Shown: positions 1-64,000 of the stretch, piece after piece
Layout of the letters: each line of letters starts with the position of its first letter
How positions within the stretch are numbered: position 1 is the first letter of the stretch
Source: Rubellicoccus peritrichatus
GTDB taxonomy: Bacteria > Verrucomicrobiota > Verrucomicrobiia > Opitutales > Cerasicoccaceae
DNA length: 64,000 nucleotides
Direction of reading: 5' to 3'
Assembly (NCBI RefSeq): GCF_033100135.1
Contig: NZ_CP136920.1
Span: 4,707,001-4,771,000, forward strand
Made by a program: the position numbers and the translations under genes
Notes under the pieces: model-generated
Seen by the model: the letters and a program-made list of their open reading frames with translations, nothing else
Told to the model about the DNA's origin: nothing
The model's database searches: none

Positions 1-1
1 A

Positions 2-364
2 CAAGGCGGAGTGCGAGACTGCACCATCCGGGGCAACGTTTTTGAAAACGGAAACTTCGGCCCACTGGAATGGGGCACCGGAGTGATCGAAGTGCGTGCG
101 GGAATCGAAGACGAATTCAAGCCTAGTAGCCGCTACAATCAAAACATCACCATTGAGGATAACACCTTCATCCTCTTTGACCGGAATGCAGTGGTTCGGA
201 CATTCTCTGTCGATGGACTCACTATCCGCAACAACACGATTATATACTCCGAAGCCTATCCAAATCGGGGACTCAAAGACGAACTCTTTGATATTTCATA
301 CAGCGACAACGTCGTGATCGAAAACAATAAAGTTCAAGAGCTACCAGAAAATCTGACCGAGTAG
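2..364 (+). CDS. Right-handed parallel beta-helix protein, C-terminal fragment
   Basis: The reading frame is already open at the left edge, so this is only the last 120 residues of a larger protein. It shows repeated short asparagine-rich rungs (NITIEDNTF, GLTIRNNTI, NVVIENNKV) about 22-25 residues apart, the signature of a right-handed parallel beta-helix as in pectate-lyase-like folds. The pairing of an ENNTF-LFD rung with a VDGLTIRNN rung resembles the end of GH110-type alpha-galactosidases, but the catalytic part lies outside the window, so the enzyme class is a guess. A secreted carbohydrate-active role is likely from the fold and from the sugar genes that follow. Confidence 0.75.
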   Translation, partial: QGGVRDCTIRGNVFENGNFGPLEWGTGVIEVRAGIEDEFKPSSRYNQNITIEDNTFILFDRNAVVRTFSVDGLTIRNNTIIYSEAYPNRGLKDELFDISYSDNVVIENNKVQELPENLTE

Positions 365-716
365 ACTGAAATATAATCACGGATTCTTTCACTGACAGAA
401 GCATTGATGTAAACCCCTACGCCGCCGAACTTTCTGATAGCTTTAGCATGGCTGCATCCAGCTGAGCACAAGTACGGATAATACAAACCAATACTACGTC
501 TAAAAGAACCGTAGCGGTCTCAATATGGAATCAAACTGCGGCTTTAGGAACTAATCGATATGATTATGATGAAGGCAAAGCCTGTGAGCTCAGACATCAA
601 GCTATAGCCAATGAAGTCTTTCTTCTTGAATGTAGACCTTAGACTCCGGTTAGCAGAGCGTAAGTATAACCTTGATCAATAGAGAGGACCGAGATTTTTC
701 TCTCGTGATTTGAGCC
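365..716. other. Intergenic region, no gene seen
   Basis: This 352-bp stretch lies between two convergent genes. It has stops in all frames and no recognisable RNA gene. A weak hairpin (about 685-705, GAGAG...CTCTC around an A/T-rich loop) could end transcription of the minus-strand gene, but it is not convincing. Confidence 0.5.
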
Positions 717-2609
717 TTAGCCACACTTTGCAAGGATGGCATTCAATTCGTTCGTAATATCCGTATCGTTTAGTATCGGCTCTGTTTTCCACTTGATTAT
801 CCATTGGATGTTGGAAGGAGGCTCCTCGTAAACAGTGAGCAGTGAGAGCTTTGTTTTCTTATCCGGCGCATTTTGAATAGCTCGAGCCCAGGCCTCGACT
901 TTGTTCATATCGTCGGACAACGTAACGTGACCGCCAGTCAACGTCCGCTTAATTTGATCCACAGCAAATTCACGTTTTTCCGGAAGCTTGTTAGCAACTT
1001 CAGACCATACATCGATAACGAGCACAGAAGCCCATCGACTCAGCGTGCGCGTGCATAAATCATTGAGAGGAGACTCTAAATCGAGCGCGTGTTCTTTGAG
1101 GTAATTCAGGCTCTCTTCACTATCAATTCCATCAAGGATAACAATAAAACGCTCGCGATCCTCGCTCGTCTCCGCGGAGTACAGCGCAGGTTTAAAGTAG
1201 TCGCGCCAAAGAGCAGACCCTGCGCGCAGATTCTGGCAGAGACGTTTCAAGCTCCGTTGAGCAGATCGATTTACCGAATCCCCCCTGCCAACTAATTTCA
1301 CCATGAGACCAACAGATTCAAGATCACCGATCGTCTCCAGTGATTTGAATAACTCATTGCTTAATTTTTTGTCAGACTCTTCAAAAAGCAAACGATTGAT
1401 CAATGCATTAGCACCCGGAGTGTTTCGAAGCGTTACCACTTTCAGTGCAGCGATCCGATCATCCACATCGCTGCCATTCTCGAGAGTTTCCATCGCCTTC
1501 CTATCAGCACTGGGAGCTTGCAGCCGAGAGAGAGCGTCGCCCACGACTCTGTTTTTTGGGTTGGACTGAAAAATCTCGTAGATGGGTTCAAAGCTCGCGT
1601 CACTTCCAATATCCCCAAGCGCATCGATGAGCCAATTGCGATAATTCGAGTCTCCCGTGGATGCGAGTGCTTCAAGAACCAAGCCCTCATACTCATTCAG
1701 GCCTGATTGAGCGAAAGCACTAGCCATAAGCACCTGGTCTTCAGCGCTTGCCGAAGGAAAATCATCCGCCAATGCCTCAAGCAATCCTTCGCGACCAGAC
1801 TCGGCTGCTAAAATGATGATCTGAGAACGTGCTATCGACTCGTCAGTAGCCAAGAGAGTCTCTAACTCGCGTTCAGCCAGATCTTCGTCGAGCGAGACGA
1901 GCTGGCTGAACGCCTCCACCTTGATTGAAGGTGCACTCGCGTCCGCGAATAGCTTGGCGACAAGTGCGGCATCAGGGCCTGTATCGAGAAGTGCACTTTC
2001 AACAGCAAGTTGTGCAGATCCACCGTTTGCGTAGGCGGCCTTTAGTGCAAACTGGGCATCCTCGGCACCAATTCGACCAAGGGCACTTGCTGCCGCACTC
2101 ACGAGCTCTGCATTATCTGACTCCAGATAAGGCACAATAATTGCCACAGCTCTTGGCTCCTTGCGATACGCCAACAAGTCGAATATCGCCGCAGTGTCGA
2201 TGTCCGAAGGCGAAGCACGAAGAGCGAGCGCGAGCGAAGAGACCGCTTTTTCACCTGGAATCGCCGCAAGCGATCTCCGGGCGCCGTCGCGGAGCTTCAG
2301 ATCGGCATCCTGCAGGTAGGCTGAAAGCGCATCGACCGACTTTTCCGTACCAAAGAGCTCCAGTAGATGCATGAGAAACAAACGGCGCTGAACAGGCAGC
2401 TCGGACGGTAGAGATGTAGCGACAGCGTCCTCAATTGCGTCGCGCTCTGAACCTTCCGCTCCAGCGAACATCGCTGTAAGGTCGTCACGAAGCTGTGCCT
2501 CATTCTCATATTCAACAGACGTAAATGCCTGAAGCTTAGAATCGATCTCAGCACCGTTCGCAGTAATCACAGCAAGGATCAAAGGGAGAAAAATACAAAT
2601 TCTTTTCAT
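717..2609 (-). CDS. Secreted HEAT-repeat protein
   Basis: A 630-residue protein with an N-terminal signal peptide (residues 1-19, hydrophobic LPLILAVITA core, cut near NGA-E). Most of the rest is a run of HEAT/PBS-lyase-type helical pairs of about 30 residues, rich in alanine and leucine (for example AAASALGRIGAEDAQ near residue 175), extending to about residue 470. Such alpha-solenoids are binding scaffolds, and no catalytic motif is visible. It starts 35 bp after the oxidoreductase gene on the same strand, so the two are probably co-transcribed. In Verrucomicrobia and Planctomycetes, secreted HEAT proteins often sit beside Gfo/Idh/MocA dehydrogenases. Its partner is unknown. Confidence 0.8.
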   Translation of the reverse strand: MKRICIFLPLILAVITANGAEIDSKLQAFTSVEYENEAQLRDDLTAMFAGAEGSERDAIEDAVATSLPSELPVQRRLFLMHLLELFGTEKSVDALSAYLQDADLKLRDGARRSLAAIPGEKAVSSLALALRASPSDIDTAAIFDLLAYRKEPRAVAIIVPYLESDNAELVSAAASALGRIGAEDAQFALKAAYANGGSAQLAVESALLDTGPDAALVAKLFADASAPSIKVEAFSQLVSLDEDLAERELETLLATDESIARSQIIILAAESGREGLLEALADDFPSASAEDQVLMASAFAQSGLNEYEGLVLEALASTGDSNYRNWLIDALGDIGSDASFEPIYEIFQSNPKNRVVGDALSRLQAPSADRKAMETLENGSDVDDRIAALKVVTLRNTPGANALINRLLFEESDKKLSNELFKSLETIGDLESVGLMVKLVGRGDSVNRSAQRSLKRLCQNLRAGSALWRDYFKPALYSAETSEDRERFIVILDGIDSEESLNYLKEHALDLESPLNDLCTRTLSRWASVLVIDVWSEVANKLPEKREFAVDQIKRTLTGGHVTLSDDMNKVEAWARAIQNAPDKKTKLSLLTVYEEPPSNIQWIIKWKTEPILNDTDITNELNAILAKCG

Positions 2610-2644
2610 ATACTTTTAAATAGGAGTTTGAAGAAAAGGTCTCG

Positions 2645-3931
2645 CTACACCGGTAGCTCATATCCAACTCGACGAGGTCGATCCTGCCAGCGAGCTGCAT
2701 CCTCATCCCCGACAATCTGTTCGCTCACCGGGTCCCACTGAATCGGCCTATCAAGACGCTCACATATTGTTGCCAATTGGCAGACCGTCGCAGTACGGTG
2801 ACCCACCGTTGCCGGGCAAATCGGCTTCTTCCTCAATTTGATTGAGTCCAACCAATTCCCCAAATGTCCTCCGTTAACTCGGTAGAGCTGAGTATCCGAC
2901 GATCCAAGAGGTCGACTTGCCAGATCTGCTGGAGTTGTGTCGATTCGCCCTCCCCGACTGACCATGACTTCGCCCTCAGTACCAATAAAACGAATCATGT
3001 GCCCCTTTCGATCTGGGTGCTCACGGACGACACGCACACCATCCTCGTATTCAAAATACTGATACGGAGAACCCTCGTATCCTTTGGGATAGAACTTAAC
3101 CGGACCAGAATCATCCCGACCAAGTGCCCATTGAATAATGTCGTAATGATGCGCCCCCCAATCCCCGTTCTTTCTGGAACCATATTCCCAGAAACAGCGC
3201 CAACCCCCACCGTAATTGCCCATCACACGATTTTCGAAATAGGGTTCCCAAGGTGCGGGCCCGAGCCACTTATCGTAGTTGAAACCTTCCGGGATCGGTT
3301 GCTCGGCTTCGATGACAGGAGGAAGGAAGTCTCCAAATCCTGTGTAAATTTCTTTGATCTCTCCGATCCATCCATTCCGTACAATCTCAGCGGCTTTACG
3401 AAATGAGCGTTCGGAGCGCTGTTGCGAACCGACTTGAAGAATCGTGCCATACCGTGCTTCCGCCGCAACCATAGCCTTACCCTCTTCGATCGTAAGCGTC
3501 ATCGGCTTTTCCACATAAACATCCTTACCCGCACGCATGGCTGCAAGAGAGATCGCCGCGTGCCAATGGTCCGGAGTGACGATGACAACTGCGTCGACCG
3601 ACGGATCATTTACAATGTCTTCATAATCCGGAGTGGCTGCGATATCGGAATAGCCAAAACTCTTGAGCTTCTCAACAGCCGACTTAAGCGCCCATTCCTT
3701 CACATCGCAAACGTAGGTCGGCTGCACGTCCGGACTGCCCGCCATGCCTACAATTCCCTGCATTTGGAGGCCGAAGCCAATAAAGCCAATATTAATTCTA
3801 CTGTTCGGTCCGACATGCCCATTCACGCCAAGCGTTTCCGCCCGAAGGATCATTGGAGCCGACAGAAATGCCGCTCCGGCAGCAGCACCAGTCTTTAGAA
3901 AATCACGGCGTGATTGAGTAGATTTTTTCAT
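2645..3931 (-). CDS. TAT-exported Gfo/Idh/MocA-family oxidoreductase
   Basis: A 428-residue NAD(P)-dependent sugar-dehydrogenase-type protein. The N-terminus has a twin-arginine signal (RRDFLK, residues 8-13) followed by an alanine-rich hydrophobic stretch, so it is exported folded with its cofactor. The Rossmann glycine motif GFIGFG lies near residues 49-54 and the family motif EKP at 141-143 (VYVEKPMTL). The C-terminal half has the usual alpha/beta oxidoreductase domain with an HHYD element. It likely oxidises, reduces or isomerises a sugar in the periplasm; the substrate cannot be read from the sequence. The HEAT-repeat gene follows after 35 bp. Confidence 0.9.
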
Positions 3932-4018
3932 ATTTTGAAGACGAAAACCTTGGGTTGCATTACACTGCTTTGAGTCATAAACGGATAAAATAAAAAAATA
4001 TTAAAAAATACGAATACA

Positions 4019-4180
4019 CTACAGCCACGATGAGGTTTCCCTGCTAAAGCTTTTGGAAGAATAGCGAACGAGTCCTCCAATTGTCCAAACTTCGGTTGTG
4101 AGGAAATCTGCCATACACATTGTTGCCATGCGAGAGCGGACAAACTGCTTCAACAAAGCCTTCTTACTGATAGGAATTTG
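4019..4180 (-). pseudogene. Integrase/transposase catalytic-domain fragment
   Basis: In one minus-strand frame, this gap between two genes reads ...KALLKQFVRSRMATMCMADFLTTEVWTIGGLVRYS... before a stop. The DFLTTEVWT-GLVRY stretch closely resembles the first catalytic aspartate region of rve-type integrase core proteins (commonly DFFTVEVWT..GLVRYYVLF). The rest of the domain is missing downstream, where the frame runs into unrelated residues. Only a scrap of about 50 codons remains, overlapping no other gene. It may mark the site of an old insertion that separated the 259-residue gene from the oxidoreductase gene. Confidence 0.5.
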
Positions 4181-4229
4181 CTTTCTTACGCTGTCAGCCT
4201 CTGGGGTGAGGGTTGAATCTGAAGGTGAA

Positions 4230-5009
4230 TCAAGGAATCGCTGCAGGTGGGACATCTTTGTAGACGTTGACCAATGGACGTTTTGTATCGGGATCGAAGT
4301 AGGTGATAGCAAGGTCGCGTTTCCTGTCCGCGGCTTTCCAGCGAGTGCTACTGATGGGAACAAAGCCTTTGCGGCCCTGAAATTCGATCCGCACCTGGTA
4401 CATGTTGTAGTCATCCACCTGCTGGACCCGATCGACCATTTCGATTCCTCCAGGCTTTACCGTTTTCGCCTTTGCTCCGGCTTGTTCTCCAAGATGAAAG
4501 CGTACTGGAACTGGGGAAAGATTGAGGAGACGAACGTTTCCGTAAGGGAAAGCCTTAGGATCATCTTGCAAGGCAATTAGCTTGTATGGTTCAGAAGCAT
4601 TTTTTTCTGCAGGCAGGAATACAAATAGCACTTGGGAGACGCTGCTAGGAACGGTTGTCCTTGCTACGACACGGAACTTCGGTGACACGCCATCTGCGGA
4701 CAGACCGTCTTCCATCACAAAGATGGCCTGATTATCCCGAAGCATCATTCTCTCAGGCAGAGAGTATGTCGTGTAAAGCTTCACGGGAATCAAGCTCTGA
4801 CCGTCTGGGCCTAGCGCTTTCACCTCCTTGACGTCGTCTTGATGGCGAAAGCACAGAGTGCGGAAAGTAATCGTTCTCCCCTCCGCGCCCTCCGCGATTG
4901 GCTCTCCCAACAGAAACAATGCCATGGTCGCGGCGGTACACTTCAGTATCCTGGTGATGATCATATGAATAAATTCATTGAACGCGATAGTAGCCAATGA
5001 CCTGGTCAT
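4230..5009 (-). CDS. Secreted protein of unknown function, coupled to the giant PilX-like gene
   Basis: A 259-residue protein with a hydrophobic export segment (about residues 18-40). An internal ATG at 4964 would give a cleaner signal peptide (MIITRILK... ending in GEPIAEGAEG). The first ATG overlaps the stop of the upstream giant gene by four bases (ATGA), suggesting translational coupling. The mature part looks all-beta, with phrases such as YGNVRLLNLSPVPVRFHLGEQ, a pattern I associate with small uncharacterised proteins accompanying Verru_Chthon-type pilin cassettes. No catalytic motif is visible. It probably works with the product of the preceding gene at the cell surface. Confidence 0.75.
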   Translation of the reverse strand: MTRSLATIAFNEFIHMIITRILKCTAATMALFLLGEPIAEGAEGRTITFRTLCFRHQDDVKEVKALGPDGQSLIPVKLYTTYSLPERMMLRDNQAIFVMEDGLSADGVSPKFRVVARTTVPSSVSQVLFVFLPAEKNASEPYKLIALQDDPKAFPYGNVRLLNLSPVPVRFHLGEQAGAKAKTVKPGGIEMVDRVQQVDDYNMYQVRIEFQGRKGFVPISSTRWKAADRKRDLAITYFDPDTKRPLVNVYKDVPPAAIP

Positions 5010-8000
5010 ACTTCATCCGAATCCAACCACCGGAAGGAGACTATTTTGAAGCCGCGACCGAAATCTATGTTTTCCTGGCTACTCAGATCGGCTGGTGCTA
5101 CGTCGGGAGCATCCGCCGGATCGACGTATTCATGAACCCGTTGAACGACTGCTTCGCACCAGGCTTTGGCGACTACTTGATTGAGTCTACTAGTTTCTCC
5201 GTAGGCTCGAATCCTAAAAGTGTCCGAACGTGCTGACAAGGTTGTCCCAAGAGCGGAGAGAATGTCTCCCTGAGTGACGTATCCCGCCGCCCCGGCGGCG
5301 TATCCGGCAGCCCCGGCGAGGTTATCTTCAAGCATTGTCTCAGGAAAGGCGAAGTCATATTCTTCAATATCTTGAAGTTCAATGTTCTGAGAATCTTCAC
5401 TGAACATTTCGTTGATCCTACTGTTGTCGATCGCCTCTTGAAGCGGACCTTTAAGTGCTTCACGAGTGCTCCCATCGGGGTTTCTGTTGACGAATTCCGC
5501 CAGGGAAAGAAACGGCCCCCGTTCCTTGACAACGGCAACGATCGCATTAGCCAGATCGTCGATCTGATCATTGTCCAGAACTCTGAAACCCCGCCAGCGT
5601 TCCTCGCGAATGCTTTCGCCATCGGTTGCAGGTCCGACAGGGCGGCGGTGCCGAGGAAGCGGGTTTGTTGCCACCTCGCTAACGACTTCGCTATCTTCAC
5701 CCAAAGCGTCATAATATGACACCCCTCTTTGATTCAGTGAACCAAGAACTGCCTTCCAGGCGTTCACCGAAACGGAGTTGATATTGAACGGACCTTCCAG
5801 CCAAAGGTAGGCCGCGCTTTTGCGATAGAGCTCCGGATCTGAGGCCAACTGATTCGCCACTTCGGTGGGGTTGGCGTCGCTGGACAGTGATGGTGTCAGG
5901 CGTTCGTTGAACAGCGGCTTTTCGCCATTCATAAAGCGAGTCAACACCTCATCCAGATCGCCCTGCGAGCCTCCGAAAGCGGCACCATCGTAACCGCAAA
6001 TGGTGGAGAAGTAGTAGGAATCCCAAAGCTCGTTATTCGACAACCAAGTGTGATCGAGGTAGGCGTATTCTTGTTCCTCAGGCGTTGATCCCTGCCCCCC
6101 GGAATTTGATTCCTCTACCAAGGGCGTTGACACTGCGTTCTTCGGGATCAAAGGACTCGCCCATGACTCGCCTACAGTATATGTGAAATTAGGTAAATGT
6201 CCTGAGGAGGCGAGATTGGCGTGTCGAAGCTGGGCGATAGACTGAATCGGCAGCATGGGAATTTCGTGAATTGGAAACGCACGCACACCTGTCCCCAGAG
6301 AATGCCCGGTGAAAGCAAAGCCGCGATTCTTCTCGTCAATCTCGACTCCGCTTGAACTACGAACAGGCAGCAATGACGCTTCATAGGAATACACGGCCGG
6401 GTTTTCTATCTCAGGATCCAGCTTTGTGATGTATGAAGCCGGTGAATGGAATACTCCGGGCTTGGAGGGCGAACCGGAATCAAGGGTGGTCTTACTGCTC
6501 AAACTAAACAGCGCGAAGGGCCACGCATTAACGTAATCCCTGAAAGGGGTACCACTGGCCTCGTATAGCTCCAAAGCAGTCCGGGCGCGCTCCAAGCGAA
6601 CCGGATACTGATCGTCCCCGAGACGTCCGTGCGACAGGACCTCACTTAATGCATTAATGTCTCGATAGTGAAATTCGATTACCCCCGCAGGTTCAGTGTC
6701 TCCACTTGTGTTGATAATCAGATCCACCGTGACGGAGAAGCGACCATCGGAACTCTGTGGTTGCATAGGCTGAAAGCCAACATCAACCCTATCCCCCCCG
6801 CTCAAGGGCAATACGCCGTCTATCGGAGCATCAGCGGATCGCAACAGCGGTGGCACCAGCCAGTCAATGTCAAAGCCGACCCCTTCAGTATTCCAGCCAG
6901 GCGCCAGTTCCATGCCATCACTCAAGCTGTTCTCTCGGTTTCGCCAATCAAACATCGTACTGTAGTCATCATTAATTTCTTGCTGCCAGGACCAATCAGG
7001 AGTCACCGCCGTTCCAAACACCATAGTCTCGCCCGGCTGGATCACCATGGAAGAAGTAGCGCCCAAAGAGGAAACCAAATCGATCGTGAATTGCTGAGTC
7101 GTATTGGAGTTCTCATCATGGTTAGAGTTAAGCTGATTGAGCGGGGCAGGAGCATTCAGCTGGGGTTGCCCATTAACGTAGAATTGGAAACCAATTGGGA
7201 TGTCCGCAAAGGAGATTTTCAACCCTCGGAATTCGATCGGGAGATTGTGTGGATTATAGATCGTGACGATTGGGGAGTAAATCATATGCAGCATGTAATT
7301 CGTACCATCTCCTCGCAAGCCTGCGATATTGCCCGCCCATCCTCCGTGAGGGTCGCGCACTATAGCGGAAAACACTATCTCCAATTTCGTCAGCACCGGA
7401 ACAATCGCATGCCCCAGCGCCGGTGATGGACGGGCCTCAATATTTCCCTGCACCTCTTCGTAGGGCTGATGCCCAGCTGGCAAACGGGCTTGGGCCTGGT
7501 AGCCACCTTCATCGGTGGAGGTTGCTTCAATGTCTTTGTACAGTGTGGCATACTCCTGTAGAAGATCCCAGCGAGGATTGGCGGCAGCGCTATCGACGGA
7601 AAAATCTTCGTAAATTCCATTTCCAGCGTACTGGGAAGGCAGTGTCCCATCAAAGAGCACACTCAAATCATTTTTAAATCCGCCTCTGGCTACGTCGGTT
7701 AACAAACCGCGAGACCACGTGGTCAAATCGTGGTTGAACTCGCGAAGGTCCGGCGAGCCCTCAAGAGACTGTCCGCCGGACAACGTCAGCAACCGATCTT
7801 GCCCGGCGTCGGTCCACCATTTGAAACCATTATTTCCCAAATCATTGATGGCCTCGACGCCAAATCGTCTGGCTTCACCGAGGGCGGCCTGCAAACCAAT
7901 GTCCCCATACACGTTCTCGCTCGGGGTCAGATCGACTCGCGCCTTGGCGCCTTCATCCATAACAGCATAAGCGAAACCTCCAACTACTTCTCCATTGTTT

Positions 8001-8521
8001 CCACTGATCTCAAGAACATTGGCCCACAACTCCTGGCTAGAAGACATGTCCGGCCCTAGCGAACCTTCGCCTATTAAAAGCGCTGTAACTCCACCTGTCG
8101 TATCTGGAATTTGGCTCCCATCTTCCAAAGTACTTCTATTCGGGTGCGAAACCAGCCATCGAAGGAAATTGGCATCTGCATCTCCTGATGGGGAACGAGG
8201 GTTAGGCTCATGACTTCGCCAAACTCCTGTCAGAGCAGGCGAGGCGGTATCATCCACATACTGGCCAGAGGCTGTGATCCGCTGATCATGGCCCGCTGTT
8301 TCCTGTAACTGACCAAGCGCCACCTGAAGCCCCGCCAATGCATTCTGCTGGGCCTTCTCAATGTCCTGAGCGGTCTGTGTCGCCTGAGTCTCCAAGCCCA
8401 CGATCGCAGTTAGAGAAATCCCCAGTACCAAGAGGAAGGCCATCAACATTAAGGTGACCAATAGCGCGAAACCGCTTTTGGAGGAGGGGCGCCGCCGATT
8501 CTGCACGGAAGTTTTCGACAT
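5006..8521 (-). CDS. Giant PilX/GspK-like protein of Verru_Chthon cassette A type
   Basis: About 1171 residues from ATG 8521; an ATG three codons upstream at 8530 is also possible. I prefer 8521 because this start, not the upstream one, is preserved in the duplicated copy near 9573. The N-terminus is prepilin-like: a basic stretch, then KSGFALLVTLMLMAFLLVLG, a single membrane helix beginning after a glycine as in type IV pilin processing sites. A helical AQQNALAGLQVALGQLQ segment follows, typical of the large protein in the Verru_Chthon cassette. The C-terminal region has the GspK/PilX-like combination of DQIDDLANAIV and SLAEFVNR. It is probably a membrane-anchored component of a pseudopilus-like export or surface assembly. 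Confidence 0.75.
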   Translation of the reverse strand: MSKTSVQNRRRPSSKSGFALLVTLMLMAFLLVLGISLTAIVGLETQATQTAQDIEKAQQNALAGLQVALGQLQETAGHDQRITASGQYVDDTASPALTGVWRSHEPNPRSPSGDADANFLRWLVSHPNRSTLEDGSQIPDTTGGVTALLIGEGSLGPDMSSSQELWANVLEISGNNGEVVGGFAYAVMDEGAKARVDLTPSENVYGDIGLQAALGEARRFGVEAINDLGNNGFKWWTDAGQDRLLTLSGGQSLEGSPDLREFNHDLTTWSRGLLTDVARGGFKNDLSVLFDGTLPSQYAGNGIYEDFSVDSAAANPRWDLLQEYATLYKDIEATSTDEGGYQAQARLPAGHQPYEEVQGNIEARPSPALGHAIVPVLTKLEIVFSAIVRDPHGGWAGNIAGLRGDGTNYMLHMIYSPIVTIYNPHNLPIEFRGLKISFADIPIGFQFYVNGQPQLNAPAPLNQLNSNHDENSNTTQQFTIDLVSSLGATSSMVIQPGETMVFGTAVTPDWSWQQEINDDYSTMFDWRNRENSLSDGMELAPGWNTEGVGFDIDWLVPPLLRSADAPIDGVLPLSGGDRVDVGFQPMQPQSSDGRFSVTVDLIINTSGDTEPAGVIEFHYRDINALSEVLSHGRLGDDQYPVRLERARTALELYEASGTPFRDYVNAWPFALFSLSSKTTLDSGSPSKPGVFHSPASYITKLDPEIENPAVYSYEASLLPVRSSSGVEIDEKNRGFAFTGHSLGTGVRAFPIHEIPMLPIQSIAQLRHANLASSGHLPNFTYTVGESWASPLIPKNAVSTPLVEESNSGGQGSTPEEQEYAYLDHTWLSNNELWDSYYFSTICGYDGAAFGGSQGDLDEVLTRFMNGEKPLFNERLTPSLSSDANPTEVANQLASDPELYRKSAAYLWLEGPFNINSVSVNAWKAVLGSLNQRGVSYYDALGEDSEVVSEVATNPLPRHRRPVGPATDGESIREERWRGFRVLDNDQIDDLANAIVAVVKERGPFLSLAEFVNRNPDGSTREALKGPLQEAIDNSRINEMFSEDSQNIELQDIEEYDFAFPETMLEDNLAGAAGYAAGAAGYVTQGDILSALGTTLSARSDTFRIRAYGETSRLNQVVAKAWCEAVVQRVHEYVDPADAPDVAPADLSSQENIDFGRGFKIVSFRWLDSDEV

Positions 8522-8938
8522 ATAGTACATTATATCTTATCTCTCTTGATCACTTGTGTCAATCTTTGAAGTGTTTTGACGTCAGAGTTGCCAATAGTAT
8601 GATGATTCCATGCTCATAGAAGTTGTCAGCTGATAGACCTCCGCTCCTGCAGCGAGAAACGCACCAAGTCGTAACCAAAAAGCAAACCGCCCATGGCTGC
8701 AACCAGACTTAATTATCCTGATAAACTTTAAGCTATAAGGGGTATTCATTGATATTCCAACAAGTTCTGCCTCTGAACGAGGTTAGCATATAATAGCATA
8801 TCACGACCGTTCGAAACATAGCGTATTCGCTCTTTTAACATGGACTATCTTGTTTGATATATCCTGAGAAAAGTGTCCATGATCAATGTTCGCTTCGATC
8901 TTTACTTTCACTGTCAGTCCATGCACTTTCCCAGCGCC
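8454..8938. repeat. Left arm of a long imperfect inverted duplication
   Basis: This block is the reverse complement of 9162-9640. It contains the first codons and promoter region of the giant PilX-like gene, a decayed start of a sugar-porter gene (ATG at 8749 reading leftward) and a conserved 3-prime tail of an unknown reading frame. Runs of identity exceed 40 bp (for example around 8881-8925), broken by point differences and small indels. The sugar-porter start is more degraded here than in the right arm. Confidence 0.9.
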
Positions 8939-9161
8939 AAAAAGACATAGGTTCAAGTCTCCCATAGTTACTTTTCGTTTGAAATGCAGGGTAAGCAAAG
9001 CCGTGCCTTAGGGCCCGAGCCATTCCCTTTATTTGTGCTTAATGCGGCTAGATGCTTTGGCCGCATCATCAAAAATCGATGAAAATAGCAGGCGAATGGC
9101 TGTTACTAACTGATAACTGAAACTGAACTGACACTAATAGGAATTACTCGTGCCTTCTTGA
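8939..9161. other. Spacer between the inverted arms
   Basis: A 223-bp non-coding stretch. It has one modest hairpin (about 9044-9067, ATGCGGC...GCCGCAT) without a T-run. I see no gene and no transposase-like or recombinase-like reading frame, so the duplication cannot be explained by an element carried between the arms. Confidence 0.5.
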
Positions 9162-9640
9162 CGCCGGAAAAGTGCATGGACTGACAGTGAAAGTAAAGAT
9201 CGAAGCGAACATTGACCATGGACACTTTTCTCAGGATACATCAAACAAGATAGTCCATGTTAAAAGAGCGAATACGCTATGTTTCGAACGGTCGTGATGT
9301 GCTAGTATATGTCAGCCTCGTTTAGAGGTGGGACTTGTTGAAATATCAATGAATACCCCTTACAGCTTTAAGTTTATCTGGACGATCAGTCTGGCCGCAG
9401 CCATGGGCGGTTTGCTCTTTGGTTACGACTGGGTGCGTTTCTCGCCGCAGGAGCGGAGGTCTATCGGCTGACAACTTCTATGAGCATAGAATCATCATAC
9501 TATTGTAAATTCTGACGTCAAACACTCCAAAGATTGATACAAGCGATCAAGAAAGATAAGATATAATATATCTATGTCGAAAACTTCCGTGCAGAACCGG
9601 CGACGCCCCTCCTCCAAAGTGGTTTCGCGCTAGTGGTCAC
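9162..9640. repeat. Right arm of the inverted duplication
   Basis: The right arm ends in a truncated copy of the 5-prime end of the PilX-like gene: ATGTCGAAAACTTCC at about 9573, then about 20 codons including a frame shift near 9617, stopping sharply at 9640 where unrelated sequence begins. Before this it carries the upstream region, a 40-codon sugar-porter remnant, and the end of an unknown frame. The GH2-like gene starts 100 bp further on. Confidence 0.9.
9349..9471 (+). pseudogene. N-terminal remnant of an MFS sugar porter
   Basis: From ATG 9349 the frame reads 29 residues of a typical sugar:proton symporter start, including WTISLAAAMGGLLFGYDWV, the first transmembrane helix and the G-GYD motif of the sugar porter family. 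It then runs into unrelated codons and stops at 9471. The rest of the transporter is absent. A reading frame that ends with the stop at about 9295, just upstream, is also preserved in both inverted arms. The original arrangement was therefore probably an unknown gene followed by a sugar transporter. Confidence 0.75.
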
Positions 9641-9740
9641 TAATCTATTAAACGCTGTTTTACAGAATGCCGTCTCGTACTACTCAACTCATTGGAACAA
9701 ACAATCCCTAGAAACGATCTAATCCCGTAAACAGAAAAGT

Positions 9741-12700
9741 ATGAGAAATGTCTTAATTGCAATGCTAGCACTTTTTGTAAGTGCTAACGCATTTTCACAG
9801 GAGTCTGATTTTCAAAGGCCTGAATATGCTCCCGAGTATATTCCCCCGGGAGCTACAGGCGATGCAAAATCTAAAGTTAGTAGTGATGGCGCTACTAGTT
9901 TAGACGGAACATGGAATTTGCGGTTAGAACATGGCTACCAAGATGGTCAAGGTTGGTTTGAAGCAAGCGACTACGGTGATAAAATAGACTTACCAGGTGC
10001 AGTTCAAAACGCCGGTTTCGGAGAAGAAGTTAGAGCCGATACTTGGTGGACGGGTGCCTCAGGCGAAGCTTTATATAAGGCTGATAAGTACGAGAAGTAC
10101 CGTCAGCCTGGTAATATCAAAGTCCCTTTCTTCTTACAGCCTGAGCGTAGATTCTTTGGACATGCCTGGTATCAGCAAGACATATCCTTTGAAGATGCTC
10201 CCAAAGACAAAGACCTGATTCTCACTCTAGAAAGAACACACTGGTCGTCAAAAGTTTGGCTTGATGGTAAACTGATAGGTTATAACGACTCCCTGGCCGT
10301 CCCGCATGTTTATAACCTGGGTTCGAATTTTTCCGAAGGAGAGCACAGCTTAGTCATTAAAATTGAAAATAATCTGATACTTCCTGTAGGCGGTAGAGCA
10401 CTTAGTGTCGCTGATGATACACAAGGTCCTTGGAATGGAATTATCGGTGAAATTGATTTGCATTGGCAGAACAAGATTCACATCGAGTCCGTAAAGGTGT
10501 ATCCTGATTACAAGACTAAAACAGCTAAGTTAAAGTACGTCATTCAGAACGATACTAGTGAGCAGCAAAAAGCAGAACTTACTATCAATGGTAACAGTGC
10601 GTCATTAGCTTTAGAAGCAGGAGCTAACTCTTATGAAAGCACCGTCCAGTTTGGTCCTGATGCTCAACTTTGGAATGAATTCACCCCTGTTCTTCACCCA
10701 GTAACGATTACACTAAAAAGTAAATATGGCAGTGAAGTGGAAGAGCTTCAAGTAGGCCTCAGAAACATCGAGGCTGATGGCAAGAAATTCATGGTCAATG
10801 GAGAAGAGACCTTTATGCGCGGAGTAATCGATTGCGCTATCTTCCCCGTAACAGGCTACCCACCAATGGATAAGGAAAGTTGGTTAGTCCATCTGAAGAA
10901 GATGCAAGACTCAGGTATTAACCATGTTAGATTCCACTCATGGTGTCCTCCGCGAGCCTGTTTTGAAGCAGCCGACGAGCTTGGTATGTATCTCATGCCT
11001 GAGGCGGGTATTTGGGGTGATCCCGCTAACGAGCAATTTGGAACTTGGGTAGAAGATGAGTGTAAACGCATCATTGATGAATACGGCAATCACCCCTCAT
11101 TCGTTTTCTTCACCCATGGTAACGAATCATGGCATACCCAAGAAATCGTAGACTTTCTCGTACAGCTGACCATTAATCTCAAGGAGTATGACAACCGGAT
11201 GCTCCACACAGCATCTGCAAATGGTACAGGAACACCGTCAGAAAACGATGACTTTACTTGCAATGCTTACCCCAGAGGTACGCCTGGATGGAAAGGTGTA
11301 GGATTTAGAAGTCCATGGGATAACCCCATCATTCAGCACGAGCCCGGCCAGTGGTGTGTCTACCCTAACTTTGACGAGATGGTAAAGTATACAGGCCCTC
11401 TGAAGCCGAAGAACTTTGAAATCATCCTCGAAATGGCTGAGGAAAACGGTGTCCTGCCCCAGTGGAGGGATTTCCTGTATGCATCCGGTCAACTACAAAT
11501 GCTCTGCTACAAGGAGGACTGTGAAGCTGCTTTAGCTTCTGAAGATATTGCGGGTACTCAGTTACTAAGTATCTATGACTTCCCTGGCCAGGGAACTTCA
11601 TTAGTTGGTTACTTAGACGCCTTCATGGACGAAAAAGGTTACTTTACCAAAGAGCAGTTTACTAAGTTTTGGAACTGGAGCGTGCCCCTAGCCAGGCTCA
11701 GAAGTTACGAATACAAGAGCTCGGATGTCCTACAGGCACCGATTATCTACTTCTACTACGGCCCAGAAGAGTTGAAGGACCAGACCTTATTGTGGGAAAT
11801 AGTTGATGAGACCGGGAAACAATACCTTAAAGGAGAGTTTTCTAACTTAGACATCGAAAGAGGTAGAAATAAGATCGGCGAGATTTCTCAACCTTTGAGC
11901 AGCTTACCTGCTCCAAACATGTATACCTTACGTCTCTCTCTTAAGGATACTTCAATCGACAATCATTGGGATTTCTTTGTCTACGAGAACGACCCAGTTA
12001 TTGATCAAGGTGACGTATTGATTGCCGATGAAGTAGACTCAGAGGTAGAAGCAGCACTCGCAACAGGAAAAAGCGTTTTGTTATTCCCAAAATCATTTAG
12101 TTATGCTTCTCCGAGGCTAAGCTTCCAGCCAGTATTCTGGAACAAATTGTTATTCTCACACCTTAAAGACAGAGAAACACTAGGTATTTTGGTTGAGGGT
12201 GAACATCCTATATTTAACAGTTTCCCTACAAAGAACCATTCTCACTGGAACTGGGAATATATATTGGAAAATACCCACAGTCTGGTGATGCAAGAGTTAC
12301 CCCAAGAGGGGAATATCGTTCAACCTATCGACGACTGGAATCAGAACAGAAGACTAGGCATGATCGCAGAGTATAATGTTGGCCCAGGCAAACTCGTCGT
12401 GTGTATGGCTGACTTACTTGAAAAACAAGAAAAACACCCTGCGGCTAAACAACTGTTAGGCTCTATTCTAAAGTACATGAATGGTCCTGACTTCCAGCCA
12501 AAGTCATCCATTAGTCTCGAAACATTATCTGATTCACTCCAGTATTCAGATAACAAATCAGTATTAATGAGTTTGGGTGCGACGGTTCCTAAAATCCACC
12601 ACCAATGGAATGATAGTCAGTACTTCCATATTGACGGAAATAGTGGAACTAGATGGGAAGCTCATTTTAATGATGGTGCTGGATGGACAATCATTGACCT

Positions 12701-12992
12701 GAAGAGTGAAAAGACACTGCAAGGTCTTACGCTTACGAATACAAACATCAAGGAGTTTGAAGTATTCATGGGTAATGATATAGATAATCTTCAGCAAGTT
12801 ACCCTGGAAGATAAAAACCACAATCCTCAGTCCTCTCTGACGCTGCCAGAAGAGGATATGAACACAAATAAAGCTCAAAAAATTGCTTTCAAAGGCGAAG
12901 CTAAAGGACAGTTTCTGAAACTATATATCAAAAGCATATATGGGCATCATATTAAACTTGGTGAATTAGATATCATCTTCGTCATCAAGTAA
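9741..12992 (+). CDS. Secreted GH2-family-like glycoside hydrolase with C-terminal discoidin-like domain
   Basis: A 1083-residue protein with a signal peptide (residues 1-19, ending SANAFSQ). Residues about 45-230 form a GH2 sugar-binding jelly roll (GTWNLRL, HAWYQQDISF, KVWLDGKLIGYND). An immunoglobulin-like domain follows, then a TIM barrel starting near residue 350 (FMVNGEETFMRGV, NHVRFHSWCPP). The likely acid/base is Glu462 in HGNES and the likely nucleophile Glu534 in QHEPGQW. The last 120 residues resemble an F5/8 type C carbohydrate-binding module. It probably removes a terminal beta-linked sugar; specificity cannot be read. The codons end in A/T visibly more often than in neighbouring genes, consistent with acquisition by transfer. 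A strong hairpin follows. Confidence 0.85.
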   Translation: MRNVLIAMLALFVSANAFSQESDFQRPEYAPEYIPPGATGDAKSKVSSDGATSLDGTWNLRLEHGYQDGQGWFEASDYGDKIDLPGAVQNAGFGEEVRADTWWTGASGEALYKADKYEKYRQPGNIKVPFFLQPERRFFGHAWYQQDISFEDAPKDKDLILTLERTHWSSKVWLDGKLIGYNDSLAVPHVYNLGSNFSEGEHSLVIKIENNLILPVGGRALSVADDTQGPWNGIIGEIDLHWQNKIHIESVKVYPDYKTKTAKLKYVIQNDTSEQQKAELTINGNSASLALEAGANSYESTVQFGPDAQLWNEFTPVLHPVTITLKSKYGSEVEELQVGLRNIEADGKKFMVNGEETFMRGVIDCAIFPVTGYPPMDKESWLVHLKKMQDSGINHVRFHSWCPPRACFEAADELGMYLMPEAGIWGDPANEQFGTWVEDECKRIIDEYGNHPSFVFFTHGNESWHTQEIVDFLVQLTINLKEYDNRMLHTASANGTGTPSENDDFTCNAYPRGTPGWKGVGFRSPWDNPIIQHEPGQWCVYPNFDEMVKYTGPLKPKNFEIILEMAEENGVLPQWRDFLYASGQLQMLCYKEDCEAALASEDIAGTQLLSIYDFPGQGTSLVGYLDAFMDEKGYFTKEQFTKFWNWSVPLARLRSYEYKSSDVLQAPIIYFYYGPEELKDQTLLWEIVDETGKQYLKGEFSNLDIERGRNKIGEISQPLSSLPAPNMYTLRLSLKDTSIDNHWDFFVYENDPVIDQGDVLIADEVDSEVEAALATGKSVLLFPKSFSYASPRLSFQPVFWNKLLFSHLKDRETLGILVEGEHPIFNSFPTKNHSHWNWEYILENTHSLVMQELPQEGNIVQPIDDWNQNRRLGMIAEYNVGPGKLVVCMADLLEKQEKHPAAKQLLGSILKYMNGPDFQPKSSISLETLSDSLQYSDNKSVLMSLGATVPKIHHQWNDSQYFHIDGNSGTRWEAHFNDGAGWTIIDLKSEKTLQGLTLTNTNIKEFEVFMGNDIDNLQQVTLEDKNHNPQSSLTLPEEDMNTNKAQKIAFKGEAKGQFLKLYIKSIYGHHIKLGELDIIFVIK

Positions 12993-13015
12993 TCAGCAGA
13001 TTCTATTTAAAACGT

Positions 13016-13047
13016 AACAGCCAGTGGAATGAATTCCACTGGCTGTT
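13016..13047. terminator. Strong hairpin between convergent genes
   Basis: A perfect 15-bp stem (AACAGCCAGTGGAAT and its complement) with a two-base loop, followed by TGT on the plus strand. It starts 24 bp after the GH2-like stop and lies downstream of the minus-strand AraC gene. The T-run is short, so termination may be partial; it probably serves both directions. Confidence 0.75.
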
Positions 13048-13175
13048 TGTGCAGATAAAGAACTACATCATGGACTGGTTTAGTCGAAAAGTGCTCACAT
13101 GGCGTTTGTCCAACACCCTCGATGCGAACTGGCAACCCAAGACTCGTAGCCCCTCCGTAACTAATTGCGCACCTA

Positions 13176-14081
13176 TTACAATGCCGACCTTCGATAGGCT
13201 CCTGGAGGTGTGCCGAACATCGACTTGAATGCTCGACTGAAACTGTAAACTGAATCATAGCCAGATTGCTCTGAAAGCTCAGTTAGGCTTTTGTTAGTTG
13301 TCTTCAGTTCTTTCGCCGCATTCATCAGACGGCAATGCTGAAAGTAACTACCGAGGCTCATCTGCATGCTCTCTTTGAAAAGAACACGCAAACGGCTGGC
13401 GGAGAGATTGCAGTATTTGGCAGCATTAGAAATGTTCCAGTCCGCGCTGTCTGTCGCTTTCATAAAGGCACGGACTCGCTTGTAGGCATCGGGTAGAGGA
13501 TTGTTGGCAAACGGCCTGTCATGATCTGCTTGATTGTTGTCTATCATCTCGACCAACATCAACGAGGCGACATATGGGGTAGAATTACGAACGAGGTCGC
13601 TCTTAGCCATGTACGTCTCCACACATGCGCGCGATAGCTGCCAAAACCAATCAGTCGCTTCCTGATAGTAACGGTGTTTGACAAGGTAATCATGCATCTC
13701 GATCGATAAATCGAACGTGAGGAATAACCAGTTTGGTTCGGTATCCTTGAGCTCGGAGATCGTATGAACTTCGAAGGGTCGTATTAATAATATTTTTCCA
13801 GGAATCAGGGCATAGGAGTTTTCACCGATCAAGACACTCCCCTCACCTTGCAAGTTCATGATCAAGACCCAACGGCTGTGCTGGTTAATCTTCATCGGCA
13901 TACCTTCCATTTCAACGAGTTCGCTGGCTGTCGTCCGACTGAAGAGCAATAGGTTCTCCGGCTTCAGGACGATCCGGCCCTCCCCGAATCCACTGAAATA
14001 ATCAGCAGGTATTGGGAGTGTTTGTGAGGCACTCTTTAAGCTTTGAAAGGAATCAGTCGTTTTTGTTATTAATTGAGTCAT
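13176..14081 (-). CDS. AraC-family transcriptional regulator with cupin-like sensor
   Basis: A 301-residue protein. The N-terminal half (residues about 50-140) looks like an AraC-type ligand-binding cupin (GSVLIGENSYALIPGKILLIRPFEVHTI). The C-terminal 100 residues are the double helix-turn-helix: first helix pair around ISNAAKYCNLSASRLRVLFKES, then LTELSEQSGYDSVYSFSRAFKSMFGTPPGAYR. It is divergent from the symporter/HGSNAT-like/GH89 genes (143-bp gap to the next plus-strand frame) and is their probable activator, sensing a breakdown sugar. Confidence 0.9.
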   Translation of the reverse strand: MTQLITKTTDSFQSLKSASQTLPIPADYFSGFGEGRIVLKPENLLLFSRTTASELVEMEGMPMKINQHSRWVLIMNLQGEGSVLIGENSYALIPGKILLIRPFEVHTISELKDTEPNWLFLTFDLSIEMHDYLVKHRYYQEATDWFWQLSRACVETYMAKSDLVRNSTPYVASLMLVEMIDNNQADHDRPFANNPLPDAYKRVRAFMKATDSADWNISNAAKYCNLSASRLRVLFKESMQMSLGSYFQHCRLMNAAKELKTTNKSLTELSEQSGYDSVYSFSRAFKSMFGTPPGAYRRSAL

Positions 14082-14224
14082 TCATGAGATTTAATATCGG
14101 TAACGACTATGATATGCTTTCAGGAGTGTCCAGTAGTAAAACCCATCGATCTCTAGCCAACTGTTGCGGGCGTCCCGAAAACGCGTTCTAAAGCGCATAC
14201 GGTAGTTGAATCAGCGTCTAAACA

Positions 14225-14653
14225 ATGAATTCACATTCACCGTTTTCATCTAAAAACAAGCGGGTATTCGTAACCGGTGCCGCAGGGCTTGGCGTTGGCA
14301 ATGGAGTTTGCCAAGCTGCAGACGAAGCAGGCGGTTCACTGGTGATCAGTAGCACCAAGCTTGAACGTAGTCAACGTGCTGCGCAGCAGTATCGTGATGC
14401 CTTTGCAACTGAGAGCGACCGTCAGGATAGAATTCCGAAAAGTCGAACGAATCAGCCAACATTCCCGTGGGCCGAGGGCGACATGCTGCGAGGCGCTGAA
14501 ACAGCCTACTTTCACGATCTAAAAACAATGGTTCCCAACGGTCTTTACGGTGAGCCTTGGGCTGCGAACTGCGAACTTGGAAAACAGTTGATCAACGTCG
14601 TCTCAGAGCGTTTTGCATCAATCCTCGACGACTTGCTTCTCCAACGAACATAG
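14225..14653 (+). pseudogene. Hybrid remnant: short-chain dehydrogenase start joined to a creatininase-like end
   Basis: A 142-codon open frame that does not look like one intact protein. Residues 12-50 carry the cofactor-binding start of a short-chain dehydrogenase (RVFVTGAAGLGVGNGVCQA), but the catalytic Ser-Tyr-Lys part is missing. Residues about 85-138 (GAETAYFHDL, then GLYGEPWAANCELGKQLINVV) resemble the C-terminus of creatininase-family amidohydrolases, where a G-GDP-AT-EKG pattern precedes the last helix. I infer that a deletion fused the two ends in frame. It lies 24-34 bp before the symporter start and may still be transcribed with it. Confidence 0.5.
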
Positions 14654-14686
14654 CCGCTCTCGATTGTTTAAGATACTGTGATAAAA

Positions 14687-16546
14687 ATGATGCATCTTGC
14701 TTCCATTACACTTGCCCCGATTGATTGGAGCATCATCGCGATCTTTTTTATCATCGTGCTGTCGATCGGCTATGTGGCTTCCAAAACGGCTGGGAAAAGC
14801 TCTTCCGAATTCTTCCTTGGCGGACGAGACATGCCATGGTGGTTGCTTGGCATTTCCATGGTGGCCTGTACATTTTCTGCGGATACGCCAAATCTAGTTA
14901 CCGGATTCGTACGTGAAAGTGGTGTCGTTAAAAACTGGTTATGGTGGGCTTTTCTGATTACTGGCATGGTGACGGTGTTTATTTATGCCAAGCTTTGGCG
15001 ACGTTCCGAAGTGATGACCGATCTCGAATATTACGAGTTGCGTTACCATGGAAGAGGGGCCGCCTTTCTGCGTGGCTTTCGCTCTGTTTTTCTCGGGCTC
15101 TTTTTCAATGTGTTGATCATGGCGACGGTGACGCTCGCCATCATTAAATACGGCCAAATTATGTTGGGCCTTCCTGCTTGGCAATGCGTCGTCTTTGGTT
15201 CAATCGGAGTAGTGATCTATGCGACCCTTGGCGGATTAAAAGGCGTCATTTGGGCTGATTTCTTTCAATACAGCATTGCGATGGTGGGAGCCGTTTATGC
15301 CGCGTACATAGCAATTCAGCAACCCGAGATACAAGCCATTGGTGGATTGTCTGGATTGGTCGGGCCCGATTCTCCAATTGCGGATAAGCTGGCGATATTT
15401 CCGGACCCAAGCGATGTCTCACTGTTAGTTAGCATGTTGATTATTCCGATCGCCGTGCAATGGTGGGCCGTTTGGTATCCTGGAGCAGAACCAGGTGGAG
15501 GCGGCTATGTGGCTCAACGTATGCTGGCAGCGAAGGATGAGAGGAACGCTATTGGCGCAACTCTCTTGTTTAACTTTATGCATTATGCAATTCGCCCATG
15601 GCCATGGATTATCGTGGCGTTGGCTTCGTTAGTGGTGTTCCCCGAGCTGAGCGATCTTAAGCAAAGCTTCCCAGAGCTCGATGATCAGTATCTGGCTCAT
15701 GACGTCGCGTATCCAGCGATGATTACAAAGCTCGGGCCGGGAATGCTTGGCGTGGTGATAGCTTCAATCATTGCCGCTTACATGTCGACGATCGGTACAC
15801 ACTTGAACTGGGGCTCTTCGTACCTGGTCAACGATTTCTATAGCCGCTTCATTCAGAAGGATGCCAGCGAGCAAGATCGAGTACGGGCGGGTCGTATTTG
15901 CACGGTTGGACTAATGGTACTGACTGGAATTCTGGCGCTTCAGTTGAAGAGCGCAACGCAAGCCTTTAACTTACTCATCATTACGGGCGCTGGTACAGGT
16001 ACGATTTATATCTTACGCTGGTTTTGGTGGCGTATCAATGCCATCACGGAAATCGTAGCAATGTTCGGGGCGATCATCATCGGTTGCGTTCTTGTTTTCG
16101 GCATGGATGTGGGCTCGTTTGCCATTTCAATTGGCGGCACAGCAGAAGAGCCAAATTTCACTTTGGACGGCGGTACTGGCCGTTTGTTGCTAGCTGTGTT
16201 GCTAAACACGATTATTTGGCTGACCACTATTTTTCTAACCAAACCGGAAAATAAGGACACGCTTTACAAGTTCTATCAAAAGACGCGTCCGGGCGGTCCA
16301 GGTTGGGCGAAACTGCGAGCCATGGCCCAAACAGACGGGGTAGATATTGAAGAAGATGATAAGCCATGGGAAATTCCCTACGAAATACTCTGCGTATTTC
16401 TGGGTACGATCATGATCTACGCCTGCCTCTTTTCCATCGGGAATTTCATCTACGGCAATGTGCAACTTGGTCTCAGTCTTGGAACTCTCTCAGTTATCTG
16501 CTGCTATGGCATTTTCGCCGTTTTTGGAAAGACACGAGCAGGTTGA
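14687..16546 (+). CDS. Sodium:solute symporter (SSS/SLC5 family)
   Basis: About 620 residues with 13-14 predicted membrane helices. The family pattern is clear: a first helix followed by GYVASKTAGKSSSEFFLGGR, the NLVTGFVRESG region, and ATLGGLKGVIWADFFQ, a hallmark of SSS transporters. ATG 14687 or 14690 is preferred over an upstream in-frame GTG at 14678, because the hydrophobic N-terminal helix begins just after. It imports a solute with sodium. Position next to an HGSNAT-like protein and an alpha-N-acetylglucosaminidase suggests an amino sugar or a small glycan, but this is inference. The next gene starts 9 bp later. Confidence 0.9.
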   Translation: MMHLASITLAPIDWSIIAIFFIIVLSIGYVASKTAGKSSSEFFLGGRDMPWWLLGISMVACTFSADTPNLVTGFVRESGVVKNWLWWAFLITGMVTVFIYAKLWRRSEVMTDLEYYELRYHGRGAAFLRGFRSVFLGLFFNVLIMATVTLAIIKYGQIMLGLPAWQCVVFGSIGVVIYATLGGLKGVIWADFFQYSIAMVGAVYAAYIAIQQPEIQAIGGLSGLVGPDSPIADKLAIFPDPSDVSLLVSMLIIPIAVQWWAVWYPGAEPGGGGYVAQRMLAAKDERNAIGATLLFNFMHYAIRPWPWIIVALASLVVFPELSDLKQSFPELDDQYLAHDVAYPAMITKLGPGMLGVVIASIIAAYMSTIGTHLNWGSSYLVNDFYSRFIQKDASEQDRVRAGRICTVGLMVLTGILALQLKSATQAFNLLIITGAGTGTIYILRWFWWRINAITEIVAMFGAIIIGCVLVFGMDVGSFAISIGGTAEEPNFTLDGGTGRLLLAVLLNTIIWLTTIFLTKPENKDTLYKFYQKTRPGGPGWAKLRAMAQTDGVDIEEDDKPWEIPYEILCVFLGTIMIYACLFSIGNFIYGNVQLGLSLGTLSVICCYGIFAVFGKTRAG

Positions 16547-16555
16547 AGTTGAGAA

Positions 16556-17698
16556 ATGGATAGAAAAGGAGAATTTATTGTGACGTCCGATAAGCAACAA
16601 AGCAAACCAAGTACTGAACGATTACAATCGCTGGATGCTCTCCGTGGATTCGATATGCTGTGGATTGTCGGTGGCGCCCAATTAATCCGTGCATTTGCGA
16701 AGGCAACGGAATGGAGAGTGGCAGATGTTATGGAAAAGCAGATGTGGCATGCTCCGTGGCATGGATTTACAGCTTACGATCTGATTTTCCCTCTCTTCAT
16801 GTTTTTAGCGGGAATTAGTATTCCATATGCTATTACGAGTCGATTGGAGAAGGATGTTCATACAAATGATGTCGCCCGAAGGATCATTCGTCGAACCGTT
16901 CTTCTCATCATTTTTGGCGCAATCTATAATGGGGCATTGAGTAACTTCGAAAATGCCCGAATTGCAAGCGTGCTGGGGCAGATAGGCGTTGGTTATTGTA
17001 TCGCGGCGTTTTCATTTTTGTATTTACGAAAATTCAAGCCTGTCTTGCTCGCATTTCTCGCCGTATCTATCTTTGTCGCAATAGCTCAATTACTAATCAC
17101 AGTGCCTGGATATGGAGCGGGAGTATTGACTCCGGAAGGTAGTATGAATGCTTATCTCGACCAGTTGTTGCTGCCTGGAAAAATGTACCGGGAGAACTAT
17201 GACCCACAAGGAGTCCTGTGCATGGTTTCTGGAGCTGGCATCACATTACTAGGAGTTCTGACGGCCATGATACTACGATTGCGAACATGGAGTGGATACA
17301 AAAAAGCAGCCATTATGGTTGGAAGCGGTCTTTCGCTCATTCTTGTCTCTTTGCTAATCAATCCATGGTATCCAATTAACAAGGAGATTTGGACAACGAC
17401 CTTCAACCTACTGACAGGTGGGATTAGCCTCATTCTTTTCGCTGCGTTTTATTTGGTGATCGATGTCTTTCGCCTATCCCGATGGAGTATTCCATTGTGT
17501 GTCATCGGGGTGAACGCGATTACGATCTACTTGGCGGCGAGATTATTCTCTTTTAATAAAGCCTCGGAGCTCTTATTCGGGGGTATCGCCTCACTAGCGG
17601 AAGGTTTTAGTGCAGTCATTATAGTCGCCGGCGTTATCCTTCTCGAATGGCTCATGCTTTTCTATCTCTACAAGAAAAAGATTTTTCTCAAAGTATGA
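16556..17698 (+). CDS. HGSNAT-like membrane acyltransferase (DUF5009/heparan-alpha-glucosaminide N-acetyltransferase type)
   Basis: A 380-residue multi-pass membrane protein. Near the N-terminus it has RLQSLDALRGFDMLWI, the start motif of this family, and then APWHGFTAYDLIFPLFMFL (residues 66-84), where His69 matches the region of the active-site histidine of human HGSNAT. About ten hydrophobic helices follow. In human lysosomes HGSNAT acetylates terminal alpha-glucosamine of heparan sulfate across the membrane, making it a substrate for NAGLU; the next gene here is the NAGLU-type enzyme. It probably acetylates GlcN ends with cytoplasmic acetyl-CoA, although bacterial homologues are mostly untested. 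Confidence 0.85.
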   Translation: MDRKGEFIVTSDKQQSKPSTERLQSLDALRGFDMLWIVGGAQLIRAFAKATEWRVADVMEKQMWHAPWHGFTAYDLIFPLFMFLAGISIPYAITSRLEKDVHTNDVARRIIRRTVLLIIFGAIYNGALSNFENARIASVLGQIGVGYCIAAFSFLYLRKFKPVLLAFLAVSIFVAIAQLLITVPGYGAGVLTPEGSMNAYLDQLLLPGKMYRENYDPQGVLCMVSGAGITLLGVLTAMILRLRTWSGYKKAAIMVGSGLSLILVSLLINPWYPINKEIWTTTFNLLTGGISLILFAAFYLVIDVFRLSRWSIPLCVIGVNAITIYLAARLFSFNKASELLFGGIASLAEGFSAVIIVAGVILLEWLMLFYLYKKKIFLKV

Positions 17699-17851
17699 TT
17701 TTCCGACATCTAGAGATACACAGGCATTATGCTTTACACATACAAATGGTTATTTTTTCACTTTTCTTCAACACCGAGAGTTTAACAGCGTCGGTACTAA
17801 GCTTCCCCAGACCATCTAAAGATATTTTCCACCTTAGGCAACTTGATCAAC

Positions 17852-20017
17852 ATGAAACGAATAGCTCTATATATCTTAGCAATAATCAGCATCTTATCTC
17901 AGTCCGCCGTGGCCAATACAGCTCATGAGTCGTTGTATCGCGTGTTTGCTGATTCTGCAAACCGATTTGATTTGATTCTGAGCGATTCAGACGAAACAGG
18001 TGATTGGTATCAAGTAAGCATTCGTAACAACAGAATTCAAGTAACTGGAAATAGCCCGGTGGCTCTCTGCAAAGGGGCCTATTCCTTCATAGAGGGCAAC
18101 GGATACGGCCTCATGACATGGGAAGGAACTCGAGTTGATATCCCCTCCCAGCTGGAAGATAAGGTGTATGATCGTATCGATTCATCCGTTCCGTTGCGAA
18201 TGTATCTGAATCCATGCACTTATGGGTACACCATGGCATGGTGGAATTGGGAAAGGTGGGAGAAGGAGTTAGACTGGATGGCAATGCACGGAATCAACAT
18301 GCCCTTGGTTTTACTCGGACAAGAAGCAATCTGGCAGCAGGTATGGGAGGAACTAGGCATCGGCCACTCGGAACTGACTGATTACCACTGCGGACCGGCA
18401 TTCCTGCCCTGGTTTCGAATGGGGAATATTTACAATCATCACGGCCCCTTGCCCCAGACTTGGATCGATAAAGACAAGGCTCTCCAACTGAAGATCATGA
18501 AGCGCATTAAGGAGTTAGAAATGTCTCCTATCGTTCCTGCATTTAGCGGCCATGTACCTCCTGCATTCGTCAAAAAGTATCCAGAGTCGAAGACTTATCG
18601 TTTAGCACACTGGGGAGGACTTGAACCTGAAAAAGCATCCTACTTGCTCGACCCGAAAGATCCCCTTTTTGCAGTTATCGGAAAGAAGTTTCTGGAATGT
18701 TACGAGGAAACCTATGGGCAAGCCAATATGTTCTTGGCTGACTCCTTTAACGAAATGCTGCCGCCCGTTTCTAAAGAAAATAAAAATGCCGAACTCGCCG
18801 AATACGGCGAAGCTATCTATCAAGGAATCAAGGGACACGATCCAGACGCGACATGGGTGCTGCAGGGTTGGACTTTCGGGCATCAACATTACTTTTGGAC
18901 CCCAGAAAGCACACGAGCTTTTTTAAGTAAAATACCAAAAGACAAAGTGCTCATGCTTAACTACGGCGAGGATCGCTACCCATTGTGGAAAAAGTTGGAA
19001 TCGTTTTATGGGTACAAGTGGACCTATGGCTACGTCCACAACTATGGCGGCCAACAATCTCTATTCGGCGATTTTAATTTTTATCGGAACCAGTATAAGA
19101 AATTAATGGCAGATCCGAACAAAGGTAATCTGGTGGGTTACGGGTGCTTGCCGGAAGCGATTGAAAACAATTCTATCGTATACGAATACATTTTCGACAT
19201 TCCGTGGGGCGCCACTAGCGAACCAGTACAAGATTGGGTATACCATTATTTGGATGGTCGCTACGGAAAAGTAACTCCCAAAGTCGAAGAAGCATGGGAA
19301 ATCGCAGTGGGTAACACCTACACAGTGAAAGAATGGAAAACCAGTCACCTGGGCTACGGTACATATATCCACAACAATCGGCCAAACCTCGACATCAACA
19401 TTGGCATGTTCCACGGCAATCCGCAGGCACTCTCTCAAATCTTAAAGTTACTCTTGGAAGACTATGACCAATATGAATCGAGCGATCTTTATTATTACGA
19501 CATTCTTGATTTTGCACAGCACTACACCGCTTATCTAGCGGACCTACATTTGTTGAAGGCAGCCATGTCTTATAAAAACAATGACTACGCGAACGGCGAC
19601 TTAGAATTTGCGAAGACAAAACAGTATTTAGAATATCTGGAAAGCCTACAGGTTGCCACAGGGGGTTCCTTCACCCAATGGTGCGAGGACGCGGTATCGC
19701 TGGCAGAAACCAATGATCAACGATCGCTTTACCTGAAAAATGCAAAAGCACAGATCACCTTGTGGGGCGGGAACCGCCTGAAGGATTATGCCAGCAAAAG
19801 CTGGTCTGGTTTACTGTTGGATTTCTACTACCCTCGCTGGGAATTATTCTTTAATGATTTAAAGAACAAGGGAGACGATTTTGATGAAATTATATCCAGA
19901 GAAGCGATAAATAAGTGGGAAGAAAAATGGATTGAAAACCCCTCCATCCCAAGCAGCCCTGCATTAATGGAAAAAAACGAGTATCTAGAGTTGGTTAAAC
20001 ACATTCTTAAGGAATGA
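17852..20017 (+). CDS. Alpha-N-acetylglucosaminidase (GH89, NAGLU family)
   Basis: About 721 residues from ATG 17852; an upstream in-frame TTG at 17843 is less likely because the signal peptide (KRIALYILAIISILSQSAVA) begins at the ATG. The family landmarks are present: YLNPCTYGYTMAWWNWERWEKE, MALHGIN-like MAMHGINMPL, LADSFNEMLPP with Glu301 matching the acid/base of human NAGLU, and LPEAIENNSIVYE with Glu435 in the place of the nucleophile. It removes terminal alpha-GlcNAc from glycans such as heparan sulfate or mucin. It is last in the apparent symporter/HGSNAT-like/GH89 operon, 153 bp after the previous gene. No terminator is evident. Confidence 0.92.
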   Translation: MKRIALYILAIISILSQSAVANTAHESLYRVFADSANRFDLILSDSDETGDWYQVSIRNNRIQVTGNSPVALCKGAYSFIEGNGYGLMTWEGTRVDIPSQLEDKVYDRIDSSVPLRMYLNPCTYGYTMAWWNWERWEKELDWMAMHGINMPLVLLGQEAIWQQVWEELGIGHSELTDYHCGPAFLPWFRMGNIYNHHGPLPQTWIDKDKALQLKIMKRIKELEMSPIVPAFSGHVPPAFVKKYPESKTYRLAHWGGLEPEKASYLLDPKDPLFAVIGKKFLECYEETYGQANMFLADSFNEMLPPVSKENKNAELAEYGEAIYQGIKGHDPDATWVLQGWTFGHQHYFWTPESTRAFLSKIPKDKVLMLNYGEDRYPLWKKLESFYGYKWTYGYVHNYGGQQSLFGDFNFYRNQYKKLMADPNKGNLVGYGCLPEAIENNSIVYEYIFDIPWGATSEPVQDWVYHYLDGRYGKVTPKVEEAWEIAVGNTYTVKEWKTSHLGYGTYIHNNRPNLDINIGMFHGNPQALSQILKLLLEDYDQYESSDLYYYDILDFAQHYTAYLADLHLLKAAMSYKNNDYANGDLEFAKTKQYLEYLESLQVATGGSFTQWCEDAVSLAETNDQRSLYLKNAKAQITLWGGNRLKDYASKSWSGLLLDFYYPRWELFFNDLKNKGDDFDEIISREAINKWEEKWIENPSIPSSPALMEKNEYLELVKHILKE

Positions 20018-20187
20018 GGAAAATCAATCCTCACGCTGGCAATAAGCCTCAGGCTCCACTCCTACCCGAACTGCTTAGAATATCCTTCCATCATAAACCG
20101 CTGAGAGACAAATTCTTAAAGATAGCCAAATAACAAGCCACACAAGAGCAACTTACTTCCTCGAAATTCGTACAGCATCCTTTTCAG

Positions 20188-20285
20188 TCGGGACAGAAGG
20201 ATTCGAACCCCCGGCCCTCTGCTCCCAAAGCAGATGCACTAGCCAGACTGCGAGCTGATGCACTAGCCAGACTGCGAGCTGATGC
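20188..20285 (-). pseudogene. Broken tRNA-Pro(TGG) with duplicated D-arm
   Basis: Reading on the minus strand, the anticodon arm (loop TTTGGGA, anticodon TGG), T-arm (GTTCGAAT) and 3-prime acceptor strand TGTCCCG of a proline tRNA are clear. The matching 5-prime strand CGGGACA is absent. In its place a 24-bp unit holding the D-arm (plus-strand copies at 20234-20257 and 20258-20281) is repeated in tandem. CCA does not follow the discriminator. It cannot fold as a full tRNA and is probably a remnant from integration or recombination at a tRNA gene. Confidence 0.8.
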
Positions 20286-20301
20286 AATTCAGGAGAATTG
20301 C
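20284..20301. terminator. Small hairpin just after the AraC stop
   Basis: GCAATTC and its complement around a four-base loop, immediately downstream of the minus-strand regulator. There is no T-run, so its role as a terminator is uncertain. Confidence 0.3.
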
Positions 20302-21173
20302 TACCAGCGAATTCTGGGCACTATGTCGTTAGGTAGGAGTGCTGAAGGAGGAGGAATTCCGTTTACACAAGCAGTGCGAACCGCTGATGGCGAATGCCCA
20401 AAAGTTTTGCTGAAACTTCGTGAGAAGTAGAGTGGATTATCAAATCCGCACCTAACGGCAATCTGTGAGACATTTAAATTAGTGCGTGTTAGCAACACTA
20501 GGGATAGTTGCAGGCGCATTAAAGCTCCGGTTCTACTCGGGGAATGACCAGTCGAATTCTTGAATAATCGGCAAAGGTGTTTTGGGGTGCAGCCTGCGGC
20601 GGAAGCTATATCATCTAAAGAAAATTTATCGTTTGGGCACTCGTCAATCTGTTGCCGCATCCACTTGATTGCCTTGCGAACGGGTTCGGGTCGGCTTCGC
20701 TCAAAGCAAATCTCTTCTTCTATGTTTTCATCCAAGAATGTGTCCATCAATGTTTCCATTAAGAGACAGTCACACCGGCCGGGACTGGCTGCTGGCCAAT
20801 CGGTGTGAGCGTATGTACGGTTTAGGATGTGGCGAAAAAGACTTACTGAAAGCGGGTGCGGATTTAAGCGTAGCCGTGGCCATTTCGTTTTGTCAGGCCA
20901 ATCACTGGGAACATTTTCAATTTTGAAGTGAAAGTAAGCATGTCGTGTGGTTTGTTTAGTGTCCCAATGGTAGCCTTCAGTGTCTCCCTCGTGCCCAAGA
21001 ATAAGTGTGCCTGGTTTAGCCATATATGCCTCGTCGTTTACATAATGTATGACTTCGCCGCTCATGATGTAGACAAACTCAAAGTCGATCAACCTTCTCT
21101 GTTTGAGCGTCTCTCCTGGTTGATAAACAATTTCTCCACCATATAGATAACTTAACTCTAATCTATCTTTCAT
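20301..21173 (-). CDS. AraC-family regulator of the adjacent sugar porter
   Basis: About 290 residues from ATG 21173. An upstream frame extension to 21215 would run through the operator region and lacks protein character. An N-terminal cupin-like sensor (residues about 20-110, including MAKPGTLILGHEGDTEGYHW) is followed by the AraC double helix-turn-helix (FSLDDIASAAGCTPKHLCRLFKNSTG and NVSQIAVRCGFDNPLYFSRSFSKTFG). It is divergent from an MFS sugar porter with 107 bp between starts, and that gap holds repeated palindromes. It most likely controls the transporter and itself in response to the imported sugar. Confidence 0.9.
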   Translation of the reverse strand: MKDRLELSYLYGGEIVYQPGETLKQRRLIDFEFVYIMSGEVIHYVNDEAYMAKPGTLILGHEGDTEGYHWDTKQTTRHAYFHFKIENVPSDWPDKTKWPRLRLNPHPLSVSLFRHILNRTYAHTDWPAASPGRCDCLLMETLMDTFLDENIEEEICFERSRPEPVRKAIKWMRQQIDECPNDKFSLDDIASAAGCTPKHLCRLFKNSTGHSPSRTGALMRLQLSLVLLTRTNLNVSQIAVRCGFDNPLYFSRSFSKTFGHSPSAVRTACVNGIPPPSALLPNDIVPRIRW

Positions 21174-21182
21174 GACATATGC

Positions 21183-21226
21183 GAATATTATGCATATTCT
21201 TGCCACTTTAGTCAATATGCATATTC
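21183..21226. promoter_or_regulatory. Candidate AraC operator pair in the divergent promoter
   Basis: The 11-bp word TATGCATATTC occurs twice in direct orientation (21189-21199 and 21216-21226), 27 bp apart. Each copy sits in an inverted repeat: GAATATTATGCATATTC at 21183-21199 and AATATGCATATT at 21214-21225. Two half-sites spaced about 2.5 helical turns apart are typical of AraC-type dimers. Confidence 0.6.
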
Positions 21227-21280
21227 GTGAGATTTGATATCATCAAAACTAATTCTAGCCCCAATGCAATAGTTTGTCCC

Positions 21281-22681
21281 ATGGGTAATAACCTTACGCC
21301 GAATAAGAATTGGTTTGTTATATTAGTTAGCTTAGCTGCAACAATTGGTGGCTTTCTATTTGGCTTTGATAGCGGCGTAATCAATGGAACAGTCGATGGG
21401 TTGCGAGAGGCATTCAACTCGGACAGCGTAGGAACAGGATTAAATGTATCCTTGATGCTTGTAGGTTGCGCGATTGGAGCCTTGATAGCTGGTCGACTAT
21501 CAGATCGATTTGGTCGTCGCTCAATATTGTTGGTTTCGGCAGTATTTTTTGCTGTCAGTGCTTGGGGTTCTGGCATAGCAGGAACGTCGAGTGAATTCAT
21601 TTTTTACCGTGTGCTGGGTGGCCTAGCAGTCGGGGCCGCCTCAGTTTTATCTCCTGCGTACATTAGTGAAGTGGCGCCAGCAAAATATCGCGGCATGCTT
21701 TCCTCAATGCAACAGATTGCGATTATCACTGGTTTATTTTGCGCTTTTTTTAGTAATTACTTTATAGTGCATCTGGCGGGTGGTTCGCAGGAAATTCTTG
21801 CTATAGGCTACGAGGCTTGGCGCTGGATGTTTTGGATTGAGATCCTTCCTTCCGTCGCGTTTTTTTTGGTGCTCTTATTAATTCCTGAAAGCCCACGTTT
21901 TCTGGTAGCCTCTGGAGAAAGGTATAGGGCGCTTGCAATTCTCGGCAAATTGATGGGAGATGGCGCTGCGGCTAAATATAATGAAATCAACAATTCTTTA
22001 GCTGCAGATCATCACCGCCCACGATTTCGTGACCTTATCGGTAAAAACGGCCTCAGGCCGATTGTCTGGCTAGGTATCGCCTTGGCGGCTTTGCAACAAT
22101 TTGTGGGGATTAATGTTGTTTTCTATTATGGTGCCGTGCTGTGGCAATCCGCTGGGTTTACTGAAAGTGATTCCCTACTGATTAATGTAATTAGCGGGGC
22201 TGTTAGTATGGCGGCTTGTATCGCTGCGCTCTTGGCAATCGACCGTATGGGACGTAAGCCTATGCTGTTAATTGGCTCGGTAGGCATGCTTATCAATCTT
22301 GGTATTTTGGCATACGTCTTTGGTCAGGCCAATGTGGATGCTGCCGGTGATCTTATTTTGAAAGGCCTAGCTGGACCCATTGCTTTGGTTGCGGCAAATT
22401 TGTATGTAATCTTCTTTAATTTCTCCTGGGGCCCGGTGGTTTGGGTGCTCTTGGGAGAAATGTTCCCCAACCAGTTCCGTGGTTCAGCGCTGGCTCTTAG
22501 TGGTATGGCAATGTGGGGTTCAAATTTTGTCATCACCATGACCTTTCCTATCTTACTAGGTAAAATAGGTTTGGGTGGCGCCTATTGCTTGTATGCCGGG
22601 TGCGCATTGATATCGTTCTTCATAGTTTGGAAATTCGTCAAGGAAACCAAAGGATTAGAACTGGAGGAAATGGCCGGATAA
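21281..22681 (+). CDS. MFS sugar porter family transporter
   Basis: About 466 residues from ATG 21281; an in-frame GTG at 21227 lies inside the operator and is rejected. Twelve hydrophobic helices are evident. Sugar porter signatures are present: GGFLFGFDSGVINGT in helix 1, GRLSDRFGRRS in loop 2-3, LVASGERYRAL after PESPRF, AIDRMGRKPML in loop 8-9, and a KETKGLELEEM end. It imports a monosaccharide, probably with protons. It is divergently paired with an AraC regulator. Two carbohydrate-linked secreted proteins follow, but 340 bp away and probably with their own promoter. Confidence 0.92.
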   Translation: MGNNLTPNKNWFVILVSLAATIGGFLFGFDSGVINGTVDGLREAFNSDSVGTGLNVSLMLVGCAIGALIAGRLSDRFGRRSILLVSAVFFAVSAWGSGIAGTSSEFIFYRVLGGLAVGAASVLSPAYISEVAPAKYRGMLSSMQQIAIITGLFCAFFSNYFIVHLAGGSQEILAIGYEAWRWMFWIEILPSVAFFLVLLLIPESPRFLVASGERYRALAILGKLMGDGAAAKYNEINNSLAADHHRPRFRDLIGKNGLRPIVWLGIALAALQQFVGINVVFYYGAVLWQSAGFTESDSLLINVISGAVSMAACIAALLAIDRMGRKPMLLIGSVGMLINLGILAYVFGQANVDAAGDLILKGLAGPIALVAANLYVIFFNFSWGPVVWVLLGEMFPNQFRGSALALSGMAMWGSNFVITMTFPILLGKIGLGGAYCLYAGCALISFFIVWKFVKETKGLELEEMAG

Positions 22682-23021
22682 GTTGATAGGCATACTGATG
22701 CAGATGTGATTTACCTTAATATCAGTTTAGCGTTATTGATGGTTACTGTCACGCATGGGTTTATGCAGACCATAATTTCGCTCTCCATGGAACAATGTAG
22801 AGCTTAATGCGAATTATGTGCATACATTAGCTATTTGGGGAAATGTTAATTTTACCAATTTTTTGGTATCATGACGGTCATTCAAGATCTCATGTTACGC
22901 AAGCAGTGTGCAATCTCACCACCTCATCAGGATTAAATACTCATCTAATCCTGATGCAGTTGGCGGTTTCTGCTGTTTTCCCGTTACTTATTTCCATCAA
23001 AATAAACAATAAATTACTCCA
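22682..23021. other. Intergenic region with two inverted repeats
   Basis: No gene is visible. A perfect 11-bp inverted repeat, CATCAGGATTA (22925-22935) with its complement (22946-22956), lies 65 bp before the next start, either as a leader hairpin or an operator. A stretch at 22809-22828 (GCGAATTATGTGCATACATT) resembles the AraC operator at 21182-21199, hinting that the same regulator may act here. A small TACCAA/TTGGTA hairpin lies at about 22854-22870. Confidence 0.45.
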
Positions 23022-23741
23022 ATGAATACTAAATTAAGCTTACTTCTCTTCGCCTCGACAGTGATCGCAGGACTTAGCGCATCGGCGCAAATTACTGTGG
23101 TAGATGCTGTTGAAGGAGCATCTGGTAACACATTCGCAACCGGAGGTTCATTAGCCAACACCAGTTGGATTGAGTTCAACGACTCTTCAGGCGAAAATAA
23201 TACACAATGGAGGCTTCGTAACAGCTCTACAAACAATGGGTTTGGTTCTACTGCTTTCCAAGCTCAGGTTGGAACTCTTGGTTCAACACCAGAGTTGACT
23301 ACTCAGATAACTGGCCTGGCTGATGGAGTGTATGATATCTATGTATTCTTCACAGATTTCGGTGACTGGAACATATCTGCTGGTTTAACTTCAGGTTCTT
23401 TGACCACCTATGAAGGTTTAAATGCTGGCGGTGATTCTGGCGGTACGACTGCAGGTGTGGTTCAGTCAGACACACTAAACCTTGACCTCGGCGGACTTTC
23501 GGCACCCGGTTCCCCCAGTAATCACTTTGCTGTAAATATCGGTCAAACAACGGTGACCGGCGGTTCAGCCATCAATGTCTTTATCAATCACGATGCCGGT
23601 GTTGGAAATTTTAACCGCACTTTTTACGATGCAGTCGGTTATGCTGCTGTTCCCGAAGCTTCACATTACGCGCTTTTGTTGACCGGTGGAGCTGCTGCTG
23701 CACTTTTGGTGCGTCGCAAATGGCGTGCTAAATCAGTTTAA
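23022..23741 (+). CDS. PEP-CTERM-like exported protein with a domain shared by the next gene
   Basis: A 239-residue protein with a signal peptide (residues 1-23, ending SASAQ) and a C-terminal sorting tail: VPEASHYALLLTGGAAAALL then RRKWRAK, a close variant of the PEP-CTERM motif recognised by exosortase systems. Between them is one copy of a beta-rich domain of about 190 residues with landmarks TQITGLADGVYDIYVFF, W-ISAGL and NRTFYDAVGY. The same landmarks occur twice in the 966-residue protein encoded 168 bp downstream. The domain is probably a carbohydrate-binding or adhesion module; I know of no name for it. Confidence 0.8.
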   Translation: MNTKLSLLLFASTVIAGLSASAQITVVDAVEGASGNTFATGGSLANTSWIEFNDSSGENNTQWRLRNSSTNNGFGSTAFQAQVGTLGSTPELTTQITGLADGVYDIYVFFTDFGDWNISAGLTSGSLTTYEGLNAGGDSGGTTAGVVQSDTLNLDLGGLSAPGSPSNHFAVNIGQTTVTGGSAINVFINHDAGVGNFNRTFYDAVGYAAVPEASHYALLLTGGAAAALLVRRKWRAKSV

Positions 23742-23765
23742 GCATCATTTTTTAATTATATGATA

Positions 23766-23794
23766 AGCAGCCGCATTAATTTGCGGCTGCTTTC
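23766..23794 (+). terminator. Rho-independent terminator
   Basis: Stem AGCAGCCGCA with TGCGGCTGCT around a six-base loop, followed by TTCATT, 24 bp after the PEP-CTERM-like gene. Confidence 0.8.
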
Positions 23795-23908
23795 ATTATT
23801 TGAATTAATTTATGGGCCATGACCCTAATTTATTTAGACATTAAACCGAGTTATTAGTAATTCCTATTTCTACTCATAATTATCAATATCTCTTTTCCAG
23901 AAACTTCA

Positions 23909-26809
23909 GTGAACTTAACACTAAATATTCCACCTCACCCATTTCGGCTTCCATTACGAATTTTTCGTACCCTTCAGCTAGGTTTTGTCTTGCTTGTCTT
24001 AGATAGTTCCTCGCTTTCAGCTGCGACCTTGGCGGAATCCGTTCGCACGATTGACTGGAATCACTTTACTCCAGCGACAAATTCCAGCGAGGCGTACCAA
24101 CAGAGTTCTCTCATTGTAGCCAATGCAGCCAGATGGGCTCATAACTGGGCCCATAATACTTACGCCAGCAGCGCTTCTGGAGACCGTTTTCTTATCGAGA
24201 ATCGCAACAATGAACACGTCATCCGACCCGCCACGAGCGCTGCGCTTGGTTTAGCTGTAGCCTTAAAAACGGTGGTGGACCCGGCCTTGATGGGCGATAC
24301 TACAGAAGAAATCACGAAGCGAACAGTGAAGCTGATTAAGGGATCGGTCGCGATCCATAAAGCCAATGGCGGAGCATGGGGCAGCCACTGGCAGTCTTCG
24401 CTATGGTCGGCGCAAGTTGCCCGGGCGGCATGGATAATGTGGGATCACCTGGATGCCGATACCCGTGAAATGACCTGCAAGATGATCGTTTATGAAGCGA
24501 ATCGCTTTATCCAGGAAGGCTACCAGGTTCGCTATTGGAATGGCATGGGAGGAGATTCAAAAGCCGAAGAGAATTCCTGGGATTCGATGTGTCTTCAGCA
24601 AGCCGTGGCGATGCTTCCGGATCATGCCAATGTACGCCAATGGAAAGAAGTCTGTTCGGAGTTGCTCGTAAGCGCCTATTCACTTGAAGCCGATATGTCA
24701 CGCTCGACTCCAGTATTGGATGGCAAAACACCGCAAGAGTGGCTTAACGGTTACAACGTTCGCGCCGATGGAGTCGTCATTAATCATGGCATCCTTCACA
24801 ACGACTACATGACATCGATTGCTCATTTGCAGATGCAGGGTTTCCTCGTTTTTTCTTTGGCCCAAGCGCCAGTCCCGGAAGCTCTCGATTTCAATTTCTC
24901 TTTGGTCTATCAAACTTTGGTCACCAGAGTCTTTGACTCTCCGCCTTATGAATCCCCGGGAGGAACCATGTACGTTCCTGGAAGCCCCTTCCAGTACTAT
25001 CCAACCGGAACGGATTGGTCAACGCTTCGCTTTGCCGCTTACTATGGAATGGATGCGCTGGCGGAGGTCTTGGGCTATGATCAAGGCTTGCCGCACACGG
25101 CAAGACATTGGCGGATTCTGCGAGGGGACAAAATCTATGAGATGCAATCTCGGAATGCGGACGGCAACATGTATGAGCCTGGTGAATTTGATAGCTATCC
25201 TGGTAGAGAGCAGATGGTCTTTTGGATGATGAGTGATGCTCATCTCTTATTTTGGTTAGCGGATCAAAGTGCAGTCTCGTCCAAAGCTAATTGGCTTGAG
25301 GGCGAGTATGACATTACTTACGTCGACGCCGTCTCCGATGCTTCCAAGGGCGTCGTCAACACCGTCGCCAGCGATGGAACTCCAGTCAATGAATGGCTGG
25401 GATTTGAAGACAAACCCATTACTTCGTCGCTTTGGCAACAACGCCCGCATCGCAATGGTGGCACCGTGCTTCAAGCATTAACTGGGAGCAATGACGATCC
25501 TGTGACTTTAAAGACGACCATTTCAGGACTAACTCCAGGCCGGCAATATCGAATCTATACCTTCTTTTGGGACGCTATTAATTCCAATGCATGGACCATT
25601 CAGACCGGATTGAATCCAAACAGTCTCAAGACCTACTCCGCTCCCAGCTCAGCGGTTTCCGACACCTCGGATGGCGTAGCTGGATCGTTGTGGACATCAG
25701 CTCCTCTGACTTCGAATCCCGATGGCGACATGCATTACGTCGACTTGGGCATCACCACGGCAAACCCCCTTGGCGAGATTGAAGTCTACGTGGATAACTC
25801 ACTTACCGGCTCAAATCGCCGCACTTGGTATGATGGGGTTGGTTATCAATTAATCGAAGGGCCCTCCGCCAAAGTGGATCTCTATATTGATGCGAATGGC
25901 GCCAACACCCAAGCCTCCGGAGGAACTCCTTCGCCGTTCTGGGTAACTTTGGAAACCAGCGGAAACCTTTGGCGGATCCGACCAGGTATTGGCCTTGATG
26001 TTCACGGGAATGTCGAAGTGTTTGAGAAGGACACTCCAGCTGGCGCCGGAGATGCGGTTCCTCTTGAAACAACGATCAGCGGATTGAACCCCGGCCAAAA
26101 GTATGGGGTTTATGCGTTTTTTATGTCGGTTCCTTCAGAAAGCTGGCGAGTACGAGCTGGGACAGCGCCCGATCAACTAACTGAATTTACTCCCACGTCC
26201 GATGCAAGCCGTGTTACCGATTTAGGCAGAACATCCGTTCCGGGAAGTAATCTCAATCAGTATATGGGGTTTATTGGGAACCATATAGCCAATGATGCTG
26301 GAAAGATAATCGTGCATATCGACGATGGCAATGGCGTCACACATAGTGAACGAACTTGGTATGAAGGTGTGGGTGTTGGAGCGCCTTATCTGATTCCAGG
26401 GAGCCAAGAACGATTGGATGATTGGAAAACTATTTACGGCTTAACTGGAACATTGGACACCGCTGACTCAGATTTCGACGGGCTTGCTGATCTCGTTGAG
26501 TATACGCTTGGTGGCGATCCAACGAATAATCAAAGTACGCCATCCCCAAAATGGGAGCATGGAAAATACACTTTCAGGCATCTAATGACTCGAACTGATG
26601 TCGAATCTGTGATTGAAACCTCAACCACATTGGCTCCTGGTAGCTGGGTTGAGGTTGCGGTGATTCGCGCGGGTGAGTCGCATCATGTGGTGGACCCTGA
26701 TTTTATCCTGGAATCCGATGGAAGCGATCCAGCTATTTATACCATCCATATTGAAATAGATTCTGCTGGAATTCAAAAATTCGCGCGGATGAGAGTCCGA
26801 AAATTGTAG
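23909..26809 (+). CDS. Large secreted alpha/alpha-toroid-like protein with two copies of the shared beta domain
   Basis: A 966-residue protein from a GTG start, with a signal-like segment ([16 protein letters not shown], about residues 28-45). Residues 46-460 are helical with many conserved tryptophans and histidines ([28 protein letters not shown] cut around residue 160, [25 protein letters not shown]), resembling toroidal polysaccharide lyases or hydrolases, though I cannot name a family. Two beta domains homologous to the preceding PEP-CTERM-like protein follow (about residues 467-650 and 655-825, each ending R-TWY-GVG). A C-terminal [19 protein letters not shown] calcium-binding-like motif, common in this phylum, is near residue 855. 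Probably a secreted glycan-degrading enzyme. Confidence 0.65.
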
Positions 26810-27195
26810 CAAGTGCCATTACACATCGAGATACACATCTAAAATCTCACACGCAAAGAATTTACTGCCAAACCCATCAATGAATATGGAATGACTATAA
26901 TCACGGACTTGACTTGCTTAGTGAAATAGATCGATTGCGGACATATGATAGTAAGAATGGTAAGCTGCTTAAGTGTAAGCTTCTTGGTTTTGTTATGCCA
27001 GAGAGTAAACGACAGCTAGATTCTGATTTTTATGCCGAGTTTAAGAATGAAGTGGTAGGTCGCCTGCCTACGAAAGAGAGCCTATGGGTATTAGTATGGA
27101 CATAATTTGCTTATTCGAACTCACAGGCTCATTATTCAAAAGTCGTTGATTTTGAGGCATTTGTCGCTAACTTCCCTGAGTTGGCAGAAAAACCT
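26810..27195. other. Intergenic region, no confirmed gene
   Basis: A 63-codon frame from TTG 26914 to 27105 is open but has no ribosome site or recognisable homology and may be a decayed fragment. Nothing else is apparent before the tRNA gene. Confidence 0.4.
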
Positions 27196-27273
27196 TGGTC
27201 GGGCTGAGAGGATTCGAACCTCCGACCCCTAAGCCCCCAGCTTAGTGCGCTAACCAGACTGCGCTACAGCCCG
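27196..27273 (-). tRNA. tRNA-Pro(GGG)
   Basis: The minus strand folds as a full tRNA. Acceptor strands CGGGCTG and CAGCCCG pair. The D-arm is GCGCAGTCTGGTTAGCGC. The anticodon stem CTAAG/CTTAG encloses loop CTGGGGG with anticodon GGG. The T-arm holds GTTCGAAT, the discriminator is A, and CCA is encoded (27196-27198). Confidence 0.96.
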
Positions 27274-27550
27274 CCAAATGAAACCGATCCTAACAGGGAC
27301 GATTCCAGGGAAGGTAGTGAAAATCCAGATTTTCAGGCCTCTGTCAATACTTTCAATTGGAGACTGCGATTCGATCAAGACTTTGAGCATAATGCGCACT
27401 TACTGAATAAATATGACACAAAAACCATTATTTAGAGCTCAATAACTTGTCTCCCAACCCAATCTCGTCTGCCCAGGCAGAATTTTAGCCATTGAAATGA
27501 CGATTTCTTAAAAAAAATCGCCTGGCTTAATCCTATCTTAATCATCCATG
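27274..27550. other. Intergenic region upstream of the candidate small RNA
   Basis: Roughly 280 bp without a coding frame. It has an A-rich tract near 27509-27517. I see no gene or structured RNA in it. Confidence 0.45.
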
Positions 27551-27690
27551 TGCTATTATGCTCGCGGATTGATGGTCAGGACACGCAGAGATACTGTAAG
27601 GGCTCGGTGTGATTCAGACCGTAAAAATCAATTATAGAGTAGTAGTGGTAGTGAGAAAAGCGCCTCGGTGAAAGCCGGGGCGCTTTCATT
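27551..27690 (+). ncRNA. Candidate small RNA or tiny-peptide transcript
   Basis: An extended -10 element TGCTATTATG (27551-27560) is followed about 95 bp later by a very strong terminator hairpin, with no gene between. The implied transcript would start near 27566 and be about 120 nt. It contains a 21-codon frame from ATG 27572 to 27637, rich in arginine (MVRTRRDTVRARCDSD), which could be coincidence. The -35 region is poor. The hairpin could instead serve only the minus-strand gene ending at 27771. Confidence 0.35.
27657..27686. terminator. Strong symmetric terminator hairpin
   Basis: A 12-bp stem (AAAGCGCCTCGG with CCGGGGCGCTTT, one G-T pair) and a six-base loop. On the minus strand it is followed by TCTC after the A/T end of the stem and lies 84 bp downstream of the membrane-protein gene. 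On the plus strand TTTCATT follows. It probably acts in both directions. Confidence 0.8.
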
Positions 27691-27770
27691 GTTAGTACAT
27701 CAGGCAATACAAACCTACTGCTAATGCTGGTAATTCCAGAAAACACATACAACGGCTCCTCCGAAGATGA

Positions 27771-28808
27771 TTACAGTTGTTCATCTTCCAGAAACATTTC
27801 CGGAATGAGTAGATACGTGCCAATAAGAAAAAACCACGACCCCATCATCAGGGCAAAGATGTTTCCCAGCCATTGCGGTAGAAGTATTGGACCTTGAGCA
27901 AAAAAACCAAAGATACTTGAAATCAAAAAGCCCAAAGCACCAAGTAATCCAAAGAGATTGATCCACCAGCTAACATCCCGTGGCTGCCAAGCCCACCAGC
28001 GATGACAGACTTCCACAATCCCCAGATAAGCAGCGGTTACAAAACAGATCGACGCCAGCGTACTCGGCGTCCAGACCCATGCATCGGTTTGAATCCAATC
28101 AAGGCCGGAAACCAAAGCCATCCCGGTATTAATGTTAAAGATAAGCGCTCCAGTTAATTGCACAATTGCGATCTGGTAGTCAATTCGTCCCCAGGCCCAG
28201 CCCCAAAAGCGAAGCGGCTTTCGTCCAGGTATTTCAAACTTTTCCCCCTCAAGGAAATGCTCCAGCTTTCGTGCCCGCATTTCGAGACGTAAATCCAGAT
28301 CTATATTCACTGCCTCAAGCAGCAGTAAGTAACTACCAATCGTGAAAAAGACTGAACCTGTAAAACAGATCGAGTTAAGGACATGACCCGACCATCCTAG
28401 CAACTTAGCAACTCCTTCATACGCCATTGGCACCGTTCCCAGTACAAAGCAAATCGACCCGAGAATAAAGATGACACCAATCCACCAGGTGAGCCTTTGC
28501 ATGGCCCAACCCCAGTATCTAAACGTTGCATGTCGCATCGGAATCGAATGTGTCATACTTGGATCTTCGGATACGACTGCTTCAGTTGCCTTAACAATCC
28601 TACCACCACGACGTTTGCGGTGGCGACGCGATGTCCAGACATGCAAAACGTCTCCTGGAAGGCGATGGATAACACGGGTGATATACCGCCCTGCCCCATC
28701 TGACGCCACATGCTCCCAAGCCACTGGAAAGCTCAAATGGCTAGGGCGTTCTTTAGTAATGGTCTTACTGTTCGGATCAGGATTCGGCATAGATAGTAGT
28801 TCGACCAT
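27771..28808 (-). CDS. Integral membrane protein, possibly YrhK-like
   Basis: A 345-residue protein with an 85-residue soluble, basic N-terminal part (VWTSRRHRKRRGGR) and about eight membrane helices arranged as repeated pairs. Phrases such as GSICFVLGTV, TGSVFFTIGSYLLLLE and MGSWFFLIGTYLLIPE recur, which suggests internal duplication and resembles YrhK-like domains. The Arg-Phe/Tyr-Trp-Gly-Trp-Ala motif (FRYWGWA, LRFWGWA) precedes two of the pairs. No function can be assigned. A four-unit palindrome array lies 116-196 bp upstream of its start. Confidence 0.75.
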   Translation of the reverse strand: MVELLSMPNPDPNSKTITKERPSHLSFPVAWEHVASDGAGRYITRVIHRLPGDVLHVWTSRRHRKRRGGRIVKATEAVVSEDPSMTHSIPMRHATFRYWGWAMQRLTWWIGVIFILGSICFVLGTVPMAYEGVAKLLGWSGHVLNSICFTGSVFFTIGSYLLLLEAVNIDLDLRLEMRARKLEHFLEGEKFEIPGRKPLRFWGWAWGRIDYQIAIVQLTGALIFNINTGMALVSGLDWIQTDAWVWTPSTLASICFVTAAYLGIVEVCHRWWAWQPRDVSWWINLFGLLGALGFLISSIFGFFAQGPILLPQWLGNIFALMMGSWFFLIGTYLLIPEMFLEDEQL

Positions 28809-28923
28809 GAGAAAAGCTCTCCAAGCTCAGGTCAAACCAGTAAGGGATACCTGGTTCACTCCTTACCTGACTCAGATAGTATCCGCAAGCTTGGTAGACA
28901 GTTCCAGCAAAGGAGTCAGGCAT

Positions 28924-29004
28924 TACGTCGCCAACGAACAGAAGCTACGTCAGGGACGTAGAGGGGTTACGTTAGGGACGTAAGATACCTCCGTCAGGAA
29001 CGTA
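28924..29004. repeat. Four-unit palindrome array A, 22-bp period
   Basis: Four 15-bp units begin at 28924, 28946, 28968 and 28990, each exactly 22 bp apart with 7-bp variable spacers. The second unit is a perfect palindrome around a 3-bp centre (TACGTCAGGGACGTA). The third differs by one base (TACGTTAGGGACGTA), and the outer two are degenerate (TACGTCGCCAACGAA, TCCGTCAGGAACGTA). An array of the same design is at 54795-54875 in the opposite orientation. The remaining sequence between 28809 and 29158 holds another inverted repeat (CCTGACTC about 28865, GAGTCAGG about 28913) and no gene. Confidence 0.85.
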
Positions 29005-29158
29005 GCGCCATCCGATCAAAGTACCAGTGCCAATGCTTGCTGTAGGCAACAAAGCGCTCTTCTTTAGAGCGATTAAATGTCGGGACTTGATCAACTTTTA
29101 ATATAAATAAGCTTAGTCGAAAAGGTAATCGAGGCAACTCCTAGTGGCGAAATATGGT

Positions 29159-29193
29159 CAAAAAACAGCCTCGTCGACAAAAACGAGGCTGTT
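29159..29193 (-). terminator. Terminator of the giant GH81-like gene
   Basis: On the minus strand, AACAGCCTCGT pairs with ACGAGGCTGTT and is followed by a run of T residues. It begins 29 bp after the stop codon. Confidence 0.88.
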
Positions 29194-29221
29194 GAAGATT
29201 AAATGCTGTGATGGGCTCAAC

Positions 29222-32200
29222 TTATGGCGCTGGAGGAGCTGGTATCGGGAATGTCTTGGTTTCCAGAACCATCTTCTTTGGAGCAACAGTCATAATACCC
29301 GATACATTGGCGGCTGAAACCCCGCCGCTTCTACTACTTGGATCCAAACGGTCAAATGACGCATAGCGTGTTTCCCAACCTGGATTGAATGCCACGAAAG
29401 TGGTATCTACCGAAGTGCGATCGTCAGATACCTTTGAGTAAGCTGCCAGTAACATAATGGAGGCATTATCATCGGTTCCTGTATTATCAGTGGCACGGCC
29501 AAGGTAAGTCCAGTCCGGCGTTCCATACGCATCCAGTGCGTGGAGGAAGTGCAAAACAGAAGTACTACTGAAGGCAGGTTGACGTGGTGCTTCACGCCCG
29601 GCTACACCATCCAACGAGGCCCAGCTTGCCCAAAGACGATCGACATACTCACCCACTTTAGTTGGATCAATCATGGTGCCTTCAGCATTCAAAGGCTCGT
29701 CACCCGGATTGTAAGGAACACCGCTCAAGGCAGCCGTCATCGCCATCCCCAACCAGTTACCAGGCTGGAAGAGTGCTGAGTCACGAGCCGCACGCCATTC
29801 CTCACGAACCGTGGCCCCGTATCTCGCCCGCATGAAGTTCGAATTACGGGAGATTGCCATCGTCCATGCCGTTGGCGGATATGCCAGGATGAATAACGAG
29901 CCAGTTGGGAAGGCATAGAAGAAGTTGTTCAGAGTTGGGCCAAACTTCCGATAAAGCGAAACACCGGGTGATGACTCACCACCAAAATAATCCGGTGCGA
30001 CATAAAATGCGTCACGCGCTCCATCCGCATAACTGGTATTTACTGGGTAAGCGTCGTTATTACCGTTCTTGGTAACATCTGCAGACGGAATTGTCGTCAC
30101 TGGAATCCAGGAATGCCTATTTAGCGCCGGATTGTCCGACATGTTGTAATTCTTGTCCTGAAAGTACATATCACTCGCAGTCATTCCCGTAGCGAGCATA
30201 TAAAGCCCAACATCGATAAGTGACTTACGGTCGGTTCCGGCACCCCAAAGAATCGCTGCACTGAAGGCCTGCAGCCCTTCCCAGACTGAATTCTCATTCT
30301 CGTCACCATATTGACCGTTACCTGTGCCCGAGGCCACAGCGACACTCCAAGGAACATTCGCTTCGCGGTGTCCTGCTGGTCCAGGCGGCACACCCGTCGC
30401 CCAACCATGCCCATTCCACTGATCAAAGAAAGGCAGCTTCTGGTATTTGAATTGAGGAACAGTATAGATATCATTCAACAATTCAGAGTTATCGGGGTCA
30501 TAGGCAACAGAGAGATACCATTGCTCCAGCCCTGTCCCCATGATTCCAGGATCAGCCCAGAGGTCAGTTGGCTTGCTGGTGATACTGCTTTCCCAGGACT
30601 TATCGAAGATGGCTGCCCAACCTGCCACACTGAGATAATATCCGAAGAAGTAATGCTGGTCATTCCATTGATCGGAAACCCCAAAACCACTCCAAAGCTT
30701 TCCAGGCCTCCATTGATTCAACCCCGTTTTTCCATCATTACCATCTGGTGTTGGAGGATTGTGAACCGAACTGACGACTCCGTAAACGGGAATCGTGGCT
30801 GTCGGATTAATTAGGATACGTCCTGCATTAGTATCATAAAGGGAGAAATAATCCATCTGCCAGGTCTCCACATTATCACCAGTAGGATTATTTCCATATG
30901 GCGGTGATTGATGCAAGAGACTGAGTGTGCGTTGCATCATCTGCACCGAAGTCTCCAAGGCTCCACTCAAAGTGAAAAGAGGATTGTGATCACGAAGGAT
31001 TGGCAGCTCTCTCTCATAAGTATAGGCAACATCAGCGGGTTTAGGTGTTGTGATGAACGGAGTATTTCCCTGAGTCAATGCCCACCTGCTAGGCTCAACT
31101 GAAGGCTTGTCGTCCGCTGCGTATTCCTGCTGCAAGTGATAAAGCACATTGACTGATTTCGTTGCCGCAGAGAGTTGATTTCCGAGACCATAACCATCAG
31201 GGGCTGATTCTCCACCGAAGGCACCTCCAAACGGACGCACACCGTCCGACATTCCAATCGTGTAATCACCTATGATGTTATCATAAAAGGTCTGCTCGAC
31301 ATTAATATTAATCGGAATGGCCTGAGCAATATAACCGCCTCCCTGGCTCGTTGCTGAAAGCACTTGTCGATTTTCAACATCGAAGTATTTCAAGTAAAGA
31401 CGACCGGTGTCTGCCGTCGTGTCACCACTTGAATTTGGAAGGTAGCCTCTTTGTTCGATCTCAGCAGGCCCACTATCATTTCTTATAACAGGATTTGTCA
31501 AACCACCCGAACCATCTGCCTGAGCAGTGATTTCAGCATAAGGTCCACGCGGGGGATTGGCATCATTACTAACACCACCGGGAGCGACAAACTCTACGTT
31601 GGCGGTACCATTTTCAGGAGTATATCCACTCCCACCATTTGTCACATCGATTGAACTTATGCTGCCCTGTGAATCGACATTGACCGTTACCGTCGCCCCA
31701 GCTCCTGCTCCACCACGTATAATTGCAGATACTGCATTTGCCACAGTAGGATAATTACTACCAGGGCGAATGACTTCAACTTCAGTGATGACACCACCTA
31801 CTACTGTAGCTTGGGCCGCTGCATTGTGGCCACGACCACCACGCACAGTAAAGAGGGCTGGTCCCCAAAAGCCGGAACCATTATTGCCGCCGACAAATCC
31901 ATTGAGAACAACTTTACCATTGGCATCGACGCTCCAGTCAAATTCCGGCATTTCGAAAGTACCTTCACCTGAACCTGGCCCAACATCTCCGCCGGTAAAG
32001 ACAACTTCAGGGGACTCCGGATAGATAACACCATCTGTGCCACCGGTTAGGGTGACAGTATCAATGGATGCACCTGGATAGGCATAAGCTTCAGCAGGCT
32101 CACCACCCGGAGCTACTGTTCCGCCAACAAAGACGATTTGCTTACGATTGCTCAAAGCTGAACTCTGTGCAGGAGCCAAATCAATTTTACGTATCTGACC

Positions 32201-35200
32201 ATCTTGAAATAGAGAAATTGTAAGGTCGATTTGAACACCTAGATCATTCGTATAATGAGCACTCGTGGGCGCTACTGAATAATCACCAGGATTCTCAATC
32301 AAAATACCAAACAGGTTATCGGTCGCCTGCATGGAAACTGCTGCGGTTGGCGGAGTTCCTCCTCCTGGCGGTGGCGGTATTTCAATCCGGACATTATTGG
32401 CCGTTGCGGCAAGACTATCCTGAACGATTGGATACAATCCAGCATTGTCAAAACCACCAATCGTGCTGACCTCAATTCCGAATGCTTCACCGGGTTTAGA
32501 AATTGTAACTGTGCCAACGGCTCCGGTGGTCTTACCCAAAATAGAGGCGGTAATCGGTTGGCTGAAATCAAAACCAGCACCACCCGAGATAACATTTGCG
32601 GGACCTGGAACAATTTTTCCTCCATCGAACTTAGGAGTAATAATGACTGGGTCGATCGCATCGTTTCCTGGCTGCGTAACACTTACCGTAGTCCTATAGC
32701 CCGACCCCTTATTGTTCATGAAGACGGCAAGTACTTTGCCATCGCCGTCTGTTTGAATTCGGGCAGTGGCCTGCTCTCCTCCCGGGATTGGTGGAGCTGA
32801 GATAACCATATCCACATAGACACCTGGTTTTGTAGGATCCTGATCTTCGAATGATGGTGGCGGATTACCGACTGGATAGCCAACGCCGGCATTGACTACA
32901 TCGACTTGCAAGATACGCCCTGTATTCGGCTCAAGTAAGACCTTGAACTCAGCCCCCGTACCACCTGCATTGGGACCCTGCGTAAGAGTGGCAGTTGGAA
33001 TCTCAGTAATCTCCTCATAGTCATCAGTATTTGAAAGGATCACCTGCTGGATGCCAGTTTGCTCATAACTGTCACTCCACTTCGGTGGCGGCATGGTCGG
33101 AAGGAAATTCTGGAATGGGTACTCGACCGTAAAGCTTCCTGTTACTACTGATTTCATATTACCCCGTGGTTGCCAGTAATCCCAACGTGGCTGCGCTGTT
33201 GGATCACTTTTATTGGCATTTGGCGGGCCAGCCACCGGAGGGAAATCAATCCCGGTCGTCTTGAGCGGCTCCCAGACCACTTGATTATTTCCTCCGCTGG
33301 TTAGATCCGGCCCGAGCGTAATGGGCTGATAATGGTGTGGAGAGATAGCCCAAACTGTTTCGTCTATGCTGGAAGTCATACTTGCAGCAGTAGGATCACC
33401 GGCTGCGACATATGGGTTAACGAAAGCGGCATCGAAGTGAGTCGTAACCTTGTACATATTGGTCACGTTGTAAGAAATCACAGTATCAGTGAGAAAGTTG
33501 AAGGCGTATGCTCCCATCTTCTCGGCCCAATCAATGGCGGCCTTGTCGCGAACGGCCTGACTGTCACGGGTCACTTCAGTATGATAATATCGCATAATGG
33601 GAACCTGACCAACCACGAACCAGTTTTTACCTGCCTCATTGAATTTCAATGATGTGTAAGGATTTCCTTGGGCGTCAGTTCCTGTCGAAACAGTCTCCAC
33701 AGTATCTGTCTTATAGAAAACGGCAAAGTAAGTATGGTTACTTTGATTTCCCGGAGGATTGAAACCACCGGGAATAACATTGTCCGGTTCGGTATTCGGA
33801 TTTGGGCGATCAGCGAACTCCGGCTCGACCTCCATGTACCACTGATTCGGATTATTTTGATCACCATAGGCCAGGAAATAGCTGACACCAGTAACACCGG
33901 GAACCTGTTTGCTGTAACGAACTTCATCAGGAGGTCCGAGATTAACGGGACCCGCATTAGTTCCATTATTGTTATCAATGGATCCTTCCAGGTTTTGGCG
34001 AATCAGATTATAGAAAATCATGTAACGATCATTATCACCAGGAGCTGTCCGGCTGGCATTAAACTCACACCAGACAAAAGGTGCCCCCTGGGCTACCGTC
34101 ATCTTCAGATAGTTGCCCTGCCCGTCTTCGTTGTAATTCGTGCGGCGATACCGATAGGTATCATAGGATTGAAGAGCTTCATGGGTTCCTTCAAAGACGA
34201 GATCAGCATGCCAGTCTCCCATCTTATCAGTTCTGATTGCATACGGAGTCTGCTCTTGTGGCTGAAGGTTGGAATTAAAAACCGGGTAAGGCAATGGCTG
34301 GTAGTCATTTTGAAAGTCACCAGGAGCGACATCATTCCATGCGCCTTCCTGCAATAAAGTATCCGGAGGTAGAACCGATGGAACCATAACAAAGGTTTCC
34401 AGAGGACGCACCTTCATACGCAACCAGGATTCACGCCACGCATCTGCATAATCCGGTGAAGTGATGTAATCTCCATACTGGATAAAGTAAGGATAGTTTG
34501 GTGAAAGATTCACTCCCCTGACCGGTATCTTGTCCTTCCAATAGAACACATTATTGGGAAAAGGCTCCAATGGCTTTTGGTTGTAACCATGCTTACCGGG
34601 TGCCCAATTGTAATTGAGACGCAAGGGTTGCATGTATAGAGGCTGTTGATCAACACGAGCTGGTGTCCATGAACCACCATCGACATCGTTCTTATCCTCA
34701 AACTGCCAGAGGTAATAATCCCAGGGGGTAACTGCATCATCATTGGGTTTCTTATAAGGATAACCAGCATCATAACCAGGAGGTGGCGCCCCATTGCCCC
34801 AGAGGAACCAGCCCATCCAGCTACGTTTTTCGGGAAGACCCGGCGAACTGTTGTAATCACTTAAAAGATTTGAAGTGAAGGAAACCTGACTTGCCCCGAC
34901 TACCTTGGGATACTTACTGTTTTCTTCAAGATTCTGAGTCATTGGATCATCTCCTCCAACTTCGGGATTAAGCTGGCGAACAAAGACCTCTGCCAAGTCT
35001 GGTGTATTTAGAGAGTTCCAAGTATCGCTGACCAATGCACCCACTTTGATCTCAGCCACCAACTCAGGCGAATAAGGAATCACGAAACTCAGCCGGTAAA
35101 ACTCGCCCATGTCTTCAGAACCAACAAACTGGCTGTAGTTGAAGACAGGATCAGTATCATCCGGAATGCCCAGTCCGCTCCTTATCACGTCAGACCATGA

Positions 35201-35533
35201 ATCAGGCTGCATGGAGTCGGATTTCTCCAGCGTGATCTCCACTTCTTCATCAAGATCATTAAAGAGACGATATTCAAAAAACACGCCTAACTCATCTGAA
35301 GCCATCTTTGGACCAATGGCTTCGACCGAATCCGGCACGGTCGGATCTGTCGCAAAAACGAATTCCAATCCGTTGATATAGGAATCGTTATCCGGATTGC
35401 TCAATGGTCCTTCCTCTCCTTCAGGAAAGGTGAAACCGGCTATCCATTCAATATAGGTCAACCCACGTGCTGACGAGATTGAGAATACCATGGCTAATGC
35501 CGCCACGGCATATTTAAGCAGTGATTTATTCAT
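29222..35533 (-). CDS. Giant secreted GH81-like endo-beta-1,3-glucanase with a Gly-rich beta insertion
   Basis: About 2103 residues from ATG 35533, where a signal peptide begins (NKSLLKYAVAALAMVFSISSARG); the frame is open for 28 codons further upstream. After a DxDxDG-like segment, residues about 200-840 resemble the GH81 beta-sandwich (PLYMQPLRLNYNW, LKMTVAQGAPFVWCEF). Residues about 845-1365 are an unusual insertion of glycine-rich repeats ending in GSGY, GVGY or GAGF. The catalytic barrel follows: WNDQHYFFGYYLSVAGWAA near 1620 matches the GH81 DHHFHYGY motif, and GHGWATG then GDENENSVWEGLQ near 1745 match the Glu-pair region. It probably degrades beta-1,3-glucan such as laminarin outside the cell. 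Confidence 0.78.
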   Translation of the reverse strand: MNKSLLKYAVAALAMVFSISSARGLTYIEWIAGFTFPEGEEGPLSNPDNDSYINGLEFVFATDPTVPDSVEAIGPKMASDELGVFFEYRLFNDLDEEVEITLEKSDSMQPDSWSDVIRSGLGIPDDTDPVFNYSQFVGSEDMGEFYRLSFVIPYSPELVAEIKVGALVSDTWNSLNTPDLAEVFVRQLNPEVGGDDPMTQNLEENSKYPKVVGASQVSFTSNLLSDYNSSPGLPEKRSWMGWFLWGNGAPPPGYDAGYPYKKPNDDAVTPWDYYLWQFEDKNDVDGGSWTPARVDQQPLYMQPLRLNYNWAPGKHGYNQKPLEPFPNNVFYWKDKIPVRGVNLSPNYPYFIQYGDYITSPDYADAWRESWLRMKVRPLETFVMVPSVLPPDTLLQEGAWNDVAPGDFQNDYQPLPYPVFNSNLQPQEQTPYAIRTDKMGDWHADLVFEGTHEALQSYDTYRYRRTNYNEDGQGNYLKMTVAQGAPFVWCEFNASRTAPGDNDRYMIFYNLIRQNLEGSIDNNNGTNAGPVNLGPPDEVRYSKQVPGVTGVSYFLAYGDQNNPNQWYMEVEPEFADRPNPNTEPDNVIPGGFNPPGNQSNHTYFAVFYKTDTVETVSTGTDAQGNPYTSLKFNEAGKNWFVVGQVPIMRYYHTEVTRDSQAVRDKAAIDWAEKMGAYAFNFLTDTVISYNVTNMYKVTTHFDAAFVNPYVAAGDPTAASMTSSIDETVWAISPHHYQPITLGPDLTSGGNNQVVWEPLKTTGIDFPPVAGPPNANKSDPTAQPRWDYWQPRGNMKSVVTGSFTVEYPFQNFLPTMPPPKWSDSYEQTGIQQVILSNTDDYEEITEIPTATLTQGPNAGGTGAEFKVLLEPNTGRILQVDVVNAGVGYPVGNPPPSFEDQDPTKPGVYVDMVISAPPIPGGEQATARIQTDGDGKVLAVFMNNKGSGYRTTVSVTQPGNDAIDPVIITPKFDGGKIVPGPANVISGGAGFDFSQPITASILGKTTGAVGTVTISKPGEAFGIEVSTIGGFDNAGLYPIVQDSLAATANNVRIEIPPPPGGGTPPTAAVSMQATDNLFGILIENPGDYSVAPTSAHYTNDLGVQIDLTISLFQDGQIRKIDLAPAQSSALSNRKQIVFVGGTVAPGGEPAEAYAYPGASIDTVTLTGGTDGVIYPESPEVVFTGGDVGPGSGEGTFEMPEFDWSVDANGKVVLNGFVGGNNGSGFWGPALFTVRGGRGHNAAAQATVVGGVITEVEVIRPGSNYPTVANAVSAIIRGGAGAGATVTVNVDSQGSISSIDVTNGGSGYTPENGTANVEFVAPGGVSNDANPPRGPYAEITAQADGSGGLTNPVIRNDSGPAEIEQRGYLPNSSGDTTADTGRLYLKYFDVENRQVLSATSQGGGYIAQAIPININVEQTFYDNIIGDYTIGMSDGVRPFGGAFGGESAPDGYGLGNQLSAATKSVNVLYHLQQEYAADDKPSVEPSRWALTQGNTPFITTPKPADVAYTYERELPILRDHNPLFTLSGALETSVQMMQRTLSLLHQSPPYGNNPTGDNVETWQMDYFSLYDTNAGRILINPTATIPVYGVVSSVHNPPTPDGNDGKTGLNQWRPGKLWSGFGVSDQWNDQHYFFGYYLSVAGWAAIFDKSWESSITSKPTDLWADPGIMGTGLEQWYLSVAYDPDNSELLNDIYTVPQFKYQKLPFFDQWNGHGWATGVPPGPAGHREANVPWSVAVASGTGNGQYGDENENSVWEGLQAFSAAILWGAGTDRKSLIDVGLYMLATGMTASDMYFQDKNYNMSDNPALNRHSWIPVTTIPSADVTKNGNNDAYPVNTSYADGARDAFYVAPDYFGGESSPGVSLYRKFGPTLNNFFYAFPTGSLFILAYPPTAWTMAISRNSNFMRARYGATVREEWRAARDSALFQPGNWLGMAMTAALSGVPYNPGDEPLNAEGTMIDPTKVGEYVDRLWASWASLDGVAGREAPRQPAFSSTSVLHFLHALDAYGTPDWTYLGRATDNTGTDDNASIMLLAAYSKVSDDRTSVDTTFVAFNPGWETRYASFDRLDPSSRSGGVSAANVSGIMTVAPKKMVLETKTFPIPAPPAP

Positions 35534-35779
35534 TATGAGCGTAAATAGAGCGATTTGGGAGAGTGTAACCTTACAAATAAATTGATGTGCGCGTCGAAGA
35601 ATTATTCCGGAAATCATTGATTATTATATAGTCTAAGTAGCTAAACATGCCTGAACAGGGTATCCACCTTACTGCCATTTAGGGCAGCTTGAATACCGAA
35701 TTGAAAATGCCTGTTATAAAAATGCCGATATGATGACCAATCTGAATAACATCAGAATACCAAAAACGACACTGGACGA

Positions 35780-35802
35780 CTACCCCCTGATCCGGGGGTT
35801 AG
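35780..35802. promoter_or_regulatory. GC-rich palindrome upstream of the GH81-like gene
   Basis: CTACCCCCTGATCCGGGGGTTAG is a near-perfect palindrome. It lies 250 bp before the glucanase start and 75 bp after the LuxR-type regulator on the same strand. It lacks an adjacent T-run, so an operator for that regulator is as likely as a terminator. Confidence 0.4.
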
Positions 35803-35874
35803 TTCAGTAAAAAACAAAATCCCAGTGAAACATCCCCAAAACAGGTAGGAACACTTTAACTCAATTCAGTCAAA

Positions 35875-36660
35875 TCAGCCCTGACGGGACAACCAGAGTG
35901 CCATCAATCCAGTCCGTCCTTTGACTCCATACTTTTTCAGAATTTCTTTTACATATCCATGGGTCGTATGCTGAGAATGTCCCAGTGCTTCAGCGATCTG
36001 GGCTTCTGTTTTTTCGGTAAGCAACAACCTTATGACTTTTCTTTCTGTTGGACTCAATGGCTTATCGGCAATGTTCAATCCATTGGCCAGCATCAGCTCT
36101 TTTTGAAACCATTTCAATCCACGCAAGGCATAAGCAACTGTTTCCGTATCACGAAGAGAAAAGCGTTTGTTTCGCCCCACCCGATCAAAGAGAAAAAATG
36201 ATTCCGCCTGCTCCCGTATAGGCGTTACCGCGTACATACGATCCCGGATATCCGTCATCACGTGAATGTATTGATAGTGCTCAGTTTTCTTGAATGCATC
36301 CAAATCAACAAAACCGTCACGAAGCCGATGGACGCGAGGTTTGCCTGCTTCTTTTACCAAAGCAATCGAAGTTAGTGCAGGTGCAGTATCCTGCTCCCGT
36401 TTACTACGATTTGCATTGGAAATCTGCTGAGGCTTGGGATTCATGAAACGTGCTGACTGAACACGCCAACCCAATTGTGGATCGCGCCGGGCACTCGCAC
36501 CACTTGCCAATCTAACGGCACCTACCCAAACAACATCGTCTGCATCCACGATTTTGGCAATTTGACGCATGAAATGAACCAATGCGTCATCAATTTCGGA
36601 AGCGCCAAAGTCAACTAACTCATCCCATAGACAATGAATGTCTTCCATGCGAGAAACCAT
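35875..36660 (-). CDS. LuxR-type transcriptional regulator
   Basis: A 261-residue protein. The last 60 residues are a LuxR/GerE helix-turn-helix (LSPTERKVIRLLLTEKTEAQ, then IAEALGHSQHTTHGYVKEIL). The first 190 residues lack a receiver aspartate pattern and may be a GAF-like or autoinducer-binding-type sensor (CLWDELVDFGASEIDDALVHF). It sits upstream of the GH81-like gene on the same strand with a 341-bp gap containing a palindrome, so control of that gene is plausible but not shown. Confidence 0.85.
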   Translation of the reverse strand: MVSRMEDIHCLWDELVDFGASEIDDALVHFMRQIAKIVDADDVVWVGAVRLASGASARRDPQLGWRVQSARFMNPKPQQISNANRSKREQDTAPALTSIALVKEAGKPRVHRLRDGFVDLDAFKKTEHYQYIHVMTDIRDRMYAVTPIREQAESFFLFDRVGRNKRFSLRDTETVAYALRGLKWFQKELMLANGLNIADKPLSPTERKVIRLLLTEKTEAQIAEALGHSQHTTHGYVKEILKKYGVKGRTGLMALWLSRQG

Positions 36661-36831
36661 GCCCTAGGAATGAAGGTGGTAATCGTATTGTCAACTATCC
36701 AAGCCTGCGGAAGAAATGAACCGAACGTAAATACCACAATAATATTGCTGCTATAAACGGGAAAACTTGGCATTGTTTGAAGGCTTACCTTAAAAACCAC
36801 CCTCGAACTAGAATCTGATTCCTTGAGCTAA

Positions 36832-37725
36832 ATGTTTTCTCCAAGACGAGACCCCAAAGATACAGACGAAACGGAACTGAGGATCAGCATATCATCCCGC
36901 TATCGAATGGTTTGCCTTGCTTACTGCGTTGGCTGGGAGCTGCATCTACATGGCGATACCTTCTGGTCCGAGATTCACAAATTCATCGCTAAGGGTGACA
37001 AGTTCAGCTTCCTTGCCCGTGCGAATCTTCAACTCTATGAGGAAGGGCCCACCAGCGTTGCTGAAGGAAAGGCCGTATTAAATCGCCTGAAGGGACATCT
37101 TGCAAATCGACAAGAGGCGAAACGAGCCAAGGATGCCTTATTGGCATTGATTCCTGATTCCAAAAAAAAAGCAGCTGAAGCACATCCTTTTTTACAGGGG
37201 TGGGGAAAAAACAATATGGGAAAGTCAACGCCTCCATGGTTTGCCGGAGGGTTTTCCCACACCAATGAAATTGCAACTGAGCACAAGCGATTGTTTCCGG
37301 AAATTGACCGTGAAGCCGACTTTCATGAGTTTCTCCAAATACCTGGATTCACTAAAGCCTTTGATCACTATTGGGGAAAACCACCAAAGAAGCGAACCAA
37401 TAAAGAAACCCGGGCACTGATAACGATTTCTGCGATCTGCGCCTTCGGCTTTAAAATGAACGACACGGTCATCAGGCAAAAACTGGCGCAGACACTTTCA
37501 CAAGAGTTCCATTTCTCTCTACAAACAACCGAGGATGTCATGACGATCGCAGACCATTTGGATAAAAGGAAAATGGAGCCAGACCAACTCGCCGTGCGAT
37601 TAATCACCGACGCCAGCCCAATCGATGCCAAATCAATCGCCGAGCTCTTACCCAGAATCAGTCAAGGACAGGATGAACAATGGGAGAAATTTCTTTCAGC
37701 CTATCGCTGGATGGCTCCGGAATAA
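36832..37725 (+). CDS. Uncharacterised soluble protein
   Basis: A 297-residue protein without signal peptide or membrane helix. The N-terminal third includes a lysine/arginine-rich helix (HLANRQEAKRAKDALLALIPDS). The C-terminal third is helical and acidic (TRALITISAICAFGFKMND, then TTEDVMTIADHLDKRKMEPD), vaguely like TerB-type helical domains. I do not recognise the family. It is divergent from the LuxR-type regulator (171 bp) and converges with the SPFH genes (12 bp between stops). Confidence 0.65.
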   Translation: MFSPRRDPKDTDETELRISISSRYRMVCLAYCVGWELHLHGDTFWSEIHKFIAKGDKFSFLARANLQLYEEGPTSVAEGKAVLNRLKGHLANRQEAKRAKDALLALIPDSKKKAAEAHPFLQGWGKNNMGKSTPPWFAGGFSHTNEIATEHKRLFPEIDREADFHEFLQIPGFTKAFDHYWGKPPKKRTNKETRALITISAICAFGFKMNDTVIRQKLAQTLSQEFHFSLQTTEDVMTIADHLDKRKMEPDQLAVRLITDASPIDAKSIAELLPRISQGQDEQWEKFLSAYRWMAPE

Positions 37726-37737
37726 GGTCCGGGCGAA

Positions 37738-38622
37738 TCAGGTATTTAACAAAATCCCTGTCCCATCATTCGGAGTATGGCCGGAGTTAATGATGATCTT
37801 TCCTTCGCTCTTCAAAGTAGCTTGCAAGTCCAGTAACTCGAACAGGGCCTCCGCCACAACTTCGTTCTCACGGATTTCAGACAAGGCTTCACCAACAACC
37901 TTGGGACGAACTGCCTGCGCTTTCCCTAATCGGCGTGAAGCCTCTTTCTCTGCATTGGAACGAATGATTGCGACACGATTCTCCCCGTCCTGGCGCATCG
38001 AAGCCGTCACTTGCCTCAATCGGTTGACAACTTTTCTTTCAATTTCCTTAATCATGCCTTCGTCTCTAAAAGCGACTTTACGGATGTAGGTAGAACCAAG
38101 CGTGAAGCCCCACTGCTCTGATGTTGGTGAAACTTCAGTGCGCACTTTGCGTGAGAGAGCATCACGGTCCTCAAGGAGTACATCAAGCTGCAGATTGGAA
38201 AGCTGCTTAATCACCGCCGTGGAAACATTGGCCGACAAAGACCGAACGGGATCTGAATTTTCAAAAAGATAAGCCGTGGGATTACTGATGTAGCATTCAT
38301 ACCAAATCCCTACTCCCATCGGTGCACCTTCTTCGGAGTTAACCAACTGATTCCGAAGGTAATACTGATGAATAGTTGTTGATACCGTATAAACCTTACC
38401 AAAGTACGGAACAAGAAATGCCCGAGGTCCCAATTGAGTAATTGGCAAGTTGATACCAGGTTCTTCCATCGTACCGATGACTTTTCCAAAAAGTGTATAA
38501 ACCAGCACGGTCTTTTCCGGAACAATGCGCCAGAGTTGCAGCTGACCACCGAGCTTGTAGATAGCAGGTATCGCAATAAGGGTTAAAATGATACCAACGA
38601 TAAAAGATATAATAAATGACAT
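37738..38622 (-). CDS. SPFH/Band 7 domain membrane protein
   Basis: A 294-residue protein with one N-terminal membrane helix (residues 1-25), an SPFH domain of about 190 residues (VPEKTVLVYTLFGKVIG to GSTYIRKVAFRD) and a coiled-coil tail rich in Arg, Glu and Ala (IRSNAEKEASRRLGKAQAV). Such proteins form ring- or cage-like assemblies that organise membrane microdomains or hold back membrane proteases. It is second of a pair, 5 bp after the other SPFH gene, suggesting a hetero-oligomer like HflK/HflC, but the sequences are too divergent for those names. Confidence 0.85.
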   Translation of the reverse strand: MSFIISFIVGIILTLIAIPAIYKLGGQLQLWRIVPEKTVLVYTLFGKVIGTMEEPGINLPITQLGPRAFLVPYFGKVYTVSTTIHQYYLRNQLVNSEEGAPMGVGIWYECYISNPTAYLFENSDPVRSLSANVSTAVIKQLSNLQLDVLLEDRDALSRKVRTEVSPTSEQWGFTLGSTYIRKVAFRDEGMIKEIERKVVNRLRQVTASMRQDGENRVAIIRSNAEKEASRRLGKAQAVRPKVVGEALSEIRENEVVAEALFELLDLQATLKSEGKIIINSGHTPNDGTGILLNT

Positions 38623-38627
38623 GGCGT

Positions 38628-39590
38628 TTATGAATTCTTTGCGTTCAGAGTAATGATGGTTTGTGCCGCTTTTTCACGAAGTGGCAATGATGCATTCCTG
38701 ATATAAGAATCCAGTGCCTCACGTCCTCCAGTTGCATGCATCCTTGAAAGTGTTTCTGACAATTCAAGTAGAGGAGCCGCTTCAGCGTTTGCTTGATTCT
38801 CTGCGATTTGCACGGCCTGCTCCGCCATTTTTAGCGTTTGATCAGCCTCGGCCTTTGCCTGTGATATTTCAGCAGCAACATTATTACTAGTCGTATTGAT
38901 CGATGCGAGTGCTTCATCCACTTCGGGTGGCGGGTCAATTGTCGTAATTAGCGCAGCATCCAATTCGATCCCATAGCGAGCCGCCGTCTTCCTGCTGCTG
39001 TCTTCCATATACTGATTGATCGTGGAAACGTTTTTACGCAGATCATTAATGGAAATGCCTTCCGTCAGCTCCATCTCTCCATCTTCATGTTCGTTACTGA
39101 ACGTGGCAATGCGGTCTCTTAAGACTGAAATAAAATATCCCATGATGTGTGCTGTTGGATTCTCAACCGCAAACACATAGGCGTAAAGATTACGCTCAGA
39201 GGGTCGCCAACGAATCTGCCCTGAAATCTCAACAGTCAGATTGTCTTTCGTGACGGAATCGATCGAACTTTGGGCAATATCAGGGTCCCAGGTAATATTC
39301 GTTGTCTGAATCGTCATATCGACCTTGATCAACTTTTGCCACGGCCACTTAAAGTAAGGACCGCCTGGCTTTATGACTTGAATCACAGGATAATTGTAGC
39401 GCAGCTTTTCTTCATCTGAAAGAAGCGCACCCAACTCAGGATCATCAATTGTTGATTTATTGCCAAGGCGTTGCGCTCGCCCGAAGGAAGTGAGCACCCC
39501 TCGTTCCGTGGGCCCAACAGTATAAAACCCGTAGAGAAAGACAGCAACCGCAGCGATAACCATCCCGATTAATAATACAGCTATTTCCAT
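38628..39590 (-). CDS. SPFH/Band 7 domain membrane protein (prohibitin/HflC-like)
   Basis: A 320-residue protein with a single N-terminal helix (EIAVLLIGMVIAAVAVFLYG) followed by TVGPTERGVLTSFGRAQ, the usual start of an SPFH domain. A coiled coil near residues 225-280 (EISQAKAEADQTLKMAEQAV) ends it. It should pair with the downstream SPFH protein. The M16 peptidase gene lies 138 bp upstream on the same strand, so a membrane quality-control unit of peptidase plus SPFH scaffold is possible. Confidence 0.85.
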   Translation of the reverse strand: MEIAVLLIGMVIAAVAVFLYGFYTVGPTERGVLTSFGRAQRLGNKSTIDDPELGALLSDEEKLRYNYPVIQVIKPGGPYFKWPWQKLIKVDMTIQTTNITWDPDIAQSSIDSVTKDNLTVEISGQIRWRPSERNLYAYVFAVENPTAHIMGYFISVLRDRIATFSNEHEDGEMELTEGISINDLRKNVSTINQYMEDSSRKTAARYGIELDAALITTIDPPPEVDEALASINTTSNNVAAEISQAKAEADQTLKMAEQAVQIAENQANAEAAPLLELSETLSRMHATGGREALDSYIRNASLPLREKAAQTIITLNAKNS

Positions 39591-39728
39591 AGTTTGATTG
39601 GTTTGAGATTTGGCAGGATAATGAGCCTATTTAGCCTCTCTGTCACGAAAATCCTGACACACTACTCTCCTCCACATTCGCCACTTAGAATTTCGCATTA
39701 CCGATTCGATCTACCGATCGAATCGGGA

Positions 39729-42287
39729 TCACTCTGGCCCAACTACAACTGCGACTACATGTTCCGGCTTGAAAATACTTCTAGCATGTTCGGCCAGGCG
39801 CTCAGGTGTTACAGCCGCCAGTCTTTCATCATAATTTTTCCACCCATTGAGCGGTTGGTCATATAGGGCATTCAAAGCTGCCTGCATACTACGTGAACCT
39901 GGAGATTGTAAACTCTGGCGTTTCTGAACAGACATGCGCGTCAAGCAAGCCTCCAACTCACCTTCTTCGAAGTTCCCCCTGCATATACGATCAATTTCCC
40001 CAAGGATCTCTTTGGTCACCTCATCCGTCTTATCCGGTTGGGTTCCGGCGTAGAAATAGAACATTCCGGAATCGAGCCCAGGCACACGACTGGAGCCAAC
40101 ATAGTAGGCCAGCCCCCGCTCTTCACGAACGCGGTTGAAGAGTACAGATGACATTCCACTGAAAACTTCATTCAAGACGTCACTGACAATAAAATCTTTA
40201 CTGCGAACACCAACATCGGGATAACCGCGAAGGACCACTGCTTGTTCGCGTTCCATGGTTTCCTTAACCTCAATCGTGGCTTGAAGTTCAGCTTGCAAAA
40301 CCTCGGATGCTTTCTCGCGTTGATGCACCTGACCAAGAATTTCTCGAAGCTTTGGCGCCAGATCATCACTTTCAAAATACCCGCTAACAGACAGGACAAC
40401 CGAATCTCCATTCAGTTGTATTTTCCTAGCTGCTTCAATATCGGCAATCTCCAGCTTTTCCAAGTCCTCGATCACGCCCAGATAATCAATAGCGTATGGA
40501 TGTTCGCCAAAAAAACGACGACGCAAAAGTTTCCGCCCGCGATCAAGAATCTCATCATTTTCTTCGCGAATGGAAGCGATCTGGCCAGCCTTCTCGACCT
40601 CAAAAGTACGCTGATCCATACGAAGATGGTTCAAGGACTGATCAAGCAAATCGAGCGCCAGAGGCAGGTCTCCGGGAAGCACTTCAATACTGAAGCCAAA
40701 AGTATTATTTCCAATAAACTCAGAAAAGCTCCCTCCAATTGATTCAACTGCTTCAGCCACTTCTTTTGCATTCCGCTTTTCTGTATCACGAACCATCAGC
40801 GAAGCAAGGATTCCGCTGATGCCGCGCTGGTCCTGAGGCTCATGCAGAATACCGCCAAGGCAAACCAAACGCATATGCACTTTGGGAAGTTCGGCCCCCG
40901 GTTGAAGCAGAAGACGCGCTCCGTTGCTCAAACGCTCTTCTGAGAATAACTGAACATCATTGGCTTTTGAACTGAGAGCAGCCGCTTCTTTCTTCTGGTC
41001 ATCAGGAACCAATGAAATACTCGTTTGCCGATCGGGATGAAGATATTCTTTGGCAACACGGTTGAGCATCTCCGGGCTGACCTGTTCCAATAATGCCAAA
41101 TGCCTACCAGGATAACCAAGGTCACCTAAGACGACCTCAGCTGCCCCAAGACGGGCAGCCTGACCACTCATGGTTTTGCGTGCATTGATCTCGCTAACGA
41201 TTGACTGGTTAACGGCCTTACGAACCGCACCTTCTGGAAAAGCCATGGTTGTTGCCTCGTCGAGAACTGCAGCCACCTCAGCTTCCACCGGTTCACGCTT
41301 ACCAGGATCACAGGCATAGCCGACCCATAACATCGCCTCCTTACCAGGCGTCCAGCAAGAGGCATCGATCTGATGAACCAGACGTTTCTCTTCACGTAAA
41401 CGCTGCCAGAGGATAGAGCTTTGGCCATGGCCAAGCGCGTGGGCGAGAATTTCCAGAGCTGGAAGATCAGGGTGCCCCAGCCCGGGGACACGATAGCCCA
41501 ACATTCCACGCTCGATCTGATAATCCCCATACAAGCGATCACTCCGTGCCGCAAGCTGAGTTGGCTCATCCGGAATGTAGATGGGCGGACAGGCAGCTCT
41601 CGGTGCTTGGCCAAAATGCTTCTCAGCCAACTCAAGCACTTCTCCCTGCGACAGGGAGCCAACCACGACAAGGGTGGCATTATTCGGAATGTATCGCTGA
41701 CGATAATAAGTCCGTAAGGCCTCTACATCCACTTGCTCAAACTGCTCTTTCCAGCCAATAACCGGATGCTGGTAAGGATGTTTATGATAAACTGTTCGGG
41801 CAAAGCCATGAAATAGCTTTCGATCAGCATCATCCTCCCCCATGGCAATTTCACGCAAAATCACATCACGCTCGGTGGCAAAACCATCATCAGCCAAACT
41901 AGCGGAAAATGTCATATCCCCCAATATGTCAAAGGCAGTTTCGGCAGACTCGCTCGGGACATCGATATAGTAAACAGTCCGGTCGTAAGTCGTATAGGCA
42001 TTGATGTAACCACCGGCCGCATGCACCTCCCGGCTGATGTCGAGAGGATCACGACGAGACGTTCCCTTAAAAAGCATATGCTCAAGGAAATGTGAAAGCC
42101 CGGCTCCCAACCATTCTCCTTCATGAATACTCCCAGTCTTAACCCAAACCTGAATCGAAGCCAGGGCAGCACTGTGATCCGCTTTATGGATAACCGTCAG
42201 ACCATTGGGTAAGGTAAAACGAGTCGCCGGATCACGGGTCAACGCATCACGCACAGCATCGGAGGAGTCAGCTTTAGAAGAGAGCAT
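39729..42287 (-). CDS. M16-family zinc peptidase, two fused halves
   Basis: An 852-residue protein with two consecutive M16 halves. The first holds the inverted zinc motif HxxEH (His66, Glu69, His70 in HFLEHMLFKGT) and the distal glutamate region REIAMGEDDADRK. The second half (starting near residue 440, SNGARLLLQPG) lacks the motif and has the RxxxxYY-type substrate-binding sequence REERGLAYYV. This active-plus-inactive arrangement in one chain is seen in pitrilysin-type enzymes. No signal peptide is visible, so it is likely cytoplasmic. It cleaves small unfolded proteins or peptides. The Minf_1886-like gene is 18 bp upstream. Confidence 0.92.
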   Translation of the reverse strand: MLSSKADSSDAVRDALTRDPATRFTLPNGLTVIHKADHSAALASIQVWVKTGSIHEGEWLGAGLSHFLEHMLFKGTSRRDPLDISREVHAAGGYINAYTTYDRTVYYIDVPSESAETAFDILGDMTFSASLADDGFATERDVILREIAMGEDDADRKLFHGFARTVYHKHPYQHPVIGWKEQFEQVDVEALRTYYRQRYIPNNATLVVVGSLSQGEVLELAEKHFGQAPRAACPPIYIPDEPTQLAARSDRLYGDYQIERGMLGYRVPGLGHPDLPALEILAHALGHGQSSILWQRLREEKRLVHQIDASCWTPGKEAMLWVGYACDPGKREPVEAEVAAVLDEATTMAFPEGAVRKAVNQSIVSEINARKTMSGQAARLGAAEVVLGDLGYPGRHLALLEQVSPEMLNRVAKEYLHPDRQTSISLVPDDQKKEAAALSSKANDVQLFSEERLSNGARLLLQPGAELPKVHMRLVCLGGILHEPQDQRGISGILASLMVRDTEKRNAKEVAEAVESIGGSFSEFIGNNTFGFSIEVLPGDLPLALDLLDQSLNHLRMDQRTFEVEKAGQIASIREENDEILDRGRKLLRRRFFGEHPYAIDYLGVIEDLEKLEIADIEAARKIQLNGDSVVLSVSGYFESDDLAPKLREILGQVHQREKASEVLQAELQATIEVKETMEREQAVVLRGYPDVGVRSKDFIVSDVLNEVFSGMSSVLFNRVREERGLAYYVGSSRVPGLDSGMFYFYAGTQPDKTDEVTKEILGEIDRICRGNFEEGELEACLTRMSVQKRQSLQSPGSRSMQAALNALYDQPLNGWKNYDERLAAVTPERLAEHARSIFKPEHVVAVVVGPE

Positions 42288-42305
42288 AGGGAATTATAAA
42301 AGAAT

Positions 42306-42713
42306 TTAGTTATTCGAATCACTTCGCTGTGAAGCCGGCCTGAATGGCGCCAAAAATGCATCTTCAAAGTCATAAGCACCAGCAAAGTCCTCTTTCCTAT
42401 CACTTTCGGTTCTACCAAGCACCCCTGCCTCAACCAGGTGGAAAACGATATCGCCGAAATCCTCACAACGCCTGACACCCCAATTATTAAGAAGAGTGAA
42501 GGCCATAGGACCATACTGTTCCAGAGCAAATTCACGAATGCCGGAAAGCAACTCCTGCCCAGTCACGTGGTTCGATGAACGCTCGGGCGAGTCCTTCAAG
42601 GCTTTGATCGTATGGTCCAGTCCCTGGCGCACAAAAAAGTAAGCCCCTTTCTCAAACCGGGGGTCATCGTTGCGAATCGTGTCAACGACATCAGAAAAAC
42701 TCGTTGTAGACAT
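42306..42713 (-). CDS. Minf_1886-family protein
   Basis: About 135 residues from the internal ATG 42713; the upstream extension to 42785 is hydrophobic but unlike the family, which starts MS...F. The text DPRFEKGAYFFVRQGLDHTI, the central LLSGIREFALEQYGPMA, and the YDFEDAFLAPF end match a small protein family found almost only in Verrucomicrobia, Planctomycetes and relatives. Its function is unknown. It precedes the M16 peptidase by 18 bp and is probably translated from the same transcript. Confidence 0.85.
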   Translation of the reverse strand: MSTTSFSDVVDTIRNDDPRFEKGAYFFVRQGLDHTIKALKDSPERSSNHVTGQELLSGIREFALEQYGPMAFTLLNNWGVRRCEDFGDIVFHLVEAGVLGRTESDRKEDFAGAYDFEDAFLAPFRPASQRSDSNN

Positions 42714-42894
42714 CAAATAAAGGAATGCACCCAAATGCAAAATTGCAAAAAGCAAATGGATGTAATCGGAGATTATTTTGCACACTTAACTTCAAGCGCC
42801 CTTTTTATTTATTTTCCACCCCGAAACGAATGGAATATGGAATATATTAATTCCTTTTCACCCTCATTTTTTCGTCTCTAACATAAGAAGAACC

Positions 42895-43419
42895 TTACAA
42901 GACCTGATCGCGGCCGAAAAAACGCTTACACTGAATTACAGCATGTTCATGCATACTTGAACCAGCAAATGACATGCAAAGGTCTTTGAGAATGACCGGG
43001 CGCATGCCTGCTCGCATCACATCGATCCCGGTCTGGAGGACACACATGTCTGTATCCATGCCGCAAATGTGGATTGTTTCGCCAGGTTTGGCTGCAAGAA
43101 AGGTCGCTGCATCCTCTGTGTAAGCTGAAATGAATGATTTCCTAGTCACATGAAATTGATTCTGCAGCAATCCGTCGGTCTTAATTGCGAGTTCGTGCCC
43201 GGTTGAACCAACCTTGGCAGGTGCCCATTTTTTTAGCCTAAAAAACATCGAATTCGGATCCAATTCAATCTGACTCGCAACTACACGCTGAAAATGCGGC
43301 ATCATTGCATCAATCCCCGAAACCACCGACTCTGTGTTTGAATTCAGGAACTGCTTTTGCGTATCGACAACAATCAGCCGATGGCACTCAGAGACGTGTA
43401 GGCCTGGATACGGATACAT
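42895..43419 (-). CDS. Isochorismatase-like cysteine hydrolase
   Basis: About 174 residues from ATG 43419; the frame is open to a GTG at 43539, but the family normally starts a few residues before the LIVVDTQ strand. The catalytic Asp is in RLIVVDTQKQF. The nucleophilic cysteine is in HICGMDTDMCVLQTGIDVMRAG, shown here around residues 124-145, with the lysine expected in between (KKWAPAK or the KSF loop). The family hydrolyses amides or vinyl ethers such as nicotinamide, carbamates or isochorismate. The substrate here is unknown. It is divergent from a PocR-AraC regulator. Confidence 0.82.
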   Translation of the reverse strand: MYPYPGLHVSECHRLIVVDTQKQFLNSNTESVVSGIDAMMPHFQRVVASQIELDPNSMFFRLKKWAPAKVGSTGHELAIKTDGLLQNQFHVTRKSFISAYTEDAATFLAAKPGETIHICGMDTDMCVLQTGIDVMRAGMRPVILKDLCMSFAGSSMHEHAVIQCKRFFGRDQVL

Positions 43420-43668
43420 GACTGAAATGGAGATACATAATTTTGGCCGACCATCAACAGAGAACTCAATGAGGTATGCTGGATGGAAGATCCATGAAGC
43501 ATGAGGATCCCCCCAGAAGGGATTGCCCATTACTGGCACTAATATGTAAGTCCACTATTCATACTAACTGAAAGCCAATTGCATCTACGAGAACGGTTTG
43601 AGTGAAAGCGTTTGCTATATGACCTGATAATGATGAAAAATCTTACCAGTAAAATTTAAAAGCAGTCA

Positions 43669-44625
43669 ATGAAGGCACTTGAATCGGAATCCATGGTTTC
43701 CAATGGCAGCCCTGTCAATCTCAGTTCGACTCTCGCGAATTCAGAAGTTTTTCTTACTTTCCAGTCTGCATACAAGAATCTGACAGGCATGAGCCTATGG
43801 CTGAAATCCAGCTCCAAAGACAGCTCATCTTGTGGCAAATGTGAGGAAGCCAATCCGTTTTGCTATTTGCTTTCCGCTCACAAAAAGTGCTGTCGAGAAT
43901 GCCTTGGTTATCAGACGCACGGAAAACAGAACCCAGACCGAGCGGCGAATACCAATCGATGCTTTGCCGGAATTTCAAACACGCAAATTCCAATCTCGAG
44001 GAATGAGCGCACCATTGGTTGCTTAAGCACCGGTTTTGTCTCACTGGATGATCAGGAGCCTGACAACTTTCAAAAAATTAAACGTAAGCTGAGGGATGAT
44101 GGCATCGATGCAGACATGCCTTCACTGGAAAAAGCCTGGAAGCAAACCCAGCTCATTCAAAAGTCAGACTACGACTCCAGCATTCAACTCGCTTCCACTT
44201 TTGCCAACCATCTAGCCATGATGGCTGAACATGAGGTGCCCAACTTGATGTTAGCAACCCGGAGCAACTGCAACCCTGCCCTGGAACGGGCTATAGATTA
44301 TATTAAAGCACACTTGCAGGATCCACTTTCACTCGATGAAGTAGCGAATGCTGTAAACATCAGCCGATGCTACTTCAGCCGGCTTTTCAAAGAAAAATTC
44401 GGAGTCAGTTTCACAACTTATGTCTCCAGCCTGAGAGTAGAACAAACAAAACAGCTGCTCATCAGGTCCGATCTCAGTATCACAGAAATCGCCTTCAAGG
44501 TTGGGTTCCAATCGATGTCCCAGTTCAACCGAACATTCAAGGACTTCGAACAGCAAACTCCGAGCACCTTTCGAAAGAGAACAAAAGGTAGCGGCCAGCG
44601 TCCCCGCTGGACATCTGTAGATTAA
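43669..44625 (+). CDS. AraC-family regulator with PocR-type cysteine-rich sensor
   Basis: A 318-residue protein. Residues about 25-150 form a PocR-like ligand-binding domain with its cysteine pattern (SSCGKCEEANPFC, HKKCCRECLGY, NRCFAGI) and a following PI--NERTIGCLSTGFV strand. The C-terminal 100 residues are the AraC helix-turn-helix pair (LSLDEVANAVNISRCYFSRL, ITEIAFKVGFQSMSQFNRTF). PocR domains are thought to bind small alcohol- or hydrocarbon-type ligands. It is divergent from the isochorismatase-like gene and may regulate it. Confidence 0.88.
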   Translation: MKALESESMVSNGSPVNLSSTLANSEVFLTFQSAYKNLTGMSLWLKSSSKDSSSCGKCEEANPFCYLLSAHKKCCRECLGYQTHGKQNPDRAANTNRCFAGISNTQIPISRNERTIGCLSTGFVSLDDQEPDNFQKIKRKLRDDGIDADMPSLEKAWKQTQLIQKSDYDSSIQLASTFANHLAMMAEHEVPNLMLATRSNCNPALERAIDYIKAHLQDPLSLDEVANAVNISRCYFSRLFKEKFGVSFTTYVSSLRVEQTKQLLIRSDLSITEIAFKVGFQSMSQFNRTFKDFEQQTPSTFRKRTKGSGQRPRWTSVD

Positions 44626-44635
44626 GAAAACGCAA

Positions 44636-44657
44636 TGTCCGGCGAGGACTCCGGACA
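44636..44657. terminator. Hairpin between convergent genes
   Basis: TGTCCGG and CCGGACA flank an eight-base loop between the stops of the AraC gene and the outer-membrane-like gene. The T-run is weak on both strands. Confidence 0.45.
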
Positions 44658-44687
44658 CTACCCAATACAAGAAAGTCGATCGAATCC

Positions 44688-45641
44688 TCAAAACCTCCAG
44701 ACGACGTCAACCGTTGTGCGGTTCTCCATGAGATTTGTGTTACTTTGTGTCAATGGGATCTCAAAGGCAAAGCCAACATCAAGTGAATCCAAAGGACGTA
44801 CTCGGAAACCGAATCCAAGCGTGACAATGTCATGCTGGTCAGAATTCGATGCCCCAAAGTTGATCAAATCGCCTCCCTCAAACGTAACAATACCTGGCAC
44901 TGCTCCACCAGCCTGCGCAGGATAACGCGGAGAGCCATTGCCAGTATCAACCACGTGGAATGTATTCAACTCAACCAGTGGGAAAAAGAAATCCTTCACA
45001 TTGTAGCTGGCGTGCCAGCTGGTGTTAATTTCCTTACTGCCCGAGTCGTTAAAGGGCAGAATCGCGCCAACCTGACCGATGACTTGAATTTCATCCCAAA
45101 TCTTGATGAATGAAATCGACGGTGTTGCAGCAGAATAGTTCCCACCCTGAAAGACACCACGGCTACCGGTCGGAAACTCAAATATTGCCTTCAGCGCAAC
45201 AGCCAGTTGGTCTTCCGGGTCATAATAAAAAGCCCATTTGGCGCCAGCAGCCAAGTTGGCAAAGCCGGAATCACTCGTCAGTGTGCTATCAGGATCAAAT
45301 ACAATATAGCCGTCCTTGGCTGCGATCAACGAAATGGTTTCATCCAACGCAAATTCAGCCTGGACTGCGTAGACCTGAAAATTGCCTCCTAATGACAAAT
45401 CACCTGCCGTGGTGCTGATAGAACCAGGCATGTTCTGGTTAATAAAGAACGGATGTATGTTCGACATCGGCAAGGGCAAATCAAAGTAAACCGGATTTGT
45501 AATCGGCCTGATCGCATTGCTAAAACCTTCATCGCTCGATGTTACTTCAGTTTGCTCGAAATTTTCATTATCTGTCCTTGTCGGATCACTTTGAGCCCAA
45601 GCCACGGAACCAAGCAGGCAAACCAAACACGCCAATTTCAT
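44688..45641 (-). CDS. Outer-membrane beta-barrel-like protein
   Basis: About 317 residues from ATG 45641, where a signal peptide begins (KLACLVCLLGSVAWAQS); an ATG 18 bp upstream is also possible. The mature part alternates hydrophobic and polar residues as in beta strands (AGAKWAFYY, AVALKAIFEFPTG, IQVIGQVGAILPF) and ends TTVDVVWRF with a terminal phenylalanine, the usual insertion signal for outer-membrane barrels. It resembles MetA/phenol-degradation-type channel proteins. Probably a porin or small-molecule channel. Confidence 0.72.
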   Translation of the reverse strand: MKLACLVCLLGSVAWAQSDPTRTDNENFEQTEVTSSDEGFSNAIRPITNPVYFDLPLPMSNIHPFFINQNMPGSISTTAGDLSLGGNFQVYAVQAEFALDETISLIAAKDGYIVFDPDSTLTSDSGFANLAAGAKWAFYYDPEDQLAVALKAIFEFPTGSRGVFQGGNYSAATPSISFIKIWDEIQVIGQVGAILPFNDSGSKEINTSWHASYNVKDFFFPLVELNTFHVVDTGNGSPRYPAQAGGAVPGIVTFEGGDLINFGASNSDQHDIVTLGFGFRVRPLDSLDVGFAFEIPLTQSNTNLMENRTTVDVVWRF

Positions 45642-45973
45642 GTTATTATAGATTTTCATATTATGTGCATTCTTTTGCAGTTTAGTAATCAGTTAGAATT
45701 TCTTTCACATTACCTGAGAAGTGCTTCAACGAGATGTCCCCATACTTCCCAGGATTGGAAACGAGCCGGGACAAGTCATTATTAGATCTGGTTTAGCGAA
45801 GTAATTAATAAAGCACATCTTATCGTGAATCCCTCCACTTTCCTCCGCATTTCTTGCTAAACCTTCGGTCAATATTTGTCATTTGTCCTGGGATTATCAG
45901 GGTAGATGAAATGCGCTTTGCCACAGAGAAATGCTTGCGGGGAGAAGTGCTATTAACATACTGATGTACAACG
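45642..45973. other. Intergenic region between divergent genes
   Basis: About 330 bp without a gene. It must hold the promoters of the outer-membrane-like gene (minus) and the GTP-cyclohydrolase-II-like operon (plus), but I see no convincing -35/-10 pair or riboswitch. In particular I do not recognise the conserved parts of an FMN riboswitch, which argues against ordinary riboflavin control. Confidence 0.4.
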
Positions 45974-47569
45974 ATGTCCAAAAATCCCAAAGCCACTGCC
46001 GATTCGGTCGAGAATATGACCGAACATAAGACAATCGACGTCAACAGCCTGCCCGAATGGCTGAAGGAGTATTCACAGTATGCCTCAACCTATAGAGAAG
46101 ACGAAGCCCTTGAACACCCCGTCCATGGAAGAACAGTCTATCTGGCCCACACTGCTGTACCAACCCGGTTTGGAGATTTTCGGGCCTGCATTTTTCAGGA
46201 CATTATTCATAAGGGTTACATCATCGCTTTAACCTTTGGAGACGTCCGACATGCCAAAGAACTTCACACACGGATGCACTCCAGCTGTGTCACAAGTGAA
46301 ACACTTGGCGGATGTGACTGTGACTGCATCCAGCAGCTCGAAGGAGCGATGGAGAAAATCGCAGACAGCGGACAGGGAGTTCTCTTTTATCTCCTGCAGG
46401 AAGGGCGAGGTGTCGGCTATTCAGCCAAGGCAAGAGATCGAATGCTCGTTCAGGCTAGCGGGGATACGCTTTCCACTTTCGATGCTTATAAAATTCTGGG
46501 ACTGAAAAAGGATTACCGCCAATACCCTAATATTGCTGATATTGTCCATATCCTTGGAATAGAAGCGGAATGGATTATCCTGACTAATAATCCAGATAAA
46601 GTAGACGCAATGAAACGGAACGGGCTCAAGGTTGCAGGAACAAAAACCATCGAATACGAGCCTGGACCTTTTAATCTTTTCTATCTAAAGTCGAAAAGGG
46701 AATCGGGGCACAAGTTGAGTCGCCCCAGCCAAATCCCGATGGCCGACATCAAGCTTCCCGAACCGGTCATCCCTTTTAAACCGAAGCGGCTCGAACAGGC
46801 AGAACGCTTTATCTATATGGCCAGCTATCTGTTGCCCATCCGCCCGATCGACGACGAAATTGTTATTCCCTATGAATCTGTTCGTGAAATACTAGGTGAT
46901 ACAGCCGTTGACAAATATACGACTGGCAGGCGGCCACTCATTCGTGAATTTGAATCTCTCCGTGGCAATCGCCTACTGCTCAAGATCAATCCAAAGGAAA
47001 TGAAACGACGCTCAAAAACACCGGAAGGAAATCCTCTGGAGCGTCTTCTGATCGAGCCCTACTGGTTTCGGGTTCATGTCTACTATGATATCGTCAGTGG
47101 AGACGATCTTGTGGTGCTGACTCATGGAAATGCCAAGCCCTATGAGAGTCCGATCGTTCGTGTTCAGAGTGAATCCATTCTCAATCGCTTCCCGGTCAGA
47201 TTTGACGACAACAAAGCAAAGTACAATCGGGCAATCCAGCACATTGTTCGTTATGGCAGTGGCGCAGTTGTCCTCGTTTACCAGGATGGACGCGGCGCTG
47301 GTTTTGGCGCTTTCGCCATTGACCGTATGCTGATTGAAAAAAGAATCAGTACGAGCACCAGGGAGTCCTATGAAAAACTGAATATCCCATTTGATCAGCG
47401 CGATTATGAATGCGTTTTTCAAGTGCTGAAAAGCCATCTTCCGAGTCCAAACATTCAGATGGTCATGAATTCACCCAACAGTCTTGTTCAGAAGAGCGAG
47501 TATGCTCAGGCCCTGCAACAAAGTGGCCTCAATGTAACCGACTGGATCTTCCTTGAATCAGAAAGCTAA
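45974..47569 (+). CDS. Tandem GTP-cyclohydrolase-II-like protein
   Basis: A 531-residue protein with two RibA-like halves. In the first (residues about 50-260) the zinc-binding cysteines are intact: Cys105, Cys116 and Cys118 in HSSCVTSETLGGCDCDCIQQ, with the QEGRGVGYSAK active-site loop. In the second (residues about 330-530) the loop survives as YQDGRGAGFGAFAIDRM, but the cysteines are gone (VRVQSESILNRFPVRF). The first half should open the guanine ring of GTP or a related purine/pyrimidine; the second may be structural or bind substrate. No DHBP synthase is fused, and the next two genes are not riboflavin genes. URC1-type proteins of uracil catabolism are an alternative. Confidence 0.82.
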   Translation: MSKNPKATADSVENMTEHKTIDVNSLPEWLKEYSQYASTYREDEALEHPVHGRTVYLAHTAVPTRFGDFRACIFQDIIHKGYIIALTFGDVRHAKELHTRMHSSCVTSETLGGCDCDCIQQLEGAMEKIADSGQGVLFYLLQEGRGVGYSAKARDRMLVQASGDTLSTFDAYKILGLKKDYRQYPNIADIVHILGIEAEWIILTNNPDKVDAMKRNGLKVAGTKTIEYEPGPFNLFYLKSKRESGHKLSRPSQIPMADIKLPEPVIPFKPKRLEQAERFIYMASYLLPIRPIDDEIVIPYESVREILGDTAVDKYTTGRRPLIREFESLRGNRLLLKINPKEMKRRSKTPEGNPLERLLIEPYWFRVHVYYDIVSGDDLVVLTHGNAKPYESPIVRVQSESILNRFPVRFDDNKAKYNRAIQHIVRYGSGAVVLVYQDGRGAGFGAFAIDRMLIEKRISTSTRESYEKLNIPFDQRDYECVFQVLKSHLPSPNIQMVMNSPNSLVQKSEYAQALQQSGLNVTDWIFLESES

Positions 47570-47572
47570 GCG

Positions 47573-48646
47573 ATGTCCACGACTCTTGGTCACGAAACAC
47601 TAAAAGTCCGTATTGAATCGATTCCTGGTCATCTGCAATCGATTCTTCGCGCTCCTCCGCCTCAGGTTAAAGCATTAAAGCAGGCGCCTTCCGTTGTGAC
47701 CACCGGACTCGGCAGCTCCGAGGCTACTGCACGCTACCTCACCTCGCTCCTCAATCGCAGTGGAACTGTTCGGTCGGAGTTTCTACCGCACTCAGTGTTT
47801 TATGGTGAACTACCGTCCTATGAAAACCGCCCACACATTGTATTATTTTCACAGGGTCTCTCACCCAACACTGAAATCGTGTTGGCTCAACGGCACCACT
47901 TTTCCGGATTAACTCTCGTAACAGCATCGACTCCTGAAGGTCAGGAAAAAGCAGGAAAACCAAAGCGAGCCCAAATACTTCGCGACCTTATTGCTGAAGA
48001 TAATACTATCGTTCGGCACCCCATTGAAAATGAATACGAAATCCTGCCAAGGGTAGTTGGGCCGATTTGTGCAGAACTAACCTGCCTTCGAATCGCTTCC
48101 GAGGTTCTCAGTCCAAGTATGCTTCCACTGCCAGATGAATCGACACTTATCTCAGCCTGCCGCGGGCCATTTCTTTTACCCGATGAACTTGACGCATGGG
48201 CCACCGAGCTACTTGAAGGTGTCGACTTCTTCTTCACCAATCGCGAATCCACTTATGCACAGAATCTCGCTGCCAAGATTCTTGAAACCATCTTCCGCCC
48301 ACTACCCAGGCTTTATGATGCCTTTCACTACTCACATGGTCCATTCCAGGTAGATCGATCACTCGGTGGAAGGAAATGGATCTTTGCCGGACCGGAAAAA
48401 TCCGCCATTGATCTAGTGAAGCGGTTAACTCCCCTCTTCCAACGCACTGGCCCGACTCGTGTCATCCAATCGCCATTGCCTGAGCCGTATGCTTTATTCT
48501 ATTACGAACAATTTCTTAACACTGTGGTGCTTCGCGCCGCCGAAATCGCTCAGGTCGATCTGATTAACTGGCCAGGCAAAGGGGAAGATGGTGAAGGTTA
48601 TTCCTTATCACAGCCCTATATGGCTCCAAACAAGATGCCATTATGA
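47573..48646 (+). CDS. SIS-domain (sugar isomerase-like) protein
   Basis: A 357-residue cytoplasmic protein with two SIS halves. The first has VVTTGLGSSEATARYLTSLL and IVLFSQGLSPNTEIVL, equivalent to the phosphosugar-binding G-GSS and S-SG loops. The second has YDAFHYSHGPFQ, like the E-KHGP signature of GlmS/AgaS-type isomerases. It likely isomerises or deaminates a phosphosugar, possibly the ribosyl part of the product of the preceding enzyme. It starts 3 bp after that gene, and its stop overlaps the next start (ATGA), so the three proteins should be made together. Confidence 0.82.
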   Translation: MSTTLGHETLKVRIESIPGHLQSILRAPPPQVKALKQAPSVVTTGLGSSEATARYLTSLLNRSGTVRSEFLPHSVFYGELPSYENRPHIVLFSQGLSPNTEIVLAQRHHFSGLTLVTASTPEGQEKAGKPKRAQILRDLIAEDNTIVRHPIENEYEILPRVVGPICAELTCLRIASEVLSPSMLPLPDESTLISACRGPFLLPDELDAWATELLEGVDFFFTNRESTYAQNLAAKILETIFRPLPRLYDAFHYSHGPFQVDRSLGGRKWIFAGPEKSAIDLVKRLTPLFQRTGPTRVIQSPLPEPYALFYYEQFLNTVVLRAAEIAQVDLINWPGKGEDGEGYSLSQPYMAPNKMPL

Positions 48647-49881
48647 ACGACTCCTTGAACGGGAAAATCAAAGACTGCATAGTCCTTGCAGGACCGGATC
48701 TTGAACCAAGAGAATGTCAGGCATTCGAATACGAAAGTGGCATCATCACTCGAATGGATTTGGGTCAACCCGCATCTACGCCTGTTGGAGCGAAACAAGT
48801 AATCATCCCCGGGTTGGTCAACGGCCATACGCATGTCGGCGATGCATTCCTCGCGGATGTTGCGACCAATATGACATTAGCCGAAGCTTTCTTCCGACCC
48901 AACGGTTTCAAATATCGAGCCCTATCGCAAATCTCCCCCGATGATCATGTGGCGCACATGACGGAGTTCCTTAGAGGCATGGCCAGCTCTGGCACAATCG
49001 CACATTTTGATTTTCGCGAGCAAGGAGTTGAAGGCTGCCATCGCCTCCGCAAAGCATCGACAGATAGCGGTGTGCGATCCATCATCCTGAGTCAGCTAAA
49101 TCACTCTCCCTTTTCCGAAAGCGAACTAAGTGAAGCCACCCTCCCCCTTCCAGAATCCACACGAGCTGAAATAACCAAACTTCTCGAAGTAGCCGATGGT
49201 TTTTCTGAAAGCACCATGAACGATCTGACCGATCATGGCTGGGTTGAAATCCGTGAAATGGCAAAAGCGGCAGGCAAAACCTGCGCCGTTCATTGCCTGG
49301 AAGACGCCTCCTACCGCGCAACAAGTATCAAGCGAACTGGTAGAGGCGATCTTGAGCGAGCAATCGAACTTCTTGATCCTGATCTTATTATTCACTTAAC
49401 CGTAGCCAATGATGATGAGATTGAATTGCTCGCGAAATCCGGTATTCCAGCCGTCATCAATCCAAGGGCCAACGCAAGTCTCGGTTTGCCCCTGCCTCCC
49501 ATCGCACGTCTCTTGCGGGCTGGTGTCCCACTACTTATCGGTACAGACAACGGGATTCTAAACGGCCCCAATCTTTTTGCAGAAATGGATTTCACCTATC
49601 GCCTCGCTCGCTCTCAAGCGGGAACAAATGATCCGGTTCAGCCACTTGAAATTCTCCGAATGACCACCTCCAACCTGAAGAAAACGCGCTGGCGTGATGA
49701 GCTACCAGGACAGCTTGCAATTGGTCTGCCTGCGACTTTCGCCATAGTTGATTTTTCCACACCATGGCTTGCAACTTCAAGGAACCTTCATGCCGCACTC
49801 GTTACTCGGGTGACACCAGCAGACATCCAAAGAACTGTGCGATCAGGACGAACGATTTATTCAAGTTCTCCCAGCACGTAA
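48643..49881 (+). CDS. Amidohydrolase-superfamily deaminase-like enzyme
   Basis: A 412-residue protein with the metal-site landmarks of the amidohydrolase superfamily: HTHVGDAF after VIIPGLVNG, the AVHCLEDAS histidine strand, the IIHLTVANDDE histidine, and LIGTDNGILNGPNLF with the catalytic aspartate. This arrangement fits the cytosine deaminase/guanine deaminase/TRZ-ATZ branch that removes amino groups from nitrogen heterocycles. It overlaps the SIS gene by four bases. I infer that it acts on a pyrimidine-like product made by the first enzyme of the operon. It converges with the phosphoribosyltransferase gene. Confidence 0.85.
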   Translation: MNDSLNGKIKDCIVLAGPDLEPRECQAFEYESGIITRMDLGQPASTPVGAKQVIIPGLVNGHTHVGDAFLADVATNMTLAEAFFRPNGFKYRALSQISPDDHVAHMTEFLRGMASSGTIAHFDFREQGVEGCHRLRKASTDSGVRSIILSQLNHSPFSESELSEATLPLPESTRAEITKLLEVADGFSESTMNDLTDHGWVEIREMAKAAGKTCAVHCLEDASYRATSIKRTGRGDLERAIELLDPDLIIHLTVANDDEIELLAKSGIPAVINPRANASLGLPLPPIARLLRAGVPLLIGTDNGILNGPNLFAEMDFTYRLARSQAGTNDPVQPLEILRMTTSNLKKTRWRDELPGQLAIGLPATFAIVDFSTPWLATSRNLHAALVTRVTPADIQRTVRSGRTIYSSSPST

Positions 49882-49909
49882 TACGTACTGTAAGCCAGCA
49901 AAACCTCGA

Positions 49910-50362
49910 TCAACCTTCCCAGGGAAAGATGATCCAGCTTGATGTCTCTTTAACGTATAATTGCGGGCGCACGATTGAAGTCGGCTTGTAGTAAAGCGTT
50001 GCAATAGTGACCTCAGGCTGGGTCAATGCCTTTAAACGACTCATCAGATAGTCAGAAGTCTTGCCGCTATCTGCCAGATCGTCGACCAAAAGCACATGTC
50101 CTTTACACCGTGTCAGAACTTCTTCCGGAGTATCGCATTGAATATCTCCCTGCTTCCGGTCTTCTCCATAGCTCTTGACCTCCACTGGTGTGAATGGGAC
50201 TCCAAGCCTGTGTGAAAGAACAACCCCGATAGGCAGCCCGCCGCGACTGATCCCAACAACACGATCAATCGTATGGGATGCATGAATCTCTCTCGCGCCT
50301 TCGGTCAAGGTATCGAGCATGCTTCCAAATTCTTCCCACGTAAGGTATTCCTGATTCGCCAT
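49910..50362 (-). CDS. Purine-type phosphoribosyltransferase (xanthine/hypoxanthine-like)
   Basis: A 150-residue protein with the PRPP-binding signature VLLVDDLADSGKTSDYL near residues 90-106 and the upstream VVGISRGGLPIGVVLSHRLG strand typical of type I PRTases. Length and order fit Gpt-like xanthine-guanine PRTases that join a base to PRPP. It converges on the amidohydrolase with 28 bp between stops. Whether it belongs to the same pathway is open: it may salvage the purine that feeds, or the base released by, the operon. Confidence 0.87.
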   Translation of the reverse strand: MANQEYLTWEEFGSMLDTLTEGAREIHASHTIDRVVGISRGGLPIGVVLSHRLGVPFTPVEVKSYGEDRKQGDIQCDTPEEVLTRCKGHVLLVDDLADSGKTSDYLMSRLKALTQPEVTIATLYYKPTSIVRPQLYVKETSSWIIFPWEG

Positions 50363-50560
50363 AGCAGCTAATCAAGCAGCTCACGTTCCACCATCAACCT
50401 TAAATCATCCAAATGAATCGTTTGAGGCAATTGGATTGCTACCATCACTCCAACTGGAGCCACCATTCAGATTCAGTGGTGATAACCTTCTATTTCTTCT
50501 TTTTAAAATACTACTTGACGTTGATTACCAAGACCGATTCATTCACCTGCTTCTGTTTAT

Positions 50561-50636
50561 GGGGCCGTAGCTCAGTTGGAAGAGCGCTTGCATGGCATGC
50601 AAGAGGTCGACGGTTCGATCCCGTTCGGCTCCACCA
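50561..50636 (+). tRNA. tRNA-Ala(GGC)
   Basis: Acceptor GGGGCCG pairs with CGGCTCC (one G-T pair). The D-arm is GCTCAGTTGGAAGAGC. The anticodon stem CTTGC/GCAAG encloses ATGGCAT with anticodon GGC. The T-arm holds GTTCGATC, and CCA is encoded. Confidence 0.96.
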
Positions 50637-50755
50637 GTTTTTCGTTCAAACCAATCGGTCCCTGCAAAACGATTCCACTGCCTAGGCCGTGTCTTCAAAG
50701 CTCGGAACGAGTAGGCGAAGGTTATTTTTAGTTATAGGCGTATCGAGCCAGCCCT

Positions 50756-51427
50756 TTAATGGACTGCCAAATTGAGCTTCTTGTGATCGATGATTTTTAC
50801 GTCACGTCCACTAAGCTCAATCAAGCCCTCTTCTTCAAAGCGACTGAGTACACGCGAAAGCGTTTCCGGTGTGGTTCCCAGTAGATTAGCGAGTTGGCCT
50901 TTGGGCATCCCTAAATTGACCACAGTTAGGCTTGGATTTGCACCGGCCAAGTAGGCAATATGCGAAGCAACTCGCTCTGGCACATCTTTTAGGGACAGGT
51001 CTTCGATTTGGGATGCTGATCGTCTCAGTTTTACGGCAAAATGGGCTAATATGTTCAGGGACAGCTCTGGCTTGTGGGTGATAAGTTCTTTAAAGCGCCT
51101 CCTGGAGATCGCGACCAATTCGGTTGCTTCGAGGGCAGCGGCAGTTGCAGGGTAATTACCTCCGTCAAAGACTGGGACTTCAGCAAATGATTCGCCCCTT
51201 CCACAAACATGAAGTATCTTCTCTTTGCCCTCCCGGTTGCTTTTATAGATTTTGATTTTGCCGGATCTGACAATGTAGAAACTGGCGGCAGCCTGGCCTT
51301 CGTAAAAGATGACTGCACCCCGGTTGCATCTTTCGTAGCCACAGACAGCAGCGATGTCCGCGATTTCAATTTCAGAAAGACCTTTAAATAGCGCGCATTC
51401 GCATAATGTTGCTTCCAAATCAATCAT
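50756..51427 (-). CDS. Crp/Fnr-family regulator
   Basis: A 223-residue protein. Residues about 10-125 are a cyclic-nucleotide-binding-type beta barrel (GAVIFYEGQAAASFYIVRSG). The C-terminal winged helix-turn-helix reads LANLLGTTPETLSRVLSRFE, close to the FNR recognition helix ETISR. Cysteines occur at positions 8, 10, 29, 34 and 74, so an iron-sulfur sensor is conceivable, though the spacing is not that of E. coli FNR. It is divergent from an operon that starts behind a perfect FNR-type site, which its recognition helix should suit. Confidence 0.9.
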   Translation of the reverse strand: MIDLEATLCECALFKGLSEIEIADIAAVCGYERCNRGAVIFYEGQAAASFYIVRSGKIKIYKSNREGKEKILHVCGRGESFAEVPVFDGGNYPATAAALEATELVAISRRRFKELITHKPELSLNILAHFAVKLRRSASQIEDLSLKDVPERVASHIAYLAGANPSLTVVNLGMPKGQLANLLGTTPETLSRVLSRFEEEGLIELSGRDVKIIDHKKLNLAVH

Positions 51428-51538
51428 TGTCGCTACGCCATCATCAGACCGGAGGTCAGATCTTGCAATGGTTTACCGAGGAATGTGTGGATATTCGCTA
51501 AACTCGGCGGGCAGTTTTCTTATCGAAAATGGCGTTTC

Positions 51539-51580
51539 TTGATCCAGATCAAGGTTTCTGCGGCGCGCTTCTGCTAGTAT
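51539..51580 (+). promoter_or_regulatory. Class II FNR-type promoter
   Basis: TTGATCCAGATCAA (51539-51552) is a perfect FNR consensus palindrome. A -10-like TAGTAT lies at 51575-51580. If transcription starts near 51587, the palindrome is centred 41.5 bp upstream, the classical class II activator position. ATG of the YecH-like gene is at 51610. Confidence 0.8.
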
Positions 51581-51609
51581 CATGGTCAACAAACAGAATT
51601 CATTCGATC

Positions 51610-51858
51610 ATGACTGCAAACGAAGAAATCCACGGACACGAGGTCCTCGAAATGATGATGAATTCGGGTAAACGCTATTCACGCGATTCTCTCATAAAGG
51701 CAATCAACGAGCGCTTCGGAGAGTCATCTCGTTTCTACATCTGTTCTGGTGGCGGCATGGATGCTGCACAACTGGTCGACGTGTTGATCGGCAAAGGAAA
51801 GTTCATGGGCCCGGAAGACGCTTTCGTATTCAATCCTGCGACCAAGTGCGACCATTAG
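51610..51858 (+). CDS. YecH-family small metal-binding protein
   Basis: An 82-residue protein from ATG 51610; the longer open frame from 51529 would start inside the FNR site and is rejected. The sequence HGHEVLEMMMNSGKRYSRDS, then RFYICSGGGMDAAQLVDVL, and a C-terminal KCDH match the YecH/DUF2492 family, which has His and Cys residues suited to metal binding and is usually tied to anaerobic or nitrogen-oxide metabolism. First gene of the operon; the methyltransferase follows after 12 bp. Confidence 0.9.
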   Translation: MTANEEIHGHEVLEMMMNSGKRYSRDSLIKAINERFGESSRFYICSGGGMDAAQLVDVLIGKGKFMGPEDAFVFNPATKCDH

Positions 51859-51870
51859 GAGATCGATCCG

Positions 51871-52650
51871 ATGAAGATTGAAAACATTGAAACTGCTCCT
51901 GGCCATTGGCTAATGGCAAAAATGGGTAAAAGGGTACTCAGGCCGGGTGGTGTGCAACTCACCAATCAGTTGATCGATCAACTCAATATTAGCGTGCAAG
52001 ACGATGTGGTTGAATTCGCCCCCGGCCTTGGGTTTACGGCTGCATTGGTTAGACGAAAGAGGCCGAAAAGCTGGACTGGCATCGAGCTGGATGAAACGGC
52101 GGCAACCAGGCTGAGGAAAAAAATTGGATCGACCGACCATCGAATCGTTCAAGCCAACGCATCCAGCACTGGGCTGCAGGAAAACTCGATCAACAGAGTA
52201 TATGGCGAAGCCATGCTAACCATGCAAAGCGAGAAGCGGAAAGCAGCAATCATTCAGGAGGCCTATCGTATCCTCAAGCCAGGTGGCTATTATGGAGTTC
52301 ATGAGATTGCCCTTTCCCCGGATAATCTGCCTGAAGAAAAGCAGAGTGAAATTCAAAAAGACCTGATCGAGAGTATAAAGGTCAACGCACGCCCGGTTAC
52401 GATGAAAGCTTGGCTTAAGCACTTTGAAGATGCCGGTTTCGAAGTCGTGACCAGATCAACAACGCCAATGCATCTTCTTGAACCCAAGCGACTCATTCAG
52501 GACGAAGGTATCCTTCGAGTCATCAAGATCCGATTCAACATGATGCTTCATCCTAAAATTGCCAAACGTATCCGCAAAATTAAGGCTACCTTTCAAAAGC
52601 ACAGCGGCTACATGAACGCCTTCATGGCAGTAGTTCGAAAACCTCAATAA
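51871..52650 (+). CDS. SAM-dependent methyltransferase
   Basis: A 259-residue class I methyltransferase. Motif I is VVEFAPGLGFTAALV (residues about 47-61), the acidic motif II is WTGIELDE, and the YRILKPGGYYGVHEIAL strand follows the core. A basic C-terminal region (HPKIAKRIRKIKATFQ) may contact nucleic acid or membrane. The target is unknown. Second gene of the FNR-controlled operon, 18 bp before the cupin gene. Confidence 0.87.
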   Translation: MKIENIETAPGHWLMAKMGKRVLRPGGVQLTNQLIDQLNISVQDDVVEFAPGLGFTAALVRRKRPKSWTGIELDETAATRLRKKIGSTDHRIVQANASSTGLQENSINRVYGEAMLTMQSEKRKAAIIQEAYRILKPGGYYGVHEIALSPDNLPEEKQSEIQKDLIESIKVNARPVTMKAWLKHFEDAGFEVVTRSTTPMHLLEPKRLIQDEGILRVIKIRFNMMLHPKIAKRIRKIKATFQKHSGYMNAFMAVVRKPQ

Positions 52651-52668
52651 ACATTTTCAAAACTCATT

Positions 52669-52986
52669 ATGAAACCGGAGAAAATTAAATTAGCGGAAAG
52701 CATCGAATACCAAAAAGACGCCATTGTCAGCAAGGAGCTCTTGAAACAACCGAATGGCAAAATCATCACTTTTGCCTTTGATGAAGGACAGGAGCTCAGC
52801 GAGCATACCGCACCGTTTGATGCTTTTGTAACAGTCCTCGAAGGTGGCGTTACCATCCGTATTGACGGCGATCCAAGCGAACTGGTGCAAGGCGAATCGA
52901 TCCTAATGCCAGCGAACATTCCTCATGCATTAAAAGCCAATGGTCGTTTTAAAATGATGCTTTGCATGGTCAAGAAAGCCAATTAG
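52669..52986 (+). CDS. Small cupin protein
   Basis: A 105-residue single-domain cupin. Motif 1 is approximately GQELSEHTAPFDAFVTVLEG and motif 2 approximately PANIPHALKA, giving one or two histidines and a glutamate for metal binding. Such small cupins bind a ligand or carry out simple oxidations. It is third in the operon. The absence of fused domains suggests an accessory sensor or metal carrier rather than a pathway enzyme. Confidence 0.85.
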   Translation: MKPEKIKLAESIEYQKDAIVSKELLKQPNGKIITFAFDEGQELSEHTAPFDAFVTVLEGGVTIRIDGDPSELVQGESILMPANIPHALKANGRFKMMLCMVKKAN

Positions 52987-53069
52987 AACGAAGGCATCAA
53001 TCTAGGTATGCCAGTAGAAGTTAGTGCCGATGCCCGTCAACTGACACTTGTAAGATTCGCGGTCTCTTA

Positions 53070-54272
53070 ATGAAGCCAGCATGCATAAGCGAGACAGTGC
53101 TTGATCGAGGGGTCGCCAGGACCTTCTCGGTTGCTTGGTGCTGGTTTGTGATCGCAGCAATTTTTGCCGTAGCGTTGCGCTGGCTTCCAATGCACGCAAT
53201 CGAGGGTTGGAACATAGGCTACATCCGCCATGCACACTCACATATCGCTTTTCTAGGCTGGGTGTTTAACGCATTCTTTGCCTTTGCGCTAAAACTGTTC
53301 ATCCCATTCGAACGCCGACGAAGCTTCATGTGGTTGTTTGTATTTTTGCAAGTGACGCTTGTGGGCATGGTGGTGACTTTCCCTTTTCAAGGTTATGCGG
53401 CCGGAAGTATCTTTTTCTCAACGCTTCACATGATCGGGTCGGCCATTTTTGCATGGTGGCTCTGGGCCAGTCCGTCGGTTGATAAGGCAGCCCGGCCCTG
53501 GTTGCGCATGGCGCTGTTTTTCATGCTGATTTCAGGGGTCGGACCAATACTGCTTGGGCCTCTAGCAGTCAATGATCTACGTAATCATCCGGCCTACACG
53601 CTGGCCATCTACTTTTATCTGCATTGTCAATACAATGGCTGGTTTATCCTCTTCCTGATCGCAGTCGTGGTTCATATCCTGGCGAAGAAGAATTTCAACC
53701 TCGACACTCACACCAACCAGCGTGCTGCCGGTTGCTTTTTATGGGGTGTCTTGCTTGCTTACGCACTCTCCTGTCTATGGGTGACCTCGCATTGGTTGGT
53801 ACACAGTCTCGCCTTGGTCAGCGCCGGCCTCCAGCTTTATGCCACCTGGTTGCTGTGGCCCCTCCTCAAACATGGCCTAACGCAGTTAACGCCGACCATT
53901 CGCGCCATCGTCCTGCTTCCACTTGTATGCTTCGGCCTAAAGCTGCTTCTCCAATCCATCGCGCCACTACCAGTCTTCAGTGAGTTAGCCTACCATCGAT
54001 TTATCGCAGTTGCATTCATGCACCTGATCTTTCTTGGCGTCGTTACCCCGGCACTCTGGGTCGGTGCATTACAATGGCAATGGCTGTCATTTGATTTGGC
54101 AACGAAAGCGGGCGCGGCGCTTTTTCTGCTCGGCACGCTGGCCACACAAATATCGCTGGTTGCGCTTCCTCTCTTCCACCTGGGCGGCACCTTCCTAGTG
54201 AAAGGCCTTTTCATTTACTCGCTCATTATCCTGGTCGGATTGCTACTCAATGCATGTCGTTTGCAGGTATGA
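53070..54272 (+). CDS. Heme-copper-oxidase-subunit-I-like membrane protein
   Basis: A 400-residue protein with about twelve membrane helices. HAHSHIAFLGWVFNAFFAFAL near residue 54 and LHCQYNGWFILFLIAVVVH near residue 185 resemble heme-ligand helices of heme-copper oxidases and NO reductases (HxH...GW and H..NGW). The normal protein is longer and has the full set of six histidines; here the copper-site set seems incomplete. It may be a heme protein, NO-linked sensor or assembly factor. It is last in the FNR-type operon, 83 bp after the cupin gene, consistent with low-oxygen or NO response. Confidence 0.72.
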   Translation: MKPACISETVLDRGVARTFSVAWCWFVIAAIFAVALRWLPMHAIEGWNIGYIRHAHSHIAFLGWVFNAFFAFALKLFIPFERRRSFMWLFVFLQVTLVGMVVTFPFQGYAAGSIFFSTLHMIGSAIFAWWLWASPSVDKAARPWLRMALFFMLISGVGPILLGPLAVNDLRNHPAYTLAIYFYLHCQYNGWFILFLIAVVVHILAKKNFNLDTHTNQRAAGCFLWGVLLAYALSCLWVTSHWLVHSLALVSAGLQLYATWLLWPLLKHGLTQLTPTIRAIVLLPLVCFGLKLLLQSIAPLPVFSELAYHRFIAVAFMHLIFLGVVTPALWVGALQWQWLSFDLATKAGAALFLLGTLATQISLVALPLFHLGGTFLVKGLFIYSLIILVGLLLNACRLQV

Positions 54273-54326
54273 TTGAGCCGTTGGCACGATTGATTTGAGA
54301 GATCTACCGATAAATAAGCCCGGTAA

Positions 54327-54605
54327 CAAATAAGCCCTCTCATTTTTGGGAGGTATTCAGGAGACCTATCCTTCACCGATGCCAATGTCCTCACCTGGTT
54401 CAGTCCTGCTGGTGCACCAGCCGCAACAGAGCTCTCAAGCATTCCTCCCGATGGCGGCCTCGTTTCGATTACCCTGCGGGTTCAGGGAAACATTACCGAC
54501 CCGGCAACCATTAACGGGTCTGGCCTCTTCCAAAACTATGCTGGCTTTGATTCTGATGCAATGGCGCGATTCGGATCAACTATCGGCTCGCAACTCTCCT
54601 TGTGA
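54327..54605 (+). pseudogene. C-terminal gene remnant, unrecognised
   Basis: The frame ending at TGA 54605 reads like real protein for about 80 codons (DLSFTDANVLTWFSPAGAP, LVSITLRVQGNITDPATING, GFDSDAMARFGS) but has no start codon; it is closed by a stop at 54324. Another frame over the same bases is open but has no protein character. It appears to be the end of a secreted or surface-type protein whose front has been deleted. Confidence 0.45.
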
Positions 54606-54985
54606 GGCACCTTAATATCGGGATCGGCAAAGGACTTGAGTTATGCGCTGCTGAATTGATGTTCGTGGAATTGTGGATTGCGCTTTGCATGGCTTTTTGA
54701 CATGATGCATGTATGTTTTCGGTTGATCCAATAGCGATATCATATGCACTCGAAATGTGCTCAACCCGAAGAGGAATCTGCGTTTTTCCGAACTTACGTC
54801 CCCGGCGTAATGCCCTTACGTCGCTGACGTAGTCTCCTTACGTCGCCGACGTAGCCTCTCTACGCTGTCGACGTAGTATCACAAGGGTAAGGCTGTGTTC
54901 ATCTCATTCCTCTGCTGAATCAGTCTGATTGGCGAAGGGTGAAGCGCAGGCATCTGATCCACCAATGCTACGTTTCAAGGACCTA
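54606..54985. other. Convergent intergenic region holding palindrome array B
   Basis: About 380 bp between the gene remnant and the PocR-AraC gene. Apart from the array at 54795-54875 I see no gene, RNA or terminator in it. Confidence 0.5.
54795..54875. repeat. Four-unit palindrome array B, 22-bp period
   Basis: Four 15-bp units begin at 54795, 54817, 54839 and 54861, again exactly 22 bp apart. Units: TACGTCCCCGGCGTA, TACGTCGCTGACGTA, TACGTCGCCGACGTA and TACGCTGTCGACGTA. The 7-bp spacers are pyrimidine-rich (ATGCCCT, GTCTCCT, GCCTCTC). Compared with array A it has the same copy number, period and unit, inverted, but different flanking sequence. Confidence 0.88.
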
Positions 54986-55918
54986 CTATTGTGAGAGCAC
55001 CAGTTGCTCCCGGCGCCAATCCCGGGGTGAGACTCCGCGTAATTTACGAAAAACACGGTTGAATTGAGATATCGATTGGAAGCCTGCATCGAATGCTGCT
55101 TCAGTGATGCTGGCGCGATCATCTTGGATCAATTCGCAAACTTGCTCAATCCGAACGGCATGGATGTACTCCACAAAACGTAAACCCGTGAATTCGTGAA
55201 AGGCACGGCAAAAGTAGCCCTCGCTTAAACCACAAATACGGGCCGCTTCAGACAAACTAGGTGGGTTTCGATAGTTCTGCTGAATAATAGAGCAGATTTT
55301 GGTGACAAAGGTTGGCAGAGGCCGCTCACAGGCATCATCACGTAATTCGAGACTGCGGATCAGGGAGTCGGCCGCCAACTGGAGCCAGCGTTGCATGGCT
55401 GCATGTTTTTCTCGTGTGATCTCGATTGTCTCATTCTCATATTCTTGGAGCAAGGCGGCTTCATCTGGAATTCCCAATCGCCCCATCAAATGTCGTAATC
55501 GATTCGTCCGGCAAAGATCCAACTCACCGAGCCGATAACCACCAGCGAGCAGGTAACCAATAGTTTCACCACTAATGCGCAATGGAACACAAAACCCAGT
55601 AAGACCAGCATCACACTCACCACAAGCCAACTGCTCCTGCCCAGAGTTTGCTACCAATGCCTCTGTGTAACGCTGACAGTGCACTCGCCCACTCTGAAGT
55701 CCTCGCACACGCTGGCACAGAGCACTGTCACTGCATGGCGTTTGAATCTCCAGACCCTGGTGAGTCGGCCCCACCAAACGAAGCCGGATACCAACCATTG
55801 CTTCAAAATCCGCCCGTATCTCCCTCAGCTTAGCCGATAGCTGAAGTTTGGTTAGCAGTGTCTGGCGAATGGTTCTGGGCACATTTTCGGAAATTGAGGT
55901 CAATTTATGCATAGTCAA
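54986..55918 (-). CDS. AraC-family regulator with PocR-type sensor
   Basis: A 310-residue protein. Residues about 40-150 have the cysteine pattern of PocR domains (CSDSALCQRVRG, RVHCQRYTEAL, LACGECDAGLTGFCVPL). The last 100 residues hold the AraC helix-turn-helix pair (PSLSEAARICGLSEGYFCRA, ITEAAFDAGFQSISQFNRVF). It is divergent from the DUF4914 gene with a 41-bp gap, a spacing that makes control of that gene very likely. This is the second PocR-AraC regulator in the window. Confidence 0.9.
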   Translation of the reverse strand: MTMHKLTSISENVPRTIRQTLLTKLQLSAKLREIRADFEAMVGIRLRLVGPTHQGLEIQTPCSDSALCQRVRGLQSGRVHCQRYTEALVANSGQEQLACGECDAGLTGFCVPLRISGETIGYLLAGGYRLGELDLCRTNRLRHLMGRLGIPDEAALLQEYENETIEITREKHAAMQRWLQLAADSLIRSLELRDDACERPLPTFVTKICSIIQQNYRNPPSLSEAARICGLSEGYFCRAFHEFTGLRFVEYIHAVRIEQVCELIQDDRASITEAAFDAGFQSISQFNRVFRKLRGVSPRDWRREQLVLSQ

Positions 55919-55959
55919 TGAAAATGCGCGGAGTATTCGAAAGCGATTTCCACTAGACT

Positions 55960-57891
55960 ATGCCACCTATGGAAGCAACCACCGCCACACCAAACAATCA
56001 CCTTCCCTTCAAACTCGAAGGCTTGGCCAAGGAAATCCTGGATGCCGCGCCTTCAGTAACTGTTGCCGGCGACGTCAACGAGCTCACTGCGTTGGCCGTG
56101 AGCAATGCTGGTCCGGATGGCTGGCATGAAATCGCCTACGACGTACCTGGCCGTGGCCGGGTGGTTGAAGCCAAAGCCTGTCGTGTCAAAAATGGAATCG
56201 CCGCCAATTATTTGGAATCCTACATGCGCCGACGTGATCCGGATTGCATGATCATTGGCGACGGACGCCCAACAGACAAACCGACATTCGAAAGCCGTTT
56301 CAACACTTCTTTCGATGGGCTGCGCGAGGAAACAATCGAGTGGCTCAAAGGACAGGATCTCGCCGTATTTGGATTTGTCGCCGGCATGCCCGGCAAGGGC
56401 ACACATGCCTTGGCTATCTGCCCCGCCAATGCCGGCTTTTTCGCGATGGGCTTGGCCATGCTTCAAGGCATTCTGCCCATTGAAAAACTGGATGAGGAGT
56501 TCAAGCCCAAGGCAATCATCTACGTAGCTCCGCCGTTCCGCCATACCCACTTCGAGGGCAAGCAAGTTGTGGTTCATAACCGTCTCGATGGCATGCACGA
56601 GCTGTTCAGCTACAACCTCTATCCCGGCCCCAGCGCCAAGAAGGGCATTTATGGTGTGCTGCTGACTTTAGGTGAAACCGAAGAATGGGTCACGATGCAT
56701 TGCTCCACCGTAGAGGTGATCACCCCCTATGAAGGTAAAGTTGTCATTTCACACGAAGGCGCTTCCGGCGGCGGAAAGAGTGAAATGCTGGAGCAGGTCC
56801 ATCGACAGGAGGACGGATCTATGTTGCTCGGACGCAACATCATCAATGGCGACAAACGCACCCTCACCCTACCCAGCTCATGTTCGCTCAATCCGGTGAC
56901 CGACGACATGGCGCTTTGCCATCCCTCGCCATTGCAACGTGATGGTGGCAAGCTATCATTGATGGACGCGGAGGACGCCTGGTTTGTCCGGGTCAATCAC
57001 ATCAGTGCTTATGGCACCGACCCTCACCTGGAAGCCAAAACTATCAGCCCTTCAGCTCCCTTGTTGTTCCTCAATATTCAGGCAGAACCGAATAGCACGG
57101 CACTGATCTGGGAACATATTGAAGACAGCCCGGGCCAGCCCTGTCCAAATCCCCGTGTCATCATCCCGCGTCACATTGTCGATAATGTAGTGGAAGGCGA
57201 AGTAGAGGTTGATATTCGCAGCTTTGGTGTTCGCTGCCCGCCCTGCACCCGGGAAAACCCAAGTTATGGTATTCTGGGCATGTTCCATATTCTGCCTCCA
57301 GCGCTTGCATGGCTATGGCGTCTGGTCGCCCCCCGTGGTCATGCTAATCCCAGTATCGTTCAGACAGCAGGCATGTCGTCGGAGGGTGTTGGTTCTTACT
57401 GGCCTTTTGCTACGGGACGGATGGTTGATCAAGCAAACCTCCTATTGCGTCAGATAATTAATACGCCTGCCGTACGCTATACTTTGGTGCCCAATCAACA
57501 TATAGGGGCCTGGGAGACTAGTTTCATGCCACAATGGGTCACACGGGAATACCTTGCTCGGCGTGGAGGGGCGGAATTTGCTGAAGATCGAGTCAAGCCC
57601 TCGCGCTGTCCATTACTTGGCTGGCATCCGACAAACATCCTGGTCGAAGGCCGGCAGATTGGCTCCTGGTTCTTCGAGGTCGATAAACAGCCCGAGGTTG
57701 GTGAATCCGCCTATGACCAGGGAGCAAAAATGCTCTCCGATTTCTTTCACAACGAACTGCGTCAATTCCTTGTGGATGACCTTGATCCAAAGGGTCGTGA
57801 GATCATCGAATGTTGTCTGTCAGACGGCTCACTCGACGATTACACTGCCTTGATTGATCATCCGGTCTTGAGGCCAGGAAAACGCAATTAG
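55960..57891 (+). CDS. DUF4914-family protein with PEPCK-like P-loop
   Basis: A 643-residue cytoplasmic protein. A kinase-type P-loop GASGGGKS lies at residues 267-274, preceded by VVISHE, as in phosphoenolpyruvate carboxykinase and HPr kinase folds. Other landmarks are CPANAGFFAMGLAMLQG, PPFRHTHFEGKQVVVHNR and VRCPPCTRENPSYGILGMFH. This matches what I know as DUF4914, whose members lack an assigned reaction. It presumably uses ATP or GTP. The start could also be ATG 55969. A PocR-AraC gene is divergent upstream, and a strong terminator follows 54 bp after the stop. Confidence 0.8.
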   Translation: MPPMEATTATPNNHLPFKLEGLAKEILDAAPSVTVAGDVNELTALAVSNAGPDGWHEIAYDVPGRGRVVEAKACRVKNGIAANYLESYMRRRDPDCMIIGDGRPTDKPTFESRFNTSFDGLREETIEWLKGQDLAVFGFVAGMPGKGTHALAICPANAGFFAMGLAMLQGILPIEKLDEEFKPKAIIYVAPPFRHTHFEGKQVVVHNRLDGMHELFSYNLYPGPSAKKGIYGVLLTLGETEEWVTMHCSTVEVITPYEGKVVISHEGASGGGKSEMLEQVHRQEDGSMLLGRNIINGDKRTLTLPSSCSLNPVTDDMALCHPSPLQRDGGKLSLMDAEDAWFVRVNHISAYGTDPHLEAKTISPSAPLLFLNIQAEPNSTALIWEHIEDSPGQPCPNPRVIIPRHIVDNVVEGEVEVDIRSFGVRCPPCTRENPSYGILGMFHILPPALAWLWRLVAPRGHANPSIVQTAGMSSEGVGSYWPFATGRMVDQANLLLRQIINTPAVRYTLVPNQHIGAWETSFMPQWVTREYLARRGGAEFAEDRVKPSRCPLLGWHPTNILVEGRQIGSWFFEVDKQPEVGESAYDQGAKMLSDFFHNELRQFLVDDLDPKGREIIECCLSDGSLDDYTALIDHPVLRPGKRN

Positions 57892-57944
57892 CACTTATGC
57901 TCCATTTAGCCGTCTCTTTAATCACTTAATCGTGATTAACCTAA

Positions 57945-57978
57945 AGCTTGGGCGTGCCGCATCACGCCCAAGCTCTTT
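57945..57978 (+). terminator. Terminator of the DUF4914 gene
   Basis: A perfect 12-bp stem (AGCTTGGGCGTG and its complement) with a six-base loop, followed by CTTT. An extra inverted repeat (TTAATCAC/GTGATTAA, 57918-57939) precedes it. Confidence 0.85.
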
Positions 57979-58041
57979 GGAATTAGGCTGTGTCTGCAAA
58001 TCCAGTTTTGCTCTATACATCGCATTAAAAGGTAGTATTTA

Positions 58042-58232
58042 AACAGGAAGATCGGAAAGAACGGAAAGCGAATCATGACCCGATAAGACCACTCCTAAAT
58101 AAGAATAATAAAGTTCACCACGGAGTTCACAGAGACGCGGAGTTTAGAACTTTGTATCTCTGTGGTAAAATCATCTTATCAAAATTAAATAGAAAAGGCA
58201 TCACGCTTCCCGTTCTTTCCGATCTTCCTGTT
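58042..58232. mobile_element. MITE-like element with 29-bp terminal inverted repeats
   Basis: The 29-bp ends at 58042-58070 and 58204-58232 are inverted copies with one mismatch (AACAGGAAGATCGG...AAGCG). Total length is 191 bp with no coding capacity. Inside lies a second, looser inverted repeat (CCACGGAGTTCACAGAG about 58119, CTCTGTGG about 58158), so a transcript would form a long stem. This is the structure of a non-autonomous miniature element or REP/BIME-like repeat. Confidence 0.65.
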
Positions 58233-58275
58233 ATATCAGTCTATTTTCGGATTTTCAGAATAACTCTACCATACT

Positions 58276-59109
58276 TCATCCTGCAAGTGACTCTCCTGAA
58301 TGGCTCTTACGGAAATCCCGAGGTGAATAACCGGTTGCCTCCCGAAACACCTTGGTAAAGTAACTCGGGCTGTCGTAGCCCACCCATTCAGCAACGGCAG
58401 AAACGGGTTCCGTTGTGACAGCCAATCGCTGTCTCGCCATTTCAATGCGATGCTTCTCCAGATATTGCATCGGGCTCAAACCAGCCTGTTCCGTGAATAA
58501 ATGCGCCAGGCGTGAAACCGAAAGCCCTGCCGCGGCCGCAACCTGCTCCAGTCCGATTCGCTCACGATAATGAGCACACAGAAAAGCCATTGCTTTTTGA
58601 ATGCGAGAATCCATCCGATTGGTTTCGGAACTAGGACTGACCGAATCACACCAAAGCAACAATTGTTCGAGCAAACTCATAGCAAGAAAATGACGACGCG
58701 GCAAAGGACCATGGGCAACATCTATGATTTGTGCACAACACTGCCTCACCTTCTCGCGAATATCTTTGTCATCTAGTTTGAGCGTCAACATCCCGGGACT
58801 AATCTCCTGCCACTCCATTAACGGCAACCAATCAGGACGTGGATGAAAGCAAATCCAATAATGATACCAACGCTCGACTCCGGCGGCAATCTTGTAAAAC
58901 TGAGGTGTTCCCGGATGGACCAGCAAAAGGTCGAACTCATCAAAGTAATGAGTCCGGTTTCCAAGATCGATCGCAGCTTTCCCTAAAAGGGTGTATTCCA
59001 CCATCCAATACTCAAAGCCAGAAGGCCTGTGCACTCGATTTGGGAGTTCCTGGTTATGGTCTCCTATTCCCGTGGAGACGAAATGCGGGTTTTCTGCTCG
59101 GACCGCCAT
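58276..59109 (-). CDS. AraC-family regulator
   Basis: A 277-residue protein. The N-terminal cupin sensor includes HYFDEFDLLLVHPGTPQFYK. The C-terminal domain has the AraC double helix-turn-helix (IGLEQVAAAAGLSVSRLAHLF and VSAVAEWVGYDSPSYFTKVF). It is divergent from the oxidoreductase fusion gene with 92 bp between starts, and is its probable regulator. Confidence 0.9.
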   Translation of the reverse strand: MAVRAENPHFVSTGIGDHNQELPNRVHRPSGFEYWMVEYTLLGKAAIDLGNRTHYFDEFDLLLVHPGTPQFYKIAAGVERWYHYWICFHPRPDWLPLMEWQEISPGMLTLKLDDKDIREKVRQCCAQIIDVAHGPLPRRHFLAMSLLEQLLLWCDSVSPSSETNRMDSRIQKAMAFLCAHYRERIGLEQVAAAAGLSVSRLAHLFTEQAGLSPMQYLEKHRIEMARQRLAVTTEPVSAVAEWVGYDSPSYFTKVFREATGYSPRDFRKSHSGESLAG

Positions 59110-59201
59110 ATAGCAAAATTCTTATAGTTTTTGACCATAACGCCAGTTGTTTTTTTATCGACCTTCAGCTAAAGTATAAGCAAGTAAAACACATACATCT
59201 T

Positions 59202-61193
59202 ATGAATAATCCTACTCCACTTCGCTGGGGCGTTATCGGCCCTGGAAATATTGCCAGAAAATTTGCCGAAGGTCTCGCAGGCACCGATACCGGTGTGTTG
59301 CATTCCGCAGCCAGTCGAGACATCAAACGCGCTGAAACTTTTCTAAACGAATTTGGCGGGGGCAAAGCCTACGGCGACTACCAATCGTTACTGGATGATT
59401 CAGAGGTTGATGCCGTTTATATCGCGACACCACACCCTTTTCATGCTGAATGGGCAATCAAAGCAGCCAAGGCCGGTAAGCACATCCTTTGCGAAAAGCC
59501 AGTCACATTGAACTTTGGAGAAACCATGGCTGTAATTGATGCAGCCGAAGTGGCAGGAGTTTTCTTCATGGAGGCATTCATGTATCGCTGCCATCCACAA
59601 ACTGCAAAAGTCGCAGAGCTAGTTCGCGATGGAGCAATTGGAGAAATACGTCACATCGATGCAAGCTTTGGTTTTGATGGTGGTTCCAGACCAGAAGGCC
59701 GTCACCAGGCCAATGCTCTCGGAGGCGGTGGTATTCTCGATGTTGGCTGCTATCCAATTTCAATGCTACGCCTGATCGCTGGTGCCGCTCATGGAAAACC
59801 CTTCTTAGAGCCAATTCAAGTCAAGGGCTGTGGTCACCTTGATGAAGTAACCGGCGTCGATACCTGGGCATCGGCTGTCCTCAAGTTCGAAGGCGACATC
59901 GTCGGTGTGGCCAGCACCGGTCTTCGCCTACGCTATGACAACACCGTCATCATTCGCGGAAGTGAAGGTAAGATCACAGTCACATCTCCCTGGTTTTGCT
60001 CAGGAGAAATCATCATTGAAAAGAACGGCCAGGACCCGGAAGTCATAAAATCTGACGACAGCCGCCAGCTCTACGCTTATGAAGTCGAGGCGGTGGCAAA
60101 TCATCTAGCAGCGGGCCAGGCACCCTCGCCTGCCATGTCCTGGGATGATACAATGGGGAATATGAAAGTTCTTGATCAATGGCGTGCAGAAATTGGTTTT
60201 GCTTACGATCAGGAAAAATCAGACGGCTCCCTACCTGTTGTCCATGGTGGCAAGCTTGGTAAACGTGGTGACAGCATTCCGACTGACACCATTCCCGGGC
60301 TCGATAAGCCTGTCTCAAGGTTGGTCATGGGTTGTGACAATCAGCGGGCTCTACCACTCGGCGCTGCGATGTTCGACGATTATTTCGAACGCGGTGGCAA
60401 TGTCTTCGACAACGGCACGATCTACCGTGGTTTCAGCCTCAATCCAAGTATCATTGGACAATGGATGAAGCATCGCGGTGTGCGTGAAGACTGCGTATTG
60501 TTGGATAAAGGTGCCCATACACCATGGTGCTGGCCGGGTTCAATGCGGCAGGAAATGCAAAATGCTCTCACTGCTCACCAGACTGATTACATCGACATCT
60601 ACATGATGCACCGTGATAATCCGGAAGTTCCGGTAGGAGAATTCATTGATGTTATCAACGGCATGGTCGAAGAAGGCATGATCCGGGTTTATGGTTTTTC
60701 AAACTGGTCACAGGAACGTCTGGTTGAAGCGATCACTTATGCCGAAAAGAATGGATTGGCTAAGCCGGTTTGCCTCTCGAACCAATTCAGTCTGGCTGAA
60801 ATGGTTAACCCACTTTGGAAGGGCTGTATTAGCTCAAGCACGAAGGAATACAGAAAGTGGCTGACAGATAACAACTTTGCCCTCATGCCATGGTCAAGTC
60901 AGGCACATGGCTTCTTTACAGATCGCAGCGGTCCCAAGAAGCTGGATATCCGCCTTATGGTCCATGGGTTTTACAGTGATGAAAATTTCGAGCGCAAGAA
61001 GCGCGCGGAAAAACTCGCTGCCGACAAAGGCGTTTTGCCGCTCAATATTGCTCTTTCCTATGTGACATCACAGCCGTTCCCAACATTCCCATTGATTGGC
61101 CCAAGATCGATAAAGGAAACACGGACATCGCTCCCTGGAATTGATATCAAACTGACTCCTGAGGAGCTTGCCTGGCTGAATTTAGAATCCTAA
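59202..61193 (+). CDS. Fusion: Gfo/Idh/MocA oxidoreductase plus aldo/keto reductase
   Basis: About 663 residues from ATG 59202; the open frame runs upstream to 58839 but there overlaps the AraC gene and has no protein character. Residues 1-335 are a Gfo/Idh/MocA enzyme (WGVIGPGNIARKFAEGL nucleotide motif, CEKPVTLN, and DVGCYPI). Residues about 360-663 are an aldo/keto reductase: FDNGTIYRG supplies Asp and Tyr, LLDKGAH the lysine and IYMMHRDN the histidine. The two NAD(P)-dependent halves may oxidise and re-reduce a sugar in one chain, giving net epimerisation or cofactor transfer. A strong terminator follows. Confidence 0.9.
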   Translation: MNNPTPLRWGVIGPGNIARKFAEGLAGTDTGVLHSAASRDIKRAETFLNEFGGGKAYGDYQSLLDDSEVDAVYIATPHPFHAEWAIKAAKAGKHILCEKPVTLNFGETMAVIDAAEVAGVFFMEAFMYRCHPQTAKVAELVRDGAIGEIRHIDASFGFDGGSRPEGRHQANALGGGGILDVGCYPISMLRLIAGAAHGKPFLEPIQVKGCGHLDEVTGVDTWASAVLKFEGDIVGVASTGLRLRYDNTVIIRGSEGKITVTSPWFCSGEIIIEKNGQDPEVIKSDDSRQLYAYEVEAVANHLAAGQAPSPAMSWDDTMGNMKVLDQWRAEIGFAYDQEKSDGSLPVVHGGKLGKRGDSIPTDTIPGLDKPVSRLVMGCDNQRALPLGAAMFDDYFERGGNVFDNGTIYRGFSLNPSIIGQWMKHRGVREDCVLLDKGAHTPWCWPGSMRQEMQNALTAHQTDYIDIYMMHRDNPEVPVGEFIDVINGMVEEGMIRVYGFSNWSQERLVEAITYAEKNGLAKPVCLSNQFSLAEMVNPLWKGCISSSTKEYRKWLTDNNFALMPWSSQAHGFFTDRSGPKKLDIRLMVHGFYSDENFERKKRAEKLAADKGVLPLNIALSYVTSQPFPTFPLIGPRSIKETRTSLPGIDIKLTPEELAWLNLES

Positions 61194-61220
61194 AGGACAG
61201 GAGATAATCCTTCTCACCAC

Positions 61221-61250
61221 GGCACGGAGTTAATAGCTCCGTGCCTTTTT
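61221..61250 (+). terminator. Rho-independent terminator
   Basis: GGCACGGAG pairs with CTCCGTGCC across a seven-base loop, followed by TTTTT, 28 bp after the fusion gene. Confidence 0.93.
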
Positions 61251-61261
61251 GCTAGAAGTAA

Positions 61262-62074
61262 TTACTGGTCAGTCAAGCGGAATGTATACTTTACGTTGAT
61301 CGTCTTGCCACTTGGAGTTGGGCCGACAGATCGGGTTCGATCAATCGCGTCATTGATCGATTGGAGGAAGACATTGCCACATTGTTTGCGCAGGACTCTG
61401 TGTCCGGTAATTTTGCCATTGGAAGCAACGGTAATCCCAACTTCGGCCCATTCATTGGATGAAGCAAGATCTGGTTTGCGCCAGGCAATCGCAATCTGGC
61501 GATGTAATCTTTGAATGTATGCCAGTAGTGCCTTTTGCTCAGCCTCGCTTGAGTTACTGGCTGAAGTGTCCTGCATCAACTGCTTCAAAGCTGAAGTTAC
61601 ATTATCGACATTGATACGCGGTGCAGGCTTCGGCGTATTGGTATTTGTCGGACGTGGCGTTGGTTTCTTTGGTTTGCCGTGTTGCTTTTGAAAATCCTTA
61701 AACGACATCGTCTTGGGTGCAGGTTCCGGCTCAGGTTCTGGAGGTTTGGGTGTATCCTTTGGTGGTGCTGGAGCTGGAGGCGGCGGTGCAACCGGTTCGG
61801 GCTCTGGTTCCGGCTCAGGCTCGGGAATGTCCGGAATATCCGGTAAATCAACTGGCTCAATCTGATTGATTTGAGGGCTATCAATGGTCGGCACATCCGG
61901 TGCTGGCTGAGACGGTGCTGGCTGATCTGAAGGCGGCGACTCTAATGTTAGGATGATCTGCTCCGGCTCCTGCCTGAATTGACTGATCAAAATCGCCAAT
62001 CCCAACAACCCAAAGAATCCCGCATGCAAAAGCGATGAGATAACAAAGCCTTTTCTGGAATTGGGTTTAGTCAT
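61262..62074 (-). CDS. TonB/TolA-like energy-transducing protein
   Basis: A 270-residue protein with one N-terminal membrane anchor (FVISSLLHAGFFGLLGLAIL), then a long proline-rich linker with Pro-Glu repeats (residues about 65-125), and a C-terminal domain containing RQIAIAWRKPDLASSNEWAE and GKITGHRVLRK, as in TonB_C/TolA-type domains. It reaches across the periplasm to outer-membrane receptors. It is last in an exbB-exbD-tonB-like operon, 46 bp after exbD. Confidence 0.88.
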   Translation of the reverse strand: MTKPNSRKGFVISSLLHAGFFGLLGLAILISQFRQEPEQIILTLESPPSDQPAPSQPAPDVPTIDSPQINQIEPVDLPDIPDIPEPEPEPEPEPVAPPPPAPAPPKDTPKPPEPEPEPAPKTMSFKDFQKQHGKPKKPTPRPTNTNTPKPAPRINVDNVTSALKQLMQDTSASNSSEAEQKALLAYIQRLHRQIAIAWRKPDLASSNEWAEVGITVASNGKITGHRVLRKQCGNVFLQSINDAIDRTRSVGPTPSGKTINVKYTFRLTDQ

Positions 62075-62120
62075 GAGGCGTTTCCATTTAGTCAGTCAAT
62101 TTCGTCTGTTGGTTCCCTCT

Positions 62121-62537
62121 TCACTTCACTTGTGTATCTAGACTGATACGCGTCAGGTCATTGCCTTTGACTAAATCGATCACTTCGATGACTTTTTGAT
62201 ACGGGATACGACCATCAGCCCGAATACTAATCACAGGCGGATCGGGGTTTGCCGCGGCAGAGCCCAACAGATCATCCAAGGTAGCCAAAGTAACTGGCTC
62301 ATCCCCCCAATAGACTTTACCATCAGCACGAATCGACACGGTTTGAAATTGAGTGTCATCCCTTGAGGCCTGAGGTCGTTGATTTTCGAGAGGCAATTGC
62401 AGAGGAATGGTTTGCTCCAACAACGGCGTTGTGATCATGAAAATGATGAGCAAGGCAAAAGCCAAATCAATCAACGGCGTCACGTTGATCTCAGAGATCG
62501 CCGCCATGCTTTGCTTCCTGCGAAAAGTGCGTGCCAT
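62121..62537 (-). CDS. ExbD/TolR-family proton-channel protein
   Basis: A 138-residue protein with one membrane helix near residues 18-40 (EINVTPLIDLAFALLIIFMI), the family helix with the proton-carrying aspartate in PLIDLAFALL. The periplasmic domain includes VSIRADGKVYWGDEPVTLA and VISIRADGRIPYQKVIEVID. It forms a complex with the ExbB-like protein encoded 19 bp upstream and powers the TonB-like protein. Confidence 0.93.
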   Translation of the reverse strand: MARTFRRKQSMAAISEINVTPLIDLAFALLIIFMITTPLLEQTIPLQLPLENQRPQASRDDTQFQTVSIRADGKVYWGDEPVTLATLDDLLGSAAANPDPPVISIRADGRIPYQKVIEVIDLVKGNDLTRISLDTQVK

Positions 62538-62556
62538 GATCTAAATCCGTCCGGGA

Positions 62557-63282
62557 TCAATCCTCCAATTCGGATTCCGACTCCAACTCAAGCTCAATCC
62601 GGTCAGCCAGAGCACTGGCAAAGTTTTCCAACTCAGTGACAAGGAGTTTCGTCTGAGTCAGGAGGAAGTTATAACCGAATACCGACGGAATCGCAACGAG
62701 CAGCCCGGCAACCGTTGTCAGCAAAGCTCCCGAAACACCAGGTGCAAGATTCTGCAAGGTGGCTGAGCTCTGCAAGGCCATGGAACCAAAGGCATCCATC
62801 ACGCCCCAAACCGTCCCAAGCAAGCCAAGAAAAGGAGCACCCGTAACAATTGAACCGAGGACAACCATCTTGGACTCATAACTGATCGTCTGCTGCGCAA
62901 CGGAGCGCTGGAGAGCATTTTCCACATGGCCCATTCGAATCGTCACCGCACGCTCGGAAAAATTCTCTGCATTATGACGATGCGCTGCCGAAACCGCTGA
63001 ATCAGTCAAAGTGGCATAAGGCCCCAAGCCTTTCGCCTGACTCCCCAAATTCAAACTAAGAATCCGACGGGCCTCACCCAGCTTCTGCTCGAAACTCAAG
63101 TTCAGTGAACGCAAGCGCGATAAATCCAGGTATTTGCCGATCATCACAGTCCATGCCAGCAAGCTGAATATGACCAATGCGACGACGATGAACTTTCCAG
63201 CCACATTGGAATCACCAAAATAAGTGAAGACGTTCGGGCTACTGGCTTCAGCGATATAAAAGAAAGAAGAAACGAATGACAT
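62557..63282 (-). CDS. ExbB/TolQ-family proton-channel protein
   Basis: About 241 residues from ATG 63282; a longer frame from 63309 adds nine unlikely residues. It has three membrane helices (FIVVALVIFSLLAWTVMIG near the N-terminus; LGSIVTGAPFLGLLGTVWGV and GVSGALLTTVAGLLVAIPSV towards the C-terminus). GLLGTVWGVMDAF is the family hallmark. It is first gene of the operon and forms the pentameric channel with the ExbD-like protein. TonB-linked uptake fits the secreted glycan-degrading enzymes of the window. Confidence 0.93.
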   Translation of the reverse strand: MSFVSSFFYIAEASSPNVFTYFGDSNVAGKFIVVALVIFSLLAWTVMIGKYLDLSRLRSLNLSFEQKLGEARRILSLNLGSQAKGLGPYATLTDSAVSAAHRHNAENFSERAVTIRMGHVENALQRSVAQQTISYESKMVVLGSIVTGAPFLGLLGTVWGVMDAFGSMALQSSATLQNLAPGVSGALLTTVAGLLVAIPSVFGYNFLLTQTKLLVTELENFASALADRIELELESESELED

Positions 63283-63432
63283 GTCGTAAGTTTGACAGGC
63301 AAAATTCATCCCCCGTTCCTTGCAAACGAATTATCCACTCAGATGCCCGTTTGGGAATAACTTTACATATGGGAAGTGAGGAGGCAGAAGCATCCCTGGG
63401 GTAAATGTATTTCTAACGCTAACGAATAGTTA

Positions 63433-64000
63433 CTACTGAATCACAGGATCATGTTCAGTATGGTAGTTATCATAGTCAGGCAGGATAGCGCTTAGGCGAT
63501 CACGCTCGGCCCGATGCTCAGGCGATGCTGTCTCCCAATCAGTTATTTGAGCAAAACTGATAAGATCATCAGGTGTTTCTGAGACATCCCACCATTTACC
63601 ATAGCCATCCAGCATGACTTTGTCGCCACGAATGAGTTGCTTATCACTCTTGTAGGCGTAGATCCAGTCACGGTGTTTTTCCTGATCACTTGTCAAGTAT
63701 GGCCAGAGACTCTCTCCATGGATCTCATAATCTTCGGGAATCTCGGTGCCCATAATGTCAGCCAAAGTCGGCAGAATATCAGCCAATGAAACAAGGATAT
63801 CTTGTTCCCCTTGCTTGGTCAGGTTTTGGCCTGGCGCATAAATCAGGAACGGAACATGAGTCCCCTTCTGGCGATCATGACTGCTTTTGCCGTATTTCCA
63901 GGTTCCATTATCCGCACAGAAAATGATGATCGTGTTGTCCTCAATGCCCATTTCCTTGAGCTTCTCCATGTAAAGCCAAACGTGGTAATCGAGATATTCG
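63433..64000 (-). CDS. Sulfatase, C-terminal part
   Basis: The frame is open to the right edge of the window, so the N-terminal part with the C-x-P-x-R formylglycine site is not seen. The visible 188 residues include [11 protein letters not shown] and [13 protein letters not shown], both typical of the type I sulfatase fold, then [10 protein letters not shown] and GESLWPYLT. It likely removes sulfate from a polysaccharide or glycosaminoglycan. It is on the same strand as the exbB operon but upstream of it, with 150 bp between. Confidence 0.92.

Follow-up and report, generated by a model that had tools for sequence, protein, structure and literature searches.

Architecture of the locus

The window, a stretch of 64,000 nucleotides from Rubellicoccus peritrichatus, contains three same-strand genes encoding a tandem GTP-cyclohydrolase-II-like protein (TGCH), a SIS-fold protein and an amidohydrolase (Table 1). 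As described in the earlier note, they are tightly packed: a 3 bp gap separates the first two and a 4 bp overlap (ATGA) joins the second to the third. The purine-type phosphoribosyltransferase (PRTase) reported to converge on them was recovered as well. A Pfam search recognizes GTP_cyclohydro2 twice in TGCH (9.5e-54) and Amidohydro_1 in the amidohydrolase (9e-24). The same note saw no FMN riboswitch upstream, and the Rfam search of window positions 40-56 kb agrees, its sole match being a tRNA. The genes located upstream (42895-45659) encode an isochorismatase, a PocR/AraC regulator and an outer-membrane-like protein. They were set aside as pathway members, being without counterparts at the other loci.

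Table 1. Features of the operon and its surroundings, in window positions.
Feature	Positions	Strand	Length and basis
TGCH, tandem GTP-cyclohydrolase-II-like protein	45974..47569	+	531 aa; ORF, PF00925 matched twice, 17/388 genomes with full-length relatives
TGCH domain 1, RibA-like, residues about 57-249	46142..46720	+	
TGCH domain 2, degenerate cyclohydrolase domain, residues about 362-527	47057..47554	+	
SIS-fold phosphosugar isomerase-like protein	47573..48646	+	357 aa; fold match, occurs solely with TGCH
Amidohydrolase-superfamily protein	48643..49881	+	412 aa; Pfam, deaminase-type metal site
Purine-type PRTase, converging	49910..50362	-	Pfam Pribosyltran

The tandem cyclohydrolase

Domain 1 of TGCH resembles RibA (E. 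coli, PDB 2bz0) in its fold, its zinc site and its D-x-R, EGR and TNNP motifs, with 31-32% identity in the structural match. C105, C116 and C118, equivalent to the RibA zinc cysteines (C54, C65 and C67 in E. coli), are invariant in 22 sequences. D180-x-R182, corresponding to the catalytic Asp126 and Arg128, and the QEGRG and TNNPDK motifs are invariant too. Q121 matches E. coli RibA Q70, a position held by a Tyr in UTP cyclohydrolase. Unlike RibA, TGCH is a tandem protein with a degenerate second domain and no rib neighbours, carries an invariant Arg (R156) in place of the catalytic Tyr105 and a Ser at the Glu53 position, and falls below the cut-off of the RibA equivalog TIGR00505 (144.3 bits against 205.85). 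In RibA, Tyr105 serves full conversion with formate release. TGCH passes the NF001591 subfamily model (178 for a cut-off of 148) and fails NF005536 (29 bits, cut-off 403), which, from where this model matches, we take to be the UTP cyclohydrolase type.

The protein had been read as a tandem GTP cyclohydrolase II (GCH II). The two stretches are indeed present, but domain 2 has no zinc cysteines; it retains D474-x-R476-D477. Judged from its sequence, TGCH plausibly combines one catalytic domain with one pseudo-domain.

To our knowledge, UTP cyclohydrolase is the only characterized catabolic GCHII homologue. This enzyme of URC uracil catabolism (PDB 7eev, 7ej3; cited in PMC12507026) offers a GCHII-family precedent in nucleobase catabolism. 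It is a long protein too, and a structural comparison, made with a poor TGCH model (pLDDT 65), lists it as a match to TGCH spanning about 300 columns. TGCH could thus take part in a URC-like pyrimidine catabolism, opening the ring of UTP or UMP, with the SIS and amidohydrolase proteins processing a ribosylurea-type product. This is unlikely, since domain 1 is far nearer to RibA (phmmer E 4e-27) than to UTP cyclohydrolase (7eev, E 6e-6), the NF005536 score is far too low, and the Gln70 position differs between the two enzymes. Furthermore, the permease linked to TGCH in relatives is of the adenine/guanine type, and the PRTase of the purine type.

The SIS-fold protein, the amidohydrolase and the PRTase

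The product of the middle gene has no match in Pfam or NCBIfam. Its description as SIS-like holds at the level of structure: the AlphaFold model (pLDDT 86) resembles the isomerase domain of GlmS and NagB-II (Foldseek E about 1e-10). It shares with them a double-SIS fold (TM about 0.6-0.7) and, by motif reading, an HGP-type motif and a K..E pair. GSSEA (47-51), K235/E238 and H255-G256 are invariant in the family. However, identity to GlmS and NagB-II is 12-18%, and hhalign against GlmS gives no significant match, the likeness being one of fold only.

The amidohydrolase displays a deaminase-type metal site (H62-x-H64, H217-x-x-E220, H251 and D302), invariant in 21 aligned sequences. Its best NCBIfam model, NF005552 "chlorohydrolase", names no substrate, and its score lies below the cut-off (256 bits for 294). 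The converging PRTase has a purine PRTase as its nearest PDB match. A related PRTase adjoins the amidohydrolase in genomes G157 and G015, which brings this linkage to three genomes with that of the window.

Distribution and neighbourhood in relatives

TGCH is present in 17 of 388 Verrucomicrobiota genomes. The 16 genomes with the SIS family all belong to these 17, and the amidohydrolase, present in 18, accompanies both others in each of the 16. The sole TGCH genome devoid of this company is G080. The chance of finding 16 of 16 SIS genomes inside the 17 TGCH genomes is about 2e-27 (hypergeometric P), a value that treats genomes as independent, ignores kinship and therefore overstates the real strength. 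Although frequently unlinked to the other two genes, the amidohydrolase co-occurs with them across the phylum, and the divergences of the three families correlate (Mantel at most 1/2000). The core recurs in relatives, and the adjacency is clearly not peculiar to one strain, a concern that the earlier note had raised. Strain IMCC26134 (complete genome, CP011265) also carries the genes.

A degenerate-pattern scan of 84,980 species, using patterns specific to the window, returned full-length relatives solely from Verrucomicrobiota or PVC records. The plasmid collection holds no SIS-family protein. Its GCH II relatives are of partial length and, if annotated, usually named RibA or RibBA; its amidohydrolases are distant and mostly haloarchaeal, with unrelated neighbours in the two loci read. 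No such operon is described in the literature searched, most subscription journals being outside that search.

In relatives, a permease of the adenine/guanine type and DUF3891 neighbour the core, as do RidA and a set of hydrolases: two creatininase-family proteins, the formamidase FmdA, an amidase and an FAA hydrolase. In G406, such genes form a nine-gene operon on one strand. A gene set of this kind has the look of catabolism of a purine base taken up from outside. The permease adjoins TGCH in most Opitutaceae-type loci and matches the adenine/guanine permease AZG1 (E 1e-67). AZG permeases are known for adenine and guanine. URC4 (DUF1688) is missing from the neighbour families that were identified as recurring around these loci, and an Rfam search of 21 of them revealed no purine riboswitch or other regulatory RNA.

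The window's genome harbors the core genes only, with neither creatininase nor FmdA; the pathway there would therefore be truncated or use other enzymes. GCH-type enzymes often begin pathways to deazapurines, pterins or modified bases, and a three-gene operon devoid of degradative neighbours would suit the biosynthesis of such a small nucleotide-derived metabolite. In the relatives' loci, however, the core stands with the permease and the degradative neighbours named above, which makes a biosynthetic role very unlikely.

Riboflavin synthesis

The window's genome possesses RibD, RibB(X) and RibH, yet neither a canonical GCH II nor a GCH III. Its other GCH II match is a RibBA (C1:1500440) from which both the EGR motif and the zinc cysteines have been lost. 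Taken literally, TGCH is the genome's only ribA, with riboflavin genes elsewhere that lack GCH II, a situation that the earlier note had set against its own reading. TGCH might accordingly replace RibA as the riboflavin-pathway GTP cyclohydrolase of the organism, the other two genes being incidental or salvaging side products. However, relatives free of TGCH (G128, G164, G229, G010, G001 and G131) are likewise without canonical GCH II, and neither protein is present in many of the genomes sampled across the order, the same family included. Conversely, G408 carries a 211-aa RibA alongside TGCH. Because of these relatives and of G408, the literal finding does not refute a catabolic role. Since the SIS and amidohydrolase proteins go with TGCH everywhere except in G080, and the neighbours are catabolic, a RibA replacement is quite unlikely.

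A candidate pathway of purine degradation

We lean towards reading the operon as the central part of a pathway that degrades nucleobases, in all likelihood purines, and that would begin by opening the imidazole ring of GTP or a similar nucleotide. The earlier note had proposed a single pathway other than riboflavin synthesis, possibly nucleoside catabolism. This part is favored by the way the genes stay together across genomes, by the purine permease and by the battery of hydrolases. The note's modified-base and pterin-cofactor options find no support.

From the gene content, conservation, fold and motifs observed, we infer the substrate, the reactions and their order as follows. A purine base would be taken up by an AZG1-type permease (in relatives, seen as gene linkage only) and converted into a nucleotide by a phosphoribosyltransferase. 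Domain 1 of TGCH, a zinc cyclohydrolase close to RibA, would hydrolyse the imidazole ring of GTP and, because Tyr105 is missing, would stop at the formamidopyrimidine nucleotide. Domain 2, a non-zinc pseudo-domain, probably serves to complete a pseudo-dimer. Next, the SIS protein would open the ribosylamine phosphate, releasing ribose phosphate or making an Amadori isomer, and the amidohydrolase would take the exocyclic amino group off the freed aminopyrimidine. In relatives, formyl and ammonia may then be cut off and the second ring opened by FmdA, the creatininase-family and RidA proteins, the amidase and the FAA hydrolase.

BrbF, a creatininase-family protein, is a proven deformylase of the GTP-derived formamidopyrimidine nucleotide (PMC9478397). 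A GCH II without the Tyr is expected to make this compound, which suggests a chemical role for the two neighbours of BrbF's family. In contrast to BrbF, which serves riboflavin synthesis, these neighbours sit in a catabolic cluster and are absent from the window's genome.

The AZG kinship of the permease points to adenine and guanine, but, depending on the ring specificity of TGCH, the SIS protein and the amidohydrolase, the substrate might be another nitrogen heterocycle (a modified or damaged purine, a cytokinin or a pterin-like compound) instead of ordinary guanine or xanthine. This is highly improbable, as the PRTase linkage and the RibA-like nucleotide-binding residues argue for an ordinary purine nucleotide. 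Against the purine route itself, the use of GTP for catabolism is energetically odd.

The three purine routes examined to date (XDH-urate oxidation, xanthinase and the reductive urate pathway) are said to attack the pyrimidine ring first (PMC12507026). The route proposed here would likely have the same role but would first cut the imidazole ring, at the nucleotide stage, and need no XDH. It is conceivable, though short of probable, that it represents a fourth purine-degradation class: TGCH, lacking Tyr105, would open the imidazole ring of GTP to a formamidopyrimidine nucleotide, the SIS protein would strip the sugar phosphate and a dedicated deaminase/hydrolase set would mineralize the remainder, all without oxygen, xanthine dehydrogenase or urate. 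If true, purines would be degraded by a different chemistry, able to run without oxygen or XDH. The TGCH, SIS and amidohydrolase families, now without a function, would gain one, DUF3891 would become a candidate partner, and the URC uracil pathway would have a purine counterpart.

The XDH-type domain MoCoBD_1 is absent from the window's genome (G000) and from six of the seven other TGCH genomes sampled. This absence does not discriminate, since it is common in TGCH-free genomes also (the domain is present in only 11 of 44). Near TGCH in G039, G048 and G157 lies what we take, by eye, to be a glycerate kinase; considered as a downstream step, it was rejected, seemingly reflecting housekeeping synteny in two of these three genomes.

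Gene order and conservation of the operon

The three operon genes encode a tandem GTP-cyclohydrolase-II-like protein (TGCH, 531 residues), a SIS protein (357 residues) and an amidohydrolase (412 residues). Their ORF coordinates agree with the 3-bp gap and 4-bp overlap given in the earlier note, which was also right in placing a purine-type phosphoribosyltransferase (PRTase) against the operon and in finding no FMN riboswitch. The genome (G000, Verrucomicrobiota) is a single contig (C1) of 5.8 Mb, the window being C1:4707001-4771000.

Features of the operon and its convergent neighbour
Feature	Position	Strand	Basis
TGCH	45974-47569	+	ORF; two GTP_cyclohydro2 stretches (Pfam, NCBIfam)
SIS protein	47573-48646	+	ORF; AlphaFold/Foldseek
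Amidohydrolase	48643-49881	+	ORF; Pfam, NCBIfam
Purine-type PRTase	49910-50362	-	ORF converging on operon; Pfam, NCBIfam

Upstream (42895-45659) lie an isochorismatase-family gene, a PocR/AraC-type regulator and an outer-membrane-protein-like gene, none conserved in other loci. A tRNA gene (50561-50633, +) is found just past the PRTase; the ORF overlying it (50413-50685) was rejected as spurious.

The operon association is real and conserved, and extends beyond this strain. Out of 388 genomes surveyed in the phylum, 17 have full-length tandem TGCH; 16 have the SIS family, always together with TGCH (G080 is the sole TGCH genome without it); and 18 have the amidohydrolase, namely all 16 SIS genomes plus G361 and G364 (hypergeometric P ~2e-27 per comparison over the 388 genomes, uncorrected for kinship). 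These genomes belong to several families of one order and to one family outside it, and the pairwise divergences of the three proteins are correlated (Mantel, at most 1/2000). SIS lies downstream of TGCH on the same strand in most loci. Because the amidohydrolase is frequently located elsewhere in the genome, the co-occurrence is more than hitch-hiking of neighbours.

Genome G045 harbors, besides a full-length TGCH, a second, broken copy with pieces in different frames (L049, G045:C1:475000-494000, at ~7959-9212 on the minus strand) and a RidA gene near it. A record titled Akkermansia muciniphila (L007, CAMDHP010000006.1) carries a TGCH 54% identical to that of the window and very like Opitutaceae copies, with no SIS gene nearby; its label may be wrong.

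Predicted active sites

TGCH domain 1 resembles GTP cyclohydrolase II (GCH II, RibA). Alignment with E. coli RibA pairs R100/H102/S103/C105/C116/C118/Q121 with R49/H51/S52/C54/C65/C67/Q70, and E143-G144-R145/D180/R182/T204/K209 with E92-G93-R94/D126/R128/T149/K154, across the key blocks; those that presumably bind GTP are taken from the RibA annotation. Two differences are invariant, RibA E53 being S104 and Y105 being R156. TGCH is not classed as RibA because it lacks Tyr105 and falls below the TIGR00505 cut-off. GCH II homologues devoid of Tyr105, such as a Streptomyces Tyr-to-Met enzyme, retain the formyl group and yield a formamidopyrimidine; by analogy, a formyl-retaining TGCH is a lead. 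Domain 2 retains R396, S399, E400 and D474-x-R476-D477, and its zinc ligands are absent. In alignment, UTP cyclohydrolase displays Tyr at both the Gln70 and Tyr105 positions; TGCH as a UTP cyclohydrolase was rejected by sequence.

The middle protein matches no Pfam or NCBIfam model. With its AlphaFold model (20-sequence alignment, pLDDT 86) as query, Foldseek retrieved NagB-II and the isomerase domains of GlmS at E ~1e-10, and the predicted double-SIS fold is assigned on these matches. The invariant GSSEA, K235, E238 and H255-G256 resemble GlmS loops and the GlmS K-E and HGP positions, a correspondence unconfirmed by sequence methods. The amidohydrolase invariantly possesses H62-x-H64, H217-x-x-E220, H251 and D302, a set of metal and HxxE residues typical of deaminase-branch enzymes.

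Relation to riboflavin synthesis

G000 holds one further PF00925 protein only, a RibBA (C1:1499804-1500907; L051:9805-10908) whose cyclohydrolase domain (VQSEN...KFHGH...PNGG) lacks the zinc cysteines and EGR. RibD is present, RibH (lumazine synthase, recognised by eye) adjoins RibBA, and GCH III is absent from G000. The genome thus lacks a canonical GCH II. The case raised in the earlier note, of TGCH as the sole GCH II with riboflavin genes elsewhere, stands to this extent, and would make TGCH the riboflavin-pathway GTP cyclohydrolase of this organism. However, a degenerate RibBA of this kind is also the only match in genomes that lack TGCH and RibA alike, both in the same family (G128, G164, G229) and in others (G001, G010, G131), and G408 carries a canonical 211-residue RibA together with TGCH. 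On both counts a riboflavin role is improbable. The TGCH-free, RibA-free genomes suggest instead that the lineage makes riboflavin via a different first step, and the order seems to do so without canonical GCH II. Among the sampled genomes, a separate RibA (211-221 residues) occurs only in G408, G367 and G418. In almost every genome sampled from the order (L108-L133), the RibBA cyclohydrolase domain is devoid of zinc cysteines or EGR, alongside RibD and RibH.

A larger gene set in relatives

Recurrent partners emerged from family scans and from clustering the ORFs of the window and 23 loci. In most loci of the Opitutaceae type, TGCH is immediately preceded by a PF00860 permease, which matches the adenine/guanine permeases AZG1 (E 1e-67) and AZG2. 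Others are FAA hydrolase, amidase, FmdA, RidA, DUF3891, two creatininase-family proteins (one degenerate) and, occasionally, an SBF-like transporter. Where the amidohydrolase is unlinked from TGCH, it is often accompanied by FmdA, RidA, amidase, FAA hydrolase and DUF3891. In G406 (L140:8619-17474), TGCH, SIS, DUF3891, amidohydrolase, two creatininase-family genes, FmdA, RidA and amidase share one strand. A PRTase adjoins the amidohydrolase in the window, G157 and G015, and the window copy has purine PRTases as its nearest matches. G000 holds a reduced version of the set: genome searches found neither creatininase nor FmdA, and its only PF00860 permease is distant from the operon. DUF3891 (PF13030, e.g. 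L140:11201-12127) accompanies the set in many loci, and may be a metal hydrolase, judging by its HDD and SMHT motifs.

Proposed pathway

Degradation of purine nucleotides would account for the gene set most economically, with putative reactions throughout. A base would be imported and taken by the PRTase en route to GTP, whose imidazole TGCH would open; the SIS protein would remove or isomerise the ribosylamine phosphate, the amidohydrolase would deaminate, and neighbour-encoded enzymes would then hydrolyse. The creatininase neighbours fit, because the creatininase-family formamidase BrbF has been proven to deformylate 2-amino-5-formylamino-6-ribosylamino-4(3H)-pyrimidinone 5'-phosphate (PMC9478397). 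This catabolic reading is coherent, its substrate being putative. In a 52-genome sample, G000 and 6 of 7 other TGCH genomes have no XDH-type MoCoBD_1, and 11 of 44 genomes without TGCH have it, which is consistent with the purine reading and not discriminating.

The searched literature holds no description of this operon, which the earlier note had ascribed to an undescribed use of a purine-derived ring. UTP cyclohydrolase in the URC pathway of uracil catabolism, cited in PMC12507026, follows the same principle of nucleobase breakdown by an enzyme with the GCHII fold. The three purine-degradation pathways studied so far are described in that paper as cleaving the pyrimidine ring first, and a route whose first cut is in the imidazole ring would be distinct from each. 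The operon would thus fall within cyclohydrolase-initiated nucleobase catabolism, and as a way of degrading purines it may be of an entirely new category.
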